This document shows, one piece after another, positions 1 to 62,834 of a DNA stretch of 62,834 bases. The DNA lies in assembly GCA_902764875.1 (NCBI GenBank), contig CACWXP010000019.1, positions 1 through 62,834 on the forward strand, given 5' to 3'. Origin of the DNA: an uncultured Eubacteriales bacterium (lineage in GTDB: Bacteria; Bacillota; Clostridia; Christensenellales; Aristaeellaceae). Positions within the stretch are counted from its first letter, which is position 1. Each line of letters opens with the position of its first letter. A program made the translations under genes and the position numbers. Under the pieces are notes generated by a model. It was not told the DNA's origin. It ran no database searches and saw nothing but the letters and a program-made list of their open reading frames with translations.

Positions 1-1197
<1,197 letters not shown>

Positions 1198-1213
1198 TAA
1201 GGAGGCTTATATC

Positions 1214-1453
1214 ATGTACAACTACAAATGCAAAGGCACCTGCTCCACCTCCATCGATCTGGAGATTCAGGACGGCGTCATCACCTACTGCAAAATCAAC
1301 AACGGTTGCCGCGGTAACACCCAGGGTGTTGCCAGGCTGGCTGTAGGCCGCAGGGCGGACGAAGTGGCCGCCGAGCTGAAGGGCATTCCCTGCCGGGGAG
1401 ACACTTCCTGTCCGGATCAGCTGGCCCGCGCCATTGAATCCTATCCCTATTGA
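1214..1453 (+). CDS. TSCPD domain protein (TIGR03905 type)
   Basis: A 79-residue protein with the GDTSCPDQLA motif near its C-terminus that names the TSCPD family, and further cysteines (KCKGTCSTSID, NNGCRGN) that could bind a metal or nucleotide. The same fold occurs as the C-terminal domain of class II ribonucleotide reductases; the stand-alone TIGR03905 form is common in Clostridia and has no proven function. ATG 1214 is preceded by AAGGAGG at 1199-1205. It sits between tuf and a helicase gene with short gaps and is likely in their transcript. Confidence 0.88.
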   Translation: MYNYKCKGTCSTSIDLEIQDGVITYCKINNGCRGNTQGVARLAVGRRADEVAAELKGIPCRGDTSCPDQLARAIESYPY

Positions 1454-1472
1454 TTCCGAAAGGAGACTACCC

Positions 1473-2654
1473 TTGTCAAAGGAACAGCAATCCACCGTAA
1501 CTTTTGAATCCATGGATCTGTCCCCGGAAATTCTCAAAGCGGTCCGGGCCATGGGTTTCCAGGAGCCTTCCACCGTCCAGGCCCGCACCATCCCGCTCAT
1601 GATGTCCGGAACGGATATCAACGCCATCGCCCCCACCGGCACCGGTAAGACCTGCGCCTTCGGTATCCCCATGCTGGAGTATGTCCAGCTGAAGGACAGC
1701 CGGATCCAGGAGGTGGTCCTGGCGCCGACCCGGGAACTGGCGTTGCAGATCGGCGAGGAACTGACCCGCCTGGCAAAATATATCGATGGAGTGCGGATCG
1801 CTGTGATTTACGGCGGCCAGTCCATCTCCAAGCAGATCAGCGCCCTGAAGCGCAGGCCCCAGATCGTCATCGCCACACCCGGCCGGATGCTGGATCATAT
1901 GCAGCGCGGCAACATCCGGCTCAACGCTGTCCACACAATAGTCCTCGACGAGGCAGATGAAATGCTGAATATGGGCTTTGTCAAGGATGTGACAAAGATC
2001 ATCGAGGCAACCCCGTCCGAGCGTCAGCTGGTGCTCTTCTCCGCCACCACCAATCAGGACGTGCTCACCATCGCCTGGAAATACCAGCACGATCCGGTGG
2101 AAATCACCGTCGAGGCCACAAAGGAAGACCGGCCGCAGATCACCCAGTATGTGGTCGCCACAGAACCGGATGAAAAAACGGACCGGCTGCTCTATCTGCT
2201 GGACGCAGACGTGTACCATCGGATCATGATTTTCTGCAACACAAAGTTCATGACCGACAAGCTGACACGTCAGCTCTGCCGCGAAGGATATGACGCCCAG
2301 TGTCTCCATGGGGATATTCCACAGGCAAAACGCAATGTCGTCATGAATGATTTCAAGCGCGGCAAATTCCCGATCCTGGTTTCGACGGACGTCGCCGCCC
2401 GCGGCATTGACGTGGACGATGTGGAAGCAGTCATCAACTATGACCTGCCCAATGAAAACGAGTATTATCTCCATCGGATCGGCCGCACCGGCCGGGCCCA
2501 TAAACACGGGGTCAGCTTCTCCCTGGTCACCTTCCGGGAAAGCGTCCGTATGGATGAAATCCTGAAGTATATGCTCACCGTCCCCACACCCCTGAAGTTC
2601 ACGGACGATGTCCTCTGTCACGAGGACGGAACCCCGTTCTTCGAAAATATATAG
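1473..2654 (+). CDS. DEAD-box ATP-dependent RNA helicase
   Basis: RNA helicase of 393 residues. Visible motifs in order: Q-motif region (FQEPSTVQARTIP), motif I APTGTGKT, Ia PTREL, II DEAD, III SAT, then the C-terminal RecA lobe with STDVAARGIDVDDV and VI HRIGRTGR. The protein ends soon after the helicase core, so it lacks the basic tail of CshA- or DbpA-type enzymes and cannot be assigned to one of them. The best start is TTG 1473, because AGGAG at 1461-1465 lies 7 nt before it; an in-frame ATG at 1434 would overlap the upstream gene and has no ribosome site. Probably acts in RNA folding, decay or ribosome assembly. Confidence 0.93.
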   Translation: MSKEQQSTVTFESMDLSPEILKAVRAMGFQEPSTVQARTIPLMMSGTDINAIAPTGTGKTCAFGIPMLEYVQLKDSRIQEVVLAPTRELALQIGEELTRLAKYIDGVRIAVIYGGQSISKQISALKRRPQIVIATPGRMLDHMQRGNIRLNAVHTIVLDEADEMLNMGFVKDVTKIIEATPSERQLVLFSATTNQDVLTIAWKYQHDPVEITVEATKEDRPQITQYVVATEPDEKTDRLLYLLDADVYHRIMIFCNTKFMTDKLTRQLCREGYDAQCLHGDIPQAKRNVVMNDFKRGKFPILVSTDVAARGIDVDDVEAVINYDLPNENEYYLHRIGRTGRAHKHGVSFSLVTFRESVRMDEILKYMLTVPTPLKFTDDVLCHEDGTPFFENI

Positions 2655-2677
2655 AAATCTTCGGCGGCCCTCCAAAA

Positions 2678-2709
2678 CAACTAAAACCCCCTTTAGGGGG
2701 TTTTAGTTG
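2678..2709. terminator. Bidirectional intrinsic terminator
   Basis: Perfect 14-bp stem (CAACTAAAACCCCC pairing with GGGGGTTTTAGTTG) and a TTTA loop. It lies between the convergent helicase and zinc-ribbon genes. The A/T-rich lower stem gives a U-rich run on both strands. Confidence 0.85.
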
Positions 2710-2719
2710 ACCTTCCTGA

Positions 2720-2998
2720 TTATCCGCGGCGGGCAGCAAAGCACTCGCTGCAGTATACGGGACGATCCTCTCTCGGCTCGAAAGGAACCTGAGTGGGCTT
2801 TCCGCATTCAGCGCAGATGGCGTCGTGCATCTCGCGCGGACCGCCGGCAGCACGGCTGGCTTTACGGGCCTGACGGCAAGCTTTGCAGCGGGTGGGCTCA
2901 TTCTGGAATCCTTTTTCGGCATAGAATTCCTGTTCACCTGCAGTGAAAATGAACTCAGCGCCACAGTCTTTGCATACCAGCGTTTTGTCTTCGTACAT
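2720..2998 (-). CDS. Small zinc-ribbon protein (zf-trcl type)
   Basis: A 92-residue protein beginning MYEDKTLVCKDCG. Four CxxC knuckles (CKDC, CKAC, CAEC, CSEC) predict two zinc ribbons, the first followed by AEFIFTAGEQEFYAEKGF, typical of the probable zinc-ribbon family common in Clostridia. ATG 2998 is chosen because the conserved domain begins there and a G-run lies upstream; the frame stays open further upstream, but that part runs through a GC-rich structured leader and does not look like protein. Function is unknown; nucleic-acid binding is a guess from the fold. The gene appears to be transcribed through the candidate RNA leader just upstream. Confidence 0.82.
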   Translation of the reverse strand: MYEDKTLVCKDCGAEFIFTAGEQEFYAEKGFQNEPTRCKACRQARKASRAAGGPREMHDAICAECGKPTQVPFEPREDRPVYCSECFAARRG

Positions 2999-3011
2999 GG
3001 TTTGGAACCCC

Positions 3012-3238
3012 CATAATGTTGATAGGCGAATTCTCCGGCTGACCTGGTCTTTGACCCCACACACGCCGCCTGGACGATTGCTCTGCGCTTCCGCGCCCTC
3101 ACTCCCGCCTCTCGGGTTTCCCCGGACGGACTTACATCTAGACCGCACCATGCTCCCCGCCGCTTTGGACGGATTACGTGGACCGTTTTGCCTGCGACTG
3201 GCCTCGGCTTGCAACCACAGACCCGAAGGATTCAACCG
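3012..3238 (-). ncRNA. Candidate structured leader RNA / ncRNA (raiA-like?)
   Basis: About 225 nt lie between a strong minus-strand promoter and the zinc-ribbon gene. On the minus strand the region holds two short stems closed by GNRA tetraloops (CGGG-GAAA-CCCG and GCGC-GGAA-GCGC), a GGTC-AAA-GACC hairpin and, near the 5' end, a T-arm-like GGTTGAATCC. It contains no plausible protein. Size, 5' tRNA-like element and purine-rich joints recall the raiA-motif RNAs of Clostridia, but that assignment is from memory and unverified. RNase P RNA, tmRNA and 6S were considered and do not fit. No terminator separates it from the gene, so it could also be a cis-regulatory leader. Confidence 0.5.
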
Positions 3239-3244
3239 GCAACG

Positions 3245-3273
3245 ATTATAGCGTCCGCGATTTTATAACACAA
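3245..3273 (-). promoter_or_regulatory. Sigma-A promoter of the leader RNA/zinc-ribbon gene
   Basis: On the minus strand: TTGTGT (-35, 3268-3273), a 17-bp spacer, then a perfect TATAAT (-10, 3245-3250). The predicted start near 3238 lies about 240 nt upstream of the zinc-ribbon ATG. Confidence 0.75.
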
Positions 3274-3329
3274 TAGTTTTTTCCTGAAATTGGAAAAAAA
3301 CAGGAAAAGTTCAGTGTTTCTTTGGCAAA

Positions 3330-4037
3330 TCAGGTTTTTTTCTGCCCATAATACGCATTCGGACCATGTTTCCGCATGAAGTGTTTTTCCTTCACATAGT
3401 CCGGCAGGCATTCCCGGGGCTGCTCCTTCGGCAGCGCTTCCGTGTGCCATGCCATCATGGCAACCTCCTCCAGAACCACCGCGTTGTGCACCGCTTCCAT
3501 CGCGTCCTTGCCCCAGGCGAAGGGCCCGTGGTGCCGTGCCAGCACGCAGGGAACATGCATGGGGTTCAGTCCGTGTTCTTCAAAGTGGGTAGCAATCACC
3601 CGGCCGGTTTCCAGCTCATAGGCTCTTTCCACTTCTTCCTTCGTCAGGTCCCGGCAGCAGGGAATATTGCCGTAGATGTAGTCCGCGTGCGTGGTGCCGT
3701 AGGCGGGAATGTCCCGTCCGCTCTGGGCCCAGATCGTGGCCCACCGGGAGTGCGTGTGCACAACACCGCCGATCGTCGGAAAGCGCCGGTAAAGCTCCGC
3801 GTGGGTCGGCGTGTCGGAGGACGGATTCATTTTCCCTTCCACCTTGTTCCCATCCAGGTCGATCACCACCATATCTTCCGGTTTCATTTCCTCATAGGGA
3901 ACCCCACTGGGTTTGATCACAAACATACCCTTTTCCCGGTCGATTCCGGATACGTTGCCCCAGGTAAAGGTTACCAGTTGGTACGCCGGCAGCAACATGT
4001 TTGCCTCGTAGACCTTTTGTTTCAGTTCCTTCAGCAT
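3330..4037 (-). CDS. araD: L-ribulose-5-phosphate 4-epimerase
   Basis: Class II aldolase-fold, metal-dependent enzyme (235 residues) converting L-ribulose-5-P to D-xylulose-5-P, linking arabinose or related pentoses to the pentose phosphate pathway. Family signatures are WGNVSGID near the N-terminus, [21 protein letters not shown], the zinc pair in [11 protein letters not shown], and HGPFAWGKD. Length is normal. It starts only a few bases after clpC, and its ribosome site GGAGTGA overlaps the clpC stop, so it appears to be the last gene of the ctsR operon, an unusual place for a sugar enzyme. No other arabinose gene is in the window. Confidence 0.93.
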
Positions 4038-4044
4038 TGTACAG

Positions 4045-6831
4045 TCACTCCTCTTCCTTTATTTCTTCTGGTATCACCGGAATTTCAACCGTTTCCGCTG
4101 GGTTTTCCGCCGGAACCTCCTCCGGCTGTGCGGACGCGCTTTCCGGCACAATCTGCCCGTCCTTCACCGTCAGCCGCACTTCCTGCCCAAGGCTGATGTT
4201 TCCCTCCAGCAGTTCCTCGCTCAGTGTGTCTTCCACCGTGCGCTGAATCAGCCTGCGCAGCGGCCGTGCGCCGAACTTCGGATCATATCCGTCCTCTGCC
4301 AGCTTGTTTATCACGCTTTCGTCCCAAACCAGGCGGATTTCCTGCTCTTCCAGCCGGTCCGCCACCTGCTTCAGCATCATTTCGGTAATTCTGCGGATTT
4401 CGTCCTCCGTCAGCGCGTGGAAGACGATCAGCTCGTCCACCCGGTTGATGAACTCCGGCCGGAACAGCTCCTTCACTTCCTTCATCACGGATTCTTTCAT
4501 GGCTTCATAATCCCGAACCTCATTCCGGTCCGAAGATCCGAATCCCATGCTCCGCCCGCCGCCGGTCAGCTGTGCCCCGGCGTTGGAAGTCATCACGACA
4601 ATGGTGTTCTTGAAGCTCACCGTCCGCCCTGTGTTGTCTGTCAGCCGGCCGTCTTCAAGAATCTGCAGCAGCACGTTGAATACATCCGGATGCGCCTTCT
4701 CGATTTCGTCCAGCAGCACAACGCTGTAGGGCTTCCTCCGCACGGCTTCCGTCAGTTCCCCGCCCTCTTCGTATCCGACATATCCGGGCGGCGAGCCCAT
4801 CATCCGGCTCACCGTGTGTTTCTCCATGAATTCGCTCATATCCAGGCGGATCACGGCGTCTTCGTCCCCGAACATCGCCTCGCCCAGCGCCCGGCAGAGT
4901 TCCGTCTTTCCGACGCCCGTGGGTCCCAGGAAGATGAAGCTTCCGATGGGCCGTTTCGGATCCTTGAGTCCTGCCCGTGCCCGGCGAATCGCCCGGGCTA
5001 CGGCGCTGACCGCTTCCTCCTGACCGATCAGGCGCTTGTGCAGCGTCTCTTCCAGTCGGATCAGGCGCTGGGCCTCCTGCTCCGTCATCCGGCTCACGGG
5101 GATCCCCGTCCACTGGGAAACAACCTGGGCAATGTCTTCTTCTGTTACAACGTCCCGGGCGTTCGTCTGGCTCCGGGTCCATTCGGCCCGCTTTTCTTCG
5201 ATTTCCTTGTGCAGGTTCCGTTCCTGATCCCGAAGGGCAGCCGCCTTTTCAAAGTCCTGGTGGGAAACAGCGTCCTTCTTTTCAATCTGCAGCGCTTCCA
5301 GCCGCTTCTCCTGCTCCCGAACATCCAGCGGCGCCGTGCAGGCCTGAATCCGCACCCGGCTGGCCGCCTCGTCCATCAGGTCGATGGCCTTGTCCGGCAG
5401 GAACCTGTCCGGAATATACCGTTCGCTCAGTTTCACCGCCGCAGCCAGTGCCTCGTCCGTAATCCGAACTTTGTGGTGCGCCTCATACCGGTCCCGAAGC
5501 CCGATCAGGATGGAGAGTGTCTCCTCCGCCGTGGGTTCTCCGACGTTCACCGGCTGAAACCGCCTCTCCAGTGCGGCGTCCTTCTCGATGTGCTTCCGGT
5601 ATTCGTCCAGCGTCGTTGCGCCGATGCACTGAATCTCGCCCCGGCTCAGGGCAGGCTTCAGGATGTTCGCCGCGTCCAGGCTGCCTTCCGAACCGCCCGC
5701 GCCGATAATTGTGTGAATTTCGTCAATGAAAAGCAGCACGTTCCCCGCCTTGTGCAGCTCGTCCATCACGTTTTTGAGCCGCTCCTCAAACTCTCCGCGG
5801 TATTTGGTGCCCGCCACCAGGCTGCCCATGTCGAGGCTCAGCACCCGTTTCCCCCGCAGCAGCTCCGGCACGTTCCCCTGAACAATCCGCTGGGCCAATC
5901 CTTCCGCTACGGCGCTTTTGCCGACACCGGGTTCACCGATCAGCACAGGGTTGTTCTTTGTCCGGCGAATCAGGATCTGGATAATCCGTTGGATTTCCTT
6001 CTCCCGCCCGATCACCGGATCCAGCTCGTTTTTCTCCGCTGCCGCCGTCAGATCCCGGCTGAATTTATCCAGCAGGCTCTTTTCTTCCTGGTCGCTCCCG
6101 CCGCCCTGCCTGCTGCGAACCTGGGCAAAGGGCAGCATGCCCGGGAATTTGCGCAGGGGCTCCTCGTTCCCCGCGTTTTCACGCATCTGTTTCAGCAGTT
6201 CCTCCCGCGCCGCGGAAAGATCCACCCCGGCCCGCCGCAGCAGCGCCCCGGCAACGCCGTCATCGTTTCCGAGCAGCGCCAGCCAAAGATGTTCCACCGT
6301 CACATACCCCTGCCCGAGCTTCCGGCTTTCGGCCATGCTGTTTTCAAGGGTTTTCTTGGCCCGGGGGCTCAGTTCAATCCGGGCGCCGGTGTTCCGGTTT
6401 GTTTCCGGATCGTTCAGCGCAGCAATCTCTTTCTTCAGTTCCTCCGTCACCGATTCAAAGCTCATCTTTTCGCTCACGGCCTTCGGAACGGAAGCGTTAG
6501 CCTTCAGAAGGGCCAGCAGAATATGCTCTGTTCCGACGTAGGGCTGCTGCAGGTCTGCGGCGATCCGCTGGGCAAGGACCAGCATCTGCTGGGCTTTTTG
6601 GGTAAAACGACCGAAAATCGGCATGGAAAATTCCTTTCTGTTCTGTCCGCCGCCGGTGGCAGAAATGGCGCTGAGCACCGTGTTGATCAGTTTGTTCATG
6701 CCGCCTTTCATCAGGTCGGCGTTCATCCGGCTCATGCAGTCCGCGCACAGGTGCCGGACCGTTGTCTCTTCTCCTGCAACAACCGAAACGGTGAAATTCG
6801 CTTCGTTGGCATGGCATTCTTCACACAGCAT
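4045..6831 (-). CDS. clpC: ClpC-type AAA+ unfoldase with N-terminal McsA-like zinc domain
   Basis: HSP100 unfoldase, normally partner of ClpP in protein quality control. Residues 1-69 form a zinc module with C3/C6 and C29/C32 (CEEC and CADC), as at the start of McsA. Residue 70 ([13 protein letters not shown]) begins ordinary ClpC: two Clp_N repeats, AAA-1 ([18 protein letters not shown]), a UVR-like middle coiled coil, AAA-2 ([20 protein letters not shown]) and the C-terminal domain. Both ATG 6831 (AGGAG upstream) and the internal ATG 6624 (AAAGGAA upstream) have plausible ribosome sites, so fused and short forms may both be made. ctsR lies directly upstream; mcsA and mcsB are absent from the locus. 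Confidence 0.93.
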
Positions 6832-6865
6832 CTGTTTGTTCTCCTGTCGTTTATTTGTTGCGGGC

Positions 6866-7336
6866 TTATGTTCTGTTCCGCGCGGCGATGGTCATCAGCA
6901 TGCTCTTCATCATCCGCGCCCGCAGCGCGCCCTTCATCGCGTCCGGCACCGGAATGCCCAGTGCCCTGCTGCTGACCGCAGAAGCCATCAGCGAGGCCTC
7001 CTCCGCCGTCACGATCCGCTGCTCCTTCAGCTGGCTGATCAGGCGCATGCATTCCTCCTCGTCCAGAGAATCGCCGATCCGCTCGTTGATCAGGTACATC
7101 AGCCGCTGACCGCTGCTCTCCACAATCCGGACAATCCGGATGTAGCCCCCTCCGCCCCGCCGGCTCTCCGTCAGGTATCCGTGGTCCGGGGAAAAGCGGG
7201 TAGCCAGCACATAGTTGATCTGGCTCGGAGCGCAGTTGAAGTAATGCGCCAGCTCGTTCCGCTTCAGTTCCACTTCGCTGGACTCTTCGTTCATCAGTTC
7301 CTTAATAAAATTCTCAATGGAATCGCTCAGTCTCAT
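6866..7336 (-). CDS. ctsR: Transcriptional repressor CtsR
   Basis: Class III heat-shock repressor of the clp regulon, 156 residues. MRLSDSIENFIKELM starts the winged-helix DNA-binding domain, and the beta-wing RRGGGGYIRI is the family hallmark; the C-terminal four-helix domain follows. ATG 7336 is chosen because the conserved domain starts there; the 22 residues upstream in frame run through the operator and promoter. It is the first gene of the ctsR-clpC-araD unit. A CtsR box overlaps its transcription start, so it should repress itself. Confidence 0.94.
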   Translation of the reverse strand: MRLSDSIENFIKELMNEESSEVELKRNELAHYFNCAPSQINYVLATRFSPDHGYLTESRRGGGGYIRIVRIVESSGQRLMYLINERIGDSLDEEECMRLISQLKEQRIVTAEEASLMASAVSSRALGIPVPDAMKGALRARMMKSMLMTIAARNRT

Positions 7337-7367
7337 CTCTTGATTGACCTCCCCGGTCAAAGCTGTT

Positions 7368-7384
7368 TCTGACTTTCTTTGACC
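7368..7384 (-). promoter_or_regulatory. CtsR operator (tandem heptads)
   Basis: On the minus strand GGTCAAA-GAA-AGTCAGA: two direct heptads separated by 3 bp, matching the CtsR box with one substitution in the second half. It begins 8 bp past the -10 box, so bound CtsR would block initiation. A further partial copy (GGTCAA) lies at about 7346-7351. Confidence 0.75.
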
Positions 7385-7392
7385 TACGGAGA

Positions 7393-7421
7393 AGTATATC
7401 ATATTCCGGCAGGGAATTCAA
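7393..7421 (-). promoter_or_regulatory. Sigma-A promoter of the ctsR operon
   Basis: On the minus strand TTGAAT (7416-7421), a 17-bp spacer and TATACT (7393-7398), immediately upstream of the CtsR box. Confidence 0.75.
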
Positions 7422-7433
7422 GTCCTGAAAACC

Positions 7434-7461
7434 CAATAACTACCCACGAATAACGATCCAC
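7434..7461. repeat. Degenerate heptad array A
   Basis: Plus strand, in 7-bp register: CAATAAC, TACCCAC, GAATAAC, GATCCAC, then TGCCG. It is a weak member of the TATCCAC heptad family and shares the exit CCACTGCCG with the array at 57899-57926. It lies in the gap between the ctsR promoter and the end of the serine hydrolase gene. Confidence 0.45.
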
Positions 7462-7488
7462 TGCCGCGCCTCAGCGTGGTCTCTCCCA

Positions 7489-8667
7489 TTAAACCTCCCC
7501 GAAAGGAATCTCCTCCAGACCCAGCACATCCGCTACCGCCCGGTGCAGATGGGCATCCTTCTGGTGCACGTATTGAACCGAGGAAGCAATCACTTCTCCG
7601 TCCGGCCACCGGAATGTTCCGCTTCCGTCCTCCCGCAGGCCGTAATCCGTCAGTTTTTTGCCCTCTTCCGGAACCAGCACCGTCAGCCGGTTCTGCACCC
7701 GGTTTCCGAGAAAAACCGTAAAAATGCCCCGCTCCGGATCCACGGAAACGTGGTTCCCCGTGAATCCTCCGATGCCGAAGGCGTTCCGGCCCATATAGGC
7801 CGGTATTTCCGAATGGTACTGTTCCGGATGGCGAACGTAGCATTGCACCCCCAGGTACTGGGTGTGGCTCCCGTCCGGTCTTTCGTGCCCGGTCCGGTTC
7901 ACGGCGATTTCCCGCAGGCTTTCCCGGCTCACGATTTTTCCCCCGATCACCGCCCTGCAAAACCGGACCATATCCCCAACTGTGGAGAAAAGCCCGGCGT
8001 GTCCGCAAAGATCCCCGCTGTCTCCCTGCAGGATCGCCGCTTTCGGGTCGTGGGGCACCCCCTGTCGAAGGCCTTCCCGCAGGATATATTTTCCGTTTTC
8101 AATCCGGTGTTCCCGATCATAGCTCTGGCAGTCCGCGATTCTCTCCTCCGGAACCTTTGCCCAGGTTTCGGTCATGCCTGCCGGCTCCAGCACACACTTC
8201 CGAACGCACTCATAAAGCGGCATTCCCCCCGCCGCCTCCAGCACATACCGCAGGATCATTGCCGGAATGTCGGAATAGGCCCGCCGGTCCGGCTGCGCCG
8301 CCGCTTTCGCGGCAAACAGGGCGTCTTCCGCCTCCTCCCGTCCGCCGCAGGCGTCCAGCCGCACCGGTGTCCGGATCGTCGTCCCGAAAGTCATCAGCTC
8401 CCAAACGCTTCTGTCCCGCAGCCCTTTGAAACGAGGATCATACGAAGAAACAGACCTGCCGAAATCCAGCAGGCCCTCTTCACCGAGTTTCATGGCGCAT
8501 AGGCCCGTGAACAGCTTGGTCACGCTGGCCAGGTCAAACACGCTCCGCCCACCGACGTCCCCGTCCATGGCGGTTTCAATCCGTTCTCCCGCGCCGCAGG
8601 CGACGGAAACCCCGCTGAGGATCTCCGTCTCCCGGGTAAAAAACCGTATCCCATCCTGTAACGTCAT
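7489..8667 (-). CDS. Serine hydrolase, beta-lactamase/penicillin-binding-protein fold
   Basis: A 392-residue enzyme of the class C beta-lactamase-related family. The catalytic SxxK is SVTK in FDLASVTKLFTGL; YSDIPAM supplies the YxN-like motif; HAGLFSTVGDMVRF and GIGGFTGNHVSVDPE follow the usual C-terminal pattern. No signal peptide is seen, so a cytoplasmic esterase or amidase role is more likely than cell-wall peptidase. ATG 8667 overlaps the stop of the upstream kinase gene as ATGA, which fixes the start and implies translational coupling. The substrate cannot be told from sequence. Confidence 0.85.
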   Translation of the reverse strand: MTLQDGIRFFTRETEILSGVSVACGAGERIETAMDGDVGGRSVFDLASVTKLFTGLCAMKLGEEGLLDFGRSVSSYDPRFKGLRDRSVWELMTFGTTIRTPVRLDACGGREEAEDALFAAKAAAQPDRRAYSDIPAMILRYVLEAAGGMPLYECVRKCVLEPAGMTETWAKVPEERIADCQSYDREHRIENGKYILREGLRQGVPHDPKAAILQGDSGDLCGHAGLFSTVGDMVRFCRAVIGGKIVSRESLREIAVNRTGHERPDGSHTQYLGVQCYVRHPEQYHSEIPAYMGRNAFGIGGFTGNHVSVDPERGIFTVFLGNRVQNRLTVLVPEEGKKLTDYGLREDGSGTFRWPDGEVIASSVQYVHQKDAHLHRAVADVLGLEEIPFGEV

Positions 8668-9491
8668 GGCAATACTCCGATTCTCGTGCAGGGCACGCGC
8701 CCCTCCGCCAGTTCCGACAGGTGGTGCCGTGCATGGCCGATCACGACGGTCGTTCCGCCCCGTACGCAACGCAGCGCGTATTCCAGCTTTGCCCTCGCGC
8801 CGTTGGCCCCGGCCCGGCTTGCTCCGACGCAGCTGTTTTGCAGCTCCCGGACCTTCTTTTCAACCTCTTCAAAGCTTTTTCCTGTTACGTCCCGAACCAG
8901 TGAGTCCGGATTCCCGACCTCCCGATAAATGCCTTCCGTCGAGGTCATCAGTACCAGCATCCGCGCCTTCACCAGCCCGGCGATCACCGCAGCGGTTTCG
9001 TCGTTGTCAACGCATTCATAAACCTCGCCCCCCATTTTCCGCCGGGCGGCAAGTTCCATCTTCCGGTTCTCCTCGTCGGATACCGGGTCGTTGTAGTTGA
9101 TAATCGGAATGGTTTTCTGTTCCGCCGCACGGATCAGCAGCTGCCGGATATGCTCCCGCTTTTCCGGGTCGTTGAAATGGGTGTGCTCCACCAGAATCTG
9201 GCGCACCCCGTATTCCGGCCGGATAAACTGGCGGTAATTCTGCATCAGGATCGCCTGCCCCTGGGAGGAATAGTCTGTCTTGTCCTGTTCCGGGTCGCCG
9301 TTCAGCTCCCGCCCCGTCCGCTTGATGTAGTCAAGCCGCCCGATCTCCGTGGCACCGCTGGTCACCCAGATCATCCCGGGCTTCAGGTCTGCTCCCAGCC
9401 GGGAAATAATGTTGTAGTCGATTTCCTGGTCTTCCTTCCGGATCAGCGCCATGCTTCCGATCTTTCCGACCAGTTCAAATGGATAGTCCAT
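8664..9491 (-). CDS. Amino-acid kinase family protein, glutamate 5-kinase-like
   Basis: A 275-residue kinase of the aspartokinase/ProB fold: GKIGS at the N-terminus, VTSGATEIG, IPIINYNDPVS, the DNDETAAVIAGL nucleotide loop, and a GARAKLEYALRCV helix before a final GTTVVIGHA strand. ProB would phosphorylate glutamate at the start of proline synthesis, but this protein lacks the PUA domain and no proA is adjacent, so only the family is firm. It overlaps the serine hydrolase by 4 bp and is preceded closely by shikimate kinase. Confidence 0.7.
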   Translation of the reverse strand: MDYPFELVGKIGSMALIRKEDQEIDYNIISRLGADLKPGMIWVTSGATEIGRLDYIKRTGRELNGDPEQDKTDYSSQGQAILMQNYRQFIRPEYGVRQILVEHTHFNDPEKREHIRQLLIRAAEQKTIPIINYNDPVSDEENRKMELAARRKMGGEVYECVDNDETAAVIAGLVKARMLVLMTSTEGIYREVGNPDSLVRDVTGKSFEEVEKKVRELQNSCVGASRAGANGARAKLEYALRCVRGGTTVVIGHARHHLSELAEGRVPCTRIGVLP

Positions 9492-9512
9492 GCCTTTTCT
9501 CTCCTCCGCCGG

Positions 9513-10025
9513 TCAGAACCGCTCCTGCACAACCCGGCTCAGTGTGTATACCGCCATATGGTATCCTTTGTCATTCCGGATCGTAATGTCCGCCAGATCG
9601 CGATAAACCGGTGCCTGTTCCCGATAAGTTCGTTCAACCTCCGCCAGTCCGCCGTCCCGAAGGTCCGGCCTTCGGTCCAGCTTGATGTCGGAAAGGATGT
9701 CCTCCAGCGGCCGGTCCAGCCAGATGATCCGCCCCCAGCTGCGCATGATGTGCCGGTTCTCCGGATTCATCACCGTGCTTCCTCCCGTGGAAATAATCAT
9801 CGGCCGCGCCCGGGTCAGCAGCACCAGCGCTCCGGTCTCCGCCTGGCGGAATTTTTCCTCGCCGTATCGGGCGTAAAAATCGTTCACCGTCCCGCCTGCG
9901 CTCCGGGCGACGATCGCGTCCGTGTCCGCAAAGGGGATCCCGGTTTCTCTGGCAACCCGCTTTCCGAGGCTGCTCTTTCCGCAGCCCTGCATCCCGATCA
10001 GAAAGATGTGTCTGTCCGGCATCAC
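9513..10025 (-). CDS. aroK: Shikimate kinase
   Basis: Phosphorylates shikimate at the 3-OH in aromatic amino-acid synthesis. The 170-residue protein has a P-loop (GMQGCGKS), the shikimate-binding DTDAIV stretch, a GG motif in STGGSTV where the classical form is GGG, and the LID arginine region RRPDL. No other shikimate-pathway gene is nearby, so a related small-molecule kinase cannot be excluded. Two adjacent ATG codons (10025 and 10022) are possible starts. Confidence 0.82.
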   Translation of the reverse strand: MMPDRHIFLIGMQGCGKSSLGKRVARETGIPFADTDAIVARSAGGTVNDFYARYGEEKFRQAETGALVLLTRARPMIISTGGSTVMNPENRHIMRSWGRIIWLDRPLEDILSDIKLDRRPDLRDGGLAEVERTYREQAPVYRDLADITIRNDKGYHMAVYTLSRVVQERF

Positions 10026-10046
10026 CGTTCCCCCTTTCTCTTTCTG

Positions 10047-10067
10047 TGTCCACTATGCATTATGCAT
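10047..10067. repeat. Heptad array B (TATGCAT type)
   Basis: Plus strand TGTCCAC, TATGCAT, TATGCAT in 7-bp register. The stop codon of the histidine kinase (minus strand TAA, 10060-10062) spans the junction of the last two units. Confidence 0.6.
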
Positions 10068-11568
10068 GATTTCCCGTTTCCGTCAAGTCATGTTCCGGCC
10101 TTTCCGGCGCTTCCGCGTGCTCCAGCGTAAATCGGAAAGCCGCGCCCTCGTCCGTGTCCAGCAGCCGCAGGCTCTGCCCGTGCATCTCCATAATCCGCCG
10201 GCAGATGCTCAGCCCAAGGCCTGTTCCGGTGCCTGCGGTGTGTGCCCGGTTCACCGTGAAGAACCGGTCGAAAATCTTGTCCCGGTCTTCCTCCGCAACA
10301 CCAATTCCGTTATCCCGAACCGTAATTTCGGCCTTGTCTCCCCGTACGCGGGAGGCCAGCGTAATTTTCCCCTCAACGCCCGTGAACTTGATCGCGTTGT
10401 CCAGCAGGTTAATCACAACCTGTTCAATCCGGTCCCTGTCTGCCCGAACGTAGCAGGGGTCCGTTTCCGGTTCGCAGGCAATGTCGATCTTCTTTTCATC
10501 CAGTTCCGTCATGCGCCGGATAATGGCCCGCCGCAGCATCTCGTTGATGTCGAAGACGGACATCTCCAGTTTCGCGTCGTCCTTCTCCAGCCGGCTCATA
10601 GCCAGCAGGTCATTGATCAGTCCGCTCAGCCGTTTCGATTCGTCCGCAACCAGGCGCAGGTATTTCGGATGCTCCTCCTCCGGAATCACCCCGTCCGCCA
10701 TGCCTTCGGCAAATCCGCGGATGCTGGTAATCGGGCTGCGCAGTTCATGGCTCACGTTGGAAACAAATTCTCGACGCCCTTCCTCCACGTGTTCCAGCTT
10801 CTCCGTCATGGTGTTGAAGGCACGGCTCACCTTCTGGAACTCTTTGCCGCCCTTCTTTTCGTCAAGCCGGGCCTTGAAGTTTCCTTCCGCGATGCACCCC
10901 GCCGCCTCCGTCATTTTCCCGAGAGGTTTCAGCACCGACCGCACGGACAGGAAAACCGCGATCCCGGAAAGAATCAGCACCCCCAGTGTCAGCAGGCAGA
11001 TCTGCAGCAGAATCCGGTCCAGCCCGGATTCGATCTCCTGGGCCCGTGTCTGAATGAAAACAGCGCCTACCGTGCTTCCGTCCCGAATAAAGGGAACCCC
11101 CACCGTAAAGGTCGGCCCGCTCGCCTCGTTGGACCGCACCCGGATGTTCTCTCCCTGAAGCACTTTCCGCAGCGCTTCCGAAATGTCTTCTCCGGACAGG
11201 GATTCAACAAAGGCCGGATCTTCGCTGTAGGCCGTCCGGATGTTGTCCATCACGTTGCCCCGCCGATCCACCACGGCGATATAAGCGCCGAATTCCCGGT
11301 TCACCTTGTCCGCCTTGGCGTTCAGGTGTTCCCGAACCGTGGTGTTCCCCCTGAAGCTGAAGTTGCTCAGCGGGATTTCCCAGGGGTTGCTCGTAATTCC
11401 GACGTTCAGATTCGCCGCCAGATAGGCAATGTCCTCCGCTTCCGAGCTCAGGTAGTTCAGCCGCGCATCAATCTGCTGATTGCGCAGCGTAATCCACCAG
11501 ATGCCGGAAAGACAGATCGCGGTGATCAGAATCGCCGCCATCACCACGGCCATAATCCGTGCAAACAT
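10060..11568 (-). CDS. Membrane sensor histidine kinase
   Basis: Two-component sensor, 502 residues. TM1 at residues 5-30, an extracytoplasmic sensor of about 150 residues, TM2 near 180-205, then HAMP, HisKA with the phospho-His in VSNVSHELRSPITSIRGF, and HATPase_c with N box (NLLDNAIKF), G1 (DNGIGV) and G2 (GTGLGLSI). It follows its response regulator on the same strand. Architecture resembles PhoR/ResE-type kinases, but the signal is unknown and no obvious target operon is adjacent. Its stop codon lies in heptad array B. Confidence 0.95.
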   Translation of the reverse strand: MFARIMAVVMAAILITAICLSGIWWITLRNQQIDARLNYLSSEAEDIAYLAANLNVGITSNPWEIPLSNFSFRGNTTVREHLNAKADKVNREFGAYIAVVDRRGNVMDNIRTAYSEDPAFVESLSGEDISEALRKVLQGENIRVRSNEASGPTFTVGVPFIRDGSTVGAVFIQTRAQEIESGLDRILLQICLLTLGVLILSGIAVFLSVRSVLKPLGKMTEAAGCIAEGNFKARLDEKKGGKEFQKVSRAFNTMTEKLEHVEEGRREFVSNVSHELRSPITSIRGFAEGMADGVIPEEEHPKYLRLVADESKRLSGLINDLLAMSRLEKDDAKLEMSVFDINEMLRRAIIRRMTELDEKKIDIACEPETDPCYVRADRDRIEQVVINLLDNAIKFTGVEGKITLASRVRGDKAEITVRDNGIGVAEEDRDKIFDRFFTVNRAHTAGTGTGLGLSICRRIMEMHGQSLRLLDTDEGAAFRFTLEHAEAPERPEHDLTETGNHA

Positions 11569-11581
11569 AAAAACCCAAAAC

Positions 11582-11650
11582 CTCCAAAGCCTAAAGCCTT
11601 AAATCTGAAGTCCGGTTCCCAGATACCTCTGTCCGCAATCCACTATACAC
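11582..11650. repeat. Heptad array C between kinase and regulator
   Basis: Plus strand: degenerate CCTAAAG-type heptads (CTCCAAAG, CCTAAAG, CCTTAAA) followed, after about 40 bp, by AATCCAC and TATACAC (11637-11650). Same order, CCTAAA type first and TATCCAC type second, as in the clearer arrays. The regulator's stop codon is within AATCCAC/TATACAC. Confidence 0.5.
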
Positions 11651-12332
11651 TGAACTTATACCCGATCCCCCGCACCGTGTAAATTGACCAGCCGTATTTC
11701 TCGCTGTCCGGCAGCTTCTCCCGCAGCCGTCTGATGTGAACGTCGACCGTTCGGCTGTCCCCGTAAAAGTCAAAGCCCCACACCTGCGAAAGCAGCTGTT
11801 CCCGGGTGAACACCTGGTTCGGATGGGACGCCAGAAAATAAAGCACTTCCAGCTCCTTCGGCGGCATCTCCAGCTTGTTCCCCTCGTAATGCACGTCGTA
11901 TTCCGCAATGCTCACCGTCAGCCCGGGCCAGGAGATGTCCGCCTGCTTGTCCTCTTCCGTCCCCTGCGCCCGCCGCAGCACGGCCTTCACCCGCGCCACC
12001 ATTTCCTTCCCGTCGAAGGGCTTGGTGATGTAATCGTCCGCGCCCAGTTCCAGACATAAAACCTTGTCAAACGTCTCGCCCTTGGCCGTCGCCATGATCA
12101 CCGGGATGTTCCCCGTCTTGCGTATGGTTTTCAGCACGGCGTATCCGTCCATCCCCGGCAGCATCACGTCCAGCAGGATCAGGTCCGGCGGCATTTTCCG
12201 GAATTCCTCAACCGCCGTATCTCCCCGATCCGCAATCCGAACTTCAAATCCTTCCTTTTCAAGATAAAGCTGCTCCAGTCGGCTGATGTTCGGATCATCT
12301 TCCACAACCAGAATGCTGGGTCTGTCCTTCAT
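11643..12332 (-). CDS. OmpR-family response regulator
   Basis: A 229-residue regulator starting MKDRPSILVVEDDPN: receiver domain with the acidic pair, phospho-acceptor in LLDVMLPGMDG, the conserved T in ATAKGE and K in ITKPFDGKE, then a winged-helix trans_reg_C domain (RTVDVHIRRLREKL). It pairs with the downstream histidine kinase. ATG 12332 is preferred over ATG 12338 because the AGGGGG ribosome site then has a 9-nt spacer. That ribosome site is itself part of a TTTAGGG heptad. Confidence 0.94.
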   Translation of the reverse strand: MKDRPSILVVEDDPNISRLEQLYLEKEGFEVRIADRGDTAVEEFRKMPPDLILLDVMLPGMDGYAVLKTIRKTGNIPVIMATAKGETFDKVLCLELGADDYITKPFDGKEMVARVKAVLRRAQGTEEDKQADISWPGLTVSIAEYDVHYEGNKLEMPPKELEVLYFLASHPNQVFTREQLLSQVWGFDFYGDSRTVDVHIRRLREKLPDSEKYGWSIYTVRGIGYKFSV

Positions 12333-12343
12333 CTGCATATTCC

Positions 12344-12403
12344 CCCTAAAGCCCAAAGCCTTATAACCCCTAATCCTTAAATCCTAAATCCTCATAACCC
12401 ATT
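12344..12403. repeat. Heptad array D (CCCTAAA type)
   Basis: Plus strand CCCTAAA and GCCCAAA, a short slip, then CCTAATC, CTTAAAT, CCTAAAT, CCTCATA, ACCCATT in 7-bp register. It fills the gap between mutS2 and the response regulator. The mutS2 stop (12402-12404 on the minus strand) is inside it and the regulator's ribosome site is at its other edge. Confidence 0.6.
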
Positions 12404-14756
12404 ACCGCAAGGTAACCACCGTCACCCCGTCTTCGCCTTCTCCGTAGACGCCCCTCCGGAAGCTTTTCACGTGCTTGTTCTTCCGCAGATCCTGCTGGAT
12501 GCCCGCCCGCAGGATGCCGGTGCCTTTCCCGTGAATGATGTAAACCTCGTTCAGCCCGGCCAGCACCGCCTCGTCCAGATACAGCCCCACGGCGCTCAGC
12601 GCCTCCTCCAGGCTCATTCCCCGAACGTCGCATTCCGTTTTCACCGTCCGGGTCATCATCCCCGTCTTGGCTTTCACGGTGCTCTTCTCCGGCGTCTTCG
12701 CCGCCTGAATCATCCGAAGCTGGCTGATGTTTGCCTTGAATTTCATCGCCCCGGCCTGCAGGGAAACCTCCCCCTTTTCGTCCGCTCCGGAGAGCACCGT
12801 GCCTTCCGCTCCCAGCGTCAGAATCCGAACCCGGTCGCCGGGCTTCACAGCCTTCGGTGCTTCGCTGTCCTCCTGGCTTTCCTGTCGCAGGCCTTCGCTC
12901 ATCTCGTCAATCCCGCGCTCCAGCCGCCGGCGAAGCTCTGCCGCGTTTCCGTCTCCGGCCGCGTTTTTCTTCATTTTCTTCAGCTCGGAGATCACGGTCT
13001 CGCTTTCCCGCCGCGCCTGCTCAAGAATCCGTTTTGCTTCCTCCCGGGTCTTCCGCAGGGTCGTTTCCCGTTTGTTTTCCATCTCCCTGCGCAGCTGCTC
13101 CGCTTCGTCCCGAAGTCGGATCGTTTCCTTTCCGGCCTCCTGGGCAATCTGCCGTTCCCGCTCCGCCACCTGCCGGTGATATTCCGCGTTGGCAATCACG
13201 TCTTCAAAGCGAACTGTGTCACCGCTCAGCAGCTTTCGCGCCGCGTCAATCAGGTTCTCCGGCAGTCCCAGCCGCCGGCTGATTTCAAAGGCGTTGCTCT
13301 TTCCAGGTACTCCGATGGAAAGCCGGTAGGTGGGCCGCAGGGTCTCCACGTCGAATTCAACCGACGCGTTCTCAACGCCCTTCGTCGTCAGTGCGAAGAT
13401 CTTCAGCTCGCTGTAGTGGGTCGTCGCCATGGTCCGCACGCCGATGTGCAGCAGCCGGGTCAGGATGCTCTGGGCCAGCGCCGCGCCCTCCGTCGGGTCC
13501 GTTCCGGCCCCGAGTTCGTCAAACAGCACCAGATCCCGGGGCGTCACTTCCCGCATGATCGTAACGATGTTCGTCATGTGCCCGCTGAAGGTGGAAAGGC
13601 TCTGCTCGATGCTCTGCTCGTCTCCGATGTCGGCAAACACCTGCTCGAAAACCGCCAGTTCCGTTCCTATGTCCGCCGGAACCTGCAGACCTGCCTGGGC
13701 CATCAGCGTGAAAAGCCCCACCGTTTTCAGCGTCACAGTCTTGCCGCCCGTGTTCGGTCCGGTCACGACCAGCGTCGTGAATTCCTTTCCGAGCCAGACG
13801 GTTTCCGGCACAACCTTTTCCGGGTCAATCAGCGGATGCCGTCCCCGGATGATGTGAAGATACCCTTCCCGGTTCATCTTCGGGCAAACGCATACAAACC
13901 GTCGGCTTAAGAGTCCCTTGGCAAAAATGAAGTCCAGTTCCGCCAGCAGTTCCACCGTTTCCGCCATGCTGTCGGCATAGGGCGCAATCTCCGCGCTCAG
14001 CGCCGCCAGAATCCGGGCGATCTCCTGCTGCTCCTTCACTTCCCATTGCTTCAGCTCGTTCCCCATCTCCACCGCGGCCATAGGTTCAATGAACAGCGTC
14101 GCCCCGCTGGAGGACTGGTCGTGCACAAGCCCCGGAACGCTGCTCCGGTATTCCGCTTTCACCGGCAAAACGTATCGGTCTCCCCGCATGGTGATGATCG
14201 GATCCTGCAGGTATTTCTGCATAGCTGCGGAATGAATCATCTGGTTCAGCTTTTCCTTGATCCGGTCCTGCGCCCCCCGCAGGTGCCGCCGGATGTTCAT
14301 CAGCTCGCTGGAAGCCCGGTCTGCGATCTCGTCTTCGCTCAGGATCGCGTCTGTAATATCCTTTTCCAGGTTCCGTGCCGTGAAAAGTCCTTCCGCCTTT
14401 GCCTGAAGGATCGGAGTGTTCTCCCGCTCCGTCACCAGTGCGTCCCGTGCTGCCCGCGAAGCCCGCAAAAGCGCCGCCACATTCAGCAGCATCCCCGCGC
14501 TCAGCGTTCCGCCTTTTTGGCAGATGCCCAGCGCCGGCCGCACGTCCGGAAACGCTGTCATCGGGTGCCCGCCGATGTATTGCAGAATCACCGTGGCCTC
14601 TTCCGTCTCGGCCTGGGCCGCAAGCACCGGCTCCAGGTCGTCCAGCGGCACAAGCGTCCGGCATTTTTCCGCCCCGGCCTCGGTCAGGGCGCCCTCCGCC
14701 AGCATCTCCCGGATCCGGGTAAATTCCAGCACCCGCATCGTCCGTTCACTAATCAT
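12402..14756 (-). CDS. mutS2: Endonuclease MutS2
   Basis: MutS-family ATPase of 784 residues with nuclease activity, linked in other bacteria to suppression of recombination and rescue of collided ribosomes. In order: MutS core/lever region, P-loop TGPNTGGKT, DELGAGTDPTEGAALA (Walker B and signature), a long charged coiled coil (about 510-620), and a C-terminal Smr nuclease domain with DVRGMSLEEAL and IIHGKGTGILR. It lacks the mismatch-recognition domain of MutS1, as expected. Length is normal. Confidence 0.97.
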   Translation of the reverse strand: MISERTMRVLEFTRIREMLAEGALTEAGAEKCRTLVPLDDLEPVLAAQAETEEATVILQYIGGHPMTAFPDVRPALGICQKGGTLSAGMLLNVAALLRASRAARDALVTERENTPILQAKAEGLFTARNLEKDITDAILSEDEIADRASSELMNIRRHLRGAQDRIKEKLNQMIHSAAMQKYLQDPIITMRGDRYVLPVKAEYRSSVPGLVHDQSSSGATLFIEPMAAVEMGNELKQWEVKEQQEIARILAALSAEIAPYADSMAETVELLAELDFIFAKGLLSRRFVCVCPKMNREGYLHIIRGRHPLIDPEKVVPETVWLGKEFTTLVVTGPNTGGKTVTLKTVGLFTLMAQAGLQVPADIGTELAVFEQVFADIGDEQSIEQSLSTFSGHMTNIVTIMREVTPRDLVLFDELGAGTDPTEGAALAQSILTRLLHIGVRTMATTHYSELKIFALTTKGVENASVEFDVETLRPTYRLSIGVPGKSNAFEISRRLGLPENLIDAARKLLSGDTVRFEDVIANAEYHRQVAERERQIAQEAGKETIRLRDEAEQLRREMENKRETTLRKTREEAKRILEQARRESETVISELKKMKKNAAGDGNAAELRRRLERGIDEMSEGLRQESQEDSEAPKAVKPGDRVRILTLGAEGTVLSGADEKGEVSLQAGAMKFKANISQLRMIQAAKTPEKSTVKAKTGMMTRTVKTECDVRGMSLEEALSAVGLYLDEAVLAGLNEVYIIHGKGTGILRAGIQQDLRKNKHVKSFRRGVYGEGEDGVTVVTLR

Positions 14757-14773
14757 AATAGTAACCCCGTCTT

Positions 14774-14842
14774 CCCTAAACCCTATACCCTAAAACCTAA
14801 ACCCTCGTAACCACTATCCACTAACCACTATTCACTATCCAC
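14774..14842. repeat. Composite heptad array E (CCCTAAA then TATCCAC)
   Basis: Plus strand CCCTAAA, CCCTATA, CCCTAAAA, CCTAAA (14774-14801), a 13-bp link, then TATCCAC, TAACCAC, TATTCAC, TATCCAC in exact 7-bp register (14815-14842). It occupies the mutS2-U32 gap and ends on the U32 stop codon. Confidence 0.8.
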
Positions 14843-17148
14843 TAAAAAACCGCCCGCGCCCAGTGCCCGCCCGTAGCATCCATCCCGGTCCGCGTCCCGG
14901 TTTCCAGCGCTCTCAGCACATTCTCCGTCTCTTCCGCCGTCTCCGTTGTCATTTCGACCATCGGATTCCGTATACCCTTCCGGTCTGTCCATTCCGTGGG
15001 CAGCCCGTTCATCAGCCGGATCCGGCATCCCTCCGGCATCCGCGTCCGCAGCAGCGGGAACCGGTGCCCCATGCCGTCCTCCAGCACGTTTCCTGCCAGG
15101 GCATCCGCTGCCCCCGTGTCGCACATCCGGCATTCCCGGTGTCCGTCCGTCAAACCCAGGGCTGTTCTTGCCGGGCAATGGTGCAGCAGCATCAGCTGCG
15201 TCCTCCCGAAAACCGTCACCGCGATGGGCGCACCGCCCGCCATCAGCGTCTCCAGTTCCTTTCCCGTCAGTTCCACCGAGGCCGTAACGAAGGCACATCC
15301 CGCCTCCAGCAGGAAAGCTGCCGCCTGCCGGTTCATCACCGGAATTCCGCTTCCCGCCCCGAAGGCCACGGGCCACCGGATCCCAAGCTGCCCGATGCTT
15401 CCGAGCACAACGCCGCCCAGCTTCTCCCGGTACTTCTCTGTGGCGGCATAAATCATCTGCAGCGTATTTTCCGTGCAAACCCGCGGAATCTGCAGCCAGT
15501 CGCCTTCCGGCATTTCTGTCAGCAGCGCCCGAAGCGCGTCCTCCCGCCAGTCCTCCGGATCCCATATGATCCGGCATCCGTGCCGCCGGGCCGCCTCTGC
15601 CTGTTCCCCGGTCCGAACGATCGCCATCTTCGGCAGCTCCGCCGCCGGCAGTTCTGCCGCAGGCAAGTCGCCTTCCGCTCCGGGCCCGGATCCGAAAGCT
15701 TCCGCCCGTTTCTCTTCCAGGGTCGCCAGTGCTTCCCGCCGGATCCGGTTGATCTCCGATACCGGCACAAAGGCGTCCCTGGTTTCGATCGTAATGTCTC
15801 CCGGCGTAAAAAGCGTGTCCCCCGTCCGGCCAAGGTTCCTGCGCAGTTCTTGCTCCTGCGCCGGCCGCGTCCGGGCAGCAGCTGTTTCGCCGCCCCGAAC
15901 GGTCACCTCGTTCTCTCCGTCCGAAACCCTCAGCGCCAGGGGCTCCCCCGCCACGGCCCGTAAGGTCATGCGCACTTCGACCCGTCGTCCGGGCATCGCC
16001 GCAGCCTTCCGGATCTGTTCCGCGCTCGTCAGCCGGGCCACCGTGTCCCCTGCTTCCGCTCGAAGGCCTTCCCGCAGGCGCACCAGCGCCGTGCTCCCCG
16101 CCGGCATATCTTTCCCGGCATAAATCAGGGCGCTCGCGCCTTTCCAGCCCTGGATTTCAATCTCGTCTCCGTCCGCCAGGTCCCTTTCCACCCGAATCCG
16201 GGCAAATCGGCTGTCGGCCTGTTCAACTTTCCCGATCACGACCCCGCTGTGGTTCACCCGTTCCGGATAAATCACCCCCGCGTCTTCGCTTCCGAAAGCA
16301 TATCCCTTCATGAATCCGCCCCGGTTGAAAATCTGCAGCAGCCCTTCCCGCTCTTCCGGGTCCGCCTTCCGGAACCGGCCGTTTTCCAGGCTGTCCAGTC
16401 CCTTCCGATAGGCCGCCGTCACGATCGCCGTATATTCCGGGCGCTTCGCCCGGCCTTCCAGCTTCACCGAAGCTACCCCCGCGTCCGCCAGTGCCGGCAG
16501 GTCATCCCGCAGGCAAACGTCCCGGGGGCTCAGCCACGCGCCTTTCCTTCCCCGGTAGATGTATTCCTTCCGGCAGGGCTGAGCGCACCGGCCCCGGTTT
16601 CCGCTCCGTTCCCCGACCATGCTGGAAAAAAGGCATTCCCCGCTTACCGCGACGCACTGGGCCCCGTGCCCGAAAACTTCAATCTCAATTCCGGTCTCCG
16701 CGCATTTCCGGATCTCCTCCAGGCTGCATTCCCGGGCCAGAACGACCCGCCGCATGTCCATCTCCCGGCACCATGCTGCCCCCGTCCGGTTGTGAATCGC
16801 CATCTGCGTGCTGGCGTGCACGGCAAGATCCGGGCACATTCCCCGGATCATCCGCAAAATCCCGCAGTCCTGCACCAGCACCGCGTCCGCCCGAACTTCC
16901 CTCAGCAGCCGGATCACCTCCGCCACTTCGGCCAGCTCTCGGTCCTTGACCAGTGTGTTCAGCGTCACGTGCACGCGCATATGCCGCGCGTGCGCATAGC
17001 GAACGGCCTCTTCCAGACCCTGCCGGTCAAAGTTGCCGGCCCCGGCCCGGGCGCTGAATGCGGCATATCCGAGATAAACCGCGTCTGCGCCGGCGGCGTC
17101 TGCCCGCTCCAAAGCGTCCCGGTTCCCGGCAGGTGCCAGATTTTCCAT
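14842..17148 (-). CDS. Peptidase U32 family protein with C-terminal DUF3656-like region
   Basis: A 768-residue U32 protein. The N-terminal TIM-barrel half starts MENLAPAGNRDALERADAAG and carries the family signature (EVFGHGAQCVAVSGECLFSS, then GNRGRCAQPCRKEY) with clustered cysteines; the C-terminal half fits the long collagenase-like forms. Relatives in E. coli (RlhA, UbiU/V, YhbU) act in RNA or quinone hydroxylation and carry Fe-S clusters, so 'peptidase' may be a misnomer. The upstream gene is zapA, the usual neighbour in Firmicutes. Its stop codon is supplied by heptad array E. Confidence 0.9.
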   Translation of the reverse strand: MENLAPAGNRDALERADAAGADAVYLGYAAFSARAGAGNFDRQGLEEAVRYAHARHMRVHVTLNTLVKDRELAEVAEVIRLLREVRADAVLVQDCGILRMIRGMCPDLAVHASTQMAIHNRTGAAWCREMDMRRVVLARECSLEEIRKCAETGIEIEVFGHGAQCVAVSGECLFSSMVGERSGNRGRCAQPCRKEYIYRGRKGAWLSPRDVCLRDDLPALADAGVASVKLEGRAKRPEYTAIVTAAYRKGLDSLENGRFRKADPEEREGLLQIFNRGGFMKGYAFGSEDAGVIYPERVNHSGVVIGKVEQADSRFARIRVERDLADGDEIEIQGWKGASALIYAGKDMPAGSTALVRLREGLRAEAGDTVARLTSAEQIRKAAAMPGRRVEVRMTLRAVAGEPLALRVSDGENEVTVRGGETAAARTRPAQEQELRRNLGRTGDTLFTPGDITIETRDAFVPVSEINRIRREALATLEEKRAEAFGSGPGAEGDLPAAELPAAELPKMAIVRTGEQAEAARRHGCRIIWDPEDWREDALRALLTEMPEGDWLQIPRVCTENTLQMIYAATEKYREKLGGVVLGSIGQLGIRWPVAFGAGSGIPVMNRQAAAFLLEAGCAFVTASVELTGKELETLMAGGAPIAVTVFGRTQLMLLHHCPARTALGLTDGHRECRMCDTGAADALAGNVLEDGMGHRFPLLRTRMPEGCRIRLMNGLPTEWTDRKGIRNPMVEMTTETAEETENVLRALETGTRTGMDATGGHWARAVF

Positions 17149-17161
17149 GCTCCGATATCTC

Positions 17162-17207
17162 CCCTAAACCTCTATCCACTATCCACTATCCACTATTCAC
17201 TATCCAC
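17162..17207. repeat. Composite heptad array F
   Basis: Plus strand CCCTAAA (17162-17168), then five perfect-register heptads TATCCAC, TATCCAC, TATCCAC, TATTCAC, TATCCAC (17173-17207). It sits between U32 and zapA, and the last codons and stop of zapA are made of it. This is the cleanest copy in the window. Confidence 0.88.
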
Positions 17208-17447
17208 TAAAAGCTCCAGCCGCCGCTGCAGCATCCGGTTCTCGTCCTGGGCTTTCAGCAGCTCCTCCGCCATCCGGAAGCAGGTCAGCACCGCCGCCTG
17301 GGCCGAAGGCAGCTTCGTTGCTGAAGCCGTTTCACTCAGCGTCCGGTCCACATAGGCTGCCACCCGCCGAACATGCTCCGGCGGATCGGTGGAAACCAGC
17401 GTATAGGGCTTCCCCGCAACCGTCACCGTGATCTTCTGCTTTTCCAT
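17193..17447 (-). CDS. zapA: Cell division protein ZapA
   Basis: Small FtsZ-ring stabiliser (84 residues). The N-terminal half VTVAGKPYTLVSTDPPEHVRRVAAYVD is the ZapA head domain; the rest is a coiled coil (AEELLKAQDENRMLQRRLELL). ATG 17447 has AGGAG upstream and matches the family start. The final residues LVDSE and the stop TAG are encoded by the TAGTGGA/TAGTGAA heptads, so the natural C-terminus may have been replaced by repeat sequence. Confidence 0.9.
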   Translation of the reverse strand: MEKQKITVTVAGKPYTLVSTDPPEHVRRVAAYVDRTLSETASATKLPSAQAAVLTCFRMAEELLKAQDENRMLQRRLELLVDSE

Positions 17448-17460
17448 GCGCTCTTCTCCT

Positions 17461-17504
17461 TTTTTCGCGAAAAGCGCGGAAGGAGTCATTTCCCCTTCCG
17501 CGCT
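17461..17504 (-). terminator. Intrinsic terminator after cyclophilin
   Basis: Minus-strand 11-bp stem AGCGCGGAAGG pairing with CCTTCCGCGCT (17473-17483 with 17494-17504), followed by TTTTCGCGAAAAA. It lies just after the cyclophilin stop and just before the zapA ribosome site, so zapA may depend on readthrough or its own promoter. Confidence 0.7.
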
Positions 17505-17516
17505 GTCAGGCACCTG

Positions 17517-18035
17517 TCAGATCTGTTCAAAAGGATAAACCTGTCCGAATGTGTCAACCCGCACGGATTCCATCACCTGCGGCTCCAGGGGCTTGTCCGA
17601 TGGATCCCGGGGCGTCTTTTCAATCTCTTCCGCCGTCTCCATGCCCTCCAGCACCTTGCCGAAGGCGGCGTACTGCCCGTCGAGGTGGGGGCTGTCGCTG
17701 GTCATAATAAAGAACTGGCTTCCCGCGGAATCCGGCATCATGCTCCTCGCCATGCTCAGCACACCGTAGGTGTGTTTGATCGGATTGTCAACACCGTTGG
17801 CGGCAAACTCGCCCCGGATGCAGTATCCGGGCCCCCCGATGCCGATGCCCTTGGGGTCCCCGCCCTGGATCATGAATCCGGGAATCACCCGGTGAAAGGT
17901 CAGCCCGTCGTAAAAGCCGCTGTTGGCCAGGGCAATAAAGTTGCCCACGGATTGGGGCGCGGTTTCGGGATAAAGCTCGCCCTTCATTTCCTTGCCGTTA
18001 CGCATCTTAATGGTAAACACAGGGTTCTGTGCCAT
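17517..18035 (-). CDS. Peptidyl-prolyl cis-trans isomerase (cyclophilin)
   Basis: Cyclophilin of 172 residues. Conserved active-site segments: [31 protein letters not shown] and [12 protein letters not shown]. No signal peptide, so cytoplasmic. The catalytic Arg/Phe/Gln set is present, while the usual tryptophan that contributes to cyclosporin binding is not obvious. It is divergent from the GNAT gene and is followed by its own terminator. Confidence 0.95.
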
Positions 18036-18112
18036 CGTCTGTCTTCCTCCTTACGAAAACCAGGTTGTTTTCCGCACTATTTTATCAGTATTTCCATCCT
18101 ATGGCAAGCTTT

Positions 18113-18141
18113 TTGACATCATCCTGAATTATCCTTATAAT
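18113..18141 (+). promoter_or_regulatory. Consensus sigma-A promoter of the GNAT gene
   Basis: Perfect TTGACA (18113-18118), 17-bp spacer, perfect TATAAT (18136-18141). Leader of about 65 nt before the ATG. Predicts strong constitutive transcription. Confidence 0.9.
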
Positions 18142-18213
18142 GTAGAACGTGGATTGAGGTGGATCGGAACCGTCCCTGTGGTCCACCATGACCAGTAACG
18201 AAAGGAATCACCA

Positions 18214-19017
18214 ATGAATATTGTTCACCCTCTGCAGCCGGTCAACGGCCTGAATCCGGAAGATGTCTTTTATGCGGTCGATGATCTCGGAACGCAGACC
18301 GGATATGGGTTTATTCTCTATCAGTACCATCCCGGGCTCTATCCGGACTGCCCGGTCAATCTTTATTTCTCCATCGATGGAGATCCGGCCTCCCGCTATC
18401 TGCTGTTCGGCGCGCTGGTGGCCCGTGCACGCGTGCTCCAGTCGCTGAATCCAACCTTCCGGACCAGACTTTACACCAGTATCGCCCCGACCGACACCCA
18501 AATGAAGGATTTCTATCTGCAAAACGGCTTTGACTGCGAAGAAACCGATAATATTGTCCAGCTCACCATCCCTTACGGCGACGGCCGTATTCCCATGAGC
18601 TGTACCGTTGCCCCCACCCCTCTGAACACCTGGGATGAAATGAACGGCCTCCTCTATCGGCTGGAGGTAAACGAAATCACCTTCGTGGATATGAATTATC
18701 TCCAGTCCCTTATGCGTATGCCCCATTTCATGGTTCTGGGGCTCTATCGCAACGCAATCCTCATCGGTGAGGTCATCATGGCCGGCCAGGGCGGCGACTG
18801 CGAGCTGGCGGCCATCTATATTGAGCCCGGCTCCCGCAACCAGGGCATGGGCAGAGCCCTCCTCCACCGCATGATGGCCATCATGGCCGCCGAAGGCGTC
18901 ACCCGCATCACCACCCGGATCATGAGCCGCAGTCTCCCCCAGCAGCGCCTGATGGACGATTTTGGCGGTACCGTAATCGGGGTCAACATGATTTTCCCCG
19001 GAATGTACCTGAATTAA
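18214..19017 (+). CDS. Double GNAT-domain acetyltransferase
   Basis: A 267-residue protein with two GNAT-like halves. The second half (about 130-267) has the acetyl-CoA loop in IEPGSRNQGMGRALLHRMM, preceded by the beta-4 strand LAAIYI; the first half keeps the fold pattern (LYTSIAPTDTQMKDFYLQNGF) with a weaker CoA loop. Substrate unknown. GAAAGGAAT precedes the ATG. It is monocistronic behind a consensus promoter, and no clear terminator follows; a long non-coding island does. Confidence 0.85.
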   Translation: MNIVHPLQPVNGLNPEDVFYAVDDLGTQTGYGFILYQYHPGLYPDCPVNLYFSIDGDPASRYLLFGALVARARVLQSLNPTFRTRLYTSIAPTDTQMKDFYLQNGFDCEETDNIVQLTIPYGDGRIPMSCTVAPTPLNTWDEMNGLLYRLEVNEITFVDMNYLQSLMRMPHFMVLGLYRNAILIGEVIMAGQGGDCELAAIYIEPGSRNQGMGRALLHRMMAIMAAEGVTRITTRIMSRSLPQQRLMDDFGGTVIGVNMIFPGMYLN

Positions 19018-19042
19018 GCCCCAAAAGGTTACAGCCAGGTAC

Positions 19043-19095
19043 CACAATATATTGAAATTTACATGGCATGTAACCGATTTTCACTATATATTGTG
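19043..19095. repeat. Nested inverted repeats with GTAAC boxes
   Basis: Outer perfect 10-bp inverted repeat CACAATATAT (19043-19052) and ATATATTGTG (19086-19095). Nested inside is TTACATG-G-CATGTAA. Related boxes CATGTAAC and CACGTAAC recur at 19067, 19109 and 19129, and an inverted copy lies near 19027. No gene starts nearby, so the role is unclear. Confidence 0.6.
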
Positions 19096-19487
19096 TGTTT
19101 TTTGAACTCATGTAACTTTTCTGTAGTTCACGTAACCGTTTTCCTTGGATTCAATTTTGAGCAGAAACTCTCATGCAGTACGGACATCATACACGATTTC
19201 CCCGCAAATGTAAATAACCAAAAAGGATCATTTTCTTCTAAGATCGGAGCCAAATCGGCCCAGCGCGCCAGGCATCGCATCGGCGCGGTGCAGGAGTCTG
19301 AAGGCGACGTGTATGTCTGGAGGCTGCCATAAAGCGCTGTAATCTCCCGATTTAGGTGCAAGGGATTCCCTCTATGCCTTGATATTTATAGCTTCATACC
19401 CGTTTTTAGATCCAAAGAATTTTAGTGGCAAAGTCAGATGCGGCTGCGTTGTGTGTAGCCGTGTTCTGATTCGCCGCAGGTGGGCTT

Positions 19488-19520
19488 CTGCTGGACAAAC
19501 TTCCCCATGTTGTCCAGCAG
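19488..19520. repeat. Perfect 11-bp hairpin
   Basis: CTGCTGGACAA and TTGTCCAGCAG flank an 11-nt loop, followed by ATTTT. It could terminate transcription from the left, but the T-run is short. Its arm shares CTGGACA with the tandem 8-mer at 19710. Confidence 0.55.
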
Positions 19521-19709
19521 ATTTTGAGTGGTAAAGTGTGAGAGTGGGACGCCTTTTGGCAAATACAGCACCTGATTCCGCCCCCGCGTTTAGTGCAATC
19601 AAGCGCCTAATATCCGTTGAGTTTGCTGGCGTTGAGCCGGTTTTTGGTGCAATCGGAATTGAGTGCAACCGGGCGTCTTTCTGCTCATGAGCATATTGGA
19701 TTCCCCTGC

Positions 19710-19733
19710 TGGACAGCTGGACAGCTGGACAAC
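19710..19733. repeat. Tandem 8-bp repeat x3
   Basis: TGGACAGC, TGGACAGC, TGGACAAC back to back, about 70 bp downstream of the AAA-ATPase stop. Confidence 0.7.
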
Positions 19734-19799
19734 ATTTTTGGTTACTCTCCCGATCCGCGGAAATATGCTTCCGGCCCATTTTACCCATCTTCCCTGCTG

Positions 19800-21413
19800 T
19801 TACCCCTTCCGGATCAGGCACTCCTTCCCCCGAAAAGCCAATCCATATTTCAGAATTCGTTCTGCCGGAATTCCCTGATCCAGCAGTTCTGTGTTGTATT
19901 TCTTTTCTGCAATCTGCTTCAGGGCATTCGTGGCCGTGTCTTCCAATGACTTTTCGCCGCGTTTGACGCTGAACAGTTTGAATTCCAGGATGACAGCGGG
20001 GAGGTCATCCTTCCTCGGGATCATCATCACGTCATACCGCCCGTATCCGCTTTCCCGGTTGGATCGGATTTCATATTGATGACTCTGCTCCACCAGCAGT
20101 CCCAGCACGAGTCCGTGGTAAAAACTCTCAGGAACCTTGTCTGAAGGAATCATTCTGCCATCAAAGGAACTCATGGTCGCCAGCATGATGTCGTTCAGAT
20201 ACTCTTCCATAGTCTCCGGATCGCCCTGCAGCATGGCTCTGGTGAATTCAGATAATCCGCCTGTCTGTGCGAACCACAGCCGGATCAGACTGTTGAACAT
20301 CCGGTATACTTCATAGTTTGTCAGCTCCAGCGTATAAATCTGCTCCGCCAGGTAAGTATCCGGCTCCCGGAAGGATGTTGTATGTACAACCTTCAGGTAT
20401 CCGGAAGCCAGTAGAAGGCTCCAAATCGCTGCCTGGTTCGTGTCCAGCTGGTTAAAGATGATCTGCTCATCCACCGGAACCTGGATGGTCTCACCCTTCA
20501 TCAGCTTTTCAAAAAGCCTTTTAATCTCCGGCCTTCCGGTACGCATCAGTTTCCCGACCAGCCCATTGCTGCTGGTGTTCGCCCAGTATACGTCCAGTTT
20601 TCCATCATCCAGGAAGTTTGTAATCGACCATGGATTATACATATCCATCACCGGACCAAAAGTAAACCCGTCATACCATCTCTTTACGTCCAGCTTATCC
20701 TTCTCTGTGAAGCCCTGTTCGTCCAGCGCCTGGAAGACTTCTTCTTCAGTGAATCCAAAGCAATCCGCATATTTGCCGGAAGTTGTTGTAACGACATCTA
20801 GATTGTTCAGATCCGAAAAGATTGATTCCTTGCTGACCCGGGTGATCCCGGTCATGATCCCCCGTTCCAGGGACGGGTTGGTCTTGAACGTGCTGTTAAA
20901 CAGGGCCCTGATATAGGCGACCATTTCATCCCAATATCCTCCCAGCCAGGCTTCCTGCATCGGTGTATCATATTCATCCAGGAGGATGATCACTTTTTTG
21001 CCATAATACCTTTCCAGCCATCCGCACAGATTGTACAGGGAAGTAGCGGCCGTGGCATCATCCATATCCTTTTTGATGGCATAAAAGTATTCCCGGTCTT
21101 CATCGGTGAACATGGGATCGTTCATGATGTGACGAAAAGCGTTCCTGGCGCCCATCAGCTTCTCATTCAGGACTTTTCTGGCTTCTTCCCATTTCGTCTG
21201 CTTTACGTTCGCAAAACTCAGAAAGATGACCGGCCACTTTCCCTGCTGCTCCCGCAGGTCAGCGTCTTCCCATACCTTTAGGCCGTCAAACAGTTCTCCA
21301 CGGTTCCTATATATATAAGAAAAGAAACAGTTGATCATGGACATATTCAGGGTCTTGCCGAAACGTCTCGTTGCGATGGACGCGTCCTGCGAAAAAGAAC
21401 TGCTTCCTTTTGC
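19800..21413 (-). pseudogene. AAA-ATPase-like / PD-(D/E)XK protein, 5'-truncated
   Basis: Member of the AAA-ATPase_like plus PDDEXK_9 family often found in many copies in Clostridia and Bacteroidetes, of uncertain function. Walker B (VIILLDEYDTPMQEAW), the central domain and the C-terminal nuclease-like motif (PAVILEFKLF) are intact. The N-terminus is missing: in frame upstream of the first ATG (21344) one reads TRRFGKTLNMSM, the Walker A segment, and this frame runs straight back into the stop codon of the phosphatase upstream. About 40-50 expected N-terminal residues and a start before Walker A are gone. A product begun at ATG 21344 would lack the P-loop, so it is probably non-functional. 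Confidence 0.8.
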
Positions 21414-23027
21414 TCATCCGTTGTACCGCAAGCACAGCATGGTCAGATCGTCAAACTGCGGCGCGTCTCCGACGAAGCGGTCTACGTCGGCTTTCACCAT
21501 CTTCAGCACTTTCTCCGGTTCCATGCCCTGGCTGCTGTTCAGAACCGCCATCATCCGTTCGGTGCCATACAGCTCATTCCGGGCATTTGTGGCTTCCGGA
21601 ACACCGTCCGTGTACAGGAACAGTTCTTCCCCGGGCCCCATCTTGATCTCATATTCTTTATACTTGATGCCTTCCATGCCGCCGATCACGAAGCCGTGCT
21701 TGTCTTTTACCAGCTCAAATTTTCCTTCAGCCCGGGTTACCACCGGGTATTCATGGCCCGCGTTGGCCGCCTTCAGTTCGCCGGTCCGCAGATCCAGAAT
21801 ACCGAGCCAGACGGTCACGAACATCTCCTGCTGATTGTTCCTGCAGATGCGGTTGTTCGTTGTCTCCAGGACTTCCCGCGGGCTCACACCGGTCAGGGCA
21901 ATGTTCTGGATCATGATCTTGGAAGCCATCATGAACAGCGCCGCGGGAACCCCTTTGCCGCTCACGTCCGCCATCACCAGCCCCAGATGGTCGTGATCGA
22001 TCAGGAAGAAGTCATAGAAATCGCCGCCCACTTCCTTGGCGGGATTCATCGATGCGTAAATATCGAATTCCGAACGGTCCGGGAACGCCGGGAACACGTT
22101 CGGCAGCATGTCTGCCTGGATCCGGGTTGCCAGCGACAGTTCCGTGCTGATGCGCTCTTTCTCCGCCGTCGCCGTCGTCAGCTCGTCAATGTACCCGGCA
22201 ACCTGCTCCTCCATATGGTCGATGGATCCGGCCAGTTTTCCGATTTCGTCCTTGTTTTTGATGGTTTCCGTCAGTTTCGTTTCGGCAGGTATTTCTTCCC
22301 TGGCAAAGCGAACCGCCTCGTCCGTGATCTTTGTCAGCGGCTGCAGCAGCACCCTGTGCAGATAGAAATGCTGCGCGATCACAATGAGGACCACCAGCGC
22401 CGTCATCACCTGGAAAACAATCCGGATAAAGCGGTTGCGCACTGCTGTCAGGTTCTCCATCTGCCGCTGCACGCACAGGATGGCTTTCGTCTGCCCGTCT
22501 GTTCCCTTCACCGGCACCATGGCGGTGATATGTGCATCCGTCTCGATATAACCGCGGTCGCGGATCACAATCTCCGATTCGGATACGCCCTCATACAGCC
22601 TCCGGTATTTCTCCCTGTAGTCGTCGTTGGTCGTCTCCCGGACGTATCCGAAGTCGTATTTCGTATAGGTGCTTTCCTTGTTGATTGTGGAGAAGAGAAA
22701 CGTAATATGGGCATAATCCGACAGATCCGGCTGAATCACATACACAAATGTCGCACCGGCCGAGTTGCACAGGCGATCCAGTTCCGTCCAGACATCCATG
22801 TATTCCTGGGAAGTTCCTCCGCTCTCCGCGTACGCATCCATCCGGTCGCCGCTTACTTCCGTTGCGGCAGTATTCGCGATCTCCACCGCCCCGGTTTCAT
22901 ACAGTTCGAGCATACCGTCTGTAAAACTGCGGTAACCCAGCACGCCGATGATCACGGACAGCACAATCAGCGGAACAATAATCCCTATAATACTTTTGAA
23001 AACAACGCTTTCGTTGGGCTTCTTCAT
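21414..23027 (-). CDS. Membrane PP2C-type (SpoIIE/RsbU) serine phosphatase
   Basis: A 537-residue sensor phosphatase. TM1 near residues 14-32, an extracytoplasmic sensor of about 150 residues, TM2 near 200, a HAMP segment, a short coiled coil, then the SpoIIE domain with metal-binding aspartates in EVGGDFYDFF, MADVSGKGVPAALFM and the late FDDLTML. RsbU/SpoIIE enzymes dephosphorylate anti-anti-sigma factors; no anti-sigma or STAS gene is in the window. ATG 23027 has GGAGGAGAG upstream. A close paralogue lies divergently at 23492. Confidence 0.9.
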   Translation of the reverse strand: MKKPNESVVFKSIIGIIVPLIVLSVIIGVLGYRSFTDGMLELYETGAVEIANTAATEVSGDRMDAYAESGGTSQEYMDVWTELDRLCNSAGATFVYVIQPDLSDYAHITFLFSTINKESTYTKYDFGYVRETTNDDYREKYRRLYEGVSESEIVIRDRGYIETDAHITAMVPVKGTDGQTKAILCVQRQMENLTAVRNRFIRIVFQVMTALVVLIVIAQHFYLHRVLLQPLTKITDEAVRFAREEIPAETKLTETIKNKDEIGKLAGSIDHMEEQVAGYIDELTTATAEKERISTELSLATRIQADMLPNVFPAFPDRSEFDIYASMNPAKEVGGDFYDFFLIDHDHLGLVMADVSGKGVPAALFMMASKIMIQNIALTGVSPREVLETTNNRICRNNQQEMFVTVWLGILDLRTGELKAANAGHEYPVVTRAEGKFELVKDKHGFVIGGMEGIKYKEYEIKMGPGEELFLYTDGVPEATNARNELYGTERMMAVLNSSQGMEPEKVLKMVKADVDRFVGDAPQFDDLTMLCLRYNG

Positions 23028-23491
23028 CAACAGCTCTCCTCCGTCGTCAGCAGGATCATCATTGATCTATTTTACAGCGCAAATGCGATCCCCGCAACCC
23101 TTTCAGAGCCTCAGGACAGTTATCGTGAGAATGCTCATCTTACTTCACCATATCCTTCAGTCCGCAGCAGCTCTCTGTTTTTTGCTTGATTGATCCTGAA
23201 TTGTATGGTAATAAAGGTTGTGACGACCGGCTGAACGGACGGAGATAAAGGAGCGGCCAGATGGATCTGAGGAATGCATATTTATACCCGGGGTCTTCAG
23301 GATTTGACATGAATTCATCCGCCGCACACCGGACGAATATGTCACCCGGCTGAAAAGATATTCGGTATATCGCGGCATTCTCCGAACTGGAAAAACGTTC
23401 CCGCCCATGATATAATGACAGCAGGTCGGCTGAAAGGTATGGAAACATACACTGCGGCAAAAGGAACCTGAACAGAAGGAGACAGTACTCA
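23028..23491. other. Divergent intergenic region of the two phosphatases
   Basis: 464 bp without a convincing gene. Toward the minus gene: TTGCGG, 17 bp, TAAAAT (23069-23097, minus strand). Toward the plus gene: a perfect TATAAT at 23411-23416 with only a weak -35 (TGGAAA at 23388), leaving a leader of about 70 nt. The imperfect palindrome GGAAAAACGTTCC overlaps that -35 and might be an operator. Nothing else is recognised. Confidence 0.5.
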
Positions 23492-25669
23492 ATGAAGAAA
23501 TTCAAAAATTTCGTTCTGGGAGGCATCCAGAGTAAGATTTTTAACCTGGTGATCATTTTTCTGTTGCTGACGATGGCCGCCTACACGGTGGTGATCCTGC
23601 ATCAGACCAACAGTCTGAACACCCTTGTCTCGGAATCCAACGAGCGGCAGAAACAGTCCATCGTCGGGATTTCCCGCCAGACCATGGATGCCGTCATCTC
23701 CCAGACCCAGTCCCAGAGCACCCAGATGGAAGCCATGCTGGCGGACGATATGTTCAAAGGCCTGGGATCCGCCGTCACCATGATGGCGGATTATGCGGAA
23801 AAGCTCTTCGCCGATCCCGCGGCATTTCCGTCCCATCCCTACGCCGCGCCGGATGCTTCCACCGATGGAAAAATCACGGTTCAGCTGCTGACGGAGGACC
23901 ATGTGGATGTCACCGATCCGGCCGTGGCCGGACGGCTGGGGCTGGCTGCCAACCTGTCAGAGCTGATGGCCGCGCTGTACAGAACCGCCGGCATCAACTC
24001 CTGCTATATTGCCCTGACGGACGGCACCATGCTCCTGGCCGATGACCATGCCTCCTCCAAGTTCGACGAAAACGGCGCCCTCATTACTTTCCCGATGCGC
24101 CAGCGCGATTGGTACACGGGCGCCGAAAAAACGGGAAAACTGTTCTTTACCGACGTGGTAACCGACGTCTTCACCGGCCAGATCGGTATCATGTGCGGCA
24201 TGCCGGTCTATCAGAACGGCAAACTGGCAGCCGTTGTCGGCGCTGATCTTTTCCTGGATAAAATGGCGGCGGCGATAGCCGGTGCGGAAACAGCCAGTTC
24301 CTTTACCTGCATCGTCAATCAGAACGGCCATGTGGTGTTTTCTCCCCGCTCCGAAGGCACTTTCCGGGTCAGAACCTCCGGCGAGGCAACTGACCTGCGG
24401 GATACGCAGGATGCGGCGCTGGCCGGTTTTGTCCGGAGCGCTCTGACGGAGTTCACCTCCGTTCAGGCCGTGGAAGCAGACGGTGAAAAATGGTACATGA
24501 CCGGCGCGCCCATCTCAACCGTCGGCTGGACCGTGCTGAATGCCATAAGCGCGGCCGCTGCGGACTCTCCCACAGTGGCTATGGAAGCCAGTTACGACGG
24601 CATCCTGAATGAAGCGCAGACCTCCTACCGCACCAATCTGGATCATGCGAAGCAAACGATCTTCGTTCTGCTGATCATCGTCACCGTTCTGGGCATCACC
24701 GGTGCCCTGGTCGTGGCAAAACGGATTGTCAAACCGCTGAATACCATGACGGAGCGGATTGTGTCGCTGGGCGGGAAGGATCTGCAGTTCCACATGGAGG
24801 ATACCTACCGCACAGGAGACGAAATCCAGGTGCTGGCGGAATCTTTCTCCGATCTGTCGGCCAAAACGCTGCAGTATGTGGATCAGGTGCAGCGGGTCAC
24901 CGCGGAAAAGGAACGGATCGGTACGGAGCTCAGCATGGCAACAGCCATCCAGGCCAGCCAGCTGCCCAAACTGTTCCCGGCCTTCCCTACCCGGCCTGAA
25001 TTTGATATCAACGCCAGCATGACCCCCGCCAAAGAGGTGGGCGGCGATTTCTACGATTTCTTCCTGATTGACCCGGATCATATCGCTCTGGTCATGGCGG
25101 ACGTTTCCGGAAAGGGCGTGCCCGCCGCGCTGTTTATGATGGTCGCCCGGGTGCTGATCAAATCCCATCTGCAGAACGGCCAGCGTCTCGGCGAAGCCCT
25201 GTCCAATGTAAACAACCAGCTGTGCGAAGGCAACGAACTGGATCTGTTCGTCACCGTCTGGGCGGCCGTGATTGAAATTTCAACCGGCAAGGGCGTGGCT
25301 GTCAATGCCGGACACGAACACCCCGCCCTGCGCCGGGCCGGCGGCCTGTACGAACTGATCACCTACCGCCATTCTCTGGCGCTGGCGGCCATGGACGGGC
25401 TGCCCTTTAAAGAGCATCCTTTCCAGCTGAACCCCGGCGACAGCCTCTTTGTGTATACAGACGGCGTCGCGGAGGCCACAGACACACACAATGAACTCTT
25501 CGGAACCGATCGGATGCTGGACGCCCTGAACGAGGATCCGGATGCCGCGCCCAAAGACGTGCTCACCCACGTCATGGACAACATCCACCGCTTCGTGGAC
25601 GGCGCCGAGCAGTTCGATGACATCACCATGCTCAGCTTTAAATATATCGGGCCGGCCAAAAAGGAATAA
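23492..25669 (+). CDS. dCache-HAMP-PP2C (SpoIIE/RsbU) serine phosphatase
   Basis: A 725-residue membrane phosphatase. TM1 at residues 15-36; a large extracytoplasmic Cache-type sensor of about 320 residues (MRQRDWYTGAEKTGKLFFTD is typical); TM2 near 390-412; HAMP; coiled coil; and a C-terminal SpoIIE domain with EVGGDFYDFF, MADVSGKGVPAALFM and FDDITML. The catalytic half closely matches the divergent phosphatase at 21414, so the two are paralogues with different sensors. Cache domains often bind small organic molecules. AAGGAG lies 9 nt before the ATG. The partner protein is not encoded here. Confidence 0.92.
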   Translation: MKKFKNFVLGGIQSKIFNLVIIFLLLTMAAYTVVILHQTNSLNTLVSESNERQKQSIVGISRQTMDAVISQTQSQSTQMEAMLADDMFKGLGSAVTMMADYAEKLFADPAAFPSHPYAAPDASTDGKITVQLLTEDHVDVTDPAVAGRLGLAANLSELMAALYRTAGINSCYIALTDGTMLLADDHASSKFDENGALITFPMRQRDWYTGAEKTGKLFFTDVVTDVFTGQIGIMCGMPVYQNGKLAAVVGADLFLDKMAAAIAGAETASSFTCIVNQNGHVVFSPRSEGTFRVRTSGEATDLRDTQDAALAGFVRSALTEFTSVQAVEADGEKWYMTGAPISTVGWTVLNAISAAAADSPTVAMEASYDGILNEAQTSYRTNLDHAKQTIFVLLIIVTVLGITGALVVAKRIVKPLNTMTERIVSLGGKDLQFHMEDTYRTGDEIQVLAESFSDLSAKTLQYVDQVQRVTAEKERIGTELSMATAIQASQLPKLFPAFPTRPEFDINASMTPAKEVGGDFYDFFLIDPDHIALVMADVSGKGVPAALFMMVARVLIKSHLQNGQRLGEALSNVNNQLCEGNELDLFVTVWAAVIEISTGKGVAVNAGHEHPALRRAGGLYELITYRHSLALAAMDGLPFKEHPFQLNPGDSLFVYTDGVAEATDTHNELFGTDRMLDALNEDPDAAPKDVLTHVMDNIHRFVDGAEQFDDITMLSFKYIGPAKKE

Positions 25670-25759
25670 CCCCTGTTTTCACAGCATCCGAAACGTGTCT
25701 GTTTCCCATGCGGCTGCACGCCGCGTCCGGAAAAACGGGAAAAGAGGAATGGTAAAGAA

Positions 25760-26416
25760 ATGAAAGGACCGTCCATCACCGGAGAACAGGTAAAAGCGCT
25801 GCTGGATACGCCTTTTCTCCATGTGTTCGACCTGCAGTATGCGCAGGGCCGGCATTATTATAACGCCAGCCGCCGGAGCTCTGAAAATCTGGCTGCCGTG
25901 AAAACGGATGAAGCCTTCCGTCAGATGCTGCCGGACGCCGTCACCTGTATCGTCATCATCCGGACCCCGGGAGAAGATCCCCGCCTGATGCTGCTGAGGG
26001 AGTATCGGTATCCTGCCGGACGGGTTCTGACCTCCCCGCCGGCGGGTCTGGTGGATCCGGCCGACCGGGAAAAGGAGAACCCCCTGCTGACAGCGGCAAA
26101 AAGAGAAATCCGGGAAGAATCCGGCATTGTGTCCGAACCCACCCGGATGGAAGTGGTAAATCCCCTGCTGTTTTCCTCCCCCGGCATGACAGATGAGAGC
26201 AATGCCCTGGTGCTGGCGGTATACGATCTGCCGGATCTGGCAGAGCTGAACCAGGACGGTGCGGAAGGCAGCGAGCTGTTCGACGGGTTCCGGCTGCTCA
26301 CCGGGAAGGAAGCGGAAGAACTCCTGCGCAGCGGCCGGGATGAGGACGGATATTTCTATTCGGTGTATACCTGGACGGCCCTCGTCTGGTTTGTATCCGG
26401 ATTATGGGAGAAATAA
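25760..26416 (+). CDS. Nudix hydrolase (ADP-ribose pyrophosphatase-like)
   Basis: A 218-residue Nudix protein. The Nudix box is in LLTAAKREIREESGIV (REIREESGI core). The region before it (MLLREYRYPAGRVLTSPPAGLVDP) matches the ADP-ribose pyrophosphatase NudF style, so a nucleoside-diphosphate sugar is the likeliest substrate. The weak ribosome site AGAGGAA lies upstream. The next gene, another Nudix enzyme, starts 4 bp after the stop. Confidence 0.87.
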   Translation: MKGPSITGEQVKALLDTPFLHVFDLQYAQGRHYYNASRRSSENLAAVKTDEAFRQMLPDAVTCIVIIRTPGEDPRLMLLREYRYPAGRVLTSPPAGLVDPADREKENPLLTAAKREIREESGIVSEPTRMEVVNPLLFSSPGMTDESNALVLAVYDLPDLAELNQDGAEGSELFDGFRLLTGKEAEELLRSGRDEDGYFYSVYTWTALVWFVSGLWEK

Positions 26417-26420
26417 CAGG

Positions 26421-27254
26421 ATGATACAGGATATTGCGCCGGGCAGGCTCGACAACCGGTATATTCCCCGCGCGCCCGGGCCCGGGGACCGGATCCTTCT
26501 CTTTGATCCCTCCGGCCGGATGCATGCGGTGATCCGGGACGGGCAGCTGTGTTTCCCTTCCGAAGCGGAGGCTCCGGCGGCCGGCGCCGTGTATCTGTTT
26601 TCCATGGATAACGCCGGATATTTCCTTGCCGCGGAGGACAGAAAGGAACCCCCGCTGGGGTTCGGGCTGTATACGGTCCGGGAGCTGCGGGATCTGGGCC
26701 GGGGCCGGGAACTGTTTGCGGCCTTCACCGCCTGGCATCTCTGGAAATGGTATCGGGACAACCGGTTCTGCGGCCGGTGCGGCTGCCGCAACGGATTCCA
26801 TACCGCGGAAAGAGCCCTGCAATGCTCTTCCTGCGGGCAGGTCGTCTATCCCCGCATCAATCCGGCCGTCATCGTCGGCGTCATCCGGGGCGACTGCCTG
26901 CTGATTACCCGCTATCGCAGCGGATACGCCCACAACGCCCTGGTTGCCGGCTTTACGGAGATCGGGGAAACCCTTGAGCAGACGGTCGCCCGGGAAGTAA
27001 TGGAAGAAACAGGCGTCCGCGTCAGAAATATACGCTACTACAAATCCCAGCCCTGGGGGATGGCCCAGGATCTGCTGGCCGGTTTCTTCTGCGACGCGGA
27101 AGGAGACGGCAAAATCCGGATGGATGAAAGTGAACTGAAATACGCGGAATGGGTCAAAAGGGATGAAATCATCCTGCAGCCCAATGCGCTGAGCCTGACC
27201 AATGAAATGATGAAAGTTTTCAAAGAGGGACGGGAAACGGATCAGTCCAGATAG
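26421..27254 (+). CDS. nudC: NAD(+)/NADH diphosphatase NudC-type
   Basis: A 277-residue Nudix enzyme cleaving NADH to NMNH and AMP, and in some bacteria removing NAD caps from RNA. A zinc ribbon (CGRCGC, CSSCGQ) leads to YPRINPAVIVGVI, the Nudix box in GETLEQTVAREVMEETGV, and SQPWGMAQ, the NudC signature (SQPWPFPxS) with the middle altered. ATG 26421 follows the upstream Nudix stop by 4 bp. The 3' end overlaps the convergent rhaD end by 13 bp. Confidence 0.9.
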   Translation: MIQDIAPGRLDNRYIPRAPGPGDRILLFDPSGRMHAVIRDGQLCFPSEAEAPAAGAVYLFSMDNAGYFLAAEDRKEPPLGFGLYTVRELRDLGRGRELFAAFTAWHLWKWYRDNRFCGRCGCRNGFHTAERALQCSSCGQVVYPRINPAVIVGVIRGDCLLITRYRSGYAHNALVAGFTEIGETLEQTVAREVMEETGVRVRNIRYYKSQPWGMAQDLLAGFFCDAEGDGKIRMDESELKYAEWVKRDEIILQPNALSLTNEMMKVFKEGRETDQSR

Positions 27255-28054
27255 CCTTCCCGCGCTTTGATCCCGAAACGCTCCTCCAGCAGGTGCATCT
27301 GCGTGTCGGTAATCGTGTTGAGCCGGGGAAGATGGGCTATCTTCATATAGATTTCCGCGCCCTTCTCCGCCGTTTCAATCAGGCCGAAGGTTTCGTCCAG
27401 GTCTTTTCCGGCGCCGTAGATCCCGTGCTGTGCCCACACCACAAGCCGCGCGGTCAGCATCTTTTCCGCCGTGGCTTCGCCGATCTCGTTGGTGCCGCAC
27501 AGCATCCAGGGCAGCACGTTCACGCCCTCCGGGAACACCACAATGCACTCCGTGCACATCTGCCACAGCGTACGGGTGAACGCCCGCTCGTCCAGCTCGT
27601 GCACATAGGTCATCGCCAGCAGATTGGCCGGATGGCAGTGCATCACAACCCGGTTGTCCGGATCAACCTTCAGTCTTGCCACATGGCTCATCATGTGGGC
27701 CGGGAATTCGCTGGTAAACCTCCCTCCGTCGGAAAAGCCCCACAGCAGGTCCGCCTGCCGGCCGGCTTCCCGCAGGCGCACAATTCCCAGGTTGAAGTCC
27801 GGTGCGTACTGAACGTTTTTGAAGTATTTGCCCGTTCCGGTCACAAGGAAGGTTTTCCCCTCCAGTTCCGGCGCCGTAAACCCGGTCTCCAGCGTCCGGA
27901 TCACGCGTCCCGGATCCAGGTATTCAGCTACCTCCGCGTCCTCCAGCATCAGGCTCACGTTTCCGCCGTTCCGCTCGTCCCAGCCATGCTGATACATGTT
28001 GGTCACCGTGCGGATCATTTCAATCATAAAGGGAGCCGTCATCAGGTCTTTCAT
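27242..28054 (-). CDS. rhaD: Rhamnulose-1-phosphate aldolase
   Basis: Class II aldolase cleaving L-rhamnulose-1-P into dihydroxyacetone phosphate and L-lactaldehyde. 270 residues, with GWDERNGGNVSLML near the N-terminus, the metal site HCHPANLLAMTYV, and a third histidine region in WAQHGIYGAGKDLDETF. Last gene of the araC-rhaB-rhaA-rhaD operon; its ATG overlaps the rhaA stop as ATGA. Confidence 0.96.
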   Translation of the reverse strand: MKDLMTAPFMIEMIRTVTNMYQHGWDERNGGNVSLMLEDAEVAEYLDPGRVIRTLETGFTAPELEGKTFLVTGTGKYFKNVQYAPDFNLGIVRLREAGRQADLLWGFSDGGRFTSEFPAHMMSHVARLKVDPDNRVVMHCHPANLLAMTYVHELDERAFTRTLWQMCTECIVVFPEGVNVLPWMLCGTNEIGEATAEKMLTARLVVWAQHGIYGAGKDLDETFGLIETAEKGAEIYMKIAHLPRLNTITDTQMHLLEERFGIKAREGYLD

Positions 28055-29307
28055 TTCCGGTTCACCAGCACTTTCCGTTCATATTCTTCCACCATCGGGA
28101 ACCATTCGCCGTCCCCGGGTTTTCCGCATACGTGGCAGTATTCGTTCCAGATCTCGCCGAAGGGCAGCGTCTTCATTTCTTCCTGCGCCACCAGCAGCTT
28201 GCTGAAATGTCCTTCATCCTGCAGCGCTTTCAGCTCCTCCGCCGGCTGCAGCAGGGCGAACAGCAGCGCCTTCTGAACGTTCCGGTATCCCGCGGCCCAG
28301 GCCGCGATCCGGTTGATGGAGGCGTCGAAGTAGTCCAGCGCGATATTCACCCGGCCGTCCAGTCCGCCGCAGCGCACAATTTCTTTCGCGATCTCCCTTG
28401 TCTCGTCGTCAAACAGCACCACATGGTCGCTGTCCCAGCGGATCGGCCGGGTCACGTGCAGCGCGATTTCCGGGAAGAAGGCCAGCAGGGCAGGAATCTT
28501 GTCGCTCACCACTTCCGTCGGGTGGTAGTGGCCGTTGTCCATCAGCGGAATACACTTGTCCATGTTCATCGCCGCATAGCTCAGGGCGAATTCCGCGCTG
28601 CCCACCGTATAGGCTTCCACGCCGATGCCGAAAACCTTGCTCTCGATGCAGGGTTTTACTTTTTTGAAGTCATAGGGTTCCGACAGAATCTCGTCAATGC
28701 TTTCCCGATACCGCACCCGGGGTCCCATCCGGTCCGCCGGAATGTCCTTGAATCCGTCGCCGGTCCAGATGTTCATCACGCAGGGCACACCCAGCTCCTC
28801 CGCCAGGAAACTGCTGATCCGGATGCAGGCCTTCCCGTGCTCAATCCAGAACCGGCGGGTCTCCGGATCTGGGCTGGCCAGCGTCAGGGGATCGCATTTC
28901 GGGTGGGAGAAGAACGTCGGGTTAAAGTCGCACCCCAGTCCCCGCTCCTTGCAGAATTCAATCCATTTCCGGAAGTGTTTCGGCTCCAGTTTGTCCCGGT
29001 CTGCCCATTCCCCGTTTTCAAAGATGGCATAGCTGGCATGCAGGTTCATCTTCGGCTTTCCGGGGATCAGCGAAAGCACCGTGTCCAGATCCGCCATCAG
29101 CTCCTCCGGGGTCCGTGCCCGGCCGGGATAGTTTCCGGTGGTCTGGATGCCGCCGGTCAGCGGTTTGCTGGGGTCCGTGTCAAAGCCGCGCACGTCGTCT
29201 CCCTGCCAGCAGTGCAGGGAAACCGAAACCTCCTTCAGTTTCCGGATCGCTCCGTCCGTGTCCACCCCAAGGGCGGCGTACTGTTTCCTGGCCTCTTCGT
29301 AACTCAT
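28051..29307 (-). CDS. rhaA: L-rhamnose isomerase
   Basis: Metal-dependent TIM-barrel isomerase converting L-rhamnose to L-rhamnulose; 418 residues, the normal size. Conserved segments include SLHCWQGDDVRGFD near the N-terminus, GCDFNPTFFSHPKC, NIWTGDGFKD, and the metal region MDNGHYHPTEVVSDK with WDSDHVV. It overlaps rhaB upstream and rhaD downstream by 4 bp each, so the three are translationally coupled. Confidence 0.97.
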   Translation of the reverse strand: MSYEEARKQYAALGVDTDGAIRKLKEVSVSLHCWQGDDVRGFDTDPSKPLTGGIQTTGNYPGRARTPEELMADLDTVLSLIPGKPKMNLHASYAIFENGEWADRDKLEPKHFRKWIEFCKERGLGCDFNPTFFSHPKCDPLTLASPDPETRRFWIEHGKACIRISSFLAEELGVPCVMNIWTGDGFKDIPADRMGPRVRYRESIDEILSEPYDFKKVKPCIESKVFGIGVEAYTVGSAEFALSYAAMNMDKCIPLMDNGHYHPTEVVSDKIPALLAFFPEIALHVTRPIRWDSDHVVLFDDETREIAKEIVRCGGLDGRVNIALDYFDASINRIAAWAAGYRNVQKALLFALLQPAEELKALQDEGHFSKLLVAQEEMKTLPFGEIWNEYCHVCGKPGDGEWFPMVEEYERKVLVNRK

Positions 29308-30584
29308 GTTGTCTCCTCCTCCGTCTGAATTTTCAGATTTCCAAGTGCGGTAGCCTCAATCGGCAGCGCGATCACCTGCTTGCCGGTGGCCTCCTCCGTC
29401 AGCCGGTTCAGGTAGCCGTTTTTCGCGCCGCCCCCGACAATATACAGTTTCCGGTACTGCTTTCCGGTGTTCCGTTCAATCTCCTCAATGGCCTGCCGGT
29501 ATCCCTCCGCCAGCGACCGGTACGCGCAGCGGAAGTATCCCGCGGTGCATTTGGGCGGATGGGGCAGTCTGGCATCAAACGCGGCCTTCATGCTTTCCGG
29601 CGCCAGAAAAACGGGATCGTTCACATCCACCAGGTGATCGAAATGTTTTTCTTCCGCCTCCGCGGTGATCTCTTCCCAGGGTTTCCCGGGACAGAGTTCC
29701 TCCCGCAGCCGGTTCACCAGCCACATGCCCATGATGTTCTTCTGATAGCGGTTGTAGCCGACCCCGCCTTCGTTGGAGTAGTTCGCCGCCCGGCTGTTTT
29801 CGTCCGTCAGCGGTTTCGGGGTTTTCACGCCCAGCAGGCTCCAGGTGCCGGAGGAAATATAAAGTTCATTTCCCTCCATGGGTATGCCCTCCACGGCGCT
29901 GCCGGTGTCGTGGGTGGCGCAGAGCATCACTTGGATGCCCCGGTATTCCCCGATGACGGTTCCCGGCTGCTGCAGCGGCCGGAACAGATGTGCCGGCAGT
30001 CCCAGGGCCCGGATGATCTCCGGATCGTATTCCCCGGTTTCCGCGCTGACCATCCCGGTGGTGGTGGCGTTGGTGTACTCATGGCTTTTCACGCCGCAGA
30101 GCTTATACATCAGGTATTCCGGAATCATCAGAAAGTCCGTTGCGCCCTCCAGCCGCCCGGCCAGTTGGTCAGCGCACAGCTGGTAAATCGTGTTGAAGGG
30201 CTGAAACTGTATGCCGGTTCGGCAATATAAATCAGAAAAGGAAATCTTCTCATGCACCTGCGGAATCACCGCTTCCGTCCGGCTGTCCCGGTAGGCATAG
30301 CAGGGCAGGAGCTCCTCCTCTCCCCGCATCAGCACATAGTCCACGGCCCAGGTGTCCACCGACAGGCTTTCGATCCCCGGATACCGTTTCAGTGCCTCGT
30401 CGATGCCCGCTTTCACGTGGTCCAGCAGCGCCCCGATGTCCCAGGTCAGGTGTCCGTCCTTTTCGGTCACGCCGTTCGGAAACCGGTACACCTCTTCCGT
30501 CCGGAGTTCCCCGCCTTCCTTCCACCCGACGATGTGCCTCCCGCTGGAGGCGCCGATGTCAATGGCAAGCGTCGTTTTCACCAT
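29304..30584 (-). CDS. rhaB: Rhamnulokinase
   Basis: FGGY-family sugar kinase phosphorylating L-rhamnulose; 426 residues. DIGASSGRHIVG is the N-terminal phosphate loop, DTWAVDYVLM follows, and CATHDTGSAVEG with YISSGTWSLLGV mark the central kinase signature; IVGGGAKNGYLNRL is the C-terminal nucleotide loop. ATG 30584 is preferred to the in-frame TTG just upstream, because GGAGG is well spaced and the ATG forms a TGATG overlap with the regulator stop. Confidence 0.96.
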   Translation of the reverse strand: MVKTTLAIDIGASSGRHIVGWKEGGELRTEEVYRFPNGVTEKDGHLTWDIGALLDHVKAGIDEALKRYPGIESLSVDTWAVDYVLMRGEEELLPCYAYRDSRTEAVIPQVHEKISFSDLYCRTGIQFQPFNTIYQLCADQLAGRLEGATDFLMIPEYLMYKLCGVKSHEYTNATTTGMVSAETGEYDPEIIRALGLPAHLFRPLQQPGTVIGEYRGIQVMLCATHDTGSAVEGIPMEGNELYISSGTWSLLGVKTPKPLTDENSRAANYSNEGGVGYNRYQKNIMGMWLVNRLREELCPGKPWEEITAEAEEKHFDHLVDVNDPVFLAPESMKAAFDARLPHPPKCTAGYFRCAYRSLAEGYRQAIEEIERNTGKQYRKLYIVGGGAKNGYLNRLTEEATGKQVIALPIEATALGNLKIQTEEETT

Positions 30585-31570
30585 CAAAGTCCTCCTCTGC
30601 TCTCTCTCCCGTCCGTCCGGTTGCGGCGCTCAATCTCGTCCGCCGTCTCCGGTCGGTCCCATCCCGCCAGGCCGATCATGGTGGTCCGCCGCGTTTCGTG
30701 CCGCAGGTTCCGCCATTCGGAGGGCGTGCAGCCGTTCAGCTCCGTAAAATGCCGGTTAAAGCAGCTCAGCGAAAGATACCCGACCTTCTCCGCAATGTCG
30801 GCAATCGGCAGGTTTGTGCTCCGCAGCAGGTCGCAGCTCTTCATCATCCGCACCTGGTGCAGATACGACAGCGGGTTAGTCCCCAGCTGTTTCTGAAAAA
30901 TCCGGCGAAAATGGGTGGGGCTCATGTGGCAAAGATCCGCCAGGTACTCCTGGGGGAACCGGTCCATGTAGTGCCGGTTCACATATTCCAGGGCCGGAGA
31001 CAGCCCGGAATACAGCCGGGGATAGATGCCCGTTCCCTCCTCCGCCGAATAGATCCGGAACAGGCTGAAGAACAGGGCTTCACACAGACCGTGCACTACT
31101 GCTTCACATCCCGGCTCCTTTTTCTCCGCTTCCGCAATCAGGTTCTCCGTCAGACTCCTGGTCCAGGGTTCCCTCTCGGAGGCAAGCATCAGGTGGCAGT
31201 CCGTCAGCATCCGGTAAAACCGCTGCGGCGACGCAGTTTTTTCCACCGTTTCCTCTCCCAGCAATGTCTCCGGATCCATGTGAACGTATTCCCAGGTACT
31301 CCCCTCGTCCGGATCCGACCAGGTGGTGTGGGGAACATTCCGCGCCACAAAAAGCACGTCCCCCGCCCGAAAGGGAACTTCATCCTCCCCGAAGTTCATT
31401 TTTCCCCGGCCGGAAAGGCAGATCCCGATCTCAAAACAGTTATGAATGTGCAGCCGGCTGCTTTTGACGGAACTGATCTGCCAGTTCATCCGGTGATGCG
31501 TCTCCACCGGAAGGTCCATCGGCAGTTCATAACTCCGGTATTCGATAATGCTCTGCTTCGGCCTGGCCAT
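30584..31570 (-). CDS. AraC-family regulator of the rhamnose operon
   Basis: A 328-residue activator: N-terminal cupin-like sensing domain (HNCFEIGICLSGRGKMNFGE, VPFRAGDVLFVARNVPH) and C-terminal double HTH (LADLCHMSPTHFRRIFQKQL; IADIAEKVGYLSLSCFNRHF). First gene of the rhamnose operon and divergent from the sugar importer, so it most plausibly senses rhamnose and controls both sides. It cannot be equated with E. coli RhaR or RhaS from sequence alone. Confidence 0.9.
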   Translation of the reverse strand: MARPKQSIIEYRSYELPMDLPVETHHRMNWQISSVKSSRLHIHNCFEIGICLSGRGKMNFGEDEVPFRAGDVLFVARNVPHTTWSDPDEGSTWEYVHMDPETLLGEETVEKTASPQRFYRMLTDCHLMLASEREPWTRSLTENLIAEAEKKEPGCEAVVHGLCEALFFSLFRIYSAEEGTGIYPRLYSGLSPALEYVNRHYMDRFPQEYLADLCHMSPTHFRRIFQKQLGTNPLSYLHQVRMMKSCDLLRSTNLPIADIAEKVGYLSLSCFNRHFTELNGCTPSEWRNLRHETRRTTMIGLAGWDRPETADEIERRNRTDGRESRGGL

Positions 31571-31597
31571 AATTCCTTCCTCTTGTTTTCTTACCGC

Positions 31598-31618
31598 CTG
31601 CCGCCCGCAGGGCGGCAG
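31598..31618 (-). promoter_or_regulatory. Leader stem-loop upstream of the rhamnose regulator
   Basis: Perfect 9-bp stem CTGCCGCCC / GGGCGGCAG around a GCA loop, in the 5' leader of the rhamnose operon on the minus strand. No T-run follows, so it is not a typical terminator; it could stabilise the mRNA. Confidence 0.5.
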
Positions 31619-31657
31619 CCATTCTGAACCAGCAGCGACGGGCTTGCCGTTGTGAAG

Positions 31658-31686
31658 AGTATACCGGAGACGGTTGTTTTTGACAA
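31658..31686 (-). promoter_or_regulatory. Promoter of the rhamnose operon
   Basis: On the minus strand TTGTCA (31681-31686), 17-bp spacer, TATACT (31658-31663). The 335-bp divergent region (31571-31905) holds this promoter, the leader stem-loop and the importer promoter; between them is an A/T-rich stretch of about 130 bp where AraC-type sites would be expected, but none is clear by eye. Confidence 0.7.
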
Positions 31687-31812
31687 GCCCACTCTCCCGT
31701 TTTTCGCGTAAATCGGTTGATTTTTTTCCTTTTTTTACAAATTTCTGGCGATTTGTCCGTATCTTTCTCCGGTTAATGGTTGAAATTAGTCAGTTTCTGA
31801 GCAAAACCGGAA

Positions 31813-31841
31813 TTGATCGAAAGCGGTCCGGATTTTATAAT
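31813..31841 (+). promoter_or_regulatory. Promoter of the first ABC importer operon
   Basis: TTGATC (31813-31818), 17-bp spacer, perfect TATAAT (31836-31841). Predicted leader of about 60 nt before the GTG start at 31906. Confidence 0.72.
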
Positions 31842-31905
31842 ACAGGGGAAGAAATCTGTCAACTGCACACCCGGTAGCCATGAGGGAAAGGAGGGGAAAA
31901 CCGCC

Positions 31906-32853
31906 GTGCGCACCAAAGTGATTCAGCCGTCGCTCCGCGACCGCACCACCTGGCGCAAAGCCTTCCGGCGCGACTGGCATCTGTATCTCCTCCTGCTCGT
32001 TCCCGTTGCGCTGGTGATCATTTTCAACTACGCGGCCTACCCCGGTCTCCGCATGGTCTTCATGGATTACAAACCCGCCAAGGGCTATGACGGAAGCAAA
32101 TGGGTCGGCTGGCAGACTTTCCAGAAGGTTTTTGCCGACAAGGATTTCACCCGGGCCCTGACCAACTCCATGGTTTTCAACCTGCTGGATCTGCTGGTGT
32201 CCTTTCCGATGCCCATTATCCTGGCCCTGATGCTCAACGAGCTGCGCTTCCCCCGGTTTAAAAAGGTCACGCAGACCGTTCTCTATCTGCCGCATTTTCT
32301 CTCCTGGGTCATCATCGGCTCCGTGGCCTATCAGCTCTTCAAACCCTCTTCCGGCATCGTCAACATCCTCCTCATGAAATGGGGATGGATCGAACAGGGC
32401 ATCCCCTTCCTCACCGAGAAGACCCACTGGGCCGCCACCTACCTGCTCATCGGCGTATGGCAGGGCATGGGCTGGGGCACCATTATCTACCTGGCAGCCA
32501 TCACCGGCATCTCCGGCGAGCTGTACGAGGCCGCCATGATCGACGGCGCCAGCCGCCTCCAGCGTATCTGGCATATCACCCTGCCCGGCATCCGCTCCAC
32601 CATCGTGGTGCTGCTGATCATGAATCTGGGCAAAATCATGGGCAGCAATTTCGAGCGCCTGGACGTCTTTGCCAACACCCAGGTCCGCGAATACCAGTAC
32701 CAGCTGGCCATCTATATATATGAAAAAGGTCTTTCCAACGGCAAGTTCAGCATGGCCACCGCCGTGGGTCTTTTCCAGTCCCTGGTGGGTCTGATGCTCG
32801 TGCTTCTCAGCGACCGCTTCGCCAAAGCCCTCGGCGAAGACGGGTTGCTGTAA
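31906..32853 (+). CDS. ABC sugar transporter permease (LplB type), system 1
   Basis: Binding-protein-dependent membrane permease, 315 residues, about six TM segments. Characteristic parts: LYLLLLVPVALVIIFNYAAYP (TM1), MVFMDYKPAKG, and the EAA loop ELYEAAMIDGASRLQRIWHITLPG that docks with the ATPase. GTG 31906 is chosen because AGGAGGGG lies just upstream; an earlier in-frame ATG (31813) would put promoter sequence into the protein. Paired with the next permease and the binding protein; the cargo is inferred to be a galactosyl-rhamnose or RG-I oligosaccharide. Confidence 0.92.
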   Translation: MRTKVIQPSLRDRTTWRKAFRRDWHLYLLLLVPVALVIIFNYAAYPGLRMVFMDYKPAKGYDGSKWVGWQTFQKVFADKDFTRALTNSMVFNLLDLLVSFPMPIILALMLNELRFPRFKKVTQTVLYLPHFLSWVIIGSVAYQLFKPSSGIVNILLMKWGWIEQGIPFLTEKTHWAATYLLIGVWQGMGWGTIIYLAAITGISGELYEAAMIDGASRLQRIWHITLPGIRSTIVVLLIMNLGKIMGSNFERLDVFANTQVREYQYQLAIYIYEKGLSNGKFSMATAVGLFQSLVGLMLVLLSDRFAKALGEDGLL

Positions 32854-32923
32854 TCAGCCGCAGTGCGGCAGCAGTTCGGACATTCATGGCGGAGAATCCG
32901 CTGCAGAAGGGAGGTGTACAGGG

Positions 32924-33850
32924 TTGGCGAAAGAGAAAAACCGTGATCTCGACAACAGCACCGTCAACGACGGTTCCCACGCGATTCACCGGTTCACCAT
33001 CGGCGATTTCCTGATCATTCTGGTGCTGGTCATCCTGTGCCTCACCTGCATCCTGCCCTTCATTCACCTGGCAGCCAAGTCGATTTCATCCAACACGGCC
33101 GTCATGCAGCGGGCCGTCGTTCTCTGGCCCATCGGCACCAATTTCGACGCCTACACCTCGATTTTCCAGGACGGTACCCTGGTACATTCCTTCCTGTACA
33201 GCGTCATGGTGGTCGTGATTTTCACCCTCCTGGGGATGATCACCTGCACCTGCGCCGCCTATCCCCTCAGCAAGAAGCGGCTCAAGGGCCGCGGCTTCTT
33301 CACCTTCCTGCTGATGATCCCCATGTATTTTAACGCCGGCCTGATCCCCAGCTATCTGCTCTATAAGGATCTGGGACTGCTGAACAACATGTGGGTGCTC
33401 ATTCTTCCGCTGATCTATTCGTCCTATAACATGCTGATTATGAAGAATTATTTCCAGTCCACGATTCCGGACACCCTGGAGGAAGCCGCCTTCCTCGACG
33501 GCGCCAGCAATTTCCAGATTCTTTTCCGGATTGTACTGCCCCTGTCCCTGCCGATCATCGCGACCCTCTCGCTGTTCTATGCGGTGGGCCGCTGGAACGC
33601 CTATGCGGACAATAAATACTATATCACTTCCGAAGGGCTCAAGATGATCCAGTATAAGCTGTATCAGCTGGTGTCCTCCGCCACCGAGGCCCAGACCGCC
33701 ACCCTGTCCGAGGCCATCGAGGTCAAGAGCACCCCCGAGGTGCTTCAGGCTGCCTGCATCATGTTCGCCACCCTCCCGATCATCTGCATCTACCCCTTCC
33801 TCCAGAAGTATTTCGTGAAGGGCGTTATGATCGGAGCTGTAAAAGGATGA
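32924..33850 (+). CDS. ABC sugar transporter permease (YtcP type), system 1
   Basis: Second permease of the importer, 308 residues, six TM segments and the EAA loop TLEEAAFLDGASNFQILFRIVLPLSLP. The start is TTG 32924 (MAKEKNRDLD) behind GGGAGGTG; no in-frame ATG fits better. The C-terminus QKYFVKGVMIGAVKG is nearly identical to that of the system 2 partner, as usual in the family. No ATPase gene follows. Confidence 0.92.
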   Translation: MAKEKNRDLDNSTVNDGSHAIHRFTIGDFLIILVLVILCLTCILPFIHLAAKSISSNTAVMQRAVVLWPIGTNFDAYTSIFQDGTLVHSFLYSVMVVVIFTLLGMITCTCAAYPLSKKRLKGRGFFTFLLMIPMYFNAGLIPSYLLYKDLGLLNNMWVLILPLIYSSYNMLIMKNYFQSTIPDTLEEAAFLDGASNFQILFRIVLPLSLPIIATLSLFYAVGRWNAYADNKYYITSEGLKMIQYKLYQLVSSATEAQTATLSEAIEVKSTPEVLQAACIMFATLPIICIYPFLQKYFVKGVMIGAVKG

Positions 33851-33910
33851 GATTTTTTAGGGATTTAAGCCTGTGAAAGGCTGAATCATATAAGAAAAGG
33901 AGGAACCCCT

Positions 33911-35545
33911 ATGAAGAAGATCCTTGCTCTCGTTCTGGCCGCGATGATGCTGCTGGCCTTGGTGCCCGCCGCTTCCGCGGATGTCCCCGCTGACTGGGCT
34001 CCCTTTGCAGAGAACGTCACCATCTCCGTCGCGGTGTACGACCGCGGCCAGGAAGGCGTACCCCCGGTCGAGGAAAACTACTGGACCAAGTGGATCCAGT
34101 CCAACTTCGGCGACAAGTACAACGTCACCGTGAAGTACGTTGCCATCCCCCGTTCCGATGTCATGAACAAGTATTCCATGCTGGCGGCGGCCGATGATCT
34201 GCCCACCGTCATGATGGAATACGACTATCCGAAGGTTTCCCAATGGGCCGCCGACGGCTACCTGACCACCTTCAACATGGAAGACTTCGCCAAGGTTGCC
34301 CCCACCTACTATCAGCGGATGGTGGACAACAACCAGCTGGGCTACACCCAGATCGGCGGCGAAACCTATTTTGCCGCTGCCCTGCGTCCCTTCTATGACA
34401 CCTCCTACACTTTCCAGACCTTCGTCCGCATGGACTGGCTGGAGCAGGTCGGCTATGATCATGTGCCCACCTCCACCACCGAGTACAACGAAGCCATGCT
34501 GAAGATCAAGGAAGCCGGCATCTGCGAATATCCCTGCGGTGGCTCCATGGTCACCGGCGTCGGCTCCGACCAGAACTACGCCTGGCGCACCTGGCCCCTG
34601 AACGAGGAAGAGTGGGTCATGTACGGCGACTACAACATCCCCTCCCTCGGCTGGGAACCCAACAAACTGTTCCTGAAGAACGAAAACTACAAGTTCAACG
34701 CGGGCCTGCTGAACCCCGAATACTACCTCACCAACGCCGAGGATGAGAAGGCCAACTTCATCAACGGCAAGGCCTATTCCTATTCCGGCTACATTTCCGG
34801 CGCCATGGACTGGCTCACCGCTTTCTATGAAGCGAATCCCAATGCCAAACTGGCCATCGTTCCCGTTGACGGAAAGATCGACGCTGCCGCCGGCACCACC
34901 CCCGGCTACCGCACCGACAACCCCTTCGGCATGATCGTCGGCTTCTCCAAGGATGCCACGGAAGACCAGCTGAAGGCTGCCTGGATGTACATGGAATGGC
35001 TCACCCAGCCCGAAAACCTTTTCACCTTCCAGTGGGGAATCGAAGGCGAGAACTACACCCTGGATGAAAAGGGCCTGCCCGACCCCGTCTCCGATTACAA
35101 CGGAGAAAGCAAGATGGGCTTCAACAACAACAAGGACTACTGGTGCGTGACCATCGAAGCCCGCCAGGCCGGTACCATCGAAGACATGATCTCCAACAAC
35201 CTGCCCCATGATCTGCCCCAGGACTTCACTCAGGACGTGGTCAAGTGGTACAACGACAAGTGCAAGGTTCGTGACGCCGGTTGGGCCATCGACAACGCGA
35301 AGTTCGGTGTCGCCATGGAAGCCGAAGGCGAATTCCAGACCACCCTGGTCGAAAAGTACAAGGAATACCGTGATAAGCTGACCATGTGCAAGCCCGAGGA
35401 ATTCGACGCCCTGTATGATCAGTTCGCCAAGGAATACGCCGAAGCCGGTTATCAGGCCGTGGCTGAAGAGCGTCTGGCTGCCTACAAGGATGGCAATTCC
35501 ACCAAGCTGCTGAACCAGACCGCTGAAGAAGTGGACCTCAAATAA
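33911..35545 (+). CDS. Extracellular solute-binding protein, system 1
   Basis: Family 1-type sugar-binding protein of 544 residues. Residues 1-23 form a signal peptide ending ALVPAASA; no lipobox cysteine is seen, so membrane retention would need another means. The mature protein fits the large LplA-like binding proteins (WTKWIQSNFGDKYNVTVKYV; WMYMEWLTQPENLFTF). AGGAGG precedes the ATG. Codon use is strongly biased and the protein is probably abundant. Genes downstream suggest it captures galactosyl-rhamnose-containing oligosaccharides. Confidence 0.9.
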   Translation: MKKILALVLAAMMLLALVPAASADVPADWAPFAENVTISVAVYDRGQEGVPPVEENYWTKWIQSNFGDKYNVTVKYVAIPRSDVMNKYSMLAAADDLPTVMMEYDYPKVSQWAADGYLTTFNMEDFAKVAPTYYQRMVDNNQLGYTQIGGETYFAAALRPFYDTSYTFQTFVRMDWLEQVGYDHVPTSTTEYNEAMLKIKEAGICEYPCGGSMVTGVGSDQNYAWRTWPLNEEEWVMYGDYNIPSLGWEPNKLFLKNENYKFNAGLLNPEYYLTNAEDEKANFINGKAYSYSGYISGAMDWLTAFYEANPNAKLAIVPVDGKIDAAAGTTPGYRTDNPFGMIVGFSKDATEDQLKAAWMYMEWLTQPENLFTFQWGIEGENYTLDEKGLPDPVSDYNGESKMGFNNNKDYWCVTIEARQAGTIEDMISNNLPHDLPQDFTQDVVKWYNDKCKVRDAGWAIDNAKFGVAMEAEGEFQTTLVEKYKEYRDKLTMCKPEEFDALYDQFAKEYAEAGYQAVAEERLAAYKDGNSTKLLNQTAEEVDLK

Positions 35546-35565
35546 TCTCCCCTGAAAAACCACCG

Positions 35566-35612
35566 GAAAAGGGAGGGGCCTGAGCCCAAAGGCTCCGGCC
35601 TCTCCTTTCTTT
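35566..35612 (+). terminator. Intrinsic terminator after binding protein 1
   Basis: G-rich arm GGGAGGGGCC pairs with GGCCTCTCC through an inner AGCC/GGCT stem, followed by TTTCTTTT. It separates the importer from the GH112 gene and may lower, rather than abolish, readthrough. Confidence 0.72.
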
Positions 35613-35657
35613 TGCCCAAAAATGCCTGAAACGGCTGCAGAAAGCGGGGATCAAACC

Positions 35658-37808
35658 ATGGATCTGTTCACAAAAGGCGGCTTCACCCTGCCCGGAGAAG
35701 CGGGTTATGAAAAGCTGACGCTGGAGATGGCCGAAAAATGGGGCGCAGATGTGATCCGGGACAGCGACGGCACGAAGCTTTCGCCGGAAATCACTGCCGC
35801 CGGATACAGAATCTATTCCACCCTCTGTATCATCCGGGAGCATAACGAATTCGCCCGGCAGCATCCCGATGCTCAGCAGCAGTGTTTCCTCTCCTCCGAT
35901 CCGGTCACAGCCACCGCCGGCACGCTGGAGATCCGCCCGCTGGAAGGCTATTTTGAGGAACAGTTTCAGCTGAACGACAGCCCGGAAGCCATGCCTTTCT
36001 GGCAGGTCTGGGACCGGACGGAAAACCGCCTGCTCCCTTCCGATGCCTGGCGGTATAAAAACGGCGTCGTTACCGTCACCGGCCGCGTTCCGTATCACCG
36101 CTACACCGTCTCTTTCCTTGTCTGGCGGATCTGGGAAGAGATCAATATGTACAACCACACCACCAACCACTGGACCACCGCGCATCTCCGCCAGCTGGAT
36201 CCCCGTCATCCCCTGGCCTGGGAATATCTGAAAAACTGGCTGGAAAAGTGGTGCGAAGCAAACCCGCAGACGAACGTGGTGCGTCTGACCTCGCTTTTCT
36301 ACAACTTTGTCTGGATCTTCGGCAGCGACCTCCGGCGCCGCACTCGCTTTGTGGACTGGGCCAGCTATGATTTCACGGTCAGTCCCGCCGCCCTGAAAGC
36401 CTTTGAGCAGGAAGCCGGCTATGCCCTGACGGCCGAGGATTTTATCAACAAGGGTAAACTGCAGGCAACCCACCGTCCCCCGACGGCCCCCAAACGGGAC
36501 TATATGGACTTCATCCAGCGCTTTGTGGCGGAAAAAGCGAAAACCCTGGTGGAGATCATCCACAAGTGGGGCAAGGAAGCCTATGTTTTCTATGACGACA
36601 GCTGGGTCGGCATGGAACCCTACGGAAAATTCTTTTCCTCCATCGGTTTTGACGGCCTGATCAAATGCGTATTCTCCGGCTTTGAATGCCGCCTGTGTGC
36701 CGGTGCAGACGTCCCGGTGCATGAGCTCCGGTTCCATCCCTACCTGTTCCCCGTGGGTCTGGGCGGCCTGCCCACCTTCTCGGAGGGCGGCCATCCGGAA
36801 AGGGATGCCGTGGCCTACTGGCTCCATGTCCGCCGGGCCCTGGCGCGGCAGTGTGTGGACCGCATCGGCCTGGGCGGATATCTCCACCTGACGGTGGGGC
36901 AGGATGCCTTCAACAACGCCATCCGGGATATGGCCGTCGCTTTCCGGGTGCTGAAAGCCCTGCATGCAAAGGGTGAGCCCGCGGAGCTGCCGATCACCGT
37001 CGCCGTGCTGCACGCATGGGGCAGCCTCCGTTCCTGGACGCTCTCCGGGCATTTCCACGAGACGGACCGGAATCCGCTGATTCATGTAAACGAGGCCCTG
37101 TCCGGGCTGCCGGTGAAGGTCAAATTCATTGATTTTGAAGATGTCAAAAAAGGCGCCCTGCGGGATGCGGACGTGTTGATCAATGCCGGCCGGGCGGGAG
37201 ACGCCTGGAGCGGCGGCGATGCCTGGAAATCCCCGGAAATCGTCAGCGAGGTCACGCGCTTTGTCTGGGAAGGCGGCAGCCTGATCGGCGTCGGCGAGCC
37301 TTCGGCTGCAGAGGGTGGGGATACCCGCTTTGCCCTGGCCCATGTCCTCGGCGTGGACCAGGATGACGGCTCCTATGCCTGTCACGCGCCCTGGGAATTC
37401 ACCACCGAGATGTCGGATCCGTTCTTTGTGGCCGGCGAATCCCTCGGAGAAACAAAAGGCATCCGACTGACGGATCCGGAAACCCGGGTGCTGACCGCCC
37501 GGGGAGATACGCCGATCCTGACGCTGCACGCCTTCGGCAGGGGCAAGGGCGTCTATATGGGCAATTTCTTCTATACGCCCGCCGGCGCCCGGATGCTGCT
37601 GGAAATGCTGCTTTATGTGACCGGCAAAGACGGCACCGCCGCGGGCATCACGGAGGATGGGATGGCCGAATGTGCCTGGTATCCGGAAAGCCGGATGCTG
37701 CTGGTCATGAACAACACCCCGGATCCCCTCGAAACGGAGGTCCGTTTCCCGCTCGGAGCCCTCACCGTCTCCCTGAATCCCTTTGAAATGAAATTCGTCC
37801 CGGTCTGA
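35658..37808 (+). CDS. GH112 phosphorylase, probable D-galactosyl-1,4-L-rhamnose phosphorylase
   Basis: Family GH112 enzyme of about 716 residues; the family splits beta-galactosides with inorganic phosphate to galactose-1-phosphate. Family features include GYFEEQFQLNDSPEAMPFWQVWDR, RVPYHRYTVSFLVWRIWEEINMYNHTTN, FYDDSWVGMEPY and GNFFYTPAGARMLLEML. Members act on lacto-N-biose/galacto-N-biose or on galactosyl-1,4-L-rhamnose; a full rhamnose pathway upstream and a rhamnose mutarotase downstream favour the last (inference). Start at ATG 35658 is preferred over ATG 35622, which has no ribosome site and overlaps the terminator region. No signal peptide: cytoplasmic, as needed for phosphorolysis. 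Confidence 0.9.
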   Translation: MDLFTKGGFTLPGEAGYEKLTLEMAEKWGADVIRDSDGTKLSPEITAAGYRIYSTLCIIREHNEFARQHPDAQQQCFLSSDPVTATAGTLEIRPLEGYFEEQFQLNDSPEAMPFWQVWDRTENRLLPSDAWRYKNGVVTVTGRVPYHRYTVSFLVWRIWEEINMYNHTTNHWTTAHLRQLDPRHPLAWEYLKNWLEKWCEANPQTNVVRLTSLFYNFVWIFGSDLRRRTRFVDWASYDFTVSPAALKAFEQEAGYALTAEDFINKGKLQATHRPPTAPKRDYMDFIQRFVAEKAKTLVEIIHKWGKEAYVFYDDSWVGMEPYGKFFSSIGFDGLIKCVFSGFECRLCAGADVPVHELRFHPYLFPVGLGGLPTFSEGGHPERDAVAYWLHVRRALARQCVDRIGLGGYLHLTVGQDAFNNAIRDMAVAFRVLKALHAKGEPAELPITVAVLHAWGSLRSWTLSGHFHETDRNPLIHVNEALSGLPVKVKFIDFEDVKKGALRDADVLINAGRAGDAWSGGDAWKSPEIVSEVTRFVWEGGSLIGVGEPSAAEGGDTRFALAHVLGVDQDDGSYACHAPWEFTTEMSDPFFVAGESLGETKGIRLTDPETRVLTARGDTPILTLHAFGRGKGVYMGNFFYTPAGARMLLEMLLYVTGKDGTAAGITEDGMAECAWYPESRMLLVMNNTPDPLETEVRFPLGALTVSLNPFEMKFVPV

Positions 37809-37824
37809 TTTTTTCAGGGCAAAA

Positions 37825-37871
37825 CAGAAAGCCGTCCGTCCCCGCACGAACCGGGTTCGGACGGCTTTCTG
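37825..37871. terminator. Bidirectional intrinsic terminator
   Basis: Perfect 14-bp stem CAGAAAGCCGTCCG / CGGACGGCTTTCTG with a 19-nt loop, between convergent GH112 and rhaM. Confidence 0.8.
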
Positions 37872-37876
37872 CCGTT

Positions 37877-38194
37877 TCAGTCCATTCGGAACATCAGCCG
37901 CAGTTTCGGCTGGGCGCCGGTTTCCGGATCCATTTCCAGATCCAGCACATCCTGCATATAATCGTTCCATTTGTCGACGATCGGGCTTTCCGCCTGGGTC
38001 TTCTCGGCGAACGCGATGCCTTTTTCGCATTCATAGTAGCCGAACACGTCCCGTCCGTCGCTCCAGATCGTATAGTTTCCGATGCCGGCTTCCTTCAGCA
38101 GCGCCAGCATCTCCGGCCAGATCTCGTCGTGGCGGCGCTTGTATTCCTCCTGCATGCCTTCTTTGATGCGGCCCTTCCATGCAAACCGTTCCAT
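37877..38194 (-). CDS. rhaM: L-rhamnose mutarotase
   Basis: Small enzyme (105 residues) equilibrating the anomers of L-rhamnose for the isomerase. Signature parts are RIKEGMQEEYKRRHDEIWPEM and the GIGNYTIWSDG strand; near the C-terminus DLEMDPETGAQPKLRLMFRMD resembles other RhaM proteins. GGAGGG precedes ATG 38194. It follows the LacI gene by 22 bp and is probably cotranscribed with it. Phosphorolysis of galactosyl-rhamnose releases one anomer, which explains its presence. Confidence 0.93.
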   Translation of the reverse strand: MERFAWKGRIKEGMQEEYKRRHDEIWPEMLALLKEAGIGNYTIWSDGRDVFGYYECEKGIAFAEKTQAESPIVDKWNDYMQDVLDLEMDPETGAQPKLRLMFRMD

Positions 38195-38215
38195 AAACCG
38201 ATCCCTCCGTCTTTT

Positions 38216-39241
38216 TTATGATTTCACCCGGGCGCAGGAAGCCCTTTCCACCAGCTCCCAGTCCGCGGTTTCCTTTTTGTTTTCCCCGCTGATCAGAAGC
38301 TGCACCGCCCGGGCGCCGGTGCGCTGCTGGTGGGTGTTGATGCTGCTCAGCGGCGGAACCAGATACGGCGCGCAAAACAGGTTATCGCATCCGATCACCG
38401 ACAGCTGCTCCGGAACGGAAATCCCTGCCTCCCGGGCCGCCGTCATACATCCCATTGCCACCAGATCGTTCAGGGCGATCACCGCCGTGGGCCAGTATTC
38501 CTCCTTCAGGGAAGCCAGCATTTTTCTCAGAGCGTCGCCGCCGTCCTCCGCCGTTCCCCTGCAGTACACCCGGTAGGACGCAATATACGGCAGGCGGGCG
38601 TCCCGCAGGCCGTTTTCATACCCCACATCCCGGCGCAGGGGATCCTGATCCTCCTCTACGCCGCCGATAAAGGCAATCTTTTCATGTCCCAGAGACGTCA
38701 GGTACCGGACGATTTCCTGCATCATGGCGGCGTTGTTGTTGGCCACCGCCGGAAAATCGTAGGCCGGGGGCACGCAGCCGATCAGCACCACCGGCATATA
38801 CTGCCGCAGGTCCCGAAGCGCGGAAAGCACCTGCTCCTCGTGATCCGGAGGAAGGTATTCAACGCAGACAATCAGCCCGTCCAGCCGCCGCTCCGCCAGC
38901 ATGGCGGCAGGGTCGTATTCCCGGGTATCCAGGCTGGACCAGGGGAACAGGCTCATGGTGTAGCCGGACTTCCGGGCTTCCTCCTGGGCGCCGGTAAAAA
39001 TCATGGCGTAATGCGGGTTCAGCAGCTTCGGCAAAATGATCCCCAGGGAGTGGGTCGTTTTCGTGGTCATTCCCCGTGCGATGGAGCTGGGCCGGTAGTT
39101 CCGGCGGTCAATGACGTCCTGCACCTTTTTTCGGGTGGCCTCGGACACGTTGCTTTCGCCCCGAAGCACCCGTGACACCGTGGCAATGGAAACCCCTGCA
39201 TCGGATGCGATATCATAGATGGTGACGTTTTCGCTGTTCAT
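38216..39241 (-). CDS. LacI-family transcriptional regulator
   Basis: A 341-residue repressor. HTH: VTIYDIASDAGVSIATVSRVL at the N-terminus, hinge region RPSSIARGMTTK, then the periplasmic-binding-protein-like effector domain. ATG 39241 (MNSENV) has AGGGA upstream; an ATG five codons earlier has none. Divergent from the GH105-importer operon, with matching palindromes after both -10 boxes. It likely represses that operon and itself with rhaM until a pectin-derived sugar appears. Confidence 0.94.
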   Translation of the reverse strand: MNSENVTIYDIASDAGVSIATVSRVLRGESNVSEATRKKVQDVIDRRNYRPSSIARGMTTKTTHSLGIILPKLLNPHYAMIFTGAQEEARKSGYTMSLFPWSSLDTREYDPAAMLAERRLDGLIVCVEYLPPDHEEQVLSALRDLRQYMPVVLIGCVPPAYDFPAVANNNAAMMQEIVRYLTSLGHEKIAFIGGVEEDQDPLRRDVGYENGLRDARLPYIASYRVYCRGTAEDGGDALRKMLASLKEEYWPTAVIALNDLVAMGCMTAAREAGISVPEQLSVIGCDNLFCAPYLVPPLSSINTHQQRTGARAVQLLISGENKKETADWELVERASCARVKS

Positions 39242-39297
39242 GCTGAATCCCTTCATTCGCCGTTCAGGCTTTTGCAGCGCCCCGCGCTTTTTCGGAC

Positions 39298-39339
39298 TGT
39301 AAGCGCTACCATTATAGAGGATTATTTTTCCATATGCAA
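39298..39339 (-). promoter_or_regulatory. Promoter and operator of the lacI-rhaM unit
   Basis: On the minus strand TTGCAT (39334-39339), 17-bp spacer, TATAAT (39311-39316), directly followed by the palindrome TGGTAGCGCTTACA (39298-39311). The palindrome fits both LacI-family operators and the CcpA cre consensus. Confidence 0.78.
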
Positions 39340-39377
39340 GCGGAAAATGTTCTATTTGGAAAAAAACAAATTGTATA

Positions 39378-39419
39378 TTGACATGAATTGCGTCGTTGTT
39401 TATAATGTAAGCGCTATCA
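39378..39419 (+). promoter_or_regulatory. Promoter and operator of the GH105-importer operon
   Basis: Perfect TTGACA (39378-39383), 17-bp spacer, perfect TATAAT (39401-39406), overlapped by the operator TGTAAGCGCTATCA (39406-39419). A strong promoter tightly covered by a LacI/CcpA-type site implies repression at initiation. Confidence 0.88.
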
Positions 39420-39452
39420 TGAGCGGCAAAAAGTGACAGGCAGGTGAGTTTG

Positions 39453-40514
39453 ATGGGTGAATCCTACCGGCAGACGGCGGACCGGGTCCTGGCGATGCTC
39501 CAACGTGCGGACGGGAACGATCCCTCCCGGGGTCATCTGACCATGAACAACTGGGAGTGGCCCACCGGCGTGGCACTCTACGGGATTTACAAAACGTGGC
39601 AGCAAAGCAGCGATCCTTCCATCCTGGCATACCTGACGGGGTGGTACGACGATATGCTCTCCCGTCCCGATCAGCCGCACCGGAATGTGAACACCGTGGC
39701 CCCCGTGCTCACGCTGACCTGCCTCTACGGCGAAACGAAAAATGAAAAATACCTCCCTGTCATTGAGAGCTGGCTCTCCTGGGTGATGGAGGAAATGCCC
39801 CGCACGGAGTACGGCGGCCTTCAGCACTGCACGGTTTGGAACAAGCATTACCAGCAGCTCTGGTGCGACACGCTGTTCATGGTCTGCCTCTTCCTGGCAA
39901 AGGCCGGCGTCGTGCTCAACCGGCCGCAGCTGATCGAGGAATCCGAATATCAGTTCCTCATCCATATCCGCTATCTGCAGAACAAGGTCAGCGGCTTGTT
40001 CTATCACGGTTGGACCTTTGACCGGCGGCACAATTTTGCCGAGGCCTTCTGGGCCCGGGGCAACGCCTGGTTCACCGCCGCGGCCATCGAGCTCTACGAT
40101 ATCACAAAGCGGGAGAACGCTGCCATGCGGATGATCCGCTCCGCCTGGACGGATCAGGTCCTGGCCCTCTGGAAGTACCAGCGGGTAAACGGCCTTTACA
40201 CGACGCTGATTGACGTGGAGGAAACCTACTGCGAAACCAGCGCCACCGCCGCCATCGCCTACGGGGTTCTGAAGGGGATTCGCCTGGGCTGGCTGCCCCA
40301 GGAGCCCTACCAGCAGATGGGTATGCTGTCGGCCTCCGCCGTCATCGGCCAGATCGACGAGACCGGCGCGGTCCAGGGCGTTTCCGGCGGCACAGGCATG
40401 GGCCACAACCTTCAGCACTACAAAGACATTATCGTCACCCCCACGGCCTACGGTCAGGGGCTGACCTTCCTGATGCTCACCGAGCTGATGATCCGGGACA
40501 CCCGGCCCGACTGA
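39453..40514 (+). CDS. GH105 unsaturated rhamnogalacturonyl hydrolase
   Basis: Alpha/alpha-barrel enzyme (353 residues) that removes the unsaturated uronic acid left at the non-reducing end by pectin lyases, as YteR and YesR do. Catalytic-site segments: QQLWCDTLFMVCLFLAK (first Asp) and FWARGNAWFTAAAIELYD (the RGNxW region). No signal peptide: intracellular. ATG 39453 is preferred over GTG 39444 because of spacing to AGGTGAG. First gene of the LacI-controlled operon. Confidence 0.92.
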   Translation: MGESYRQTADRVLAMLQRADGNDPSRGHLTMNNWEWPTGVALYGIYKTWQQSSDPSILAYLTGWYDDMLSRPDQPHRNVNTVAPVLTLTCLYGETKNEKYLPVIESWLSWVMEEMPRTEYGGLQHCTVWNKHYQQLWCDTLFMVCLFLAKAGVVLNRPQLIEESEYQFLIHIRYLQNKVSGLFYHGWTFDRRHNFAEAFWARGNAWFTAAAIELYDITKRENAAMRMIRSAWTDQVLALWKYQRVNGLYTTLIDVEETYCETSATAAIAYGVLKGIRLGWLPQEPYQQMGMLSASAVIGQIDETGAVQGVSGGTGMGHNLQHYKDIIVTPTAYGQGLTFLMLTELMIRDTRPD

Positions 40515-40534
40515 AAAAGGAGGCGGAAAGGCGC

Positions 40535-41491
40535 ATGACGACAAAAGCCGCGGAGCGCAAAGCAGTCCGGGGGTCCGGCAAAGAATACTGGCAGCGCCTC
40601 GGAAACAATCTGAAGCGGGATAAATGGCTGTACCTGCTCCTGGTTCCGGGTGTCATCTATTTCATCGTCTTCAAGTATCTGCCGATGTTCGGCATCGTGA
40701 TCGCCTTTGAAAACTATGTGCCCTATTCCGGCGTGCTGGGCAGCGAATGGGTCGGCTTCAAATGGTTCCAGTCCTTCTTCGGCTATCCGGACTGGATCAC
40801 CTATCTGACCAACACCCTGATCCTGAGCCTGATGAACCTGGTGTTCTTCTTCCCGGCGCCCATCATTCTGGCGCTGCTGCTCAACGAAATGCGCTGCCTC
40901 CGGTACAAGAAGGCCCTGCAGACCATGCTGTATGTGCCGCATTTCATCTCCATCGTCATTGTCGTTTCCATCACCTTCGTGATGTTCGGCTCCTCGGGCA
41001 TTGTCTACAAGCTGACCGCTCAGCTCCTGGGCCATCCGATTAAGTACATGAGCTCCCCGGATACCTTCCGCTGGATGATCATCGGCCAGACGATCTGGAA
41101 GGAAACCGGCTGGGGTACGATCATTTTCCTGGCCGCCCTCACCAATGTGGACACCCAGCTGTATGAAGCCGCCATGGTGGACGGCGCCGGCCGTTTCCGC
41201 CGCCTGTGGCACATCACCCTGCCCGCCATCCGTTCCACCATCGTGCTGATGCTGATCCTGCGGATGGGCAGCATGCTCGACACCGGATACGACCACCTGA
41301 TCCTGATGGCCAATTCCATGAACCGCAAAGTCAGCCAGACCCTGGACGTGTTCGTTTATCAGCAGGGCATTCAGCAGGGCCGCTTCAGCTACGCTTCGGC
41401 CATCGGTCTGATGAAATCCGTCGTCAGCGTGACCCTGGTGCTGATTTCCAACAAGATTGCCCACCTCATGGGTGAGCAGGGTCTGTATTAA
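40535..41491 (+). CDS. ABC sugar transporter permease (LplB type), system 2
   Basis: Permease of 318 residues with six TM segments. LYLLLVPGVIYFIVFKYLPMFG is TM1, FENYVPYSGVLGSEWVGFKWF the following loop, and QLYEAAMVDGAGRFRRLWHIT the EAA loop. AAGGAGG precedes the ATG. Imports an oligosaccharide that the GH105 and PL22-like enzymes of the same operon can process. Confidence 0.93.
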   Translation: MTTKAAERKAVRGSGKEYWQRLGNNLKRDKWLYLLLVPGVIYFIVFKYLPMFGIVIAFENYVPYSGVLGSEWVGFKWFQSFFGYPDWITYLTNTLILSLMNLVFFFPAPIILALLLNEMRCLRYKKALQTMLYVPHFISIVIVVSITFVMFGSSGIVYKLTAQLLGHPIKYMSSPDTFRWMIIGQTIWKETGWGTIIFLAALTNVDTQLYEAAMVDGAGRFRRLWHITLPAIRSTIVLMLILRMGSMLDTGYDHLILMANSMNRKVSQTLDVFVYQQGIQQGRFSYASAIGLMKSVVSVTLVLISNKIAHLMGEQGLY

Positions 41492-41505
41492 GGAGGGGCA
41501 GAGAG

Positions 41506-42447
41506 ATGGATAAAACGATTTCCTCCCCGAACAGGAAACTGAAAATCTCCTCCGGCCCGGTGGGCCAGAGCAATTCCGTGGGAAGCCGCATCTTTGATAT
41601 CTTCAATTATGTCTTCCTGACCCTGGTGGCCGTCACCACGATCCTTCCCTTCGTGTATATCATCGGCGCGTCTTTCGCCACCGAGTATGAAATCGCCACC
41701 CGGCCCATGTTCTTCATTCCCCAGAACGTGTCCACCGCCGCCTATGAGTTCATCTTCTCTTCGAACAAGATCCTCCGCGGCTTCGCCAACTCGATTTTCA
41801 TCACGGTCTGCGGAACAGCCATCAACCTGTTCTGCACGGTGACCATGGCCTACGCCCTGTCCAAAACCCGGCTGCGGGGCCGGAACTTCTTTCTGAACAT
41901 GGTCATCATCTCCATGTTCTTCTCCGGCGGCATGATTCCCGGATATATCGTCATCGCGAATATCCTGAATCTATCCAACACCTACTGGTCGGTCCTGCTG
42001 CCCGGCGCCATCAGCGCCTATAACATGATGATCGTCAAAAACTTCTTCCAGAGCATTCCCCAGGAGCTGGAAGAGTCCGCTTCCATGGACGGGTGCACGG
42101 ATATCGGCGTGCTGCTGAAGATTGTGCTGCCCCTGTCCCTGCCGGTGCTGGCCACCTTCGGCCTGTTCTACGCCGTCGGTCACTGGAACGCCTATTTCGG
42201 CGCCATGATCTACATGAAGAGTGCCAAGGAAAAATGGCCGCTGCAGGTGCTGCTGCGCGAGCTGATCATCCTGTCCAACGGCTCTGCCGGCGACATGAAC
42301 GCCATGGATCCCGAATTTATCCAGCCGCCGGAACAGTCCGTCAAAATGGCCGTCATCGTGGTCTCCACAGTGCCGATCATGCTGGTCTACCCCTTCCTGC
42401 AGAAGTATTTCGTCAAAGGCGTCATGGTCGGTGCCCTGAAGGGATAA
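41506..42447 (+). CDS. ABC sugar transporter permease (YtcP type), system 2
   Basis: Partner permease, 313 residues. ATTILPFVYIIGASFATEYEIATR and the EAA loop ELEESASMDGCTDIGVLLKIV identify it; the acidic/serine form of the EAA motif is a normal variant. Starts 14 bp after the previous stop with AGGAGG upstream. Confidence 0.93.
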   Translation: MDKTISSPNRKLKISSGPVGQSNSVGSRIFDIFNYVFLTLVAVTTILPFVYIIGASFATEYEIATRPMFFIPQNVSTAAYEFIFSSNKILRGFANSIFITVCGTAINLFCTVTMAYALSKTRLRGRNFFLNMVIISMFFSGGMIPGYIVIANILNLSNTYWSVLLPGAISAYNMMIVKNFFQSIPQELEESASMDGCTDIGVLLKIVLPLSLPVLATFGLFYAVGHWNAYFGAMIYMKSAKEKWPLQVLLRELIILSNGSAGDMNAMDPEFIQPPEQSVKMAVIVVSTVPIMLVYPFLQKYFVKGVMVGALKG

Positions 42448-42536
42448 GGAATTTCCGACCGAATCCCCATCATCCAGGTTATCCGCGGAGCAGAGAGTCC
42501 GCCGGAAATAACACATTCAAAAAGGAGGAACCCCGT

Positions 42537-44048
42537 ATGAAGAAACTGGTTGCCCTGCTTCTGTCCGTGGCGCTGCTGCTCTCCGTGATGAGCTTTGCCG
42601 CCGCCGACGAGCCCTTCGAGATCACCGTCATGGTGCCCGAGTTCACGCTGGATGTGGACTACGTGGAAGAAGGAAACCCGATCCTGGCGAAGATCGAAGA
42701 AGCCACCGGAGTGAAACTGAAGATGCAGTTCGTGTCCAATGAAGGATACGGCGACATCGTCAGCACCACCCTGACCGAAAACGATCCGCCCATGCTGATG
42801 GCCGTCACCGACGCCCGTGCGCCGTCCATCATCGATTCCGCCCGTGCCGGCGCGTTCTGGGACCTGACCGATTTCATCGCCGATGCGGCAAACTATCCCT
42901 ACCTGGCCGCCGGTTCTGCCGGTATCTACAACAACATCTCCATCGACGGACGGATCTACGGCATCTACCGCTCCCGCGCGTATCCCCGCGCCGGTATCTA
43001 CTACCGTCTGGATGTGGCCAAGGAAGCCGGCTTTGACAAGGAAGTCAAGACCATCGACGATCTGACCGAGTTGGCCGAGAAGCTGGCCGCCGTCAGCGAT
43101 GACACCTATGCTCTGAATATGTGCTCCTATGCCAACGGCACCATCAGCGTGATCACCGTGGCGATGGGCGCTCCCAACGTCTGGGGCGTGGACGAGAACG
43201 GCGACATCTATCCCGCTCACAAGTCCCCCGCCTATCTGGAAGGCCTGAACTGGCTGCGTCACCTGTATGAAATCGGCGGCATCGATCCCGACTTCATCGA
43301 AATCCCCACCTCTGAATGGGACAACATCGAGCGCAACGGCAAAGCCTTCATGCGGTTCGACTGCCTGGACAACGCGCACCGTCAGCAGGAATGGTTCGAA
43401 GCCAACGTGGAAGGCGTGACCGGACAGCTGTTCCAGACCGTGGGCCCGATGGCCAAGGCGGACGGCAGCGTCACCGTGTGGCCGCAGAACAACGGCTTCG
43501 CGGGTGAAATCCTGATCAACAAGAAGAGCGTTTCCGAAGAAGATCTGCCCAAGGTCCTGAAGTTCCTCGACTGGTGCAACGGTCCCGAAGGCCAGACCAT
43601 CCTGAACGCCGGCCTCGAAGGCCTCACCTACTGGGTCAACGAAGAAGGCTTCCGCTATGTGCCGGATGACAAGGCCGACGAAGCCAGCGAAAACTCCAAG
43701 AAGTACCTGCATGACTTCAACCAGCTGGGCATGGGTGTCCCCGGTGACCTGGAGACCCCCAAGGCTGCCCTGAACCGCGGACTGACCACCCTGCGTGAAC
43801 GTTATGCGAACCTGAACAAGGAACTGGCGCCCTACGCGGTAAGCAACCCCTGCTTCCCCTTCGTCAGCCAGACGGCTGTCGATCGCGGTGCCGAACTGGA
43901 TCAGATCATCACCGACGCGGCGGTGCAGTACATTGCCGGCGTCATCGATGAGGACGGTCTGAAGGCTGCCTGGGATGAGTGGGCAACCAAGGGCGGCGAT
44001 CAGGAAACGGCTGAGTACAACGAAGCCTATCATGCCGCGCAGAAGTAA
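42537..44048 (+). CDS. Extracellular solute-binding protein, system 2
   Basis: Binding protein of 503 residues. Signal peptide KKLVALLLSVALLLSVMSF with cleavage near AAA-DEP; no lipobox. The mature part (ITVMVPEFTLDVDYVEEGNPIL) fits the large LplA-like group. ATG 42537 follows AAGGAGG; the frame is open further upstream, but only through the end of the preceding permease gene. Confidence 0.91.
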   Translation: MKKLVALLLSVALLLSVMSFAAADEPFEITVMVPEFTLDVDYVEEGNPILAKIEEATGVKLKMQFVSNEGYGDIVSTTLTENDPPMLMAVTDARAPSIIDSARAGAFWDLTDFIADAANYPYLAAGSAGIYNNISIDGRIYGIYRSRAYPRAGIYYRLDVAKEAGFDKEVKTIDDLTELAEKLAAVSDDTYALNMCSYANGTISVITVAMGAPNVWGVDENGDIYPAHKSPAYLEGLNWLRHLYEIGGIDPDFIEIPTSEWDNIERNGKAFMRFDCLDNAHRQQEWFEANVEGVTGQLFQTVGPMAKADGSVTVWPQNNGFAGEILINKKSVSEEDLPKVLKFLDWCNGPEGQTILNAGLEGLTYWVNEEGFRYVPDDKADEASENSKKYLHDFNQLGMGVPGDLETPKAALNRGLTTLRERYANLNKELAPYAVSNPCFPFVSQTAVDRGAELDQIITDAAVQYIAGVIDEDGLKAAWDEWATKGGDQETAEYNEAYHAAQK

Positions 44049-44070
44049 TTTCTGAAAAGAAAACCTTTAC

Positions 44071-44104
44071 GGGGCTGCCGCAGGTGCGGCAGTCCCGCCT
44101 TTTA
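44071..44104 (+). terminator. Intrinsic terminator after binding protein 2
   Basis: 12-bp stem GGGGCTGCCGCA / TGCGGCAGTCCC (one G-T pair) with a GG loop and GCCTTTTAG after it. The operon probably continues by partial readthrough, giving a high binding-protein-to-enzyme ratio. Confidence 0.72.
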
Positions 44105-44128
44105 GAGCATCAGACAGGAGTTCCCGCC

Positions 44129-44929
44129 ATGAACCGAATCTACTGCTGCTTTCCCGGCGGAAAGCATAAAGCGCTCACCATGAGCTACGACGACGGTCGC
44201 ACCCAGGACCGCCGCCTGATCGAAATCTTTAATCAGAACGGAATCAAAGGCACCTTCCATCTGAACAGCGGTCTCTTCGACCGCGGCGACCGGATTCTTC
44301 CGGAGGAAATCAGCTCCCTTTATGCCGGTCACGAAGTCGCCTGCCACACCGTGACCCATCCGACCATCGCCCGCTGTCCCCTGCCGGAGGTGGCGCAGGA
44401 AGTGCTGGAGGACCGGAAATTTCTCGAGTCCGTCACCGGCACGCCCGTCCGCGGCCTCAGCTATCCCAACGGATCCGTAACAGAGGAGATTGAGAAACTG
44501 CTGCCCTCCCTGGGCATCCGTTATTCCCGGGTGGTCGGCTCCTCCGACAGCTTCGCCCTGCCGGAAAATCCTTACCGCTGGCAGGCCACCTGCCATCATA
44601 ACCATCGCCTGTTGGAACTGGGAGAACAGTTCCTGGGGCTCTTCAAAAAGCAATATCTGTATCTCATGTATGTCTGGGGCCACAGCTATGAGTTCGACGA
44701 CAAAAACAACTGGGACCTCATGGAATCCTTCTGCCGCATGATGGGCGGGAAAGACGATATCTGGTACTGCACCAATATCGAGTTCATGGATTGCATGGAT
44801 GATTTCGCCCGCCTGCAGTTTGCGGCGGACAACAGCTTTGTCTATAATCCCAATGCCAGGGACTGCTATATATCTGTCAATGACCAGCCGGCCGTAAAAA
44901 TCCCCGCCGGTAAAACTGTCGTCCTGTAA
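44129..44929 (+). CDS. NodB-fold polysaccharide deacetylase family protein
   Basis: A 266-residue carbohydrate esterase 4-like protein. Motif 1 is SYDDG (family TFDDG), motif 2 HTVTHP, motif 3 GLSYPNGSVT. The C-terminal third is longer than in CE4 enzymes and may be a small beta domain. No signal peptide, so it does not act on the cell wall from outside; a role on imported acetylated or other sugars is inferred from its operon. ATG 44129 has ACAGGAG upstream. Confidence 0.82.
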   Translation: MNRIYCCFPGGKHKALTMSYDDGRTQDRRLIEIFNQNGIKGTFHLNSGLFDRGDRILPEEISSLYAGHEVACHTVTHPTIARCPLPEVAQEVLEDRKFLESVTGTPVRGLSYPNGSVTEEIEKLLPSLGIRYSRVVGSSDSFALPENPYRWQATCHHNHRLLELGEQFLGLFKKQYLYLMYVWGHSYEFDDKNNWDLMESFCRMMGGKDDIWYCTNIEFMDCMDDFARLQFAADNSFVYNPNARDCYISVNDQPAVKIPAGKTVVL

Positions 44930-44949
44930 AGCCGAAACCCTGCCTCATA

Positions 44950-44970
44950 CCCTAAATCCTATATCCTAAA
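44950..44970. repeat. Heptad array G (CCCTAAA type)
   Basis: Plus strand CCCTAAA, TCCTATA, TCCTAAA in register, between the deacetylase and PL22-like genes. Only the CCCTAAA module is present, in the same orientation as elsewhere. Confidence 0.65.
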
Positions 44971-44988
44971 CGAAGGAGGACCCCCAAA

Positions 44989-46050
44989 ATGGAACTGTAT
45001 CGCGATCCGGTCACCGGCTATGAAATCCGCCGCTACGCGGAGGGCCCGGAAAGAAACGCCAAACTGTATTTCACCTGTGAAAACTTCTCCGTGGACGACA
45101 AATATTTCTTCTTTATGAAGCAGCAGCTGGAAGGCAGAACCGACGGTGGCTGCTATCGGGCCAACGTGGAAACCGGGGAAATCGACCGGGTCACGGACTA
45201 TGCCTACCGGGGCTTTGCCACCGACCGGGAAAAGAACATCGGCTACACCTGCAAAAACGAAACGGAAGTCTACGCCGTGGATCTGACAACTCTGGAGATG
45301 ACAAAGATCGGCGATCTCCCAAAGGGCGGACAGATTACCGGCCATCTGACCGCGGCGGATACCGGCCGCATCGCCTGCAGCTACCACCTGGCCAACAAAT
45401 ATTACGGCCTGGTCATCATGGATCCCGGCAAGGAAGCCGAGGTTGTTTATCAGAGCGACTACCGCCTGGGCCACGCCCAGATCTGCCCCACCGATGAAAA
45501 TCTGATCTTCTATATCCACGAAACCGAAGGCGACGCGTTCCAGCGCACCTGGATGTTCGACGTAAAGGAACGCTATGTCCGTCCCTACTATGTAGAGCAC
45601 CCCAGCGAGTGGATCACCCATGAGGTCTGGTCTGCCGACGGAACGGAAATGGCCCTGATGAAGCTGGATCCCGCCGGCTTCGTGGACGGAAGCAAAGGCG
45701 AAGTCCATACCGGCAATATCATCATCGGCGACAAGGACGGAAGGCATTTCGACATCGCTGCCCAAAGCACCCAGATCCTCCATCCCTGCATCAGCCGGGA
45801 TCACAAATGGCTCTGCGCCGACCGGATCAGCTATCTGGGCACCGAGATTCAGGAGGGCGTGGTGCTCTTCGAGCGGGCCACCGGAAAGCAGAAGTTCATC
45901 GCCTCCACCGGCAGCTGCAAGTCCGGCGCGGATCATCAGCATCCGTCCTTCAACCGGAAGGGCGATCAGATTCTCTTCTCCAATCCCGACGCAAACGGCG
46001 TGGGCCAGGTCTGTGTCATTGATCTGAAACAGGTCCTGCAGGACTGGTAA
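44989..46050 (+). CDS. PL22-like oligogalacturonate lyase family protein
   Basis: A 353-residue seven-bladed beta-propeller. The segments GHAQICPTDENLIFYIHE, THEVWSADGTEMAL and ADHQHPSFNRKGDQILFSNPD carry the histidines that bind manganese in oligogalacturonate lyases. Such enzymes cleave short, often unsaturated galacturonides to monomeric keto sugars inside the cell. No signal peptide. AAGGAGG lies upstream. Whether its substrate is homogalacturonan or an RG-I fragment is unknown. Confidence 0.82.
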   Translation: MELYRDPVTGYEIRRYAEGPERNAKLYFTCENFSVDDKYFFFMKQQLEGRTDGGCYRANVETGEIDRVTDYAYRGFATDREKNIGYTCKNETEVYAVDLTTLEMTKIGDLPKGGQITGHLTAADTGRIACSYHLANKYYGLVIMDPGKEAEVVYQSDYRLGHAQICPTDENLIFYIHETEGDAFQRTWMFDVKERYVRPYYVEHPSEWITHEVWSADGTEMALMKLDPAGFVDGSKGEVHTGNIIIGDKDGRHFDIAAQSTQILHPCISRDHKWLCADRISYLGTEIQEGVVLFERATGKQKFIASTGSCKSGADHQHPSFNRKGDQILFSNPDANGVGQVCVIDLKQVLQDW

Positions 46051-46070
46051 GAAAGGACAGGTGATATCCC

Positions 46071-46739
46071 ATGCCGGCCATTTGGATCATCGGCGACTCC
46101 ACCGTGGAGGATAACCAGCCTCCGTTCCGGGGCTGGGGCTGGGCCCTGCCGAAGTACGTAAAAGAAGGCGTGGAAGTCAAAAACCACGCCCTCTCCGGCC
46201 GAAGCACCCGGTCTTTCCGGGAGGAAGGCCTCTGGACCCCCGTGGAGCAGGGGCTTTCCGCCGGCGACTTGCTGCTCATCCAGTTCGGACACAACGATGA
46301 AAAGGACGACGAGCGGCACACCGATCCGGATTCAACCTATCCGGAAAACCTGTGGCGCTATTGTCAGACCGCCCTGGAAAAAGGCGCTCAACCAATCCTG
46401 CTGACGCCCGTTTCCCGCCGTTTCTTTGTGGGCGGCGGTTCCCTGCTCTATACCCACGGGGAATATCCGGGCGCGGTACGGAAGCTGGCTGCGGAAAAGC
46501 ATATTCCCCTGATCGACCTGAAGAAGGACAGCCGGGAGCTGTATCTTTCCCTGGGAGAGGAAAAAACCGCGGAACTGTTTGTCCGCCTCGCCCCCGGCGA
46601 GCACCCGGACTTCCCCGAAGGCCACGATGACAAAACCCATTTCAACGCCTATGGAGCAGACCGGATCTGCGCCCTGGTGGTGGAAGGCCTGCGAAAAATC
46701 CCGGAAGCCGCCCCGTTTCTGAAGGAGGTTTCCGTATGA
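46071..46739 (+). CDS. Rhamnogalacturonan acetylesterase-like SGNH hydrolase (copy 1)
   Basis: CE12-type GDSL esterase, 222 residues. Block I GDSTVED with the nucleophile Ser, the GWGWALPKY stretch, block III FGHNDEKD and block V DKTHFNAYGADRI with the catalytic Asp-His. Removes acetyl groups from RG-I backbone galacturonate in characterised relatives (RhgT, YesT). No signal peptide. Its stop overlaps the ATG of the next gene by 4 bp. Confidence 0.9.
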   Translation: MPAIWIIGDSTVEDNQPPFRGWGWALPKYVKEGVEVKNHALSGRSTRSFREEGLWTPVEQGLSAGDLLLIQFGHNDEKDDERHTDPDSTYPENLWRYCQTALEKGAQPILLTPVSRRFFVGGGSLLYTHGEYPGAVRKLAAEKHIPLIDLKKDSRELYLSLGEEKTAELFVRLAPGEHPDFPEGHDDKTHFNAYGADRICALVVEGLRKIPEAAPFLKEVSV

Positions 46740-47584
46740 ACATCGGCATCCGTCTCCACGACACCCTTCCCGGTTCCCTGGCAGATCGTCTGGCCTTCGC
46801 GAAGGCGCAGGGCTTTTCCTGTGCCCATGTAGCCCTCAGCAAGGTACTGGATGATTTTGCCATGAACGAAGCCCCGGAAAAGCTGACAGAGGAATATGCC
46901 GTCCGGGTCCGGGAGGATTTCGACGCTTCCGGTCTGGAATGCGCCGTCCTCGGCTGCTATCTGAATCTGGCGGATCCGGATACGGAACGCCGGACCCGCA
47001 CCCAGGAAATCTATAAGGCACATCTGCGCTTTGCCCTGAAAATCGGCGCCCGGGTCGTCGGAACGGAAACCTTTGCCAATCCGGCCTCTGGTTTTGCCGA
47101 TCCCGCTTCAAGTGAGGAAGCATTTCAGCTGTTCATGGACAGCCTCCGACCGGTGGTCCGCTGTGCGGAAGAGGTCGGCGCGCTGCTCGCTGTGGAACCG
47201 GTGTATTACCATATCATTTCAACGCCGGAGCGGGCGGCCCGTATGCTGGAGGAGCTTCCCTCCGATTCCCTGCGCATCATTCTCGACGCGATGAACCTCA
47301 TCGCGCCGGAGAACGCGGAAAAAACAGAGTCTGTCATTCAGCGCGCGATCTCCCTTCTGGGTGACCGGGTTGAAATCCTCCATATGAAGGATTTCGTCCT
47401 CACTTCGGAAGGCAAAATGGACGCCTGCGCCTGCGGCCTGGGATCCATGAAATATGAAACCCTGCTTTCCTTTGCCAAGGCAAAGAATCTGCCCATGACG
47501 CTGGAAAACACGGTTCCCTCCAACGCCGAGGCCGCCCGGAAGCATCTGGAAGCCATCGCGGAAAAACTGCCGCCGAAGCAGTAA
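46736..47584 (+). CDS. Sugar phosphate isomerase/epimerase (xylose isomerase-like TIM barrel)
   Basis: A 282-residue AP-endonuclease-2/xylose-isomerase-fold protein. AFAKAQGFSCAHVAL near the start, the acidic metal ligand in LLAVEPVYYHII, IILDAMNL and LHMKDFV fit the family. The reaction is unknown; in this operon it could isomerise an unusual uronic acid or ketose. ATG 46736 overlaps the previous stop. Confidence 0.85.
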   Translation: MNIGIRLHDTLPGSLADRLAFAKAQGFSCAHVALSKVLDDFAMNEAPEKLTEEYAVRVREDFDASGLECAVLGCYLNLADPDTERRTRTQEIYKAHLRFALKIGARVVGTETFANPASGFADPASSEEAFQLFMDSLRPVVRCAEEVGALLAVEPVYYHIISTPERAARMLEELPSDSLRIILDAMNLIAPENAEKTESVIQRAISLLGDRVEILHMKDFVLTSEGKMDACACGLGSMKYETLLSFAKAKNLPMTLENTVPSNAEAARKHLEAIAEKLPPKQ

Positions 47585-47639
47585 GCTTGAAGAATCCGTT
47601 TCACAATGCGTGGATCAATGGGAGATGGGGAGCATAACC

Positions 47640-48254
47640 ATGCAGATCTTTATCTGCGGCGATTCCACCGCCGCCTCCTACAACCCGGAAGAAACCCAAA
47701 TGGTGGGCTGGGGCCAGCTGCTGGGGAATCATTTGCCGGCAGTTACCGTCGTCAATCTGGCCATGGCCGGACGCAGCACAAAAACCTTCCTGCAGGAGCA
47801 CCGTCTGGATCCGGTTTCATCCAAAGCCCGCCCCGGGGATCTGATGCTGGTGCAGTTCGCCCACAACGACGAAAACGAAAAAAAGCCGGAGCGGTATGTG
47901 CCGCTTCCGGCCTTTCGGGAAAACCTGTCCACTTTCGTGCGTTTTGCCCGGGAACTGAAGTTGATCCCCGTTCTGCTGACGCCAATCTGTATGCGTGTCT
48001 GGCAGGGCGGCGTCCTGCAGCCGACCCACGGGGAATACCCCGCGGCCGCTGCCGCAGTGGCGGATTCCCTGTCCGTTCCCCTGATTGATCTTTACACGGA
48101 AAGTTTCCGCATCGTCTCCGCCCTGGGCGAGGAGGGTAGCAAAGGCCTCTTCATGCCGGACGATATCGCTCACACCCGTTTTGCCGGTGCAGACCGTTTT
48201 GCGGTCTTCGCGGCCGATGGGCTGAAAAGAAAAGGACTGATCCCCGGGTCATAA
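47640..48254 (+). CDS. Rhamnogalacturonan acetylesterase-like SGNH hydrolase (copy 2)
   Basis: Second CE12-type esterase, 204 residues. GDSTAASYNPEETQMVGWGQ (block I), AMAGRSTKTF (block II), FAHNDENE (block III) and DIAHTRFAGADR (block V, Asp-His retained). It diverges clearly from copy 1, so the two may act at different acetyl positions (inference). ATG 47640 has GGGGAG upstream. Last gene of the operon, ending 40 bp before the convergent GH2 gene. Confidence 0.88.
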   Translation: MQIFICGDSTAASYNPEETQMVGWGQLLGNHLPAVTVVNLAMAGRSTKTFLQEHRLDPVSSKARPGDLMLVQFAHNDENEKKPERYVPLPAFRENLSTFVRFARELKLIPVLLTPICMRVWQGGVLQPTHGEYPAAAAAVADSLSVPLIDLYTESFRIVSALGEEGSKGLFMPDDIAHTRFAGADRFAVFAADGLKRKGLIPGS

Positions 48255-48294
48255 GCCGCCACACCTCCCGGCGGTTCGTGGGGAATCCTGCCGC

Positions 48295-51072
48295 TCAGGG
48301 CAGCAGCGCCCGCAGCGCTTCCGGCGTCATCTCCGTTTTCGGGGAAAAGGCGCCGGTTTTCATATATTTCAGGATCGCGTTCTGCAGCGCACGGACCTCC
48401 GGTTTTGGCGGCAGCCGCTTCAGATCCATCGTGGAAATCATCAGCCGACCCGAACCGACGCAAACCTCCATCAGCATGGCAAAGGATCGGAGCGTGGCAA
48501 AGGAATCCATCTGCCGAACCAGCACGCCGCCGGCATACCGTTCGTCCGGCAGGCGCAGTGCCCGCTGCCCCGCCATCAGCCACCATTGGTAATCCGTGTG
48601 AAAAGCTGTCGGGAAATCACTGAACAGCGGGTGATCCTCCCGAATCAGCAGTCCCATGCCGCCTTCCTGCTGTGGAAAGGTCCCCACAGACCAGAAGTCC
48701 GTCGTGAACTGTCCCTGGATGCTTCCCGGAAGCGCCTCCTCCGTTGACGGTGGTTCCAACAGTACCCGTTCACCCCGTTCCAGCGCGGAGAGCACTTCCT
48801 CCGTCACCCGCTCCGCCCGCAGAACCCCGTCTGCAGACACCTCCGCTTCTTCCGGATAAATCCATATCCTCCGCCGGCCGCAAAACCGGTCTTCCTCTTC
48901 GGCCATCCGCAGAATCATCTCCGCTGTGACGGCTTTTTCAATGGGAGGCAGCGTCAGGCAGACTTCACCCCTGATCTCCGCGCTGCCGGCAGGAATGTCC
49001 AGATCCGGGATCACCTGTTCCGCCAGGGTCTCTTCGTCCGCTTCCTGTTGAAGCACGAGCGAAACCCGCAGATCCCCCCGGAGATCCTCTGCCCCGTAGT
49101 TGACGCACCGCAGCGGCGCCCTCAGGGTTTCTCCTGCCGTCCAGGTATATTTCTCCACCTCCGGCAGCGGTACCGCGTCCCGGAAGAAAGCCCGGAACCG
49201 CTCCGGCTGGGCGAAAGCGAAAGGTTTCGGCTGCAGGTGGGCATTCATCATCCCCACCAGGGCCGTTCCCTGCCCCGGAAAATCCTGCAGCGAAAGCAGC
49301 GACAGACCGGACATCCCGGGGGTTCGCATGACGGCTTCCGTCTCCTCCCGATATCCGATCAGCGCCAGTTCTCCGCCGGCCTCCACCATCTGATTCCAAA
49401 GGGGAAGCAGTCCTTTCTTTTCCGCCTTCTCCCGGATCATCCGGTAGTTCACCGGCTCCGTCACGCCGCGGAATGCCGCCATCTCACCGAAATCCGGCAG
49501 CACTTCATACTGTCCGACTTCAAAAGAAAACATCGGCTGCGGAAAAGCCTCCCGCAGGGCGGCCATGCCCTCCCGGTAATTGGCCCGGGCGGACGGATAG
49601 GTATTATTCAGATATCCCTTGATTCTGGTTTTTCGGTCCGGGTGTTCCTCATCCTGCGCCGCGCTGATGGCCCGCATCTGCCATTTTCCGAAATTCTGCG
49701 CCGTATAGAAATCGCTTTCCGTATCGCAGTCTTTCGCGCCGTAGAAAGCGTTGGATCCCCAGGCATACAGCCGGTCCGGCAGCGTTTCTTTGGCGCATCG
49801 CACCAGCTTTGCCATGCGTTCCTGTCCTTTTTCGTCGCAGCTCAGTTCATTTCCCAGCGTCAGCATCACAAAGGACGGATGCTTTCCAAGCATCCGAAGA
49901 ATTTCCGTCAGTTCTTCCCGATAATACTTAAAGGACACATCGCTTTCAAAGGCGTGCGCCGGATCCCAGTGGGAAAGCTCCGGCTGCATCAGCATCCCGA
50001 TCCGGTCCGCTGCCGCAAAGGCCGCCTCCGGCGGGCAGTGGGAATGAAACCGCATGCAGTTCACGCCGTAGGCCTGATAGCGCCGCAGCATCTCTTCCCA
50101 TTCCCCTTCTGTCATGGGCGGATGCCCCGTTTCCGGCCAGGTGGCGCAGTTGGCCTCGCCCCGCAGGAAGATTCGCTGCCCGTTCAGACACAGGCGGTGT
50201 TCACCGTCCGGAAGGAAAGTCCGGAAGCCGGTCAGAAGGACTGTTTCGTCCGTTTCACCTGGATGGCCGTTCGCCTGCAAAGCAACCCGGATGGTATAGA
50301 GCTGCGGATCTTCCATCTGCCATTTTCGAACATTTTCCGCCAGCGGAATCCCAGGAATACAGATTGTCCGGATACCGCCGGATATTCTTTCCGGATGTTC
50401 CCACACACCCCCTGCCAGCGCGTCGCTTTCCATCCGGATCGTCACGCCGCTTTCTGTTGCCCCCTCCGGTGCGCAGACTTCCGCCTGAAAACACACACTG
50501 CTTCCTTCCGCGTTCATCACCATCCGCGGGTTCAGCAAAAAGACGGAAGGCTTTGTTTCCAGCCGGATGTCTCCGATCAGTCCGTTCCAGTTGGTCTGTG
50601 TTTCGTCCGTAGCCGCCGAGGAATACAGAATCGCCTCCGCCGGCCATTCCGGATAGCTGTTGTCGCAGATAAAGCAGATCTCGTTTTTTCCCGGTCTCAG
50701 CGCTTCCGTTTCAAACACCCAAGGAGTCGACAGCGTTCCCGGAAGAAGCGGCCGCGCCTCCTGCCCGTTCACCGTCAGCTGCAGCTTCCGGCTTCTTTCC
50801 ACGCGAATGATGCAGCGCCGGCCCTCCGGCGTTCCTTCCCAAAGAATCTTGCGTGTAAAGCATGCCGGCCCGGTATAGGTCACTTTCCGGGTGAACCGGG
50901 TTCCGATGCCCTGCGCTCCGTTTTCTCCGGAGAACGCAGGCGCCGCCGACTGCCAGAGTTTTTCCGGCCGGTCCGGAACCCCGATGCCGTTTTCGTCCAG
51001 CGTGCCGGGAAGCAAGGCCTGCGCCTCCGTACCGTCCTGCAGCCGCACCGTCCATTTTCCGGAAAGATCCAT
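48295..51072 (-). CDS. Glycoside hydrolase family 2 protein
   Basis: A 925-residue GH2 enzyme (beta-galactosidase/beta-glucuronidase class). Order: sugar-binding jelly roll (MDLSGKWTVRLQDG), immunoglobulin-like domain, TIM barrel with GVNCMRFHSHCPPEAAFAAADRIG and the acid/base region MLTLGNELSC; FSFEVGQYEV is a candidate for the nucleophile strand. No signal peptide. ATG 51072 has AAGGGG upstream. Convergent to the RG-I operon and next to a GH112 system, so removal of galactose or uronate from RG-I side chains is the likeliest role. Confidence 0.85.
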   Translation of the reverse strand: MDLSGKWTVRLQDGTEAQALLPGTLDENGIGVPDRPEKLWQSAAPAFSGENGAQGIGTRFTRKVTYTGPACFTRKILWEGTPEGRRCIIRVERSRKLQLTVNGQEARPLLPGTLSTPWVFETEALRPGKNEICFICDNSYPEWPAEAILYSSAATDETQTNWNGLIGDIRLETKPSVFLLNPRMVMNAEGSSVCFQAEVCAPEGATESGVTIRMESDALAGGVWEHPERISGGIRTICIPGIPLAENVRKWQMEDPQLYTIRVALQANGHPGETDETVLLTGFRTFLPDGEHRLCLNGQRIFLRGEANCATWPETGHPPMTEGEWEEMLRRYQAYGVNCMRFHSHCPPEAAFAAADRIGMLMQPELSHWDPAHAFESDVSFKYYREELTEILRMLGKHPSFVMLTLGNELSCDEKGQERMAKLVRCAKETLPDRLYAWGSNAFYGAKDCDTESDFYTAQNFGKWQMRAISAAQDEEHPDRKTRIKGYLNNTYPSARANYREGMAALREAFPQPMFSFEVGQYEVLPDFGEMAAFRGVTEPVNYRMIREKAEKKGLLPLWNQMVEAGGELALIGYREETEAVMRTPGMSGLSLLSLQDFPGQGTALVGMMNAHLQPKPFAFAQPERFRAFFRDAVPLPEVEKYTWTAGETLRAPLRCVNYGAEDLRGDLRVSLVLQQEADEETLAEQVIPDLDIPAGSAEIRGEVCLTLPPIEKAVTAEMILRMAEEEDRFCGRRRIWIYPEEAEVSADGVLRAERVTEEVLSALERGERVLLEPPSTEEALPGSIQGQFTTDFWSVGTFPQQEGGMGLLIREDHPLFSDFPTAFHTDYQWWLMAGQRALRLPDERYAGGVLVRQMDSFATLRSFAMLMEVCVGSGRLMISTMDLKRLPPKPEVRALQNAILKYMKTGAFSPKTEMTPEALRALLP

Positions 51073-51145
51073 TCGAATCCCCTTTCCCGCGTTCATGAAG
51101 CGCTTCCATACTGTTTATAGTCAGCTCTCGTAATACTGCAGGATT

Positions 51146-51174
51146 ATCATATCTTTTTTTGGTCGTTTTGTCAC
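51146..51174 (-). promoter_or_regulatory. Promoter of the GH2 gene
   Basis: On the minus strand GTGACA (51169-51174), 17-bp spacer, TATGAT (51146-51151). The -35 box abuts the stop codon of the protease gene, so the GH2 gene can be expressed separately from it. Confidence 0.6.
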
Positions 51175-53652
51175 TCATTCTTCCTTGGGCCGGGACTTCC
51201 GGTTGTACACCACCACTTCTTCCTGTTCCGTATCCGGATTGTGCATGTTGCTTTCCAGCGTCACGGTCTCCAGTCCCGTCGTGGGAAGTTCGGCCGTTTC
51301 GCCTTTCTGCACCCGGAAGGCCAGCGCGTCACCGAGATCCGACGGTTTTTTGCAGGTCAGGATCAGGTGCAGCAGGTCCAGTGGCAGCCCGGTTTCAAAG
51401 ATTTCTCTCACAACGTCTCTGAAGTGAACCTCTCTGGCGCCGGTCACAAAGGCGAGCAGCGCGGTCAGATCCACCCAGCGGCTCCCCGTCCAGGCCACGA
51501 TCTTCATCTGGCTGATCTGATCCGAATTCGGAAGCACGTCGATATACATCAGCACGGGAATCAGGTGTCCGGGAATTGTGGTCATGCTGATCGTGTGTCC
51601 ATCCTGTCCAGCCGCGGCGTCGCTCATAAAGAAGATATCCTGCATCTGGCTCCGGAGCCATTCCCGCGCTTCTTCGTCCTCCTGATCCGTGTTCTCTTTG
51701 GATTCAACGTCTTCATCGCTGAAGATGTTGAGCAGAGACCGGGGATAGTCCTCAGTTGTTCCGTTTTCCAGATCGCTGAAAAGCTGTTCAAACAGTTCGG
51801 AAAACCCTTCCGGATTCAGCGTCACGGCGCTCAGGAACCATTTCCCGTTGTTGAACACTTCCGTATCCGGCAGGTTCAAAACGATCCGTCCGTATTCCTC
51901 CGCCGTCAGTTCGGGAACGGCGTTTTCTCCCATGCGCGTGGTCTCCATGGCGCCCGTCAGTGCCTCCTGATACCTGTCCATCCCCGCGATGTGCAGCACC
52001 CAGGGCAGCAGCACCCGCAGCTGCGGATAGTCCGAGCCGGGCACCATGGCACAGTCCGCGGCAAACCAGTAAGCCCTGGCATCTTCCAGCGGCATGCCGG
52101 AAGCGCAGAGCAGATATGCCGTGTAGTTCAGCAGGGAAGAGTTCGTGTGGACGCCGCCCCGGTCGTTGATCTCCGTCGGCTCCTTCACGCCGTCGTCATA
52201 GTACAGATCCCAGGTGTATTCCGGCTGGCTGTACCGGTGCGGATCGCTCATGCTGCGAACAGCTTCCAGGCTGTGCTCCCCGAGGGTCCAGCTTTCATCT
52301 TCCGTATCCTGTGCCAGCATCTCGCACAGGTTGCCGTGAATATCACTCATGGCCTCGTTGATCGCGCCGAAATCATTGGTATAGGAATTGTATGTCACAA
52401 CCGCATCGGTCACGCCGTGGGTAAATTCATGGGCTGCCACATCCAGGCACTGGGAAAGGTCGTTGGCCGAACTGGACAGGAAACATTGCCAGCCGTAAAT
52501 TTTTCCCGCATATGCCGCGTTGTCAACCGGATGATGTTCCTCGTCGCAGAAATCCTTCAGAACCAGAATGGGGGTGTTCTTTCCGTCCGGGCCTTCCCAG
52601 CCCACTTCCCGGAAGTAATCAAAGGCCCGGCAGTAATTGTACAGGGACATCAGGCCCACCTGGTCCCATTCCCGGTTGTCCTCACTGCTCTCCGGCACTA
52701 CGTTCCCGTGATTGAACAGGAACTCCCAGCAGTCCGCCACCAGGATTCTGTGCTCCAGGTTGCCGAGATAATATGTCCCCGTCCGGGTATCCCGCATCAG
52801 GGAGACCGTGATTTCCTTTTCCGAGCCGTCGGACCAGTCCACATAGCCCGTATAGGACACGGGTTCCATATGGGCAAAGAAATACTCCGCGTCATAGCCT
52901 TCGTCCGCCGCGCCGTCCGCGGGCAGCATCGTCTGCAGGCTGTACAGGTATTCTCCGCCCAAAGTCACATAGTGAGCCAGATAGGGGAAGTCCATGGCCG
53001 ATTCCGTGTCCGGATTGGTCGTGCAGACCGCCCAGACGAAGCGGGTCGGGATTTCATCCGCTTCCGGATCCAGCTCCCGGTCCACCGGCAGCACGATCTT
53101 CCGGGTCACTTCCGCAAGCAGGGAAGGCGCGTCGTCTCCCGCTTCATGCTGCATAACGATCTTCTCCGCCTCCTCGGCGGAAATGCCTTCGGAATCCTCC
53201 GTCTCCGGCAGCTCGGAAACAATGCTGGCGGTCATTCCCTGCATAGTCCCATTCCCGTCGACGATGATCTTCATCGCGCCACCCTGAACCACACTGTCCC
53301 CGTAAACCTGCTGGAAAACATAATACGTGTTTCCGGCGTTATCCCGCAGCGTGCGCCAGGGCACAAACCGGGTGCGGTCATCCCCGCCTGCCAGGGGAAT
53401 CAGCCTTTCCGCAACCCGGGCTGCGTCCTCTTCGTTCAGAACGGGAGAGGCCGTTGCGGTACCCTCGATGAGGGTCACGCTGTCTCCCTCCGTATATACG
53501 ATGGCCTTCCCGCCGTTCAGGGTCTGAATCTCCTCCGGTGTCAGCGGCCCCTGTTCCGCAGCGGCCGCGGTCTCTCCGTTTCCCGCGGCCAGCGCGCCGC
53601 AGCAGGTCAGCATCATAATAAAAGCAGTCAGCATCGCAAGAATCTTTTTCAT
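51175..53652 (-). CDS. Secreted thermolysin-like (M4) metalloprotease
   Basis: An 825-residue exported zinc protease. Signal peptide KKILAMLTAFIMMLTCCGALAAG, an N-terminal propeptide (FTP/PepSY-like, VFQQVYGDSVVQGGAMKIIVDG), then the catalytic domain with VAAHEFTHGVTDA (HExxH) and the third ligand in GAINEAMSDIHGN. A C-terminal extension of about 200 residues follows and is not recognised. ATG 53652 is preferred to the in-frame TTG just upstream. Function: extracellular protein digestion. Unlinked to the sugar genes apart from position. Confidence 0.93.
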   Translation of the reverse strand: MKKILAMLTAFIMMLTCCGALAAGNGETAAAAEQGPLTPEEIQTLNGGKAIVYTEGDSVTLIEGTATASPVLNEEDAARVAERLIPLAGGDDRTRFVPWRTLRDNAGNTYYVFQQVYGDSVVQGGAMKIIVDGNGTMQGMTASIVSELPETEDSEGISAEEAEKIVMQHEAGDDAPSLLAEVTRKIVLPVDRELDPEADEIPTRFVWAVCTTNPDTESAMDFPYLAHYVTLGGEYLYSLQTMLPADGAADEGYDAEYFFAHMEPVSYTGYVDWSDGSEKEITVSLMRDTRTGTYYLGNLEHRILVADCWEFLFNHGNVVPESSEDNREWDQVGLMSLYNYCRAFDYFREVGWEGPDGKNTPILVLKDFCDEEHHPVDNAAYAGKIYGWQCFLSSSANDLSQCLDVAAHEFTHGVTDAVVTYNSYTNDFGAINEAMSDIHGNLCEMLAQDTEDESWTLGEHSLEAVRSMSDPHRYSQPEYTWDLYYDDGVKEPTEINDRGGVHTNSSLLNYTAYLLCASGMPLEDARAYWFAADCAMVPGSDYPQLRVLLPWVLHIAGMDRYQEALTGAMETTRMGENAVPELTAEEYGRIVLNLPDTEVFNNGKWFLSAVTLNPEGFSELFEQLFSDLENGTTEDYPRSLLNIFSDEDVESKENTDQEDEEAREWLRSQMQDIFFMSDAAAGQDGHTISMTTIPGHLIPVLMYIDVLPNSDQISQMKIVAWTGSRWVDLTALLAFVTGAREVHFRDVVREIFETGLPLDLLHLILTCKKPSDLGDALAFRVQKGETAELPTTGLETVTLESNMHNPDTEQEEVVVYNRKSRPKEE

Positions 53653-53798
53653 CAAAAATCCGTCCTTTCCGGATATTGTTCATCAGTTGATACGCAGTTG
53701 GCGGCGCCCTGGCAATCATTTCCTTTTGCCGGGGACATTTTTTGCGGCGCCTGTTCCGCAAACCCGCGGCGGCCCCGGTTCGTCCGTGCGGTTTTGTA

Positions 53799-53827
53799 TT
53801 GACGAAACAAGGCCCCGAGGCTATAAT
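53799..53827 (+). promoter_or_regulatory. Promoter of the secD operon
   Basis: TTGACG (53799-53804), 17-bp spacer, perfect TATAAT (53822-53827), 36 bp before the secD ATG. Confidence 0.85.
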
Positions 53828-53863
53828 AGCTTTATCTGTGTTTCGAAGGAGGAAACGATTGTC

Positions 53864-55201
53864 ATGAAATCCAACAAGAAGCGTTCCGGCGGGAAAACCG
53901 GTGCCGTCGTAGCGCTGTGCGTCGTGCTCGTTGTCACGATCCTGCTCGGCTGGATCGGGCTGACCGGGCTGAGCATCCCGCCCCGCGGGCTGTATAAGGT
54001 GCTCTCCTGGCTGCCGACGACGAACGCTGAAAAATGGCCTGAATCCCTGCCTCTGGGTCTTGACCTGCGGGGCGGTATGTTTGTGGAGTATTCCGGCAAG
54101 GCTCCGGAAGGCTCCGAAGCCAATTTTGACGATCTGGTGGAAGGGACTATTTCCATCATCCGCTCCCGTCTGGGCGACAAGGGCTACAACGAAGTCACCG
54201 TCCAGCGCCTGGGAACCGACGGCATCCGCGTTGAAATCCCGGATGTGCAGGACGATACCGTTCTCGACCTGATCGGCCAGACCGCCGAAATGAAATTCCT
54301 GGATCCCGACGGCAACGTGATCATGAAGGGCGACATGGTAAAAACCGCCACCTACGCCTATCAGGACGGTAAGCACGTGATTGCTTTCGAACTGACCGAC
54401 GAAGGCCGCAATCTCTTCGCCGACGCCACCTCCAAGAACGTGGGCAAGAATATCAAGATCACCCTGGATGACGAAGTGCTGGTCAACGCCACGGTGCAGA
54501 CCGCCATCACCGACGGCCGCGGCATCATCTCCGGCAGCTACACCCAGGAACAGGCCCTGACCACCGCCGCCCAGATCCAGTCCGGCGCGCTGCCTCTGGA
54601 GCTGACGCAGCAGAAGGTGGACAAGGTTTCCGCCACCCTGGGGCAGGACGCTCTGTCCTCTTCCGTGAAAGCGGCCCTGATCGGCATCGTGCTGATCATG
54701 CTGCTGATGATCTTCCGCTACCGGCTGAACGGCCTCATCGCTTCCTGGGCGCTGACGCTGTACGTTATCATCCTCTTCCTGCTGATCGCGCTGTTCCACA
54801 TCCAGCTGACCCTGCCGGGTCTGGCCGGCGTGGTGCTGGGCATCGGTATGGCCGTGGACGCCAACGTCATTATCTTCGAACGTTTCAATGAGGAAGCGCG
54901 CAAGGGCCGCAGCGCCAAGGCTTCCGTGCGGGCCGGTTTCAAGAACGCCATGTCCGCCGTGCTCGACGCCAACGTAACCACCCTGATCGCCGCCATCGTG
55001 CTGCTGATCTTCGGTACCGGCTCTATCCAGGGCTTCGCCAAGACCCTGCTGCTGGGCGTAGTCGTCTCCATGCTGAGCGCCATCCTGATCACCCGCTTCC
55101 TGATGAACCGCTTCGTGAACGCAGGAGCAACCAATATGAACCTCTATACGAAAATTAAGCCCGCCACGGAAGCGGTCGCCGGAAAGGAGGTCGATCAGTA
55201 A
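53864..55201 (+). CDS. secD: Protein translocase subunit SecD
   Basis: RND-type subunit that uses the proton gradient to assist Sec export. 445 residues: TM1 at 14-34, the extracytoplasmic P1 region beginning LGLDLRGGMFVEYSGKAP, then five TM segments with VVLGIGMAVDANVIIFERFNEE, the SecD hallmark. GAAGGAGG lies upstream. The stop overlaps the secF start as TAATG. Confidence 0.97.
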   Translation: MKSNKKRSGGKTGAVVALCVVLVVTILLGWIGLTGLSIPPRGLYKVLSWLPTTNAEKWPESLPLGLDLRGGMFVEYSGKAPEGSEANFDDLVEGTISIIRSRLGDKGYNEVTVQRLGTDGIRVEIPDVQDDTVLDLIGQTAEMKFLDPDGNVIMKGDMVKTATYAYQDGKHVIAFELTDEGRNLFADATSKNVGKNIKITLDDEVLVNATVQTAITDGRGIISGSYTQEQALTTAAQIQSGALPLELTQQKVDKVSATLGQDALSSSVKAALIGIVLIMLLMIFRYRLNGLIASWALTLYVIILFLLIALFHIQLTLPGLAGVVLGIGMAVDANVIIFERFNEEARKGRSAKASVRAGFKNAMSAVLDANVTTLIAAIVLLIFGTGSIQGFAKTLLLGVVVSMLSAILITRFLMNRFVNAGATNMNLYTKIKPATEAVAGKEVDQ

Positions 55202-56100
55202 TGGTAATTAAGAATCGTTCCAAGATCTGCCTCATCATCTCCGGCGCGATCATCCTGATCGCTCTGATCCTGACCCTCTGCGGCCGCGGCATCAACATGG
55301 GTATCGACTTCGAAGGCGGCCTCTCCATGCAGTACGATCTGAAGACTGCCGCGGAAAAGACGGACGTCGAAACCGTGCTGAACGGTATGGATATCTCCAG
55401 CTACACCATCACCGTGCAGGGCGCGAACAATAACGAAATCAATATCCGCATCAAGGACGTTGCCAAGGATGACATCCAGAAGGTTCAGGCTGACTTCGAA
55501 ACCGGCCTGAAGGAAAAGTATCCGGATGCCGCTTCCATCGGCGATGTGAACTACGTCGGTCCTGTCGCCGGCGCCACGCTGGTCAAGAACGCCATCGTAT
55601 CCGTGCTGCTGGCCGCCGTGCTGATGCTGATCTACATCGCCATCCGGTTTGACTTCAACTCCGGTCTTTCCGCTGTGTTCGGCCTGCTGCACGACGTGCT
55701 TATGATGCTGTCCTTCATGGTCATCTTCCGCAGCTTCATCCAGATGAACTCCTCGTTCATCGCTGCTGCCCTGACCATCGTCGGTTACTCCATCAACAAC
55801 ACCATCGTGATCTTCGACCGGATCCGTGAGAATCACAAGAAGATGCCCACCGCTCCGAAGGAAGAGGTTACGAACATCTCCATCAAGGAAAGTCTGGGCC
55901 GCACCATCTGCACAACCCTCACCACCCTGATCACCATCGTGGCGCTGTGCATCCTGGGCGTGGCTTCCATCCGGGAGTTCGCGCTGCCCATCATCATCGG
56001 TATCCTGTCCGGCGTCTACAGCGCCAACATGATCAACGGCTACGTGTGGGCTTTCCTCGAGGAAAAGCGTGCGGGCCGGAAAGCGGCAAAGAAGGCCTGA
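55201..56100 (+). CDS. secF: Protein translocase subunit SecF
   Basis: Partner of SecD, 299 residues, six TM segments. INMGIDFEGGLSMQYDL follows TM1, and SINNTIVIFDRIRENHKKMP is the conserved TM4-5 signature. The ATG shares one base with the secD stop, and the ribosome site GGAGG is inside secD, so equal expression is expected. Confidence 0.97.
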   Translation: MVIKNRSKICLIISGAIILIALILTLCGRGINMGIDFEGGLSMQYDLKTAAEKTDVETVLNGMDISSYTITVQGANNNEINIRIKDVAKDDIQKVQADFETGLKEKYPDAASIGDVNYVGPVAGATLVKNAIVSVLLAAVLMLIYIAIRFDFNSGLSAVFGLLHDVLMMLSFMVIFRSFIQMNSSFIAAALTIVGYSINNTIVIFDRIRENHKKMPTAPKEEVTNISIKESLGRTICTTLTTLITIVALCILGVASIREFALPIIIGILSGVYSANMINGYVWAFLEEKRAGRKAAKKA

Positions 56101-56115
56101 TTCTGTCATCTATCG

Positions 56116-56154
56116 GGAGGGGCTGTGAAGAGCAGTCCCTCCTTATACTTTTTC
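56116..56154 (+). terminator. Intrinsic terminator after secF
   Basis: 10-bp stem GGAGGGGCTG / CAGTCCCTCC (one G-T pair), followed by TTATACTTTTTC. It lies between secF and recJ. Confidence 0.75.
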
Positions 56155-56173
56155 AAAAAAGGGAGACATCCCC

Positions 56174-57844
56174 ATGAACTTCACTCCTCGCTGCACCCCG
56201 GACTTCTCGCCGCTGGGCACACTGCCCGGCTGGCTCAGCGCGCTGCTGCGTGCCCGGGGCGTGGATACGAAGGAAAAGGCGGATCGCTTCCTGAACCCGT
56301 CGCTGAAGGATCTGCACGATCCATATAGAATGGAAGGAATGGAAACCGCGGTGAAGCTGATCCGCCGGGCTATCGCCGCCGGAGACCGGATCATGATCTT
56401 CGGGGACTACGATGCCGACGGCGTCTGCGCCACCTCGATCCTCCTGGAAACCCTGACGGAGTTGGGCGCCCAGGTTTCCTTCCGGCTGCCCTCCCGTCAG
56501 AAGGACGGCTACGGCCTGAATGAAAACGCGGTCCGCGAAATCAGCGAAAAGGCAAAGCTCCTGATCACTGTGGACTGTGGCATTTCCAACCGGGCGGAAG
56601 TCGCCCTGGCAAAGGAACTGGGCATGACCGTCATCGTCACGGATCACCACCAGTTGCCGGAAGAGCTGCCGGAGGCGGATGCCGTTCTGAATCCCCTGAT
56701 TGGAAACTATCCCTGCCCCTTCCTGTGCGGTGCAGGTGTAGCGCTGAAGATTTGCCAGGCACTGCAGGGAACCGCCGGGTTGGAAAAGCGGCTGGATCTG
56801 GCCGCCATCGCCACCGTGGCGGATATCGTTCCTCTGATGGATGAGAACCGGGTCATCGTCCGGGAAGGCCTGGAGCTCATCCGAAGAACCGGGCGTCCCG
56901 GGCTGAAAGCACTCTTGGAATGTTCCGGTACCGCCGGTTCCCTGCAGGCCGATGCTCTGGCGTTCCGGCTCGGGCCGCGGCTGAATGCCGCAGGCCGGCT
57001 CGGTGACGCCTCCCTGGCGGTGCGGCTGCTGCTGACCGGCATACCGGAAAAAGCTGCTGACACCGCGGGCAAAATAGAGGAAATGAACCGCCAAAGACAG
57101 AATATGGAGCGGGAGATCACCGCTGCCGCCATGGCGCAGATTGCCGAGTCTCCTTCCTTCACGGAAGACCGGATCCTCATCGCTGCGGGCGAAGGCTGGA
57201 ACCCAGGCCTGATAGGCCTTGCCGCCGGTAAGATCTGCGAGAAATTCTACCGGCCGGCGATTGTCCTGAGCCTGCCGGAGGACGGCGGTCCCGCTGTCGG
57301 CTCCTGCCGGTCCATTCCCGGCGTGAACATCTTTGAACTCCTGCTGGATTGCGAAGATCTGCTCGTCCGCTTCGGAGGGCATGCCCAGGCGGCCGGTCTC
57401 ACCGTGGCCCGGGAAAACATCCCGGCCCTGCGGGAGAGAATGAACCGGATCCTGCGGGAGCAGATCGATGCGGCCGTCTTCGTCCGCACCCTGGATTACG
57501 ATCTGGAAGTTCCCTTCCGGAACTGGACGGCGGAAACGCTCGCCGAGCTGGATCTGCTGGAACCCACCGGTTACGGCAATCCGGTGCCCGTGTTTCTGCT
57601 CTCCGGCGCCCAGGTTCAGAGCATGCGCCGCGTCGGCCGGGACCTCAGTCATCTCCAACTCCAGCTTCTTACCCCGGAAAGCACCCTTGTCAAAGGAATA
57701 GCGTTTTCCATGGGCGAGGAAGCGGAAAAGGATCATATGGACGTCGATGTCCTCTACCGCCCTGTAAGAAACGAATTCAATGGCCGCACCTCGATCGAAG
57801 CGCAGATTTCAGCCCTGCGCCCCAGCGGCATCCCCATTCCCTAA
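56174..57844 (+). CDS. recJ: Single-stranded-DNA exonuclease RecJ
   Basis: DHH/DHHA1 5'-3' exonuclease for recombination and repair, 556 residues. FGDYDADGVCATSI (motif I), DCGISNRAEV (motif II), VTDHHQLPEELPEADAVLNP (motif III, DHH) and the DHHA1 motif CEDLLVRFGGHAQAAGLTV are intact. Shorter than many Firmicute RecJ proteins, having little beyond the OB-like C-terminal domain. Its stop codon is the TAA of a CCCTAAA heptad, so the extreme C-terminus may be set by the repeat. Confidence 0.95.
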   Translation: MNFTPRCTPDFSPLGTLPGWLSALLRARGVDTKEKADRFLNPSLKDLHDPYRMEGMETAVKLIRRAIAAGDRIMIFGDYDADGVCATSILLETLTELGAQVSFRLPSRQKDGYGLNENAVREISEKAKLLITVDCGISNRAEVALAKELGMTVIVTDHHQLPEELPEADAVLNPLIGNYPCPFLCGAGVALKICQALQGTAGLEKRLDLAAIATVADIVPLMDENRVIVREGLELIRRTGRPGLKALLECSGTAGSLQADALAFRLGPRLNAAGRLGDASLAVRLLLTGIPEKAADTAGKIEEMNRQRQNMEREITAAAMAQIAESPSFTEDRILIAAGEGWNPGLIGLAAGKICEKFYRPAIVLSLPEDGGPAVGSCRSIPGVNIFELLLDCEDLLVRFGGHAQAAGLTVARENIPALRERMNRILREQIDAAVFVRTLDYDLEVPFRNWTAETLAELDLLEPTGYGNPVPVFLLSGAQVQSMRRVGRDLSHLQLQLLTPESTLVKGIAFSMGEEAEKDHMDVDVLYRPVRNEFNGRTSIEAQISALRPSGIPIP

Positions 57845-57926
57845 ACCCTTAAACCTAACCCCTAAAACCTCCAAGTCCGTCCCCAACCACCGGCCCACTA
57901 TCCACTCCCCACTATTCACTATCCAC
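57839..57926. repeat. Composite heptad array H (CCCTAAA then TATCCAC)
   Basis: Plus strand CCCTAAA, CCCTTAAA, CCTAACC, CCTAAAA (57839-about 57868), then TATCCAC, TCCCCAC, TATTCAC, TATCCAC in exact 7-bp register (57899-57926). Same order and same plus-strand orientation as arrays E and F, although here the flanking genes are on the plus strand. Confidence 0.82.
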
Positions 57927-57984
57927 TGCCGTGCTGTCGCGCCGCAGCGCGGCCCTTGACTCCGCTCAGAAAGGAGGAATCCAC

Positions 57985-60189
57985 ATGGCCTTTACTTCCT
58001 ATGAAGCCATGCCGCTGGACCAGATGCTGAACCGGGTGCAGAAATATCACCCCGGGGATGGCTACAAACTTGTCGAACGGGCATGGACTTTCGCGGAGAA
58101 AGCCCATGCCGGACAGATCCGCAAATCCGGGGAGCCGTATTTCACGCACCCCTGTTTGGTCGCGTCCATTCTGACGGATCTGATGATTGATCCGCCCACC
58201 ATCGCGGCCGGCCTCCTGCATGACACGGTGGAGGACTGTGAAGGAATCACTCTGGATACCATCCGCTCGGAATTCGGGCAGGAAGTGGCCGACCTGGTGG
58301 ACGGCGTCACCAAGCTGAACAAACTGGACTTCGCCAACCGGGAGGAAGCCCAGGCCGAGTCCCTGCGCAAAATGATTCTGGCCATGAGCCGGGATATCCG
58401 CGTGGTATTGATCAAGCTGGCGGACCGGCTGCACAACATGCGCACCCTCCGCTTCCAGCCGGAGGATCGGCGAAAAGCCATCGCCCGGGAAACGCTGGAT
58501 ATTTACGCTCCCCTGGCCCACCGCCTGGGCGTGTATGCCCTGAAGCAGGAGCTGGAGGATCTTTCCCTCAAATATATCGATCCGGATGGATACAACCGCA
58601 TTGTCCATCTGGTGGGTATGAAACGGGCTGAGCGGGAAGAAAGCATCCGCCTGGTGATCTCCGAGCTTTCCGAGCGTCTGGATGCCCAGGGCATTCATTA
58701 CGATATCGACGGCCGCTCCAAGCATTTCTATTCCATCTACCGCAAGATGGTGCTGCAGCAGAAGTCCTTCGACCAGATCTACGACCTCATCGCGATTCGG
58801 GTCATCGTGGATACCATTCCGGACTGCTACACCGTCCTGGGTATCGTCCACACCCTCTGGAACCAGGTGCCCGGCCGGTTCAAGGACTATATCTCCGTTC
58901 CGAAGGCAAACATGTATCAGTCTCTGCATACAACGGTGGTCGGCGGCCGGAGAATTCCCTTCCCCTTCGAGGTCCAGATCCGAACCTGGGAAATGCACCG
59001 GGTCGCGGAATACGGCATTGCGGCCCACTGGCGCTACAAGGAAGGCGCCTCTCAGGAGGACAACCTGGATCATAAACTGTTCTGGGTGCGCCAGATGCTG
59101 GACTGGCAGACAGAAACCCGGGATTCCCGGGAATTCCTGGACACCCTGAAAACCGACCTTTTCTCTGAGGAGGTTTTCCTCTTCACACCCAAGGGCGACG
59201 TCATCTCCATGCCCAAAGGCGCAACGCCCCTGGACTTTGCCTACCGGATCCATTCCGCCGTCGGCAACCAGTGTGTCGGCGCCCGGGTAAACGGAAAAAT
59301 CATTCCCCTGGATACAGCCCTGTCCACCGGCGATCGGGTGGAGATCATCACCTCCGCCTCCTCCAAGGGACCGAGCACCGACTGGCTGCGCATCTGCAAA
59401 ACGCCCCAGGCCAAGGCGAAAATCCGCCAGTTCCTGAAAAAATCCCTCAAGGAAGAAAACATCGATCTGGGCCGCAGCATTATTGAAAAGGAATGCACCC
59501 GCCGCGGCGTGAAGATGTCCGATATCGTAAAGCCGGAATACTACGAGCCGCTCCTTCGGAAGTACGGTTTCCTGGATTTCGAGGATATATGCGGCGCCGT
59601 CGGCTACGGCGGCATGGCCGCCATCTATGTGGTTTCCCGCCTGCTGGAAGAGCAGAAGGCGAAGGAAGCTCCACCCCAGCCCATCAAGACCGTCAACGAT
59701 CTTGTTTCCACCGAGCAGCAGCTGTCCCAGCGCCGGGCCCATCACGGCATCGTCATGACCGGCTCCGAGGATCTGGATATCCCGGTCCGCTTTGCCAAGT
59801 GCTGCTCCCCCGTTCCTGGGGATGAAATCGTCGGCTATATCACCCGCGGCCGCGGCGTCACCATCCATAAAGCGGAATGCGTCAATGTCGCCGCCGGCGA
59901 GGATGAGCGCAAGGTGGCCGTGGAATGGGCGCTGGACGGCGAAGGCACATTCTCCGCAACCATCACCATCCTGGCCTACGATCGGGTGAACATGCTCGGC
60001 GAAATCGCCACGATCATCGGGGAAAACGGTGTGTCCATCCGGGCCGCCTCCATCCAGTCCAGCGGCAAAACCCGGATTTCCACCCTCCGCCTGACCCTCG
60101 ACGTCCATTCCCGGGAAGAGATGGAACGGGTCATCAAGGCCCTCCGCAACAAGTCCGACATCCTGGATGTCTACCGCACTGCTACCTAA
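57985..60189 (+). CDS. relA: Bifunctional (p)ppGpp synthetase/hydrolase (Rsh)
   Basis: Stringent-response enzyme, 734 residues. HD hydrolase: [10 protein letters not shown] and [11 protein letters not shown] with downstream HD ligands; synthetase: [12 protein letters not shown] and [14 protein letters not shown]; then TGS ([20 protein letters not shown]), a helical/zinc-finger-like region with [16 protein letters not shown], and a C-terminal ACT domain. Both catalytic halves appear intact. ATG 57985 has AAGGAGG. It leads dtd, its usual neighbour in Firmicutes. Confidence 0.96.
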
Positions 60190-60199
60190 GGAGGTTTTT

Positions 60200-60649
60200 A
60201 TGCGCTGTGTAGTCCAAAGAGTCACTTCATCTTCCGTCACCGTGGACGGAGTCGTTTCCGGCCAAATCGATGCAGGCCTGATGGTGCTCATCGGCGTCTC
60301 CGTCGATGACACGGAAGCCGATCTCAAATATATGGCGGAAAAAGTTCCGAACCTCCGCATCTTTGACGATGAAAACGGCGTCATGAACCGCTCTGTTCTG
60401 GATGTGGGCGGCAGCATTCTCGCCGTCTCCCAGTTCACCCTCTACGGAGACGCCCGGGGAGGCCGCCGGCCTTCCTATATCCGGGCCGCCAAACCCGACA
60501 AGGCAGATGAGCTCTACGAAAAGTTGATCGCCCGCTGGCGGGAAAAAGGCATTCATGTGGAAACCGGTGTTTTCCGCACGGAAATGAAGGTGTCGCTCAT
60601 CAACGACGGCCCCGTCACCATACTGCTGGACAGCGAAAAGACTTTCTGA
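60200..60649 (+). CDS. dtd: D-aminoacyl-tRNA deacylase
   Basis: Hydrolyses D-amino acids mischarged on tRNA; 149 residues. [17 protein letters not shown] at the start, [17 protein letters not shown] (catalytic Thr region) and [11 protein letters not shown] (normally NxGPVT) are the family motifs. ATG 60200 follows AAGGAGG directly after the rsh stop. A weak hairpin with arms CTGAAAA / TTTTCAG (60646-60677) follows the stop. Confidence 0.96.
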
Positions 60650-60739
60650 AAACAGAACCGGAAAGCTCCGTTTTCAGACATACTCCTCTTAGCAGTCGTA
60701 AAAAACGATGCGGCCGCAAAACGATCCCGAGGTATCGCA

Positions 60740-61306
60740 ATGAACATCAAAACGCTCACCGTAGGCCCCGTGGCCACCTGCTGCTACATTCTCAGTAAGG
60801 AGGACCGTCAGGACTGCATCGTCATTGATCCCGGCGCGGAACCGGAGCGCATCCGCCGCGCGGCAGACGGAAAAAAAATAGCCGCGGTCCTTCTGACCCA
60901 CGGCCACTTTGATCATATCGGCGCCGTCTCCGCCTTGATGGACAAAGACACCGCTCTGCTGATTCATGAGCTGGACGCCCCGATGCTGGGTGATCCGGTG
61001 CTGAATGTTTCCCGCCTCCTGATGAACCGGGAAACCATAGCCCCGGCCGCCACGGACCTGCTGCAGGAGGGCAGCCGTCGCACCCTGGCCGGTCTGGAAA
61101 TCGAAGTGCTGCATACGCCCGGTCATACCCCGGGCAGCGTCTGCTACCGGATTGAGGATCACCTCTTCACCGGGGATACGCTCTTTGAACACGGCTGGGG
61201 ACGCACCGACTTCCCCGGCGGAGACGAACACGCCCTGTTCGCCTCCCTCCGCCGTATCATGCCCCTGGCCAAAACCATGCCCTTCCATCCCGGGCATGAA
61301 ACCTGA
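60740..61306 (+). CDS. MBL-fold metallo-hydrolase (glyoxalase II-like)
   Basis: A 188-residue metallo-beta-lactamase-fold protein. THGHFDHIGA (HxHxDH), LHTPGHTPGSVCYRIEDHLFTGDTLFEHGWGRTDFPGG and FHPGHET supply the metal ligands. It lacks the C-terminal domain of true glyoxalase II, like the YcbL/YqgX group. It sits between dtd and hemZ as commonly seen in Clostridia. Confidence 0.92.
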   Translation: MNIKTLTVGPVATCCYILSKEDRQDCIVIDPGAEPERIRRAADGKKIAAVLLTHGHFDHIGAVSALMDKDTALLIHELDAPMLGDPVLNVSRLLMNRETIAPAATDLLQEGSRRTLAGLEIEVLHTPGHTPGSVCYRIEDHLFTGDTLFEHGWGRTDFPGGDEHALFASLRRIMPLAKTMPFHPGHET

Positions 61307-61328
61307 CTGAACTGAAGGGAGGATTCCC

Positions 61329-62741
61329 GTGTCTGAGCTGTCCGCCGCCCTCGAAACCATCCAGCCGGAGCTGCTTGCCATGACCCGGCTTTTTGGCCTT
61401 CCGGACGCATACTGGGATCCACCCGCCCGCTATAGAATGCAGACCGAGGAACTGCCGGAAATCTATCGGATCACTTTCACCTTTGAAAACCTGTCTGCTG
61501 CCCGGGAAGCCGCCATTCCTTCCGATCCGGATCCCCGTGTGCAGCAGCTTCATCGCCGCCGGGCCGCCCGGCGCCTGTGCAAACAAACGCTATATAATCT
61601 GCTCCGTAAAATGACCGGAATGCATCCCCCCTGGGGAAGCCTCACCGGTGTCCGCCCGACCCATCTGATGCTGGAAGCTCTGGCGGAAGGCCTGTCTCCG
61701 GAAGCCGCGGTGGAACGGCTTGTCCGGGACTATGACGTAACGTTGCCGAAAGCAGAACTGTTGGCGGAAATCGCCGCGGTTCAGCGTCAGCTGCCAGCCC
61801 CCGGCGATGCGTTCATGGATGTCTATATCGGCATTCCCTTCTGCACCACCCGCTGTGCCTATTGCTCCTTCTCTTCCGGCGAAATCGGGGACGGCCGTCT
61901 GGTTGCACCGTATATGGAAGCGCTGGAGCGGGAAATCCGCGCCTGCGCGCCGCTGATTTCCTCCACCGGCCGCAGTCTCCGGGCCCTGTATGTGGGCGGC
62001 GGAACCCCCACGGCCCTGCCGGAAAAAGAGTTCCATCATCTGCTTTCCCTGATCCGGGAATGCTTTCCAAACGCCTGTGAAACGACGGTGGAAGCCGGCC
62101 GGCCGGATACCCTGTCCCGTGAGAAACTCCGGGCCATCCGGGAGGCAGAAATCTCCAGGATTTCCATCAACCCCCAGACCATGAATGACCGAACGCTGCA
62201 GGTCATCGGCCGGGCGCATACCGCACAGCAGGTACGCGATGCCTATGCCCTGGCCCGGGAGGAAGGCATTCCACATATCAATATGGATGTCATCGCCGGA
62301 CTGCCCGGAGAAAACGAAGCCGATTTCGACTGTACCCTGGCCGAGGCAGTCCGGCTGCATCCGGAAAGTCTCACAGTCCATACCCTGGCCATCAAGCGTT
62401 CATCCCGCATGTCGCTGGAGAACGCGCCGCTGCCGGACGGTGATATGACCGCGCGCATGGTTACCCGCGGGCTGAAAACCGCCCGGACGCTCGGCATGGT
62501 ACCCTATTATCTGTACCGCCAGAAATACATGGCCGGCAATCTGGAAAACACCGGATATGCCCTGCCCGGCCACGCCTGCCTCTACAATGTGGATATGATG
62601 GAGGAAACCTCCCATATTCTTGCACTGGGCGCCGGCGGCATCTCCAAGAAAATCTTCCCGGAGGAAGGCCATATCGAGCGTGCACCCAATGTTGCCAATA
62701 TTCAGGAGTATATCACCCGTGTGGATGAAATGATTCAATAG
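61329..62741 (+). CDS. hemZ: Coproporphyrinogen dehydrogenase HemZ-like radical SAM protein
   Basis: Radical SAM enzyme of the HemN/HemZ group, 470 residues. The N-terminal region has RRAARRLCKQTLYNLLRK and PPWGSLTGVRPTHL, typical of HemZ; the cluster motif is CTTRCAYC (CX3CX2C), followed by YVGGGTPTALPEKE and RISINPQTMNDRTL. HemZ proteins are often present in anaerobes without a full haem pathway, so the reaction in this organism is unsure. The reading frame stops at the junction with a group II intron: the last codons ATT CAA are followed by TAG, probably from the intron end, so a short C-terminal tail may be lost. Confidence 0.9.
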   Translation: MSELSAALETIQPELLAMTRLFGLPDAYWDPPARYRMQTEELPEIYRITFTFENLSAAREAAIPSDPDPRVQQLHRRRAARRLCKQTLYNLLRKMTGMHPPWGSLTGVRPTHLMLEALAEGLSPEAAVERLVRDYDVTLPKAELLAEIAAVQRQLPAPGDAFMDVYIGIPFCTTRCAYCSFSSGEIGDGRLVAPYMEALEREIRACAPLISSTGRSLRALYVGGGTPTALPEKEFHHLLSLIRECFPNACETTVEAGRPDTLSREKLRAIREAEISRISINPQTMNDRTLQVIGRAHTAQQVRDAYALAREEGIPHINMDVIAGLPGENEADFDCTLAEAVRLHPESLTVHTLAIKRSSRMSLENAPLPDGDMTARMVTRGLKTARTLGMVPYYLYRQKYMAGNLENTGYALPGHACLYNVDMMEETSHILALGAGGISKKIFPEEGHIERAPNVANIQEYITRVDEMIQ

Positions 62742-62834
62742 GGTAGAGGGAGGGCGTTAGCCCTCGCCCCTCCCGTTGCACCGTACGTACCGGTCAGGTA
62801 TACGGCGCTACATCGTAACATGGGTTCAAGTATT
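62738..62834 (-). mobile_element. Group II intron, 3' end (domains V-VI), partial
   Basis: On the minus strand, 62778-62809 reads as a domain V hairpin: it begins AGCGCCGTATAC, has a CTGACCG tip and closes GTACGTACGGTGC. Domain VI follows (GAGGGC-TAAC-GCCCTC upper stem, bulged A in CTACCC) and runs to the hemZ stop. The rest of the intron, including any reverse transcriptase, lies beyond the right edge. The assignment rests on the domain V pattern and on resemblance to known bacterial intron ends. Confidence 0.7.

Follow-up and report, generated by a model that had tools for sequence, protein, structure and literature searches.

Period-7 intergenic arrays of an uncultured Aristaeellaceae bacterium are oriented uniformly with respect to the presumed replication fork

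Short tandem arrays of 7-bp units are dispersed between the genes of an uncultured Eubacteriales bacterium (GCA_902764875.1, Aristaeellaceae), and they point in one direction relative to the presumed replication fork, whatever the direction of the neighbouring genes. The uniform orientation of all the arrays examined with respect to the copying of the chromosome suggests that DNA replication has a part in writing them. The arrays have a definite polarity, occupy characteristic positions and turn over between related genomes.

The window (the whole 62,834-nucleotide stretch analysed, contig CACWXP010000019.1) holds the following period-7 features, identified with TRF, by mismatch-tolerant pattern matching and by scoring local segments at lag 7.

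14774–14844, plus strand: composite period-7 array (TRF; lag-7 segment score 21.5), CCCTAAA-type at 14774–14805 (4.6 copies) and then TATYCAC-type at 14808–14844 (sub-parts by TRF)
17169–17209, plus strand: CTATCCA/CTATTCA array of approximately 5.4 units (lag-7 segment score 26.5)
57839–57927, plus strand: CCCTAAA-type (57839–57870) and then TATYCAC-type (57894–57927) array (TRF)
12344–12403, plus strand: degenerate stretch resembling CCCTAAA, located between a response regulator and a MutS2-like gene (2-mismatch matches)
44947–44970, plus strand: CCCTAAA/ATATCCT-like, approximately three units, just 5′ of a plus-strand gene (TRF score 30)
11582–11650, plus strand: CCTAAAG-like with one TATCCAC-like doublet, marginal (3-mismatch matches, one 2-mismatch match)
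10054–10067, plus strand: TATGCAT doublet, outside the heptamer family (two copies, conserved in the congener G012)

Each of the first three features meets the end of a gene (U32 peptidase, ZapA, RecJ-like and RelA/SpoT were assigned from gene calls and Pfam). The TAG stop of the U32 peptidase gene (14842–17148, minus) is supplied by the last unit of array 14774–14844, and the stop codon of zapA (17193–17447, minus; ZapA by Pfam) is located inside array 17169–17209, for which TRF called (TATYCAC)n at 17172–17209 with 5.4 copies and 93 % matches. The third array occupies the gap between the plus-strand RecJ-like (56174–57844) and RelA/SpoT (57985–60189) genes, its first unit containing the RecJ-like stop codon, and it is oriented with the fork, not with these two flanking genes. 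On the basis of the window, we suspect a fixed order in which CCCTAAA-type units precede TATCCAC-type units.

A preliminary description of this DNA had assigned all of these stretches to a single family of heptameric repeats. TRF and the shuffles bear this out at 14774–14844, 17169–17209 and 57839–57927, including the TATYCAC arrays that it placed at 17173–17207, 14815–14842 and 57899–57926. Its CCCTAAA-type arrays hold at 14774–14805 and 57839–57870 (TRF), while 12344–12403 (TRF score 35 at 12372–12392, inside the stretch) and 44950–44970 are weak, with two to three mismatches per unit pair. What it listed as weaker copies are marginal, with 1.9 copies of a 14-mer at 7434–7461 (TRF) and no TRF row at 11582–11650. 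The TATGCAT sequence has to be removed from the family: it is a doublet, 4 of 100 shuffles contained as many two-copy matches, and it recurs letter for letter in G012.

Against dinucleotide shuffles of the window, TATYCACTATYCAC with up to two mismatches returned 12 matches (shuffle mean 0.60; 0/100 shuffles reached 12) and CCCTAAACCCTAAA with up to three mismatches returned 16 (shuffle mean 2.95; 0/100 reached 16). All 28 of these overlapping matches lie on the plus strand. Across the genome, CTATYCACTATYCACTA matched 52 times, at 29 separate sites on 20 contigs, and its reversed control matched nowhere. The existence of a dispersed intergenic family with a 7-bp period and several units is thus confirmed by the genome-wide matches and the lag-7 scans, in tens of copies (29 strict TATYCAC sites) and not the hundreds that had been envisaged. 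With rotations merged, AGTGGAT, AATAGTG, AGGATTT, AGTGGGT and AGGGTTT lead the unit census of this genome. The resemblance of CCCTAAA to the plant telomere unit, remarked on in the preliminary description, looks coincidental because the arrays are short, degenerate and contig-internal and represent one unit type among several. A plant-type telomere repeat was also considered and rejected, as the arrays are not the long exact TTTAGGG arrays of chromosome ends, and the excess of one-mismatch double units (CCTAAACCCTAAAC) in this genome was smaller than that of the TATYCAC unit (16 versus 4 reversed).

The period itself was assessed by a local-segment scan at lags 4–15. In two congeners the result was sharp: G002 returned 11 non-coding segments at lag 7 and eight at lag 14, G007 returned seven and four, and neither had a non-coding segment at any other lag, the shuffle expectation being 0–0.1 per lag. 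In the 463 kb scanned of the genome under study, two segments were found at lag 7 and four at lag 14, but three at lag 8, a small lag-7 excess; autocorrelation over whole gaps failed to pick out lag 7 in this genome, and the local-segment scan was needed. Period 7 is clear here for the TATYCAC unit and, in this 463-kb sample, slightly above other lags. The 119 loci listed from other organisms, which had been selected by a period-7 match, contained 213 lag-7 segments versus 5–12 at every remaining lag between 4 and 12.

The purine strand (TGGATAG/TTTAGGG) was found on the G-rich, presumed leading strand in 45/45 intergenic arrays. These derive from 46 lag-7 arrays in the fetched stretches, 45 of which fall outside called genes; the single intragenic array was set aside and has the same polarity. 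The 21 stretches were picked around pattern matches and are not a density sample. Replichores were taken from GC skew rather than from a mapped origin, and the strand of two arrays on contig C1 (224–225 kb) was assigned by the skew of the first 200 kb of that contig. Third-position skew, compared between plus- and minus-strand genes, indicated the same strand in 15/17 two-strand stretches; five further stretches have genes on one strand only. Thirty-three of the arrays lie beside co-directional gene pairs, five beside head-on pairs and seven in mixed or unknown contexts. It is in the head-on cases that the fork term is seen in this genome: between gene pairs facing the fork, 5/5 arrays follow the fork (four gaps, on C12, on C18 and in the window). 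When 2091 background intergenic 33-mers were examined, 884 of the 1313 decided agreed with this polarity (67 %), which puts the chance of 45/45 at approximately 2e-8. Strand was also concordant in all eight contigs with at least two separate CTATYCACTATYCACTA matches (17 sites), and CCCTAAA-type and TATYCAC matches share a strand in 8/8 contigs carrying both.

Polarity was also detected for other units in the genus. Of 226 decided arrays in G002, 182 lie with the replichore and 44 against it (14 were undecided), and at head-on gene pairs 20/25 do so; the replichores of G002 were drawn from the skew of 21 stretches, one of which, at 2.21 Mb, has the opposite sign. Near 3′ ends the replichore odds ratio in G002 is 17 (p 8e-9) versus approximately 1.7 for background 33-mers, and near 5′ ends it is 7.9, not clearly above background composition (approximately 4.0). 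In G001, among the matches listed, AATTCTG is on the minus strand at 13/14 sites below 1 Mb, where skew is positive, and on the plus strand at 18/22 sites between 1.0 and 2.2 Mb, where skew was negative at 3/3 places sampled; among the matches listed from 2.2 to 2.95 Mb the strands are mixed (18 plus, 13 minus). In Methylotuvimicrobium (G046), TATTCAC is mostly on the G-rich strand, opposite to the genome under study, with at least five exceptions.

The arrays are concentrated at stop codons. Leaving aside two arrays on C1 that fall outside the stretches used, 28 of 43 intergenic arrays contain a stop codon or lie within 10 nt of one, and TAG accounts for 12/28 of these array-associated stops versus 50/665 of the genes whose end is complete. 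Stop codons occur in all three frames of the purine strand (TGGATAG, TTTAGGG). All-frame stops were rejected as the sole cause of the arrays: the AATGCAG units of G002 are stop-free on both strands, and arrays beside head-on genes in the genome under study present the stop-free CTATCCA.

Distribution among close relatives is patchy. Within the genus, CTATYCACTATYCACTA was found in 0/44 congeners, and this TATYCAC pattern is present in 1/45 genomes with the genome under study included, so the count in related genomes suggested by the preliminary description fails for this unit and succeeds for other heptamers. The units of G002 include AATTCAG, AACAATG, AATTATG, AATGCAG, AAAACTT, AGGAGGT and more. 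An AATTCTG pattern is present in 12/45 genomes of the genus (G002, 107 matches; G001, 124; G028, 132; G032, 121; G007, 28; seven others lower; control no more than three per genome). At the U32 gene loci of congeners, 4/30 have lag-7 segments, and the units at this locus differ among G000, G002 and G007/G028. A genus whose species carry different units amounts to a natural experiment.

Beyond the genus, an even sample of the phylum contained CTATYCACTATYCACTA in 4/299 genomes, the genome under study among them, and the control matched in one genome. A longer TATYCAC-type pattern, searched in one genome per species, returned at least 119 stretches from many phyla; among the matches listed are Clostridia, Bacteroidota, cyanobacteria, Chloroflexota, Planctomycetes, Campylobacterota, Gammaproteobacteria, Acidobacteria, Verrucomicrobia and others. 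Many of the listed carriers are metagenome bins, a label absent from the titles of Petroclostridium sp. X23 and Methylotuvimicrobium buryatense 5G; TATYCACTATYCACTA matched 89 times in the former and 166 times in the latter, with no reversed match in either.

Turnover is apparent from the comparison with G012, which is syntenic with the genome under study at approximately 79–87 % DNA identity over most blocks. Six aligned orthologous gaps in G012 lack such arrays, and the local-segment scan found no period-7 segment in its first two stretches (40 kb). Two array-bearing gaps exceed their G012 orthologues by approximately the length of the array (143 versus 36 bp for the gap around array 57839–57927, and 102 versus 50 bp). 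Within the genome under study, three arrays scoring at least 11 occur in the 63-kb window, and neither C1 nor C4 has one in its first 200 kb; contig C36 (15.6 kb) also has three arrays.

By their 7-bp tandem units, dispersed intergenic sites and patchy occurrence among close relatives, the arrays belong to the known bacterial intergenic heptanucleotide repeats, a class that includes TAACTGA, GGGNATC and the cyanobacterial STRR. STRR are short tandemly repeated repetitive heptanucleotides dispersed in the genomes of heterocystous cyanobacteria, and they resemble our arrays in being dispersed and tandem, while their units and lineage differ. The preliminary description knew of no described bacterial family of this form, a statement contradicted by the published accounts (PMC4679880, PMC4692102). 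Intergenic TAACTGA arrays are described from Beggiatoaceae, cyanobacteria and Bacteroidetes (MacGregor 2015, PMC4679880); as described there, they share with ours the 7-bp unit, the dispersed intergenic tandem arrangement, stops in three frames on one strand, overlap with stop codons and a patchy occurrence among relatives and across phyla. However, most TAACTGA arrays are there placed in forward orientation immediately 5′ of start codons, whereas ours are mostly at gene 3′ ends, and the unit census shows a different unit. GGGNATC arrays of Xanthomonas and Nostoc (Rehm et al. 2015, PMC4692102, the introduction of which mentions Calothrix too, as well as an earlier survey (2007) of over-represented heptamers) are likewise 7-bp, intergenic and located near stops on the coding strand and near starts on the non-coding strand. 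They are reported to form G-quadruplexes, unlike our arrays (1/45 at G4Hunter 1.2), and GGGAATC in xanthomonads is there given no leading/lagging preference, in contrast to 45/45 polar arrays here. Our arrays are thus members of neither the TAACTGA nor the GGGNATC family. Heptamer arrays being a known class, it is the replication polarity that looks new: the terms leading strand, lagging and replichore do not occur in the text of PMC4679880, and a literature search of limited depth yielded no account of heptamer arrays that follow replication.

The reading that we favour, tentatively and at slightly less than an even chance, is that the arrays are lineage-specific heptanucleotide microsatellites produced by replication-coupled seeding and slippage and tolerated at gene ends. 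A short heptamer-bearing single strand would mis-anneal, or be copied, where a passing fork leaves DNA exposed and so seed an array, the orientation of which would be set by the fork because it was seeded on that exposed DNA. The seeded array would then grow and drift by slippage and may last where its harm is small, above all at gene ends, since the purine strand has stops in three frames and could become the stop of the gene; its neutrality there is presumed. A dedicated sequence-specific function is less likely, and the arrays may have a mild effect as intergenic spacers that supply stop codons. Gene end and fork probably both determine orientation, with weights that vary between genomes, given the fork polarity seen here, the gene-end rule seen in Petroclostridium and the 119 loci, and the opposite polarity of Methylotuvimicrobium. 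More speculatively, and rather doubtfully, an old and widespread fork-coupled process may write arrays at gene ends, each lineage running it with its own current unit, which would account for the same few heptamers (TATYCAC, for instance) arising convergently in unrelated phyla. We know of no accepted answer to why 7 bp is a frequent unit of bacterial microsatellites. If confirmed, a fork-dependent orientation would shift attention from the regulatory targets of the arrays to the way in which replication produces them, and would caution against calling such arrays binding sites by position alone.

The main rival, somewhat unlikely in our view, is an mRNA-level element, in which gene-oriented arrays would influence translation, termination or the stability of the mRNA, a role already proposed for TAACTGA (PMC4679880). 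The purine strand would then be sense after a stop codon and antisense before a start codon, a rule that operates in other genomes. Of 120 arrays at the 119 loci listed (29 at locus edges and 12 within ORFs were set aside), 61 of the 79 placed fit it, the GTGRATA strand being coding in 32/40 nearest a 3′ end and template in 29/39 nearest a 5′ end. It also holds among co-directional genes of Petroclostridium (24/32 and 14/18 decided), its effect is visible in G002, and a matching gene-end anatomy is reported for GGGAATC (PMC4692102). In Petroclostridium and the other phyla the gene-end rule describes the arrays, and a fork effect is inseparable from it. In the genome under study, however, the five head-on arrays are oriented by the fork and not by the genes, and in the five arrays nearest a 5′ end of co-directional genes the purine strand is the coding one, contrary to the rule; near 3′ ends in G002, a strong fork effect persists within it.

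Plain slippage of pre-existing sequence, with orientation following from strand composition alone (the leading strand being richer in G and A), is improbable: the intergenic background is skewed likewise, but 45/45 far exceeds its 67 %, AATTCAG is polar in G001 and G002 despite a near-balanced composition, and one unit at 29 sites is not expected of independent slippage in unrelated gaps. Elements of the IS200/IS605 or RAYT/REP type insert fork-dependently, and remnants of such single-strand mobile elements, with a preference for the lagging-strand template, could explain the identical arrays at many sites of G002 and the inverted arrays at both ends of some of its gaps. We consider this very improbable, as the Y1_Tnp domain (PF01797) had no match in the genome under study (93 % complete) versus 28/45 congeners, G012 has the domain yet no match to either heptamer pattern searched, and inspection by eye revealed no conserved core between arrays. 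G-quadruplex repeats of the GGGNATC kind are barely credible, for although one strand of the TTTAGGG and TGGATAG units contains runs of G, the G4Hunter mean reaches 1.2 in the single array mentioned above and in 0/232 arrays of G002. Clusters of DnaA boxes titrating DnaA have an almost negligible probability. The DnaA box consensus is TTATCCACA, with the core TATCCAC, weak boxes resemble TATTCAC, and TATCCAC arrays agree with the consensus at 7/9 letters; however, none of the 120 xTATNCACx words in our arrays is TTATCCACA while 87 are CTATCCACT, and the units of G002 are unrelated to the box. Primase start sites were rejected because the polarity is the reverse of that expected: Firmicute primase prefers CTA, and the lagging-strand template here has TAG.

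Several further observations were made. Other repeated pieces lie beside the heptamer arrays in the L212 and L253 gaps of G002 (around 353100–353560 and 361140–361470), for example GGGAACGATAGGGACGGTCC in inverted copies and a stretch with GGTCGAGATGACA at its end. Many gaps of Petroclostridium sp. X23 (L290–L309) have inverted heptamer arrays at both ends, for example those with GTTCACGG and CTGTGAAC, approximately 190 bp apart near 3417322–3417567. The small contigs C36, C45, C47 and C54 of the genome under study are rich in arrays, possibly on account of assembly breaking at repeats. Window positions 19013–53793 (approximately 34.8 kb) have no counterpart at the syntenic point of contig C18 of G012, where the flanking matches resume within approximately 60 bases; this reflects either an insertion in the genome under study or a loss or move in G012. 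The window also encodes, at 7489–8667 (minus), a protein assigned to PF00144, a broad family with the beta-lactamase fold and too wide to be informative on resistance. An Rfam search of the window matched the raiA RNA alone (RF03072; 3030–3231, minus; 163.5 bits, gathering score 101.3).
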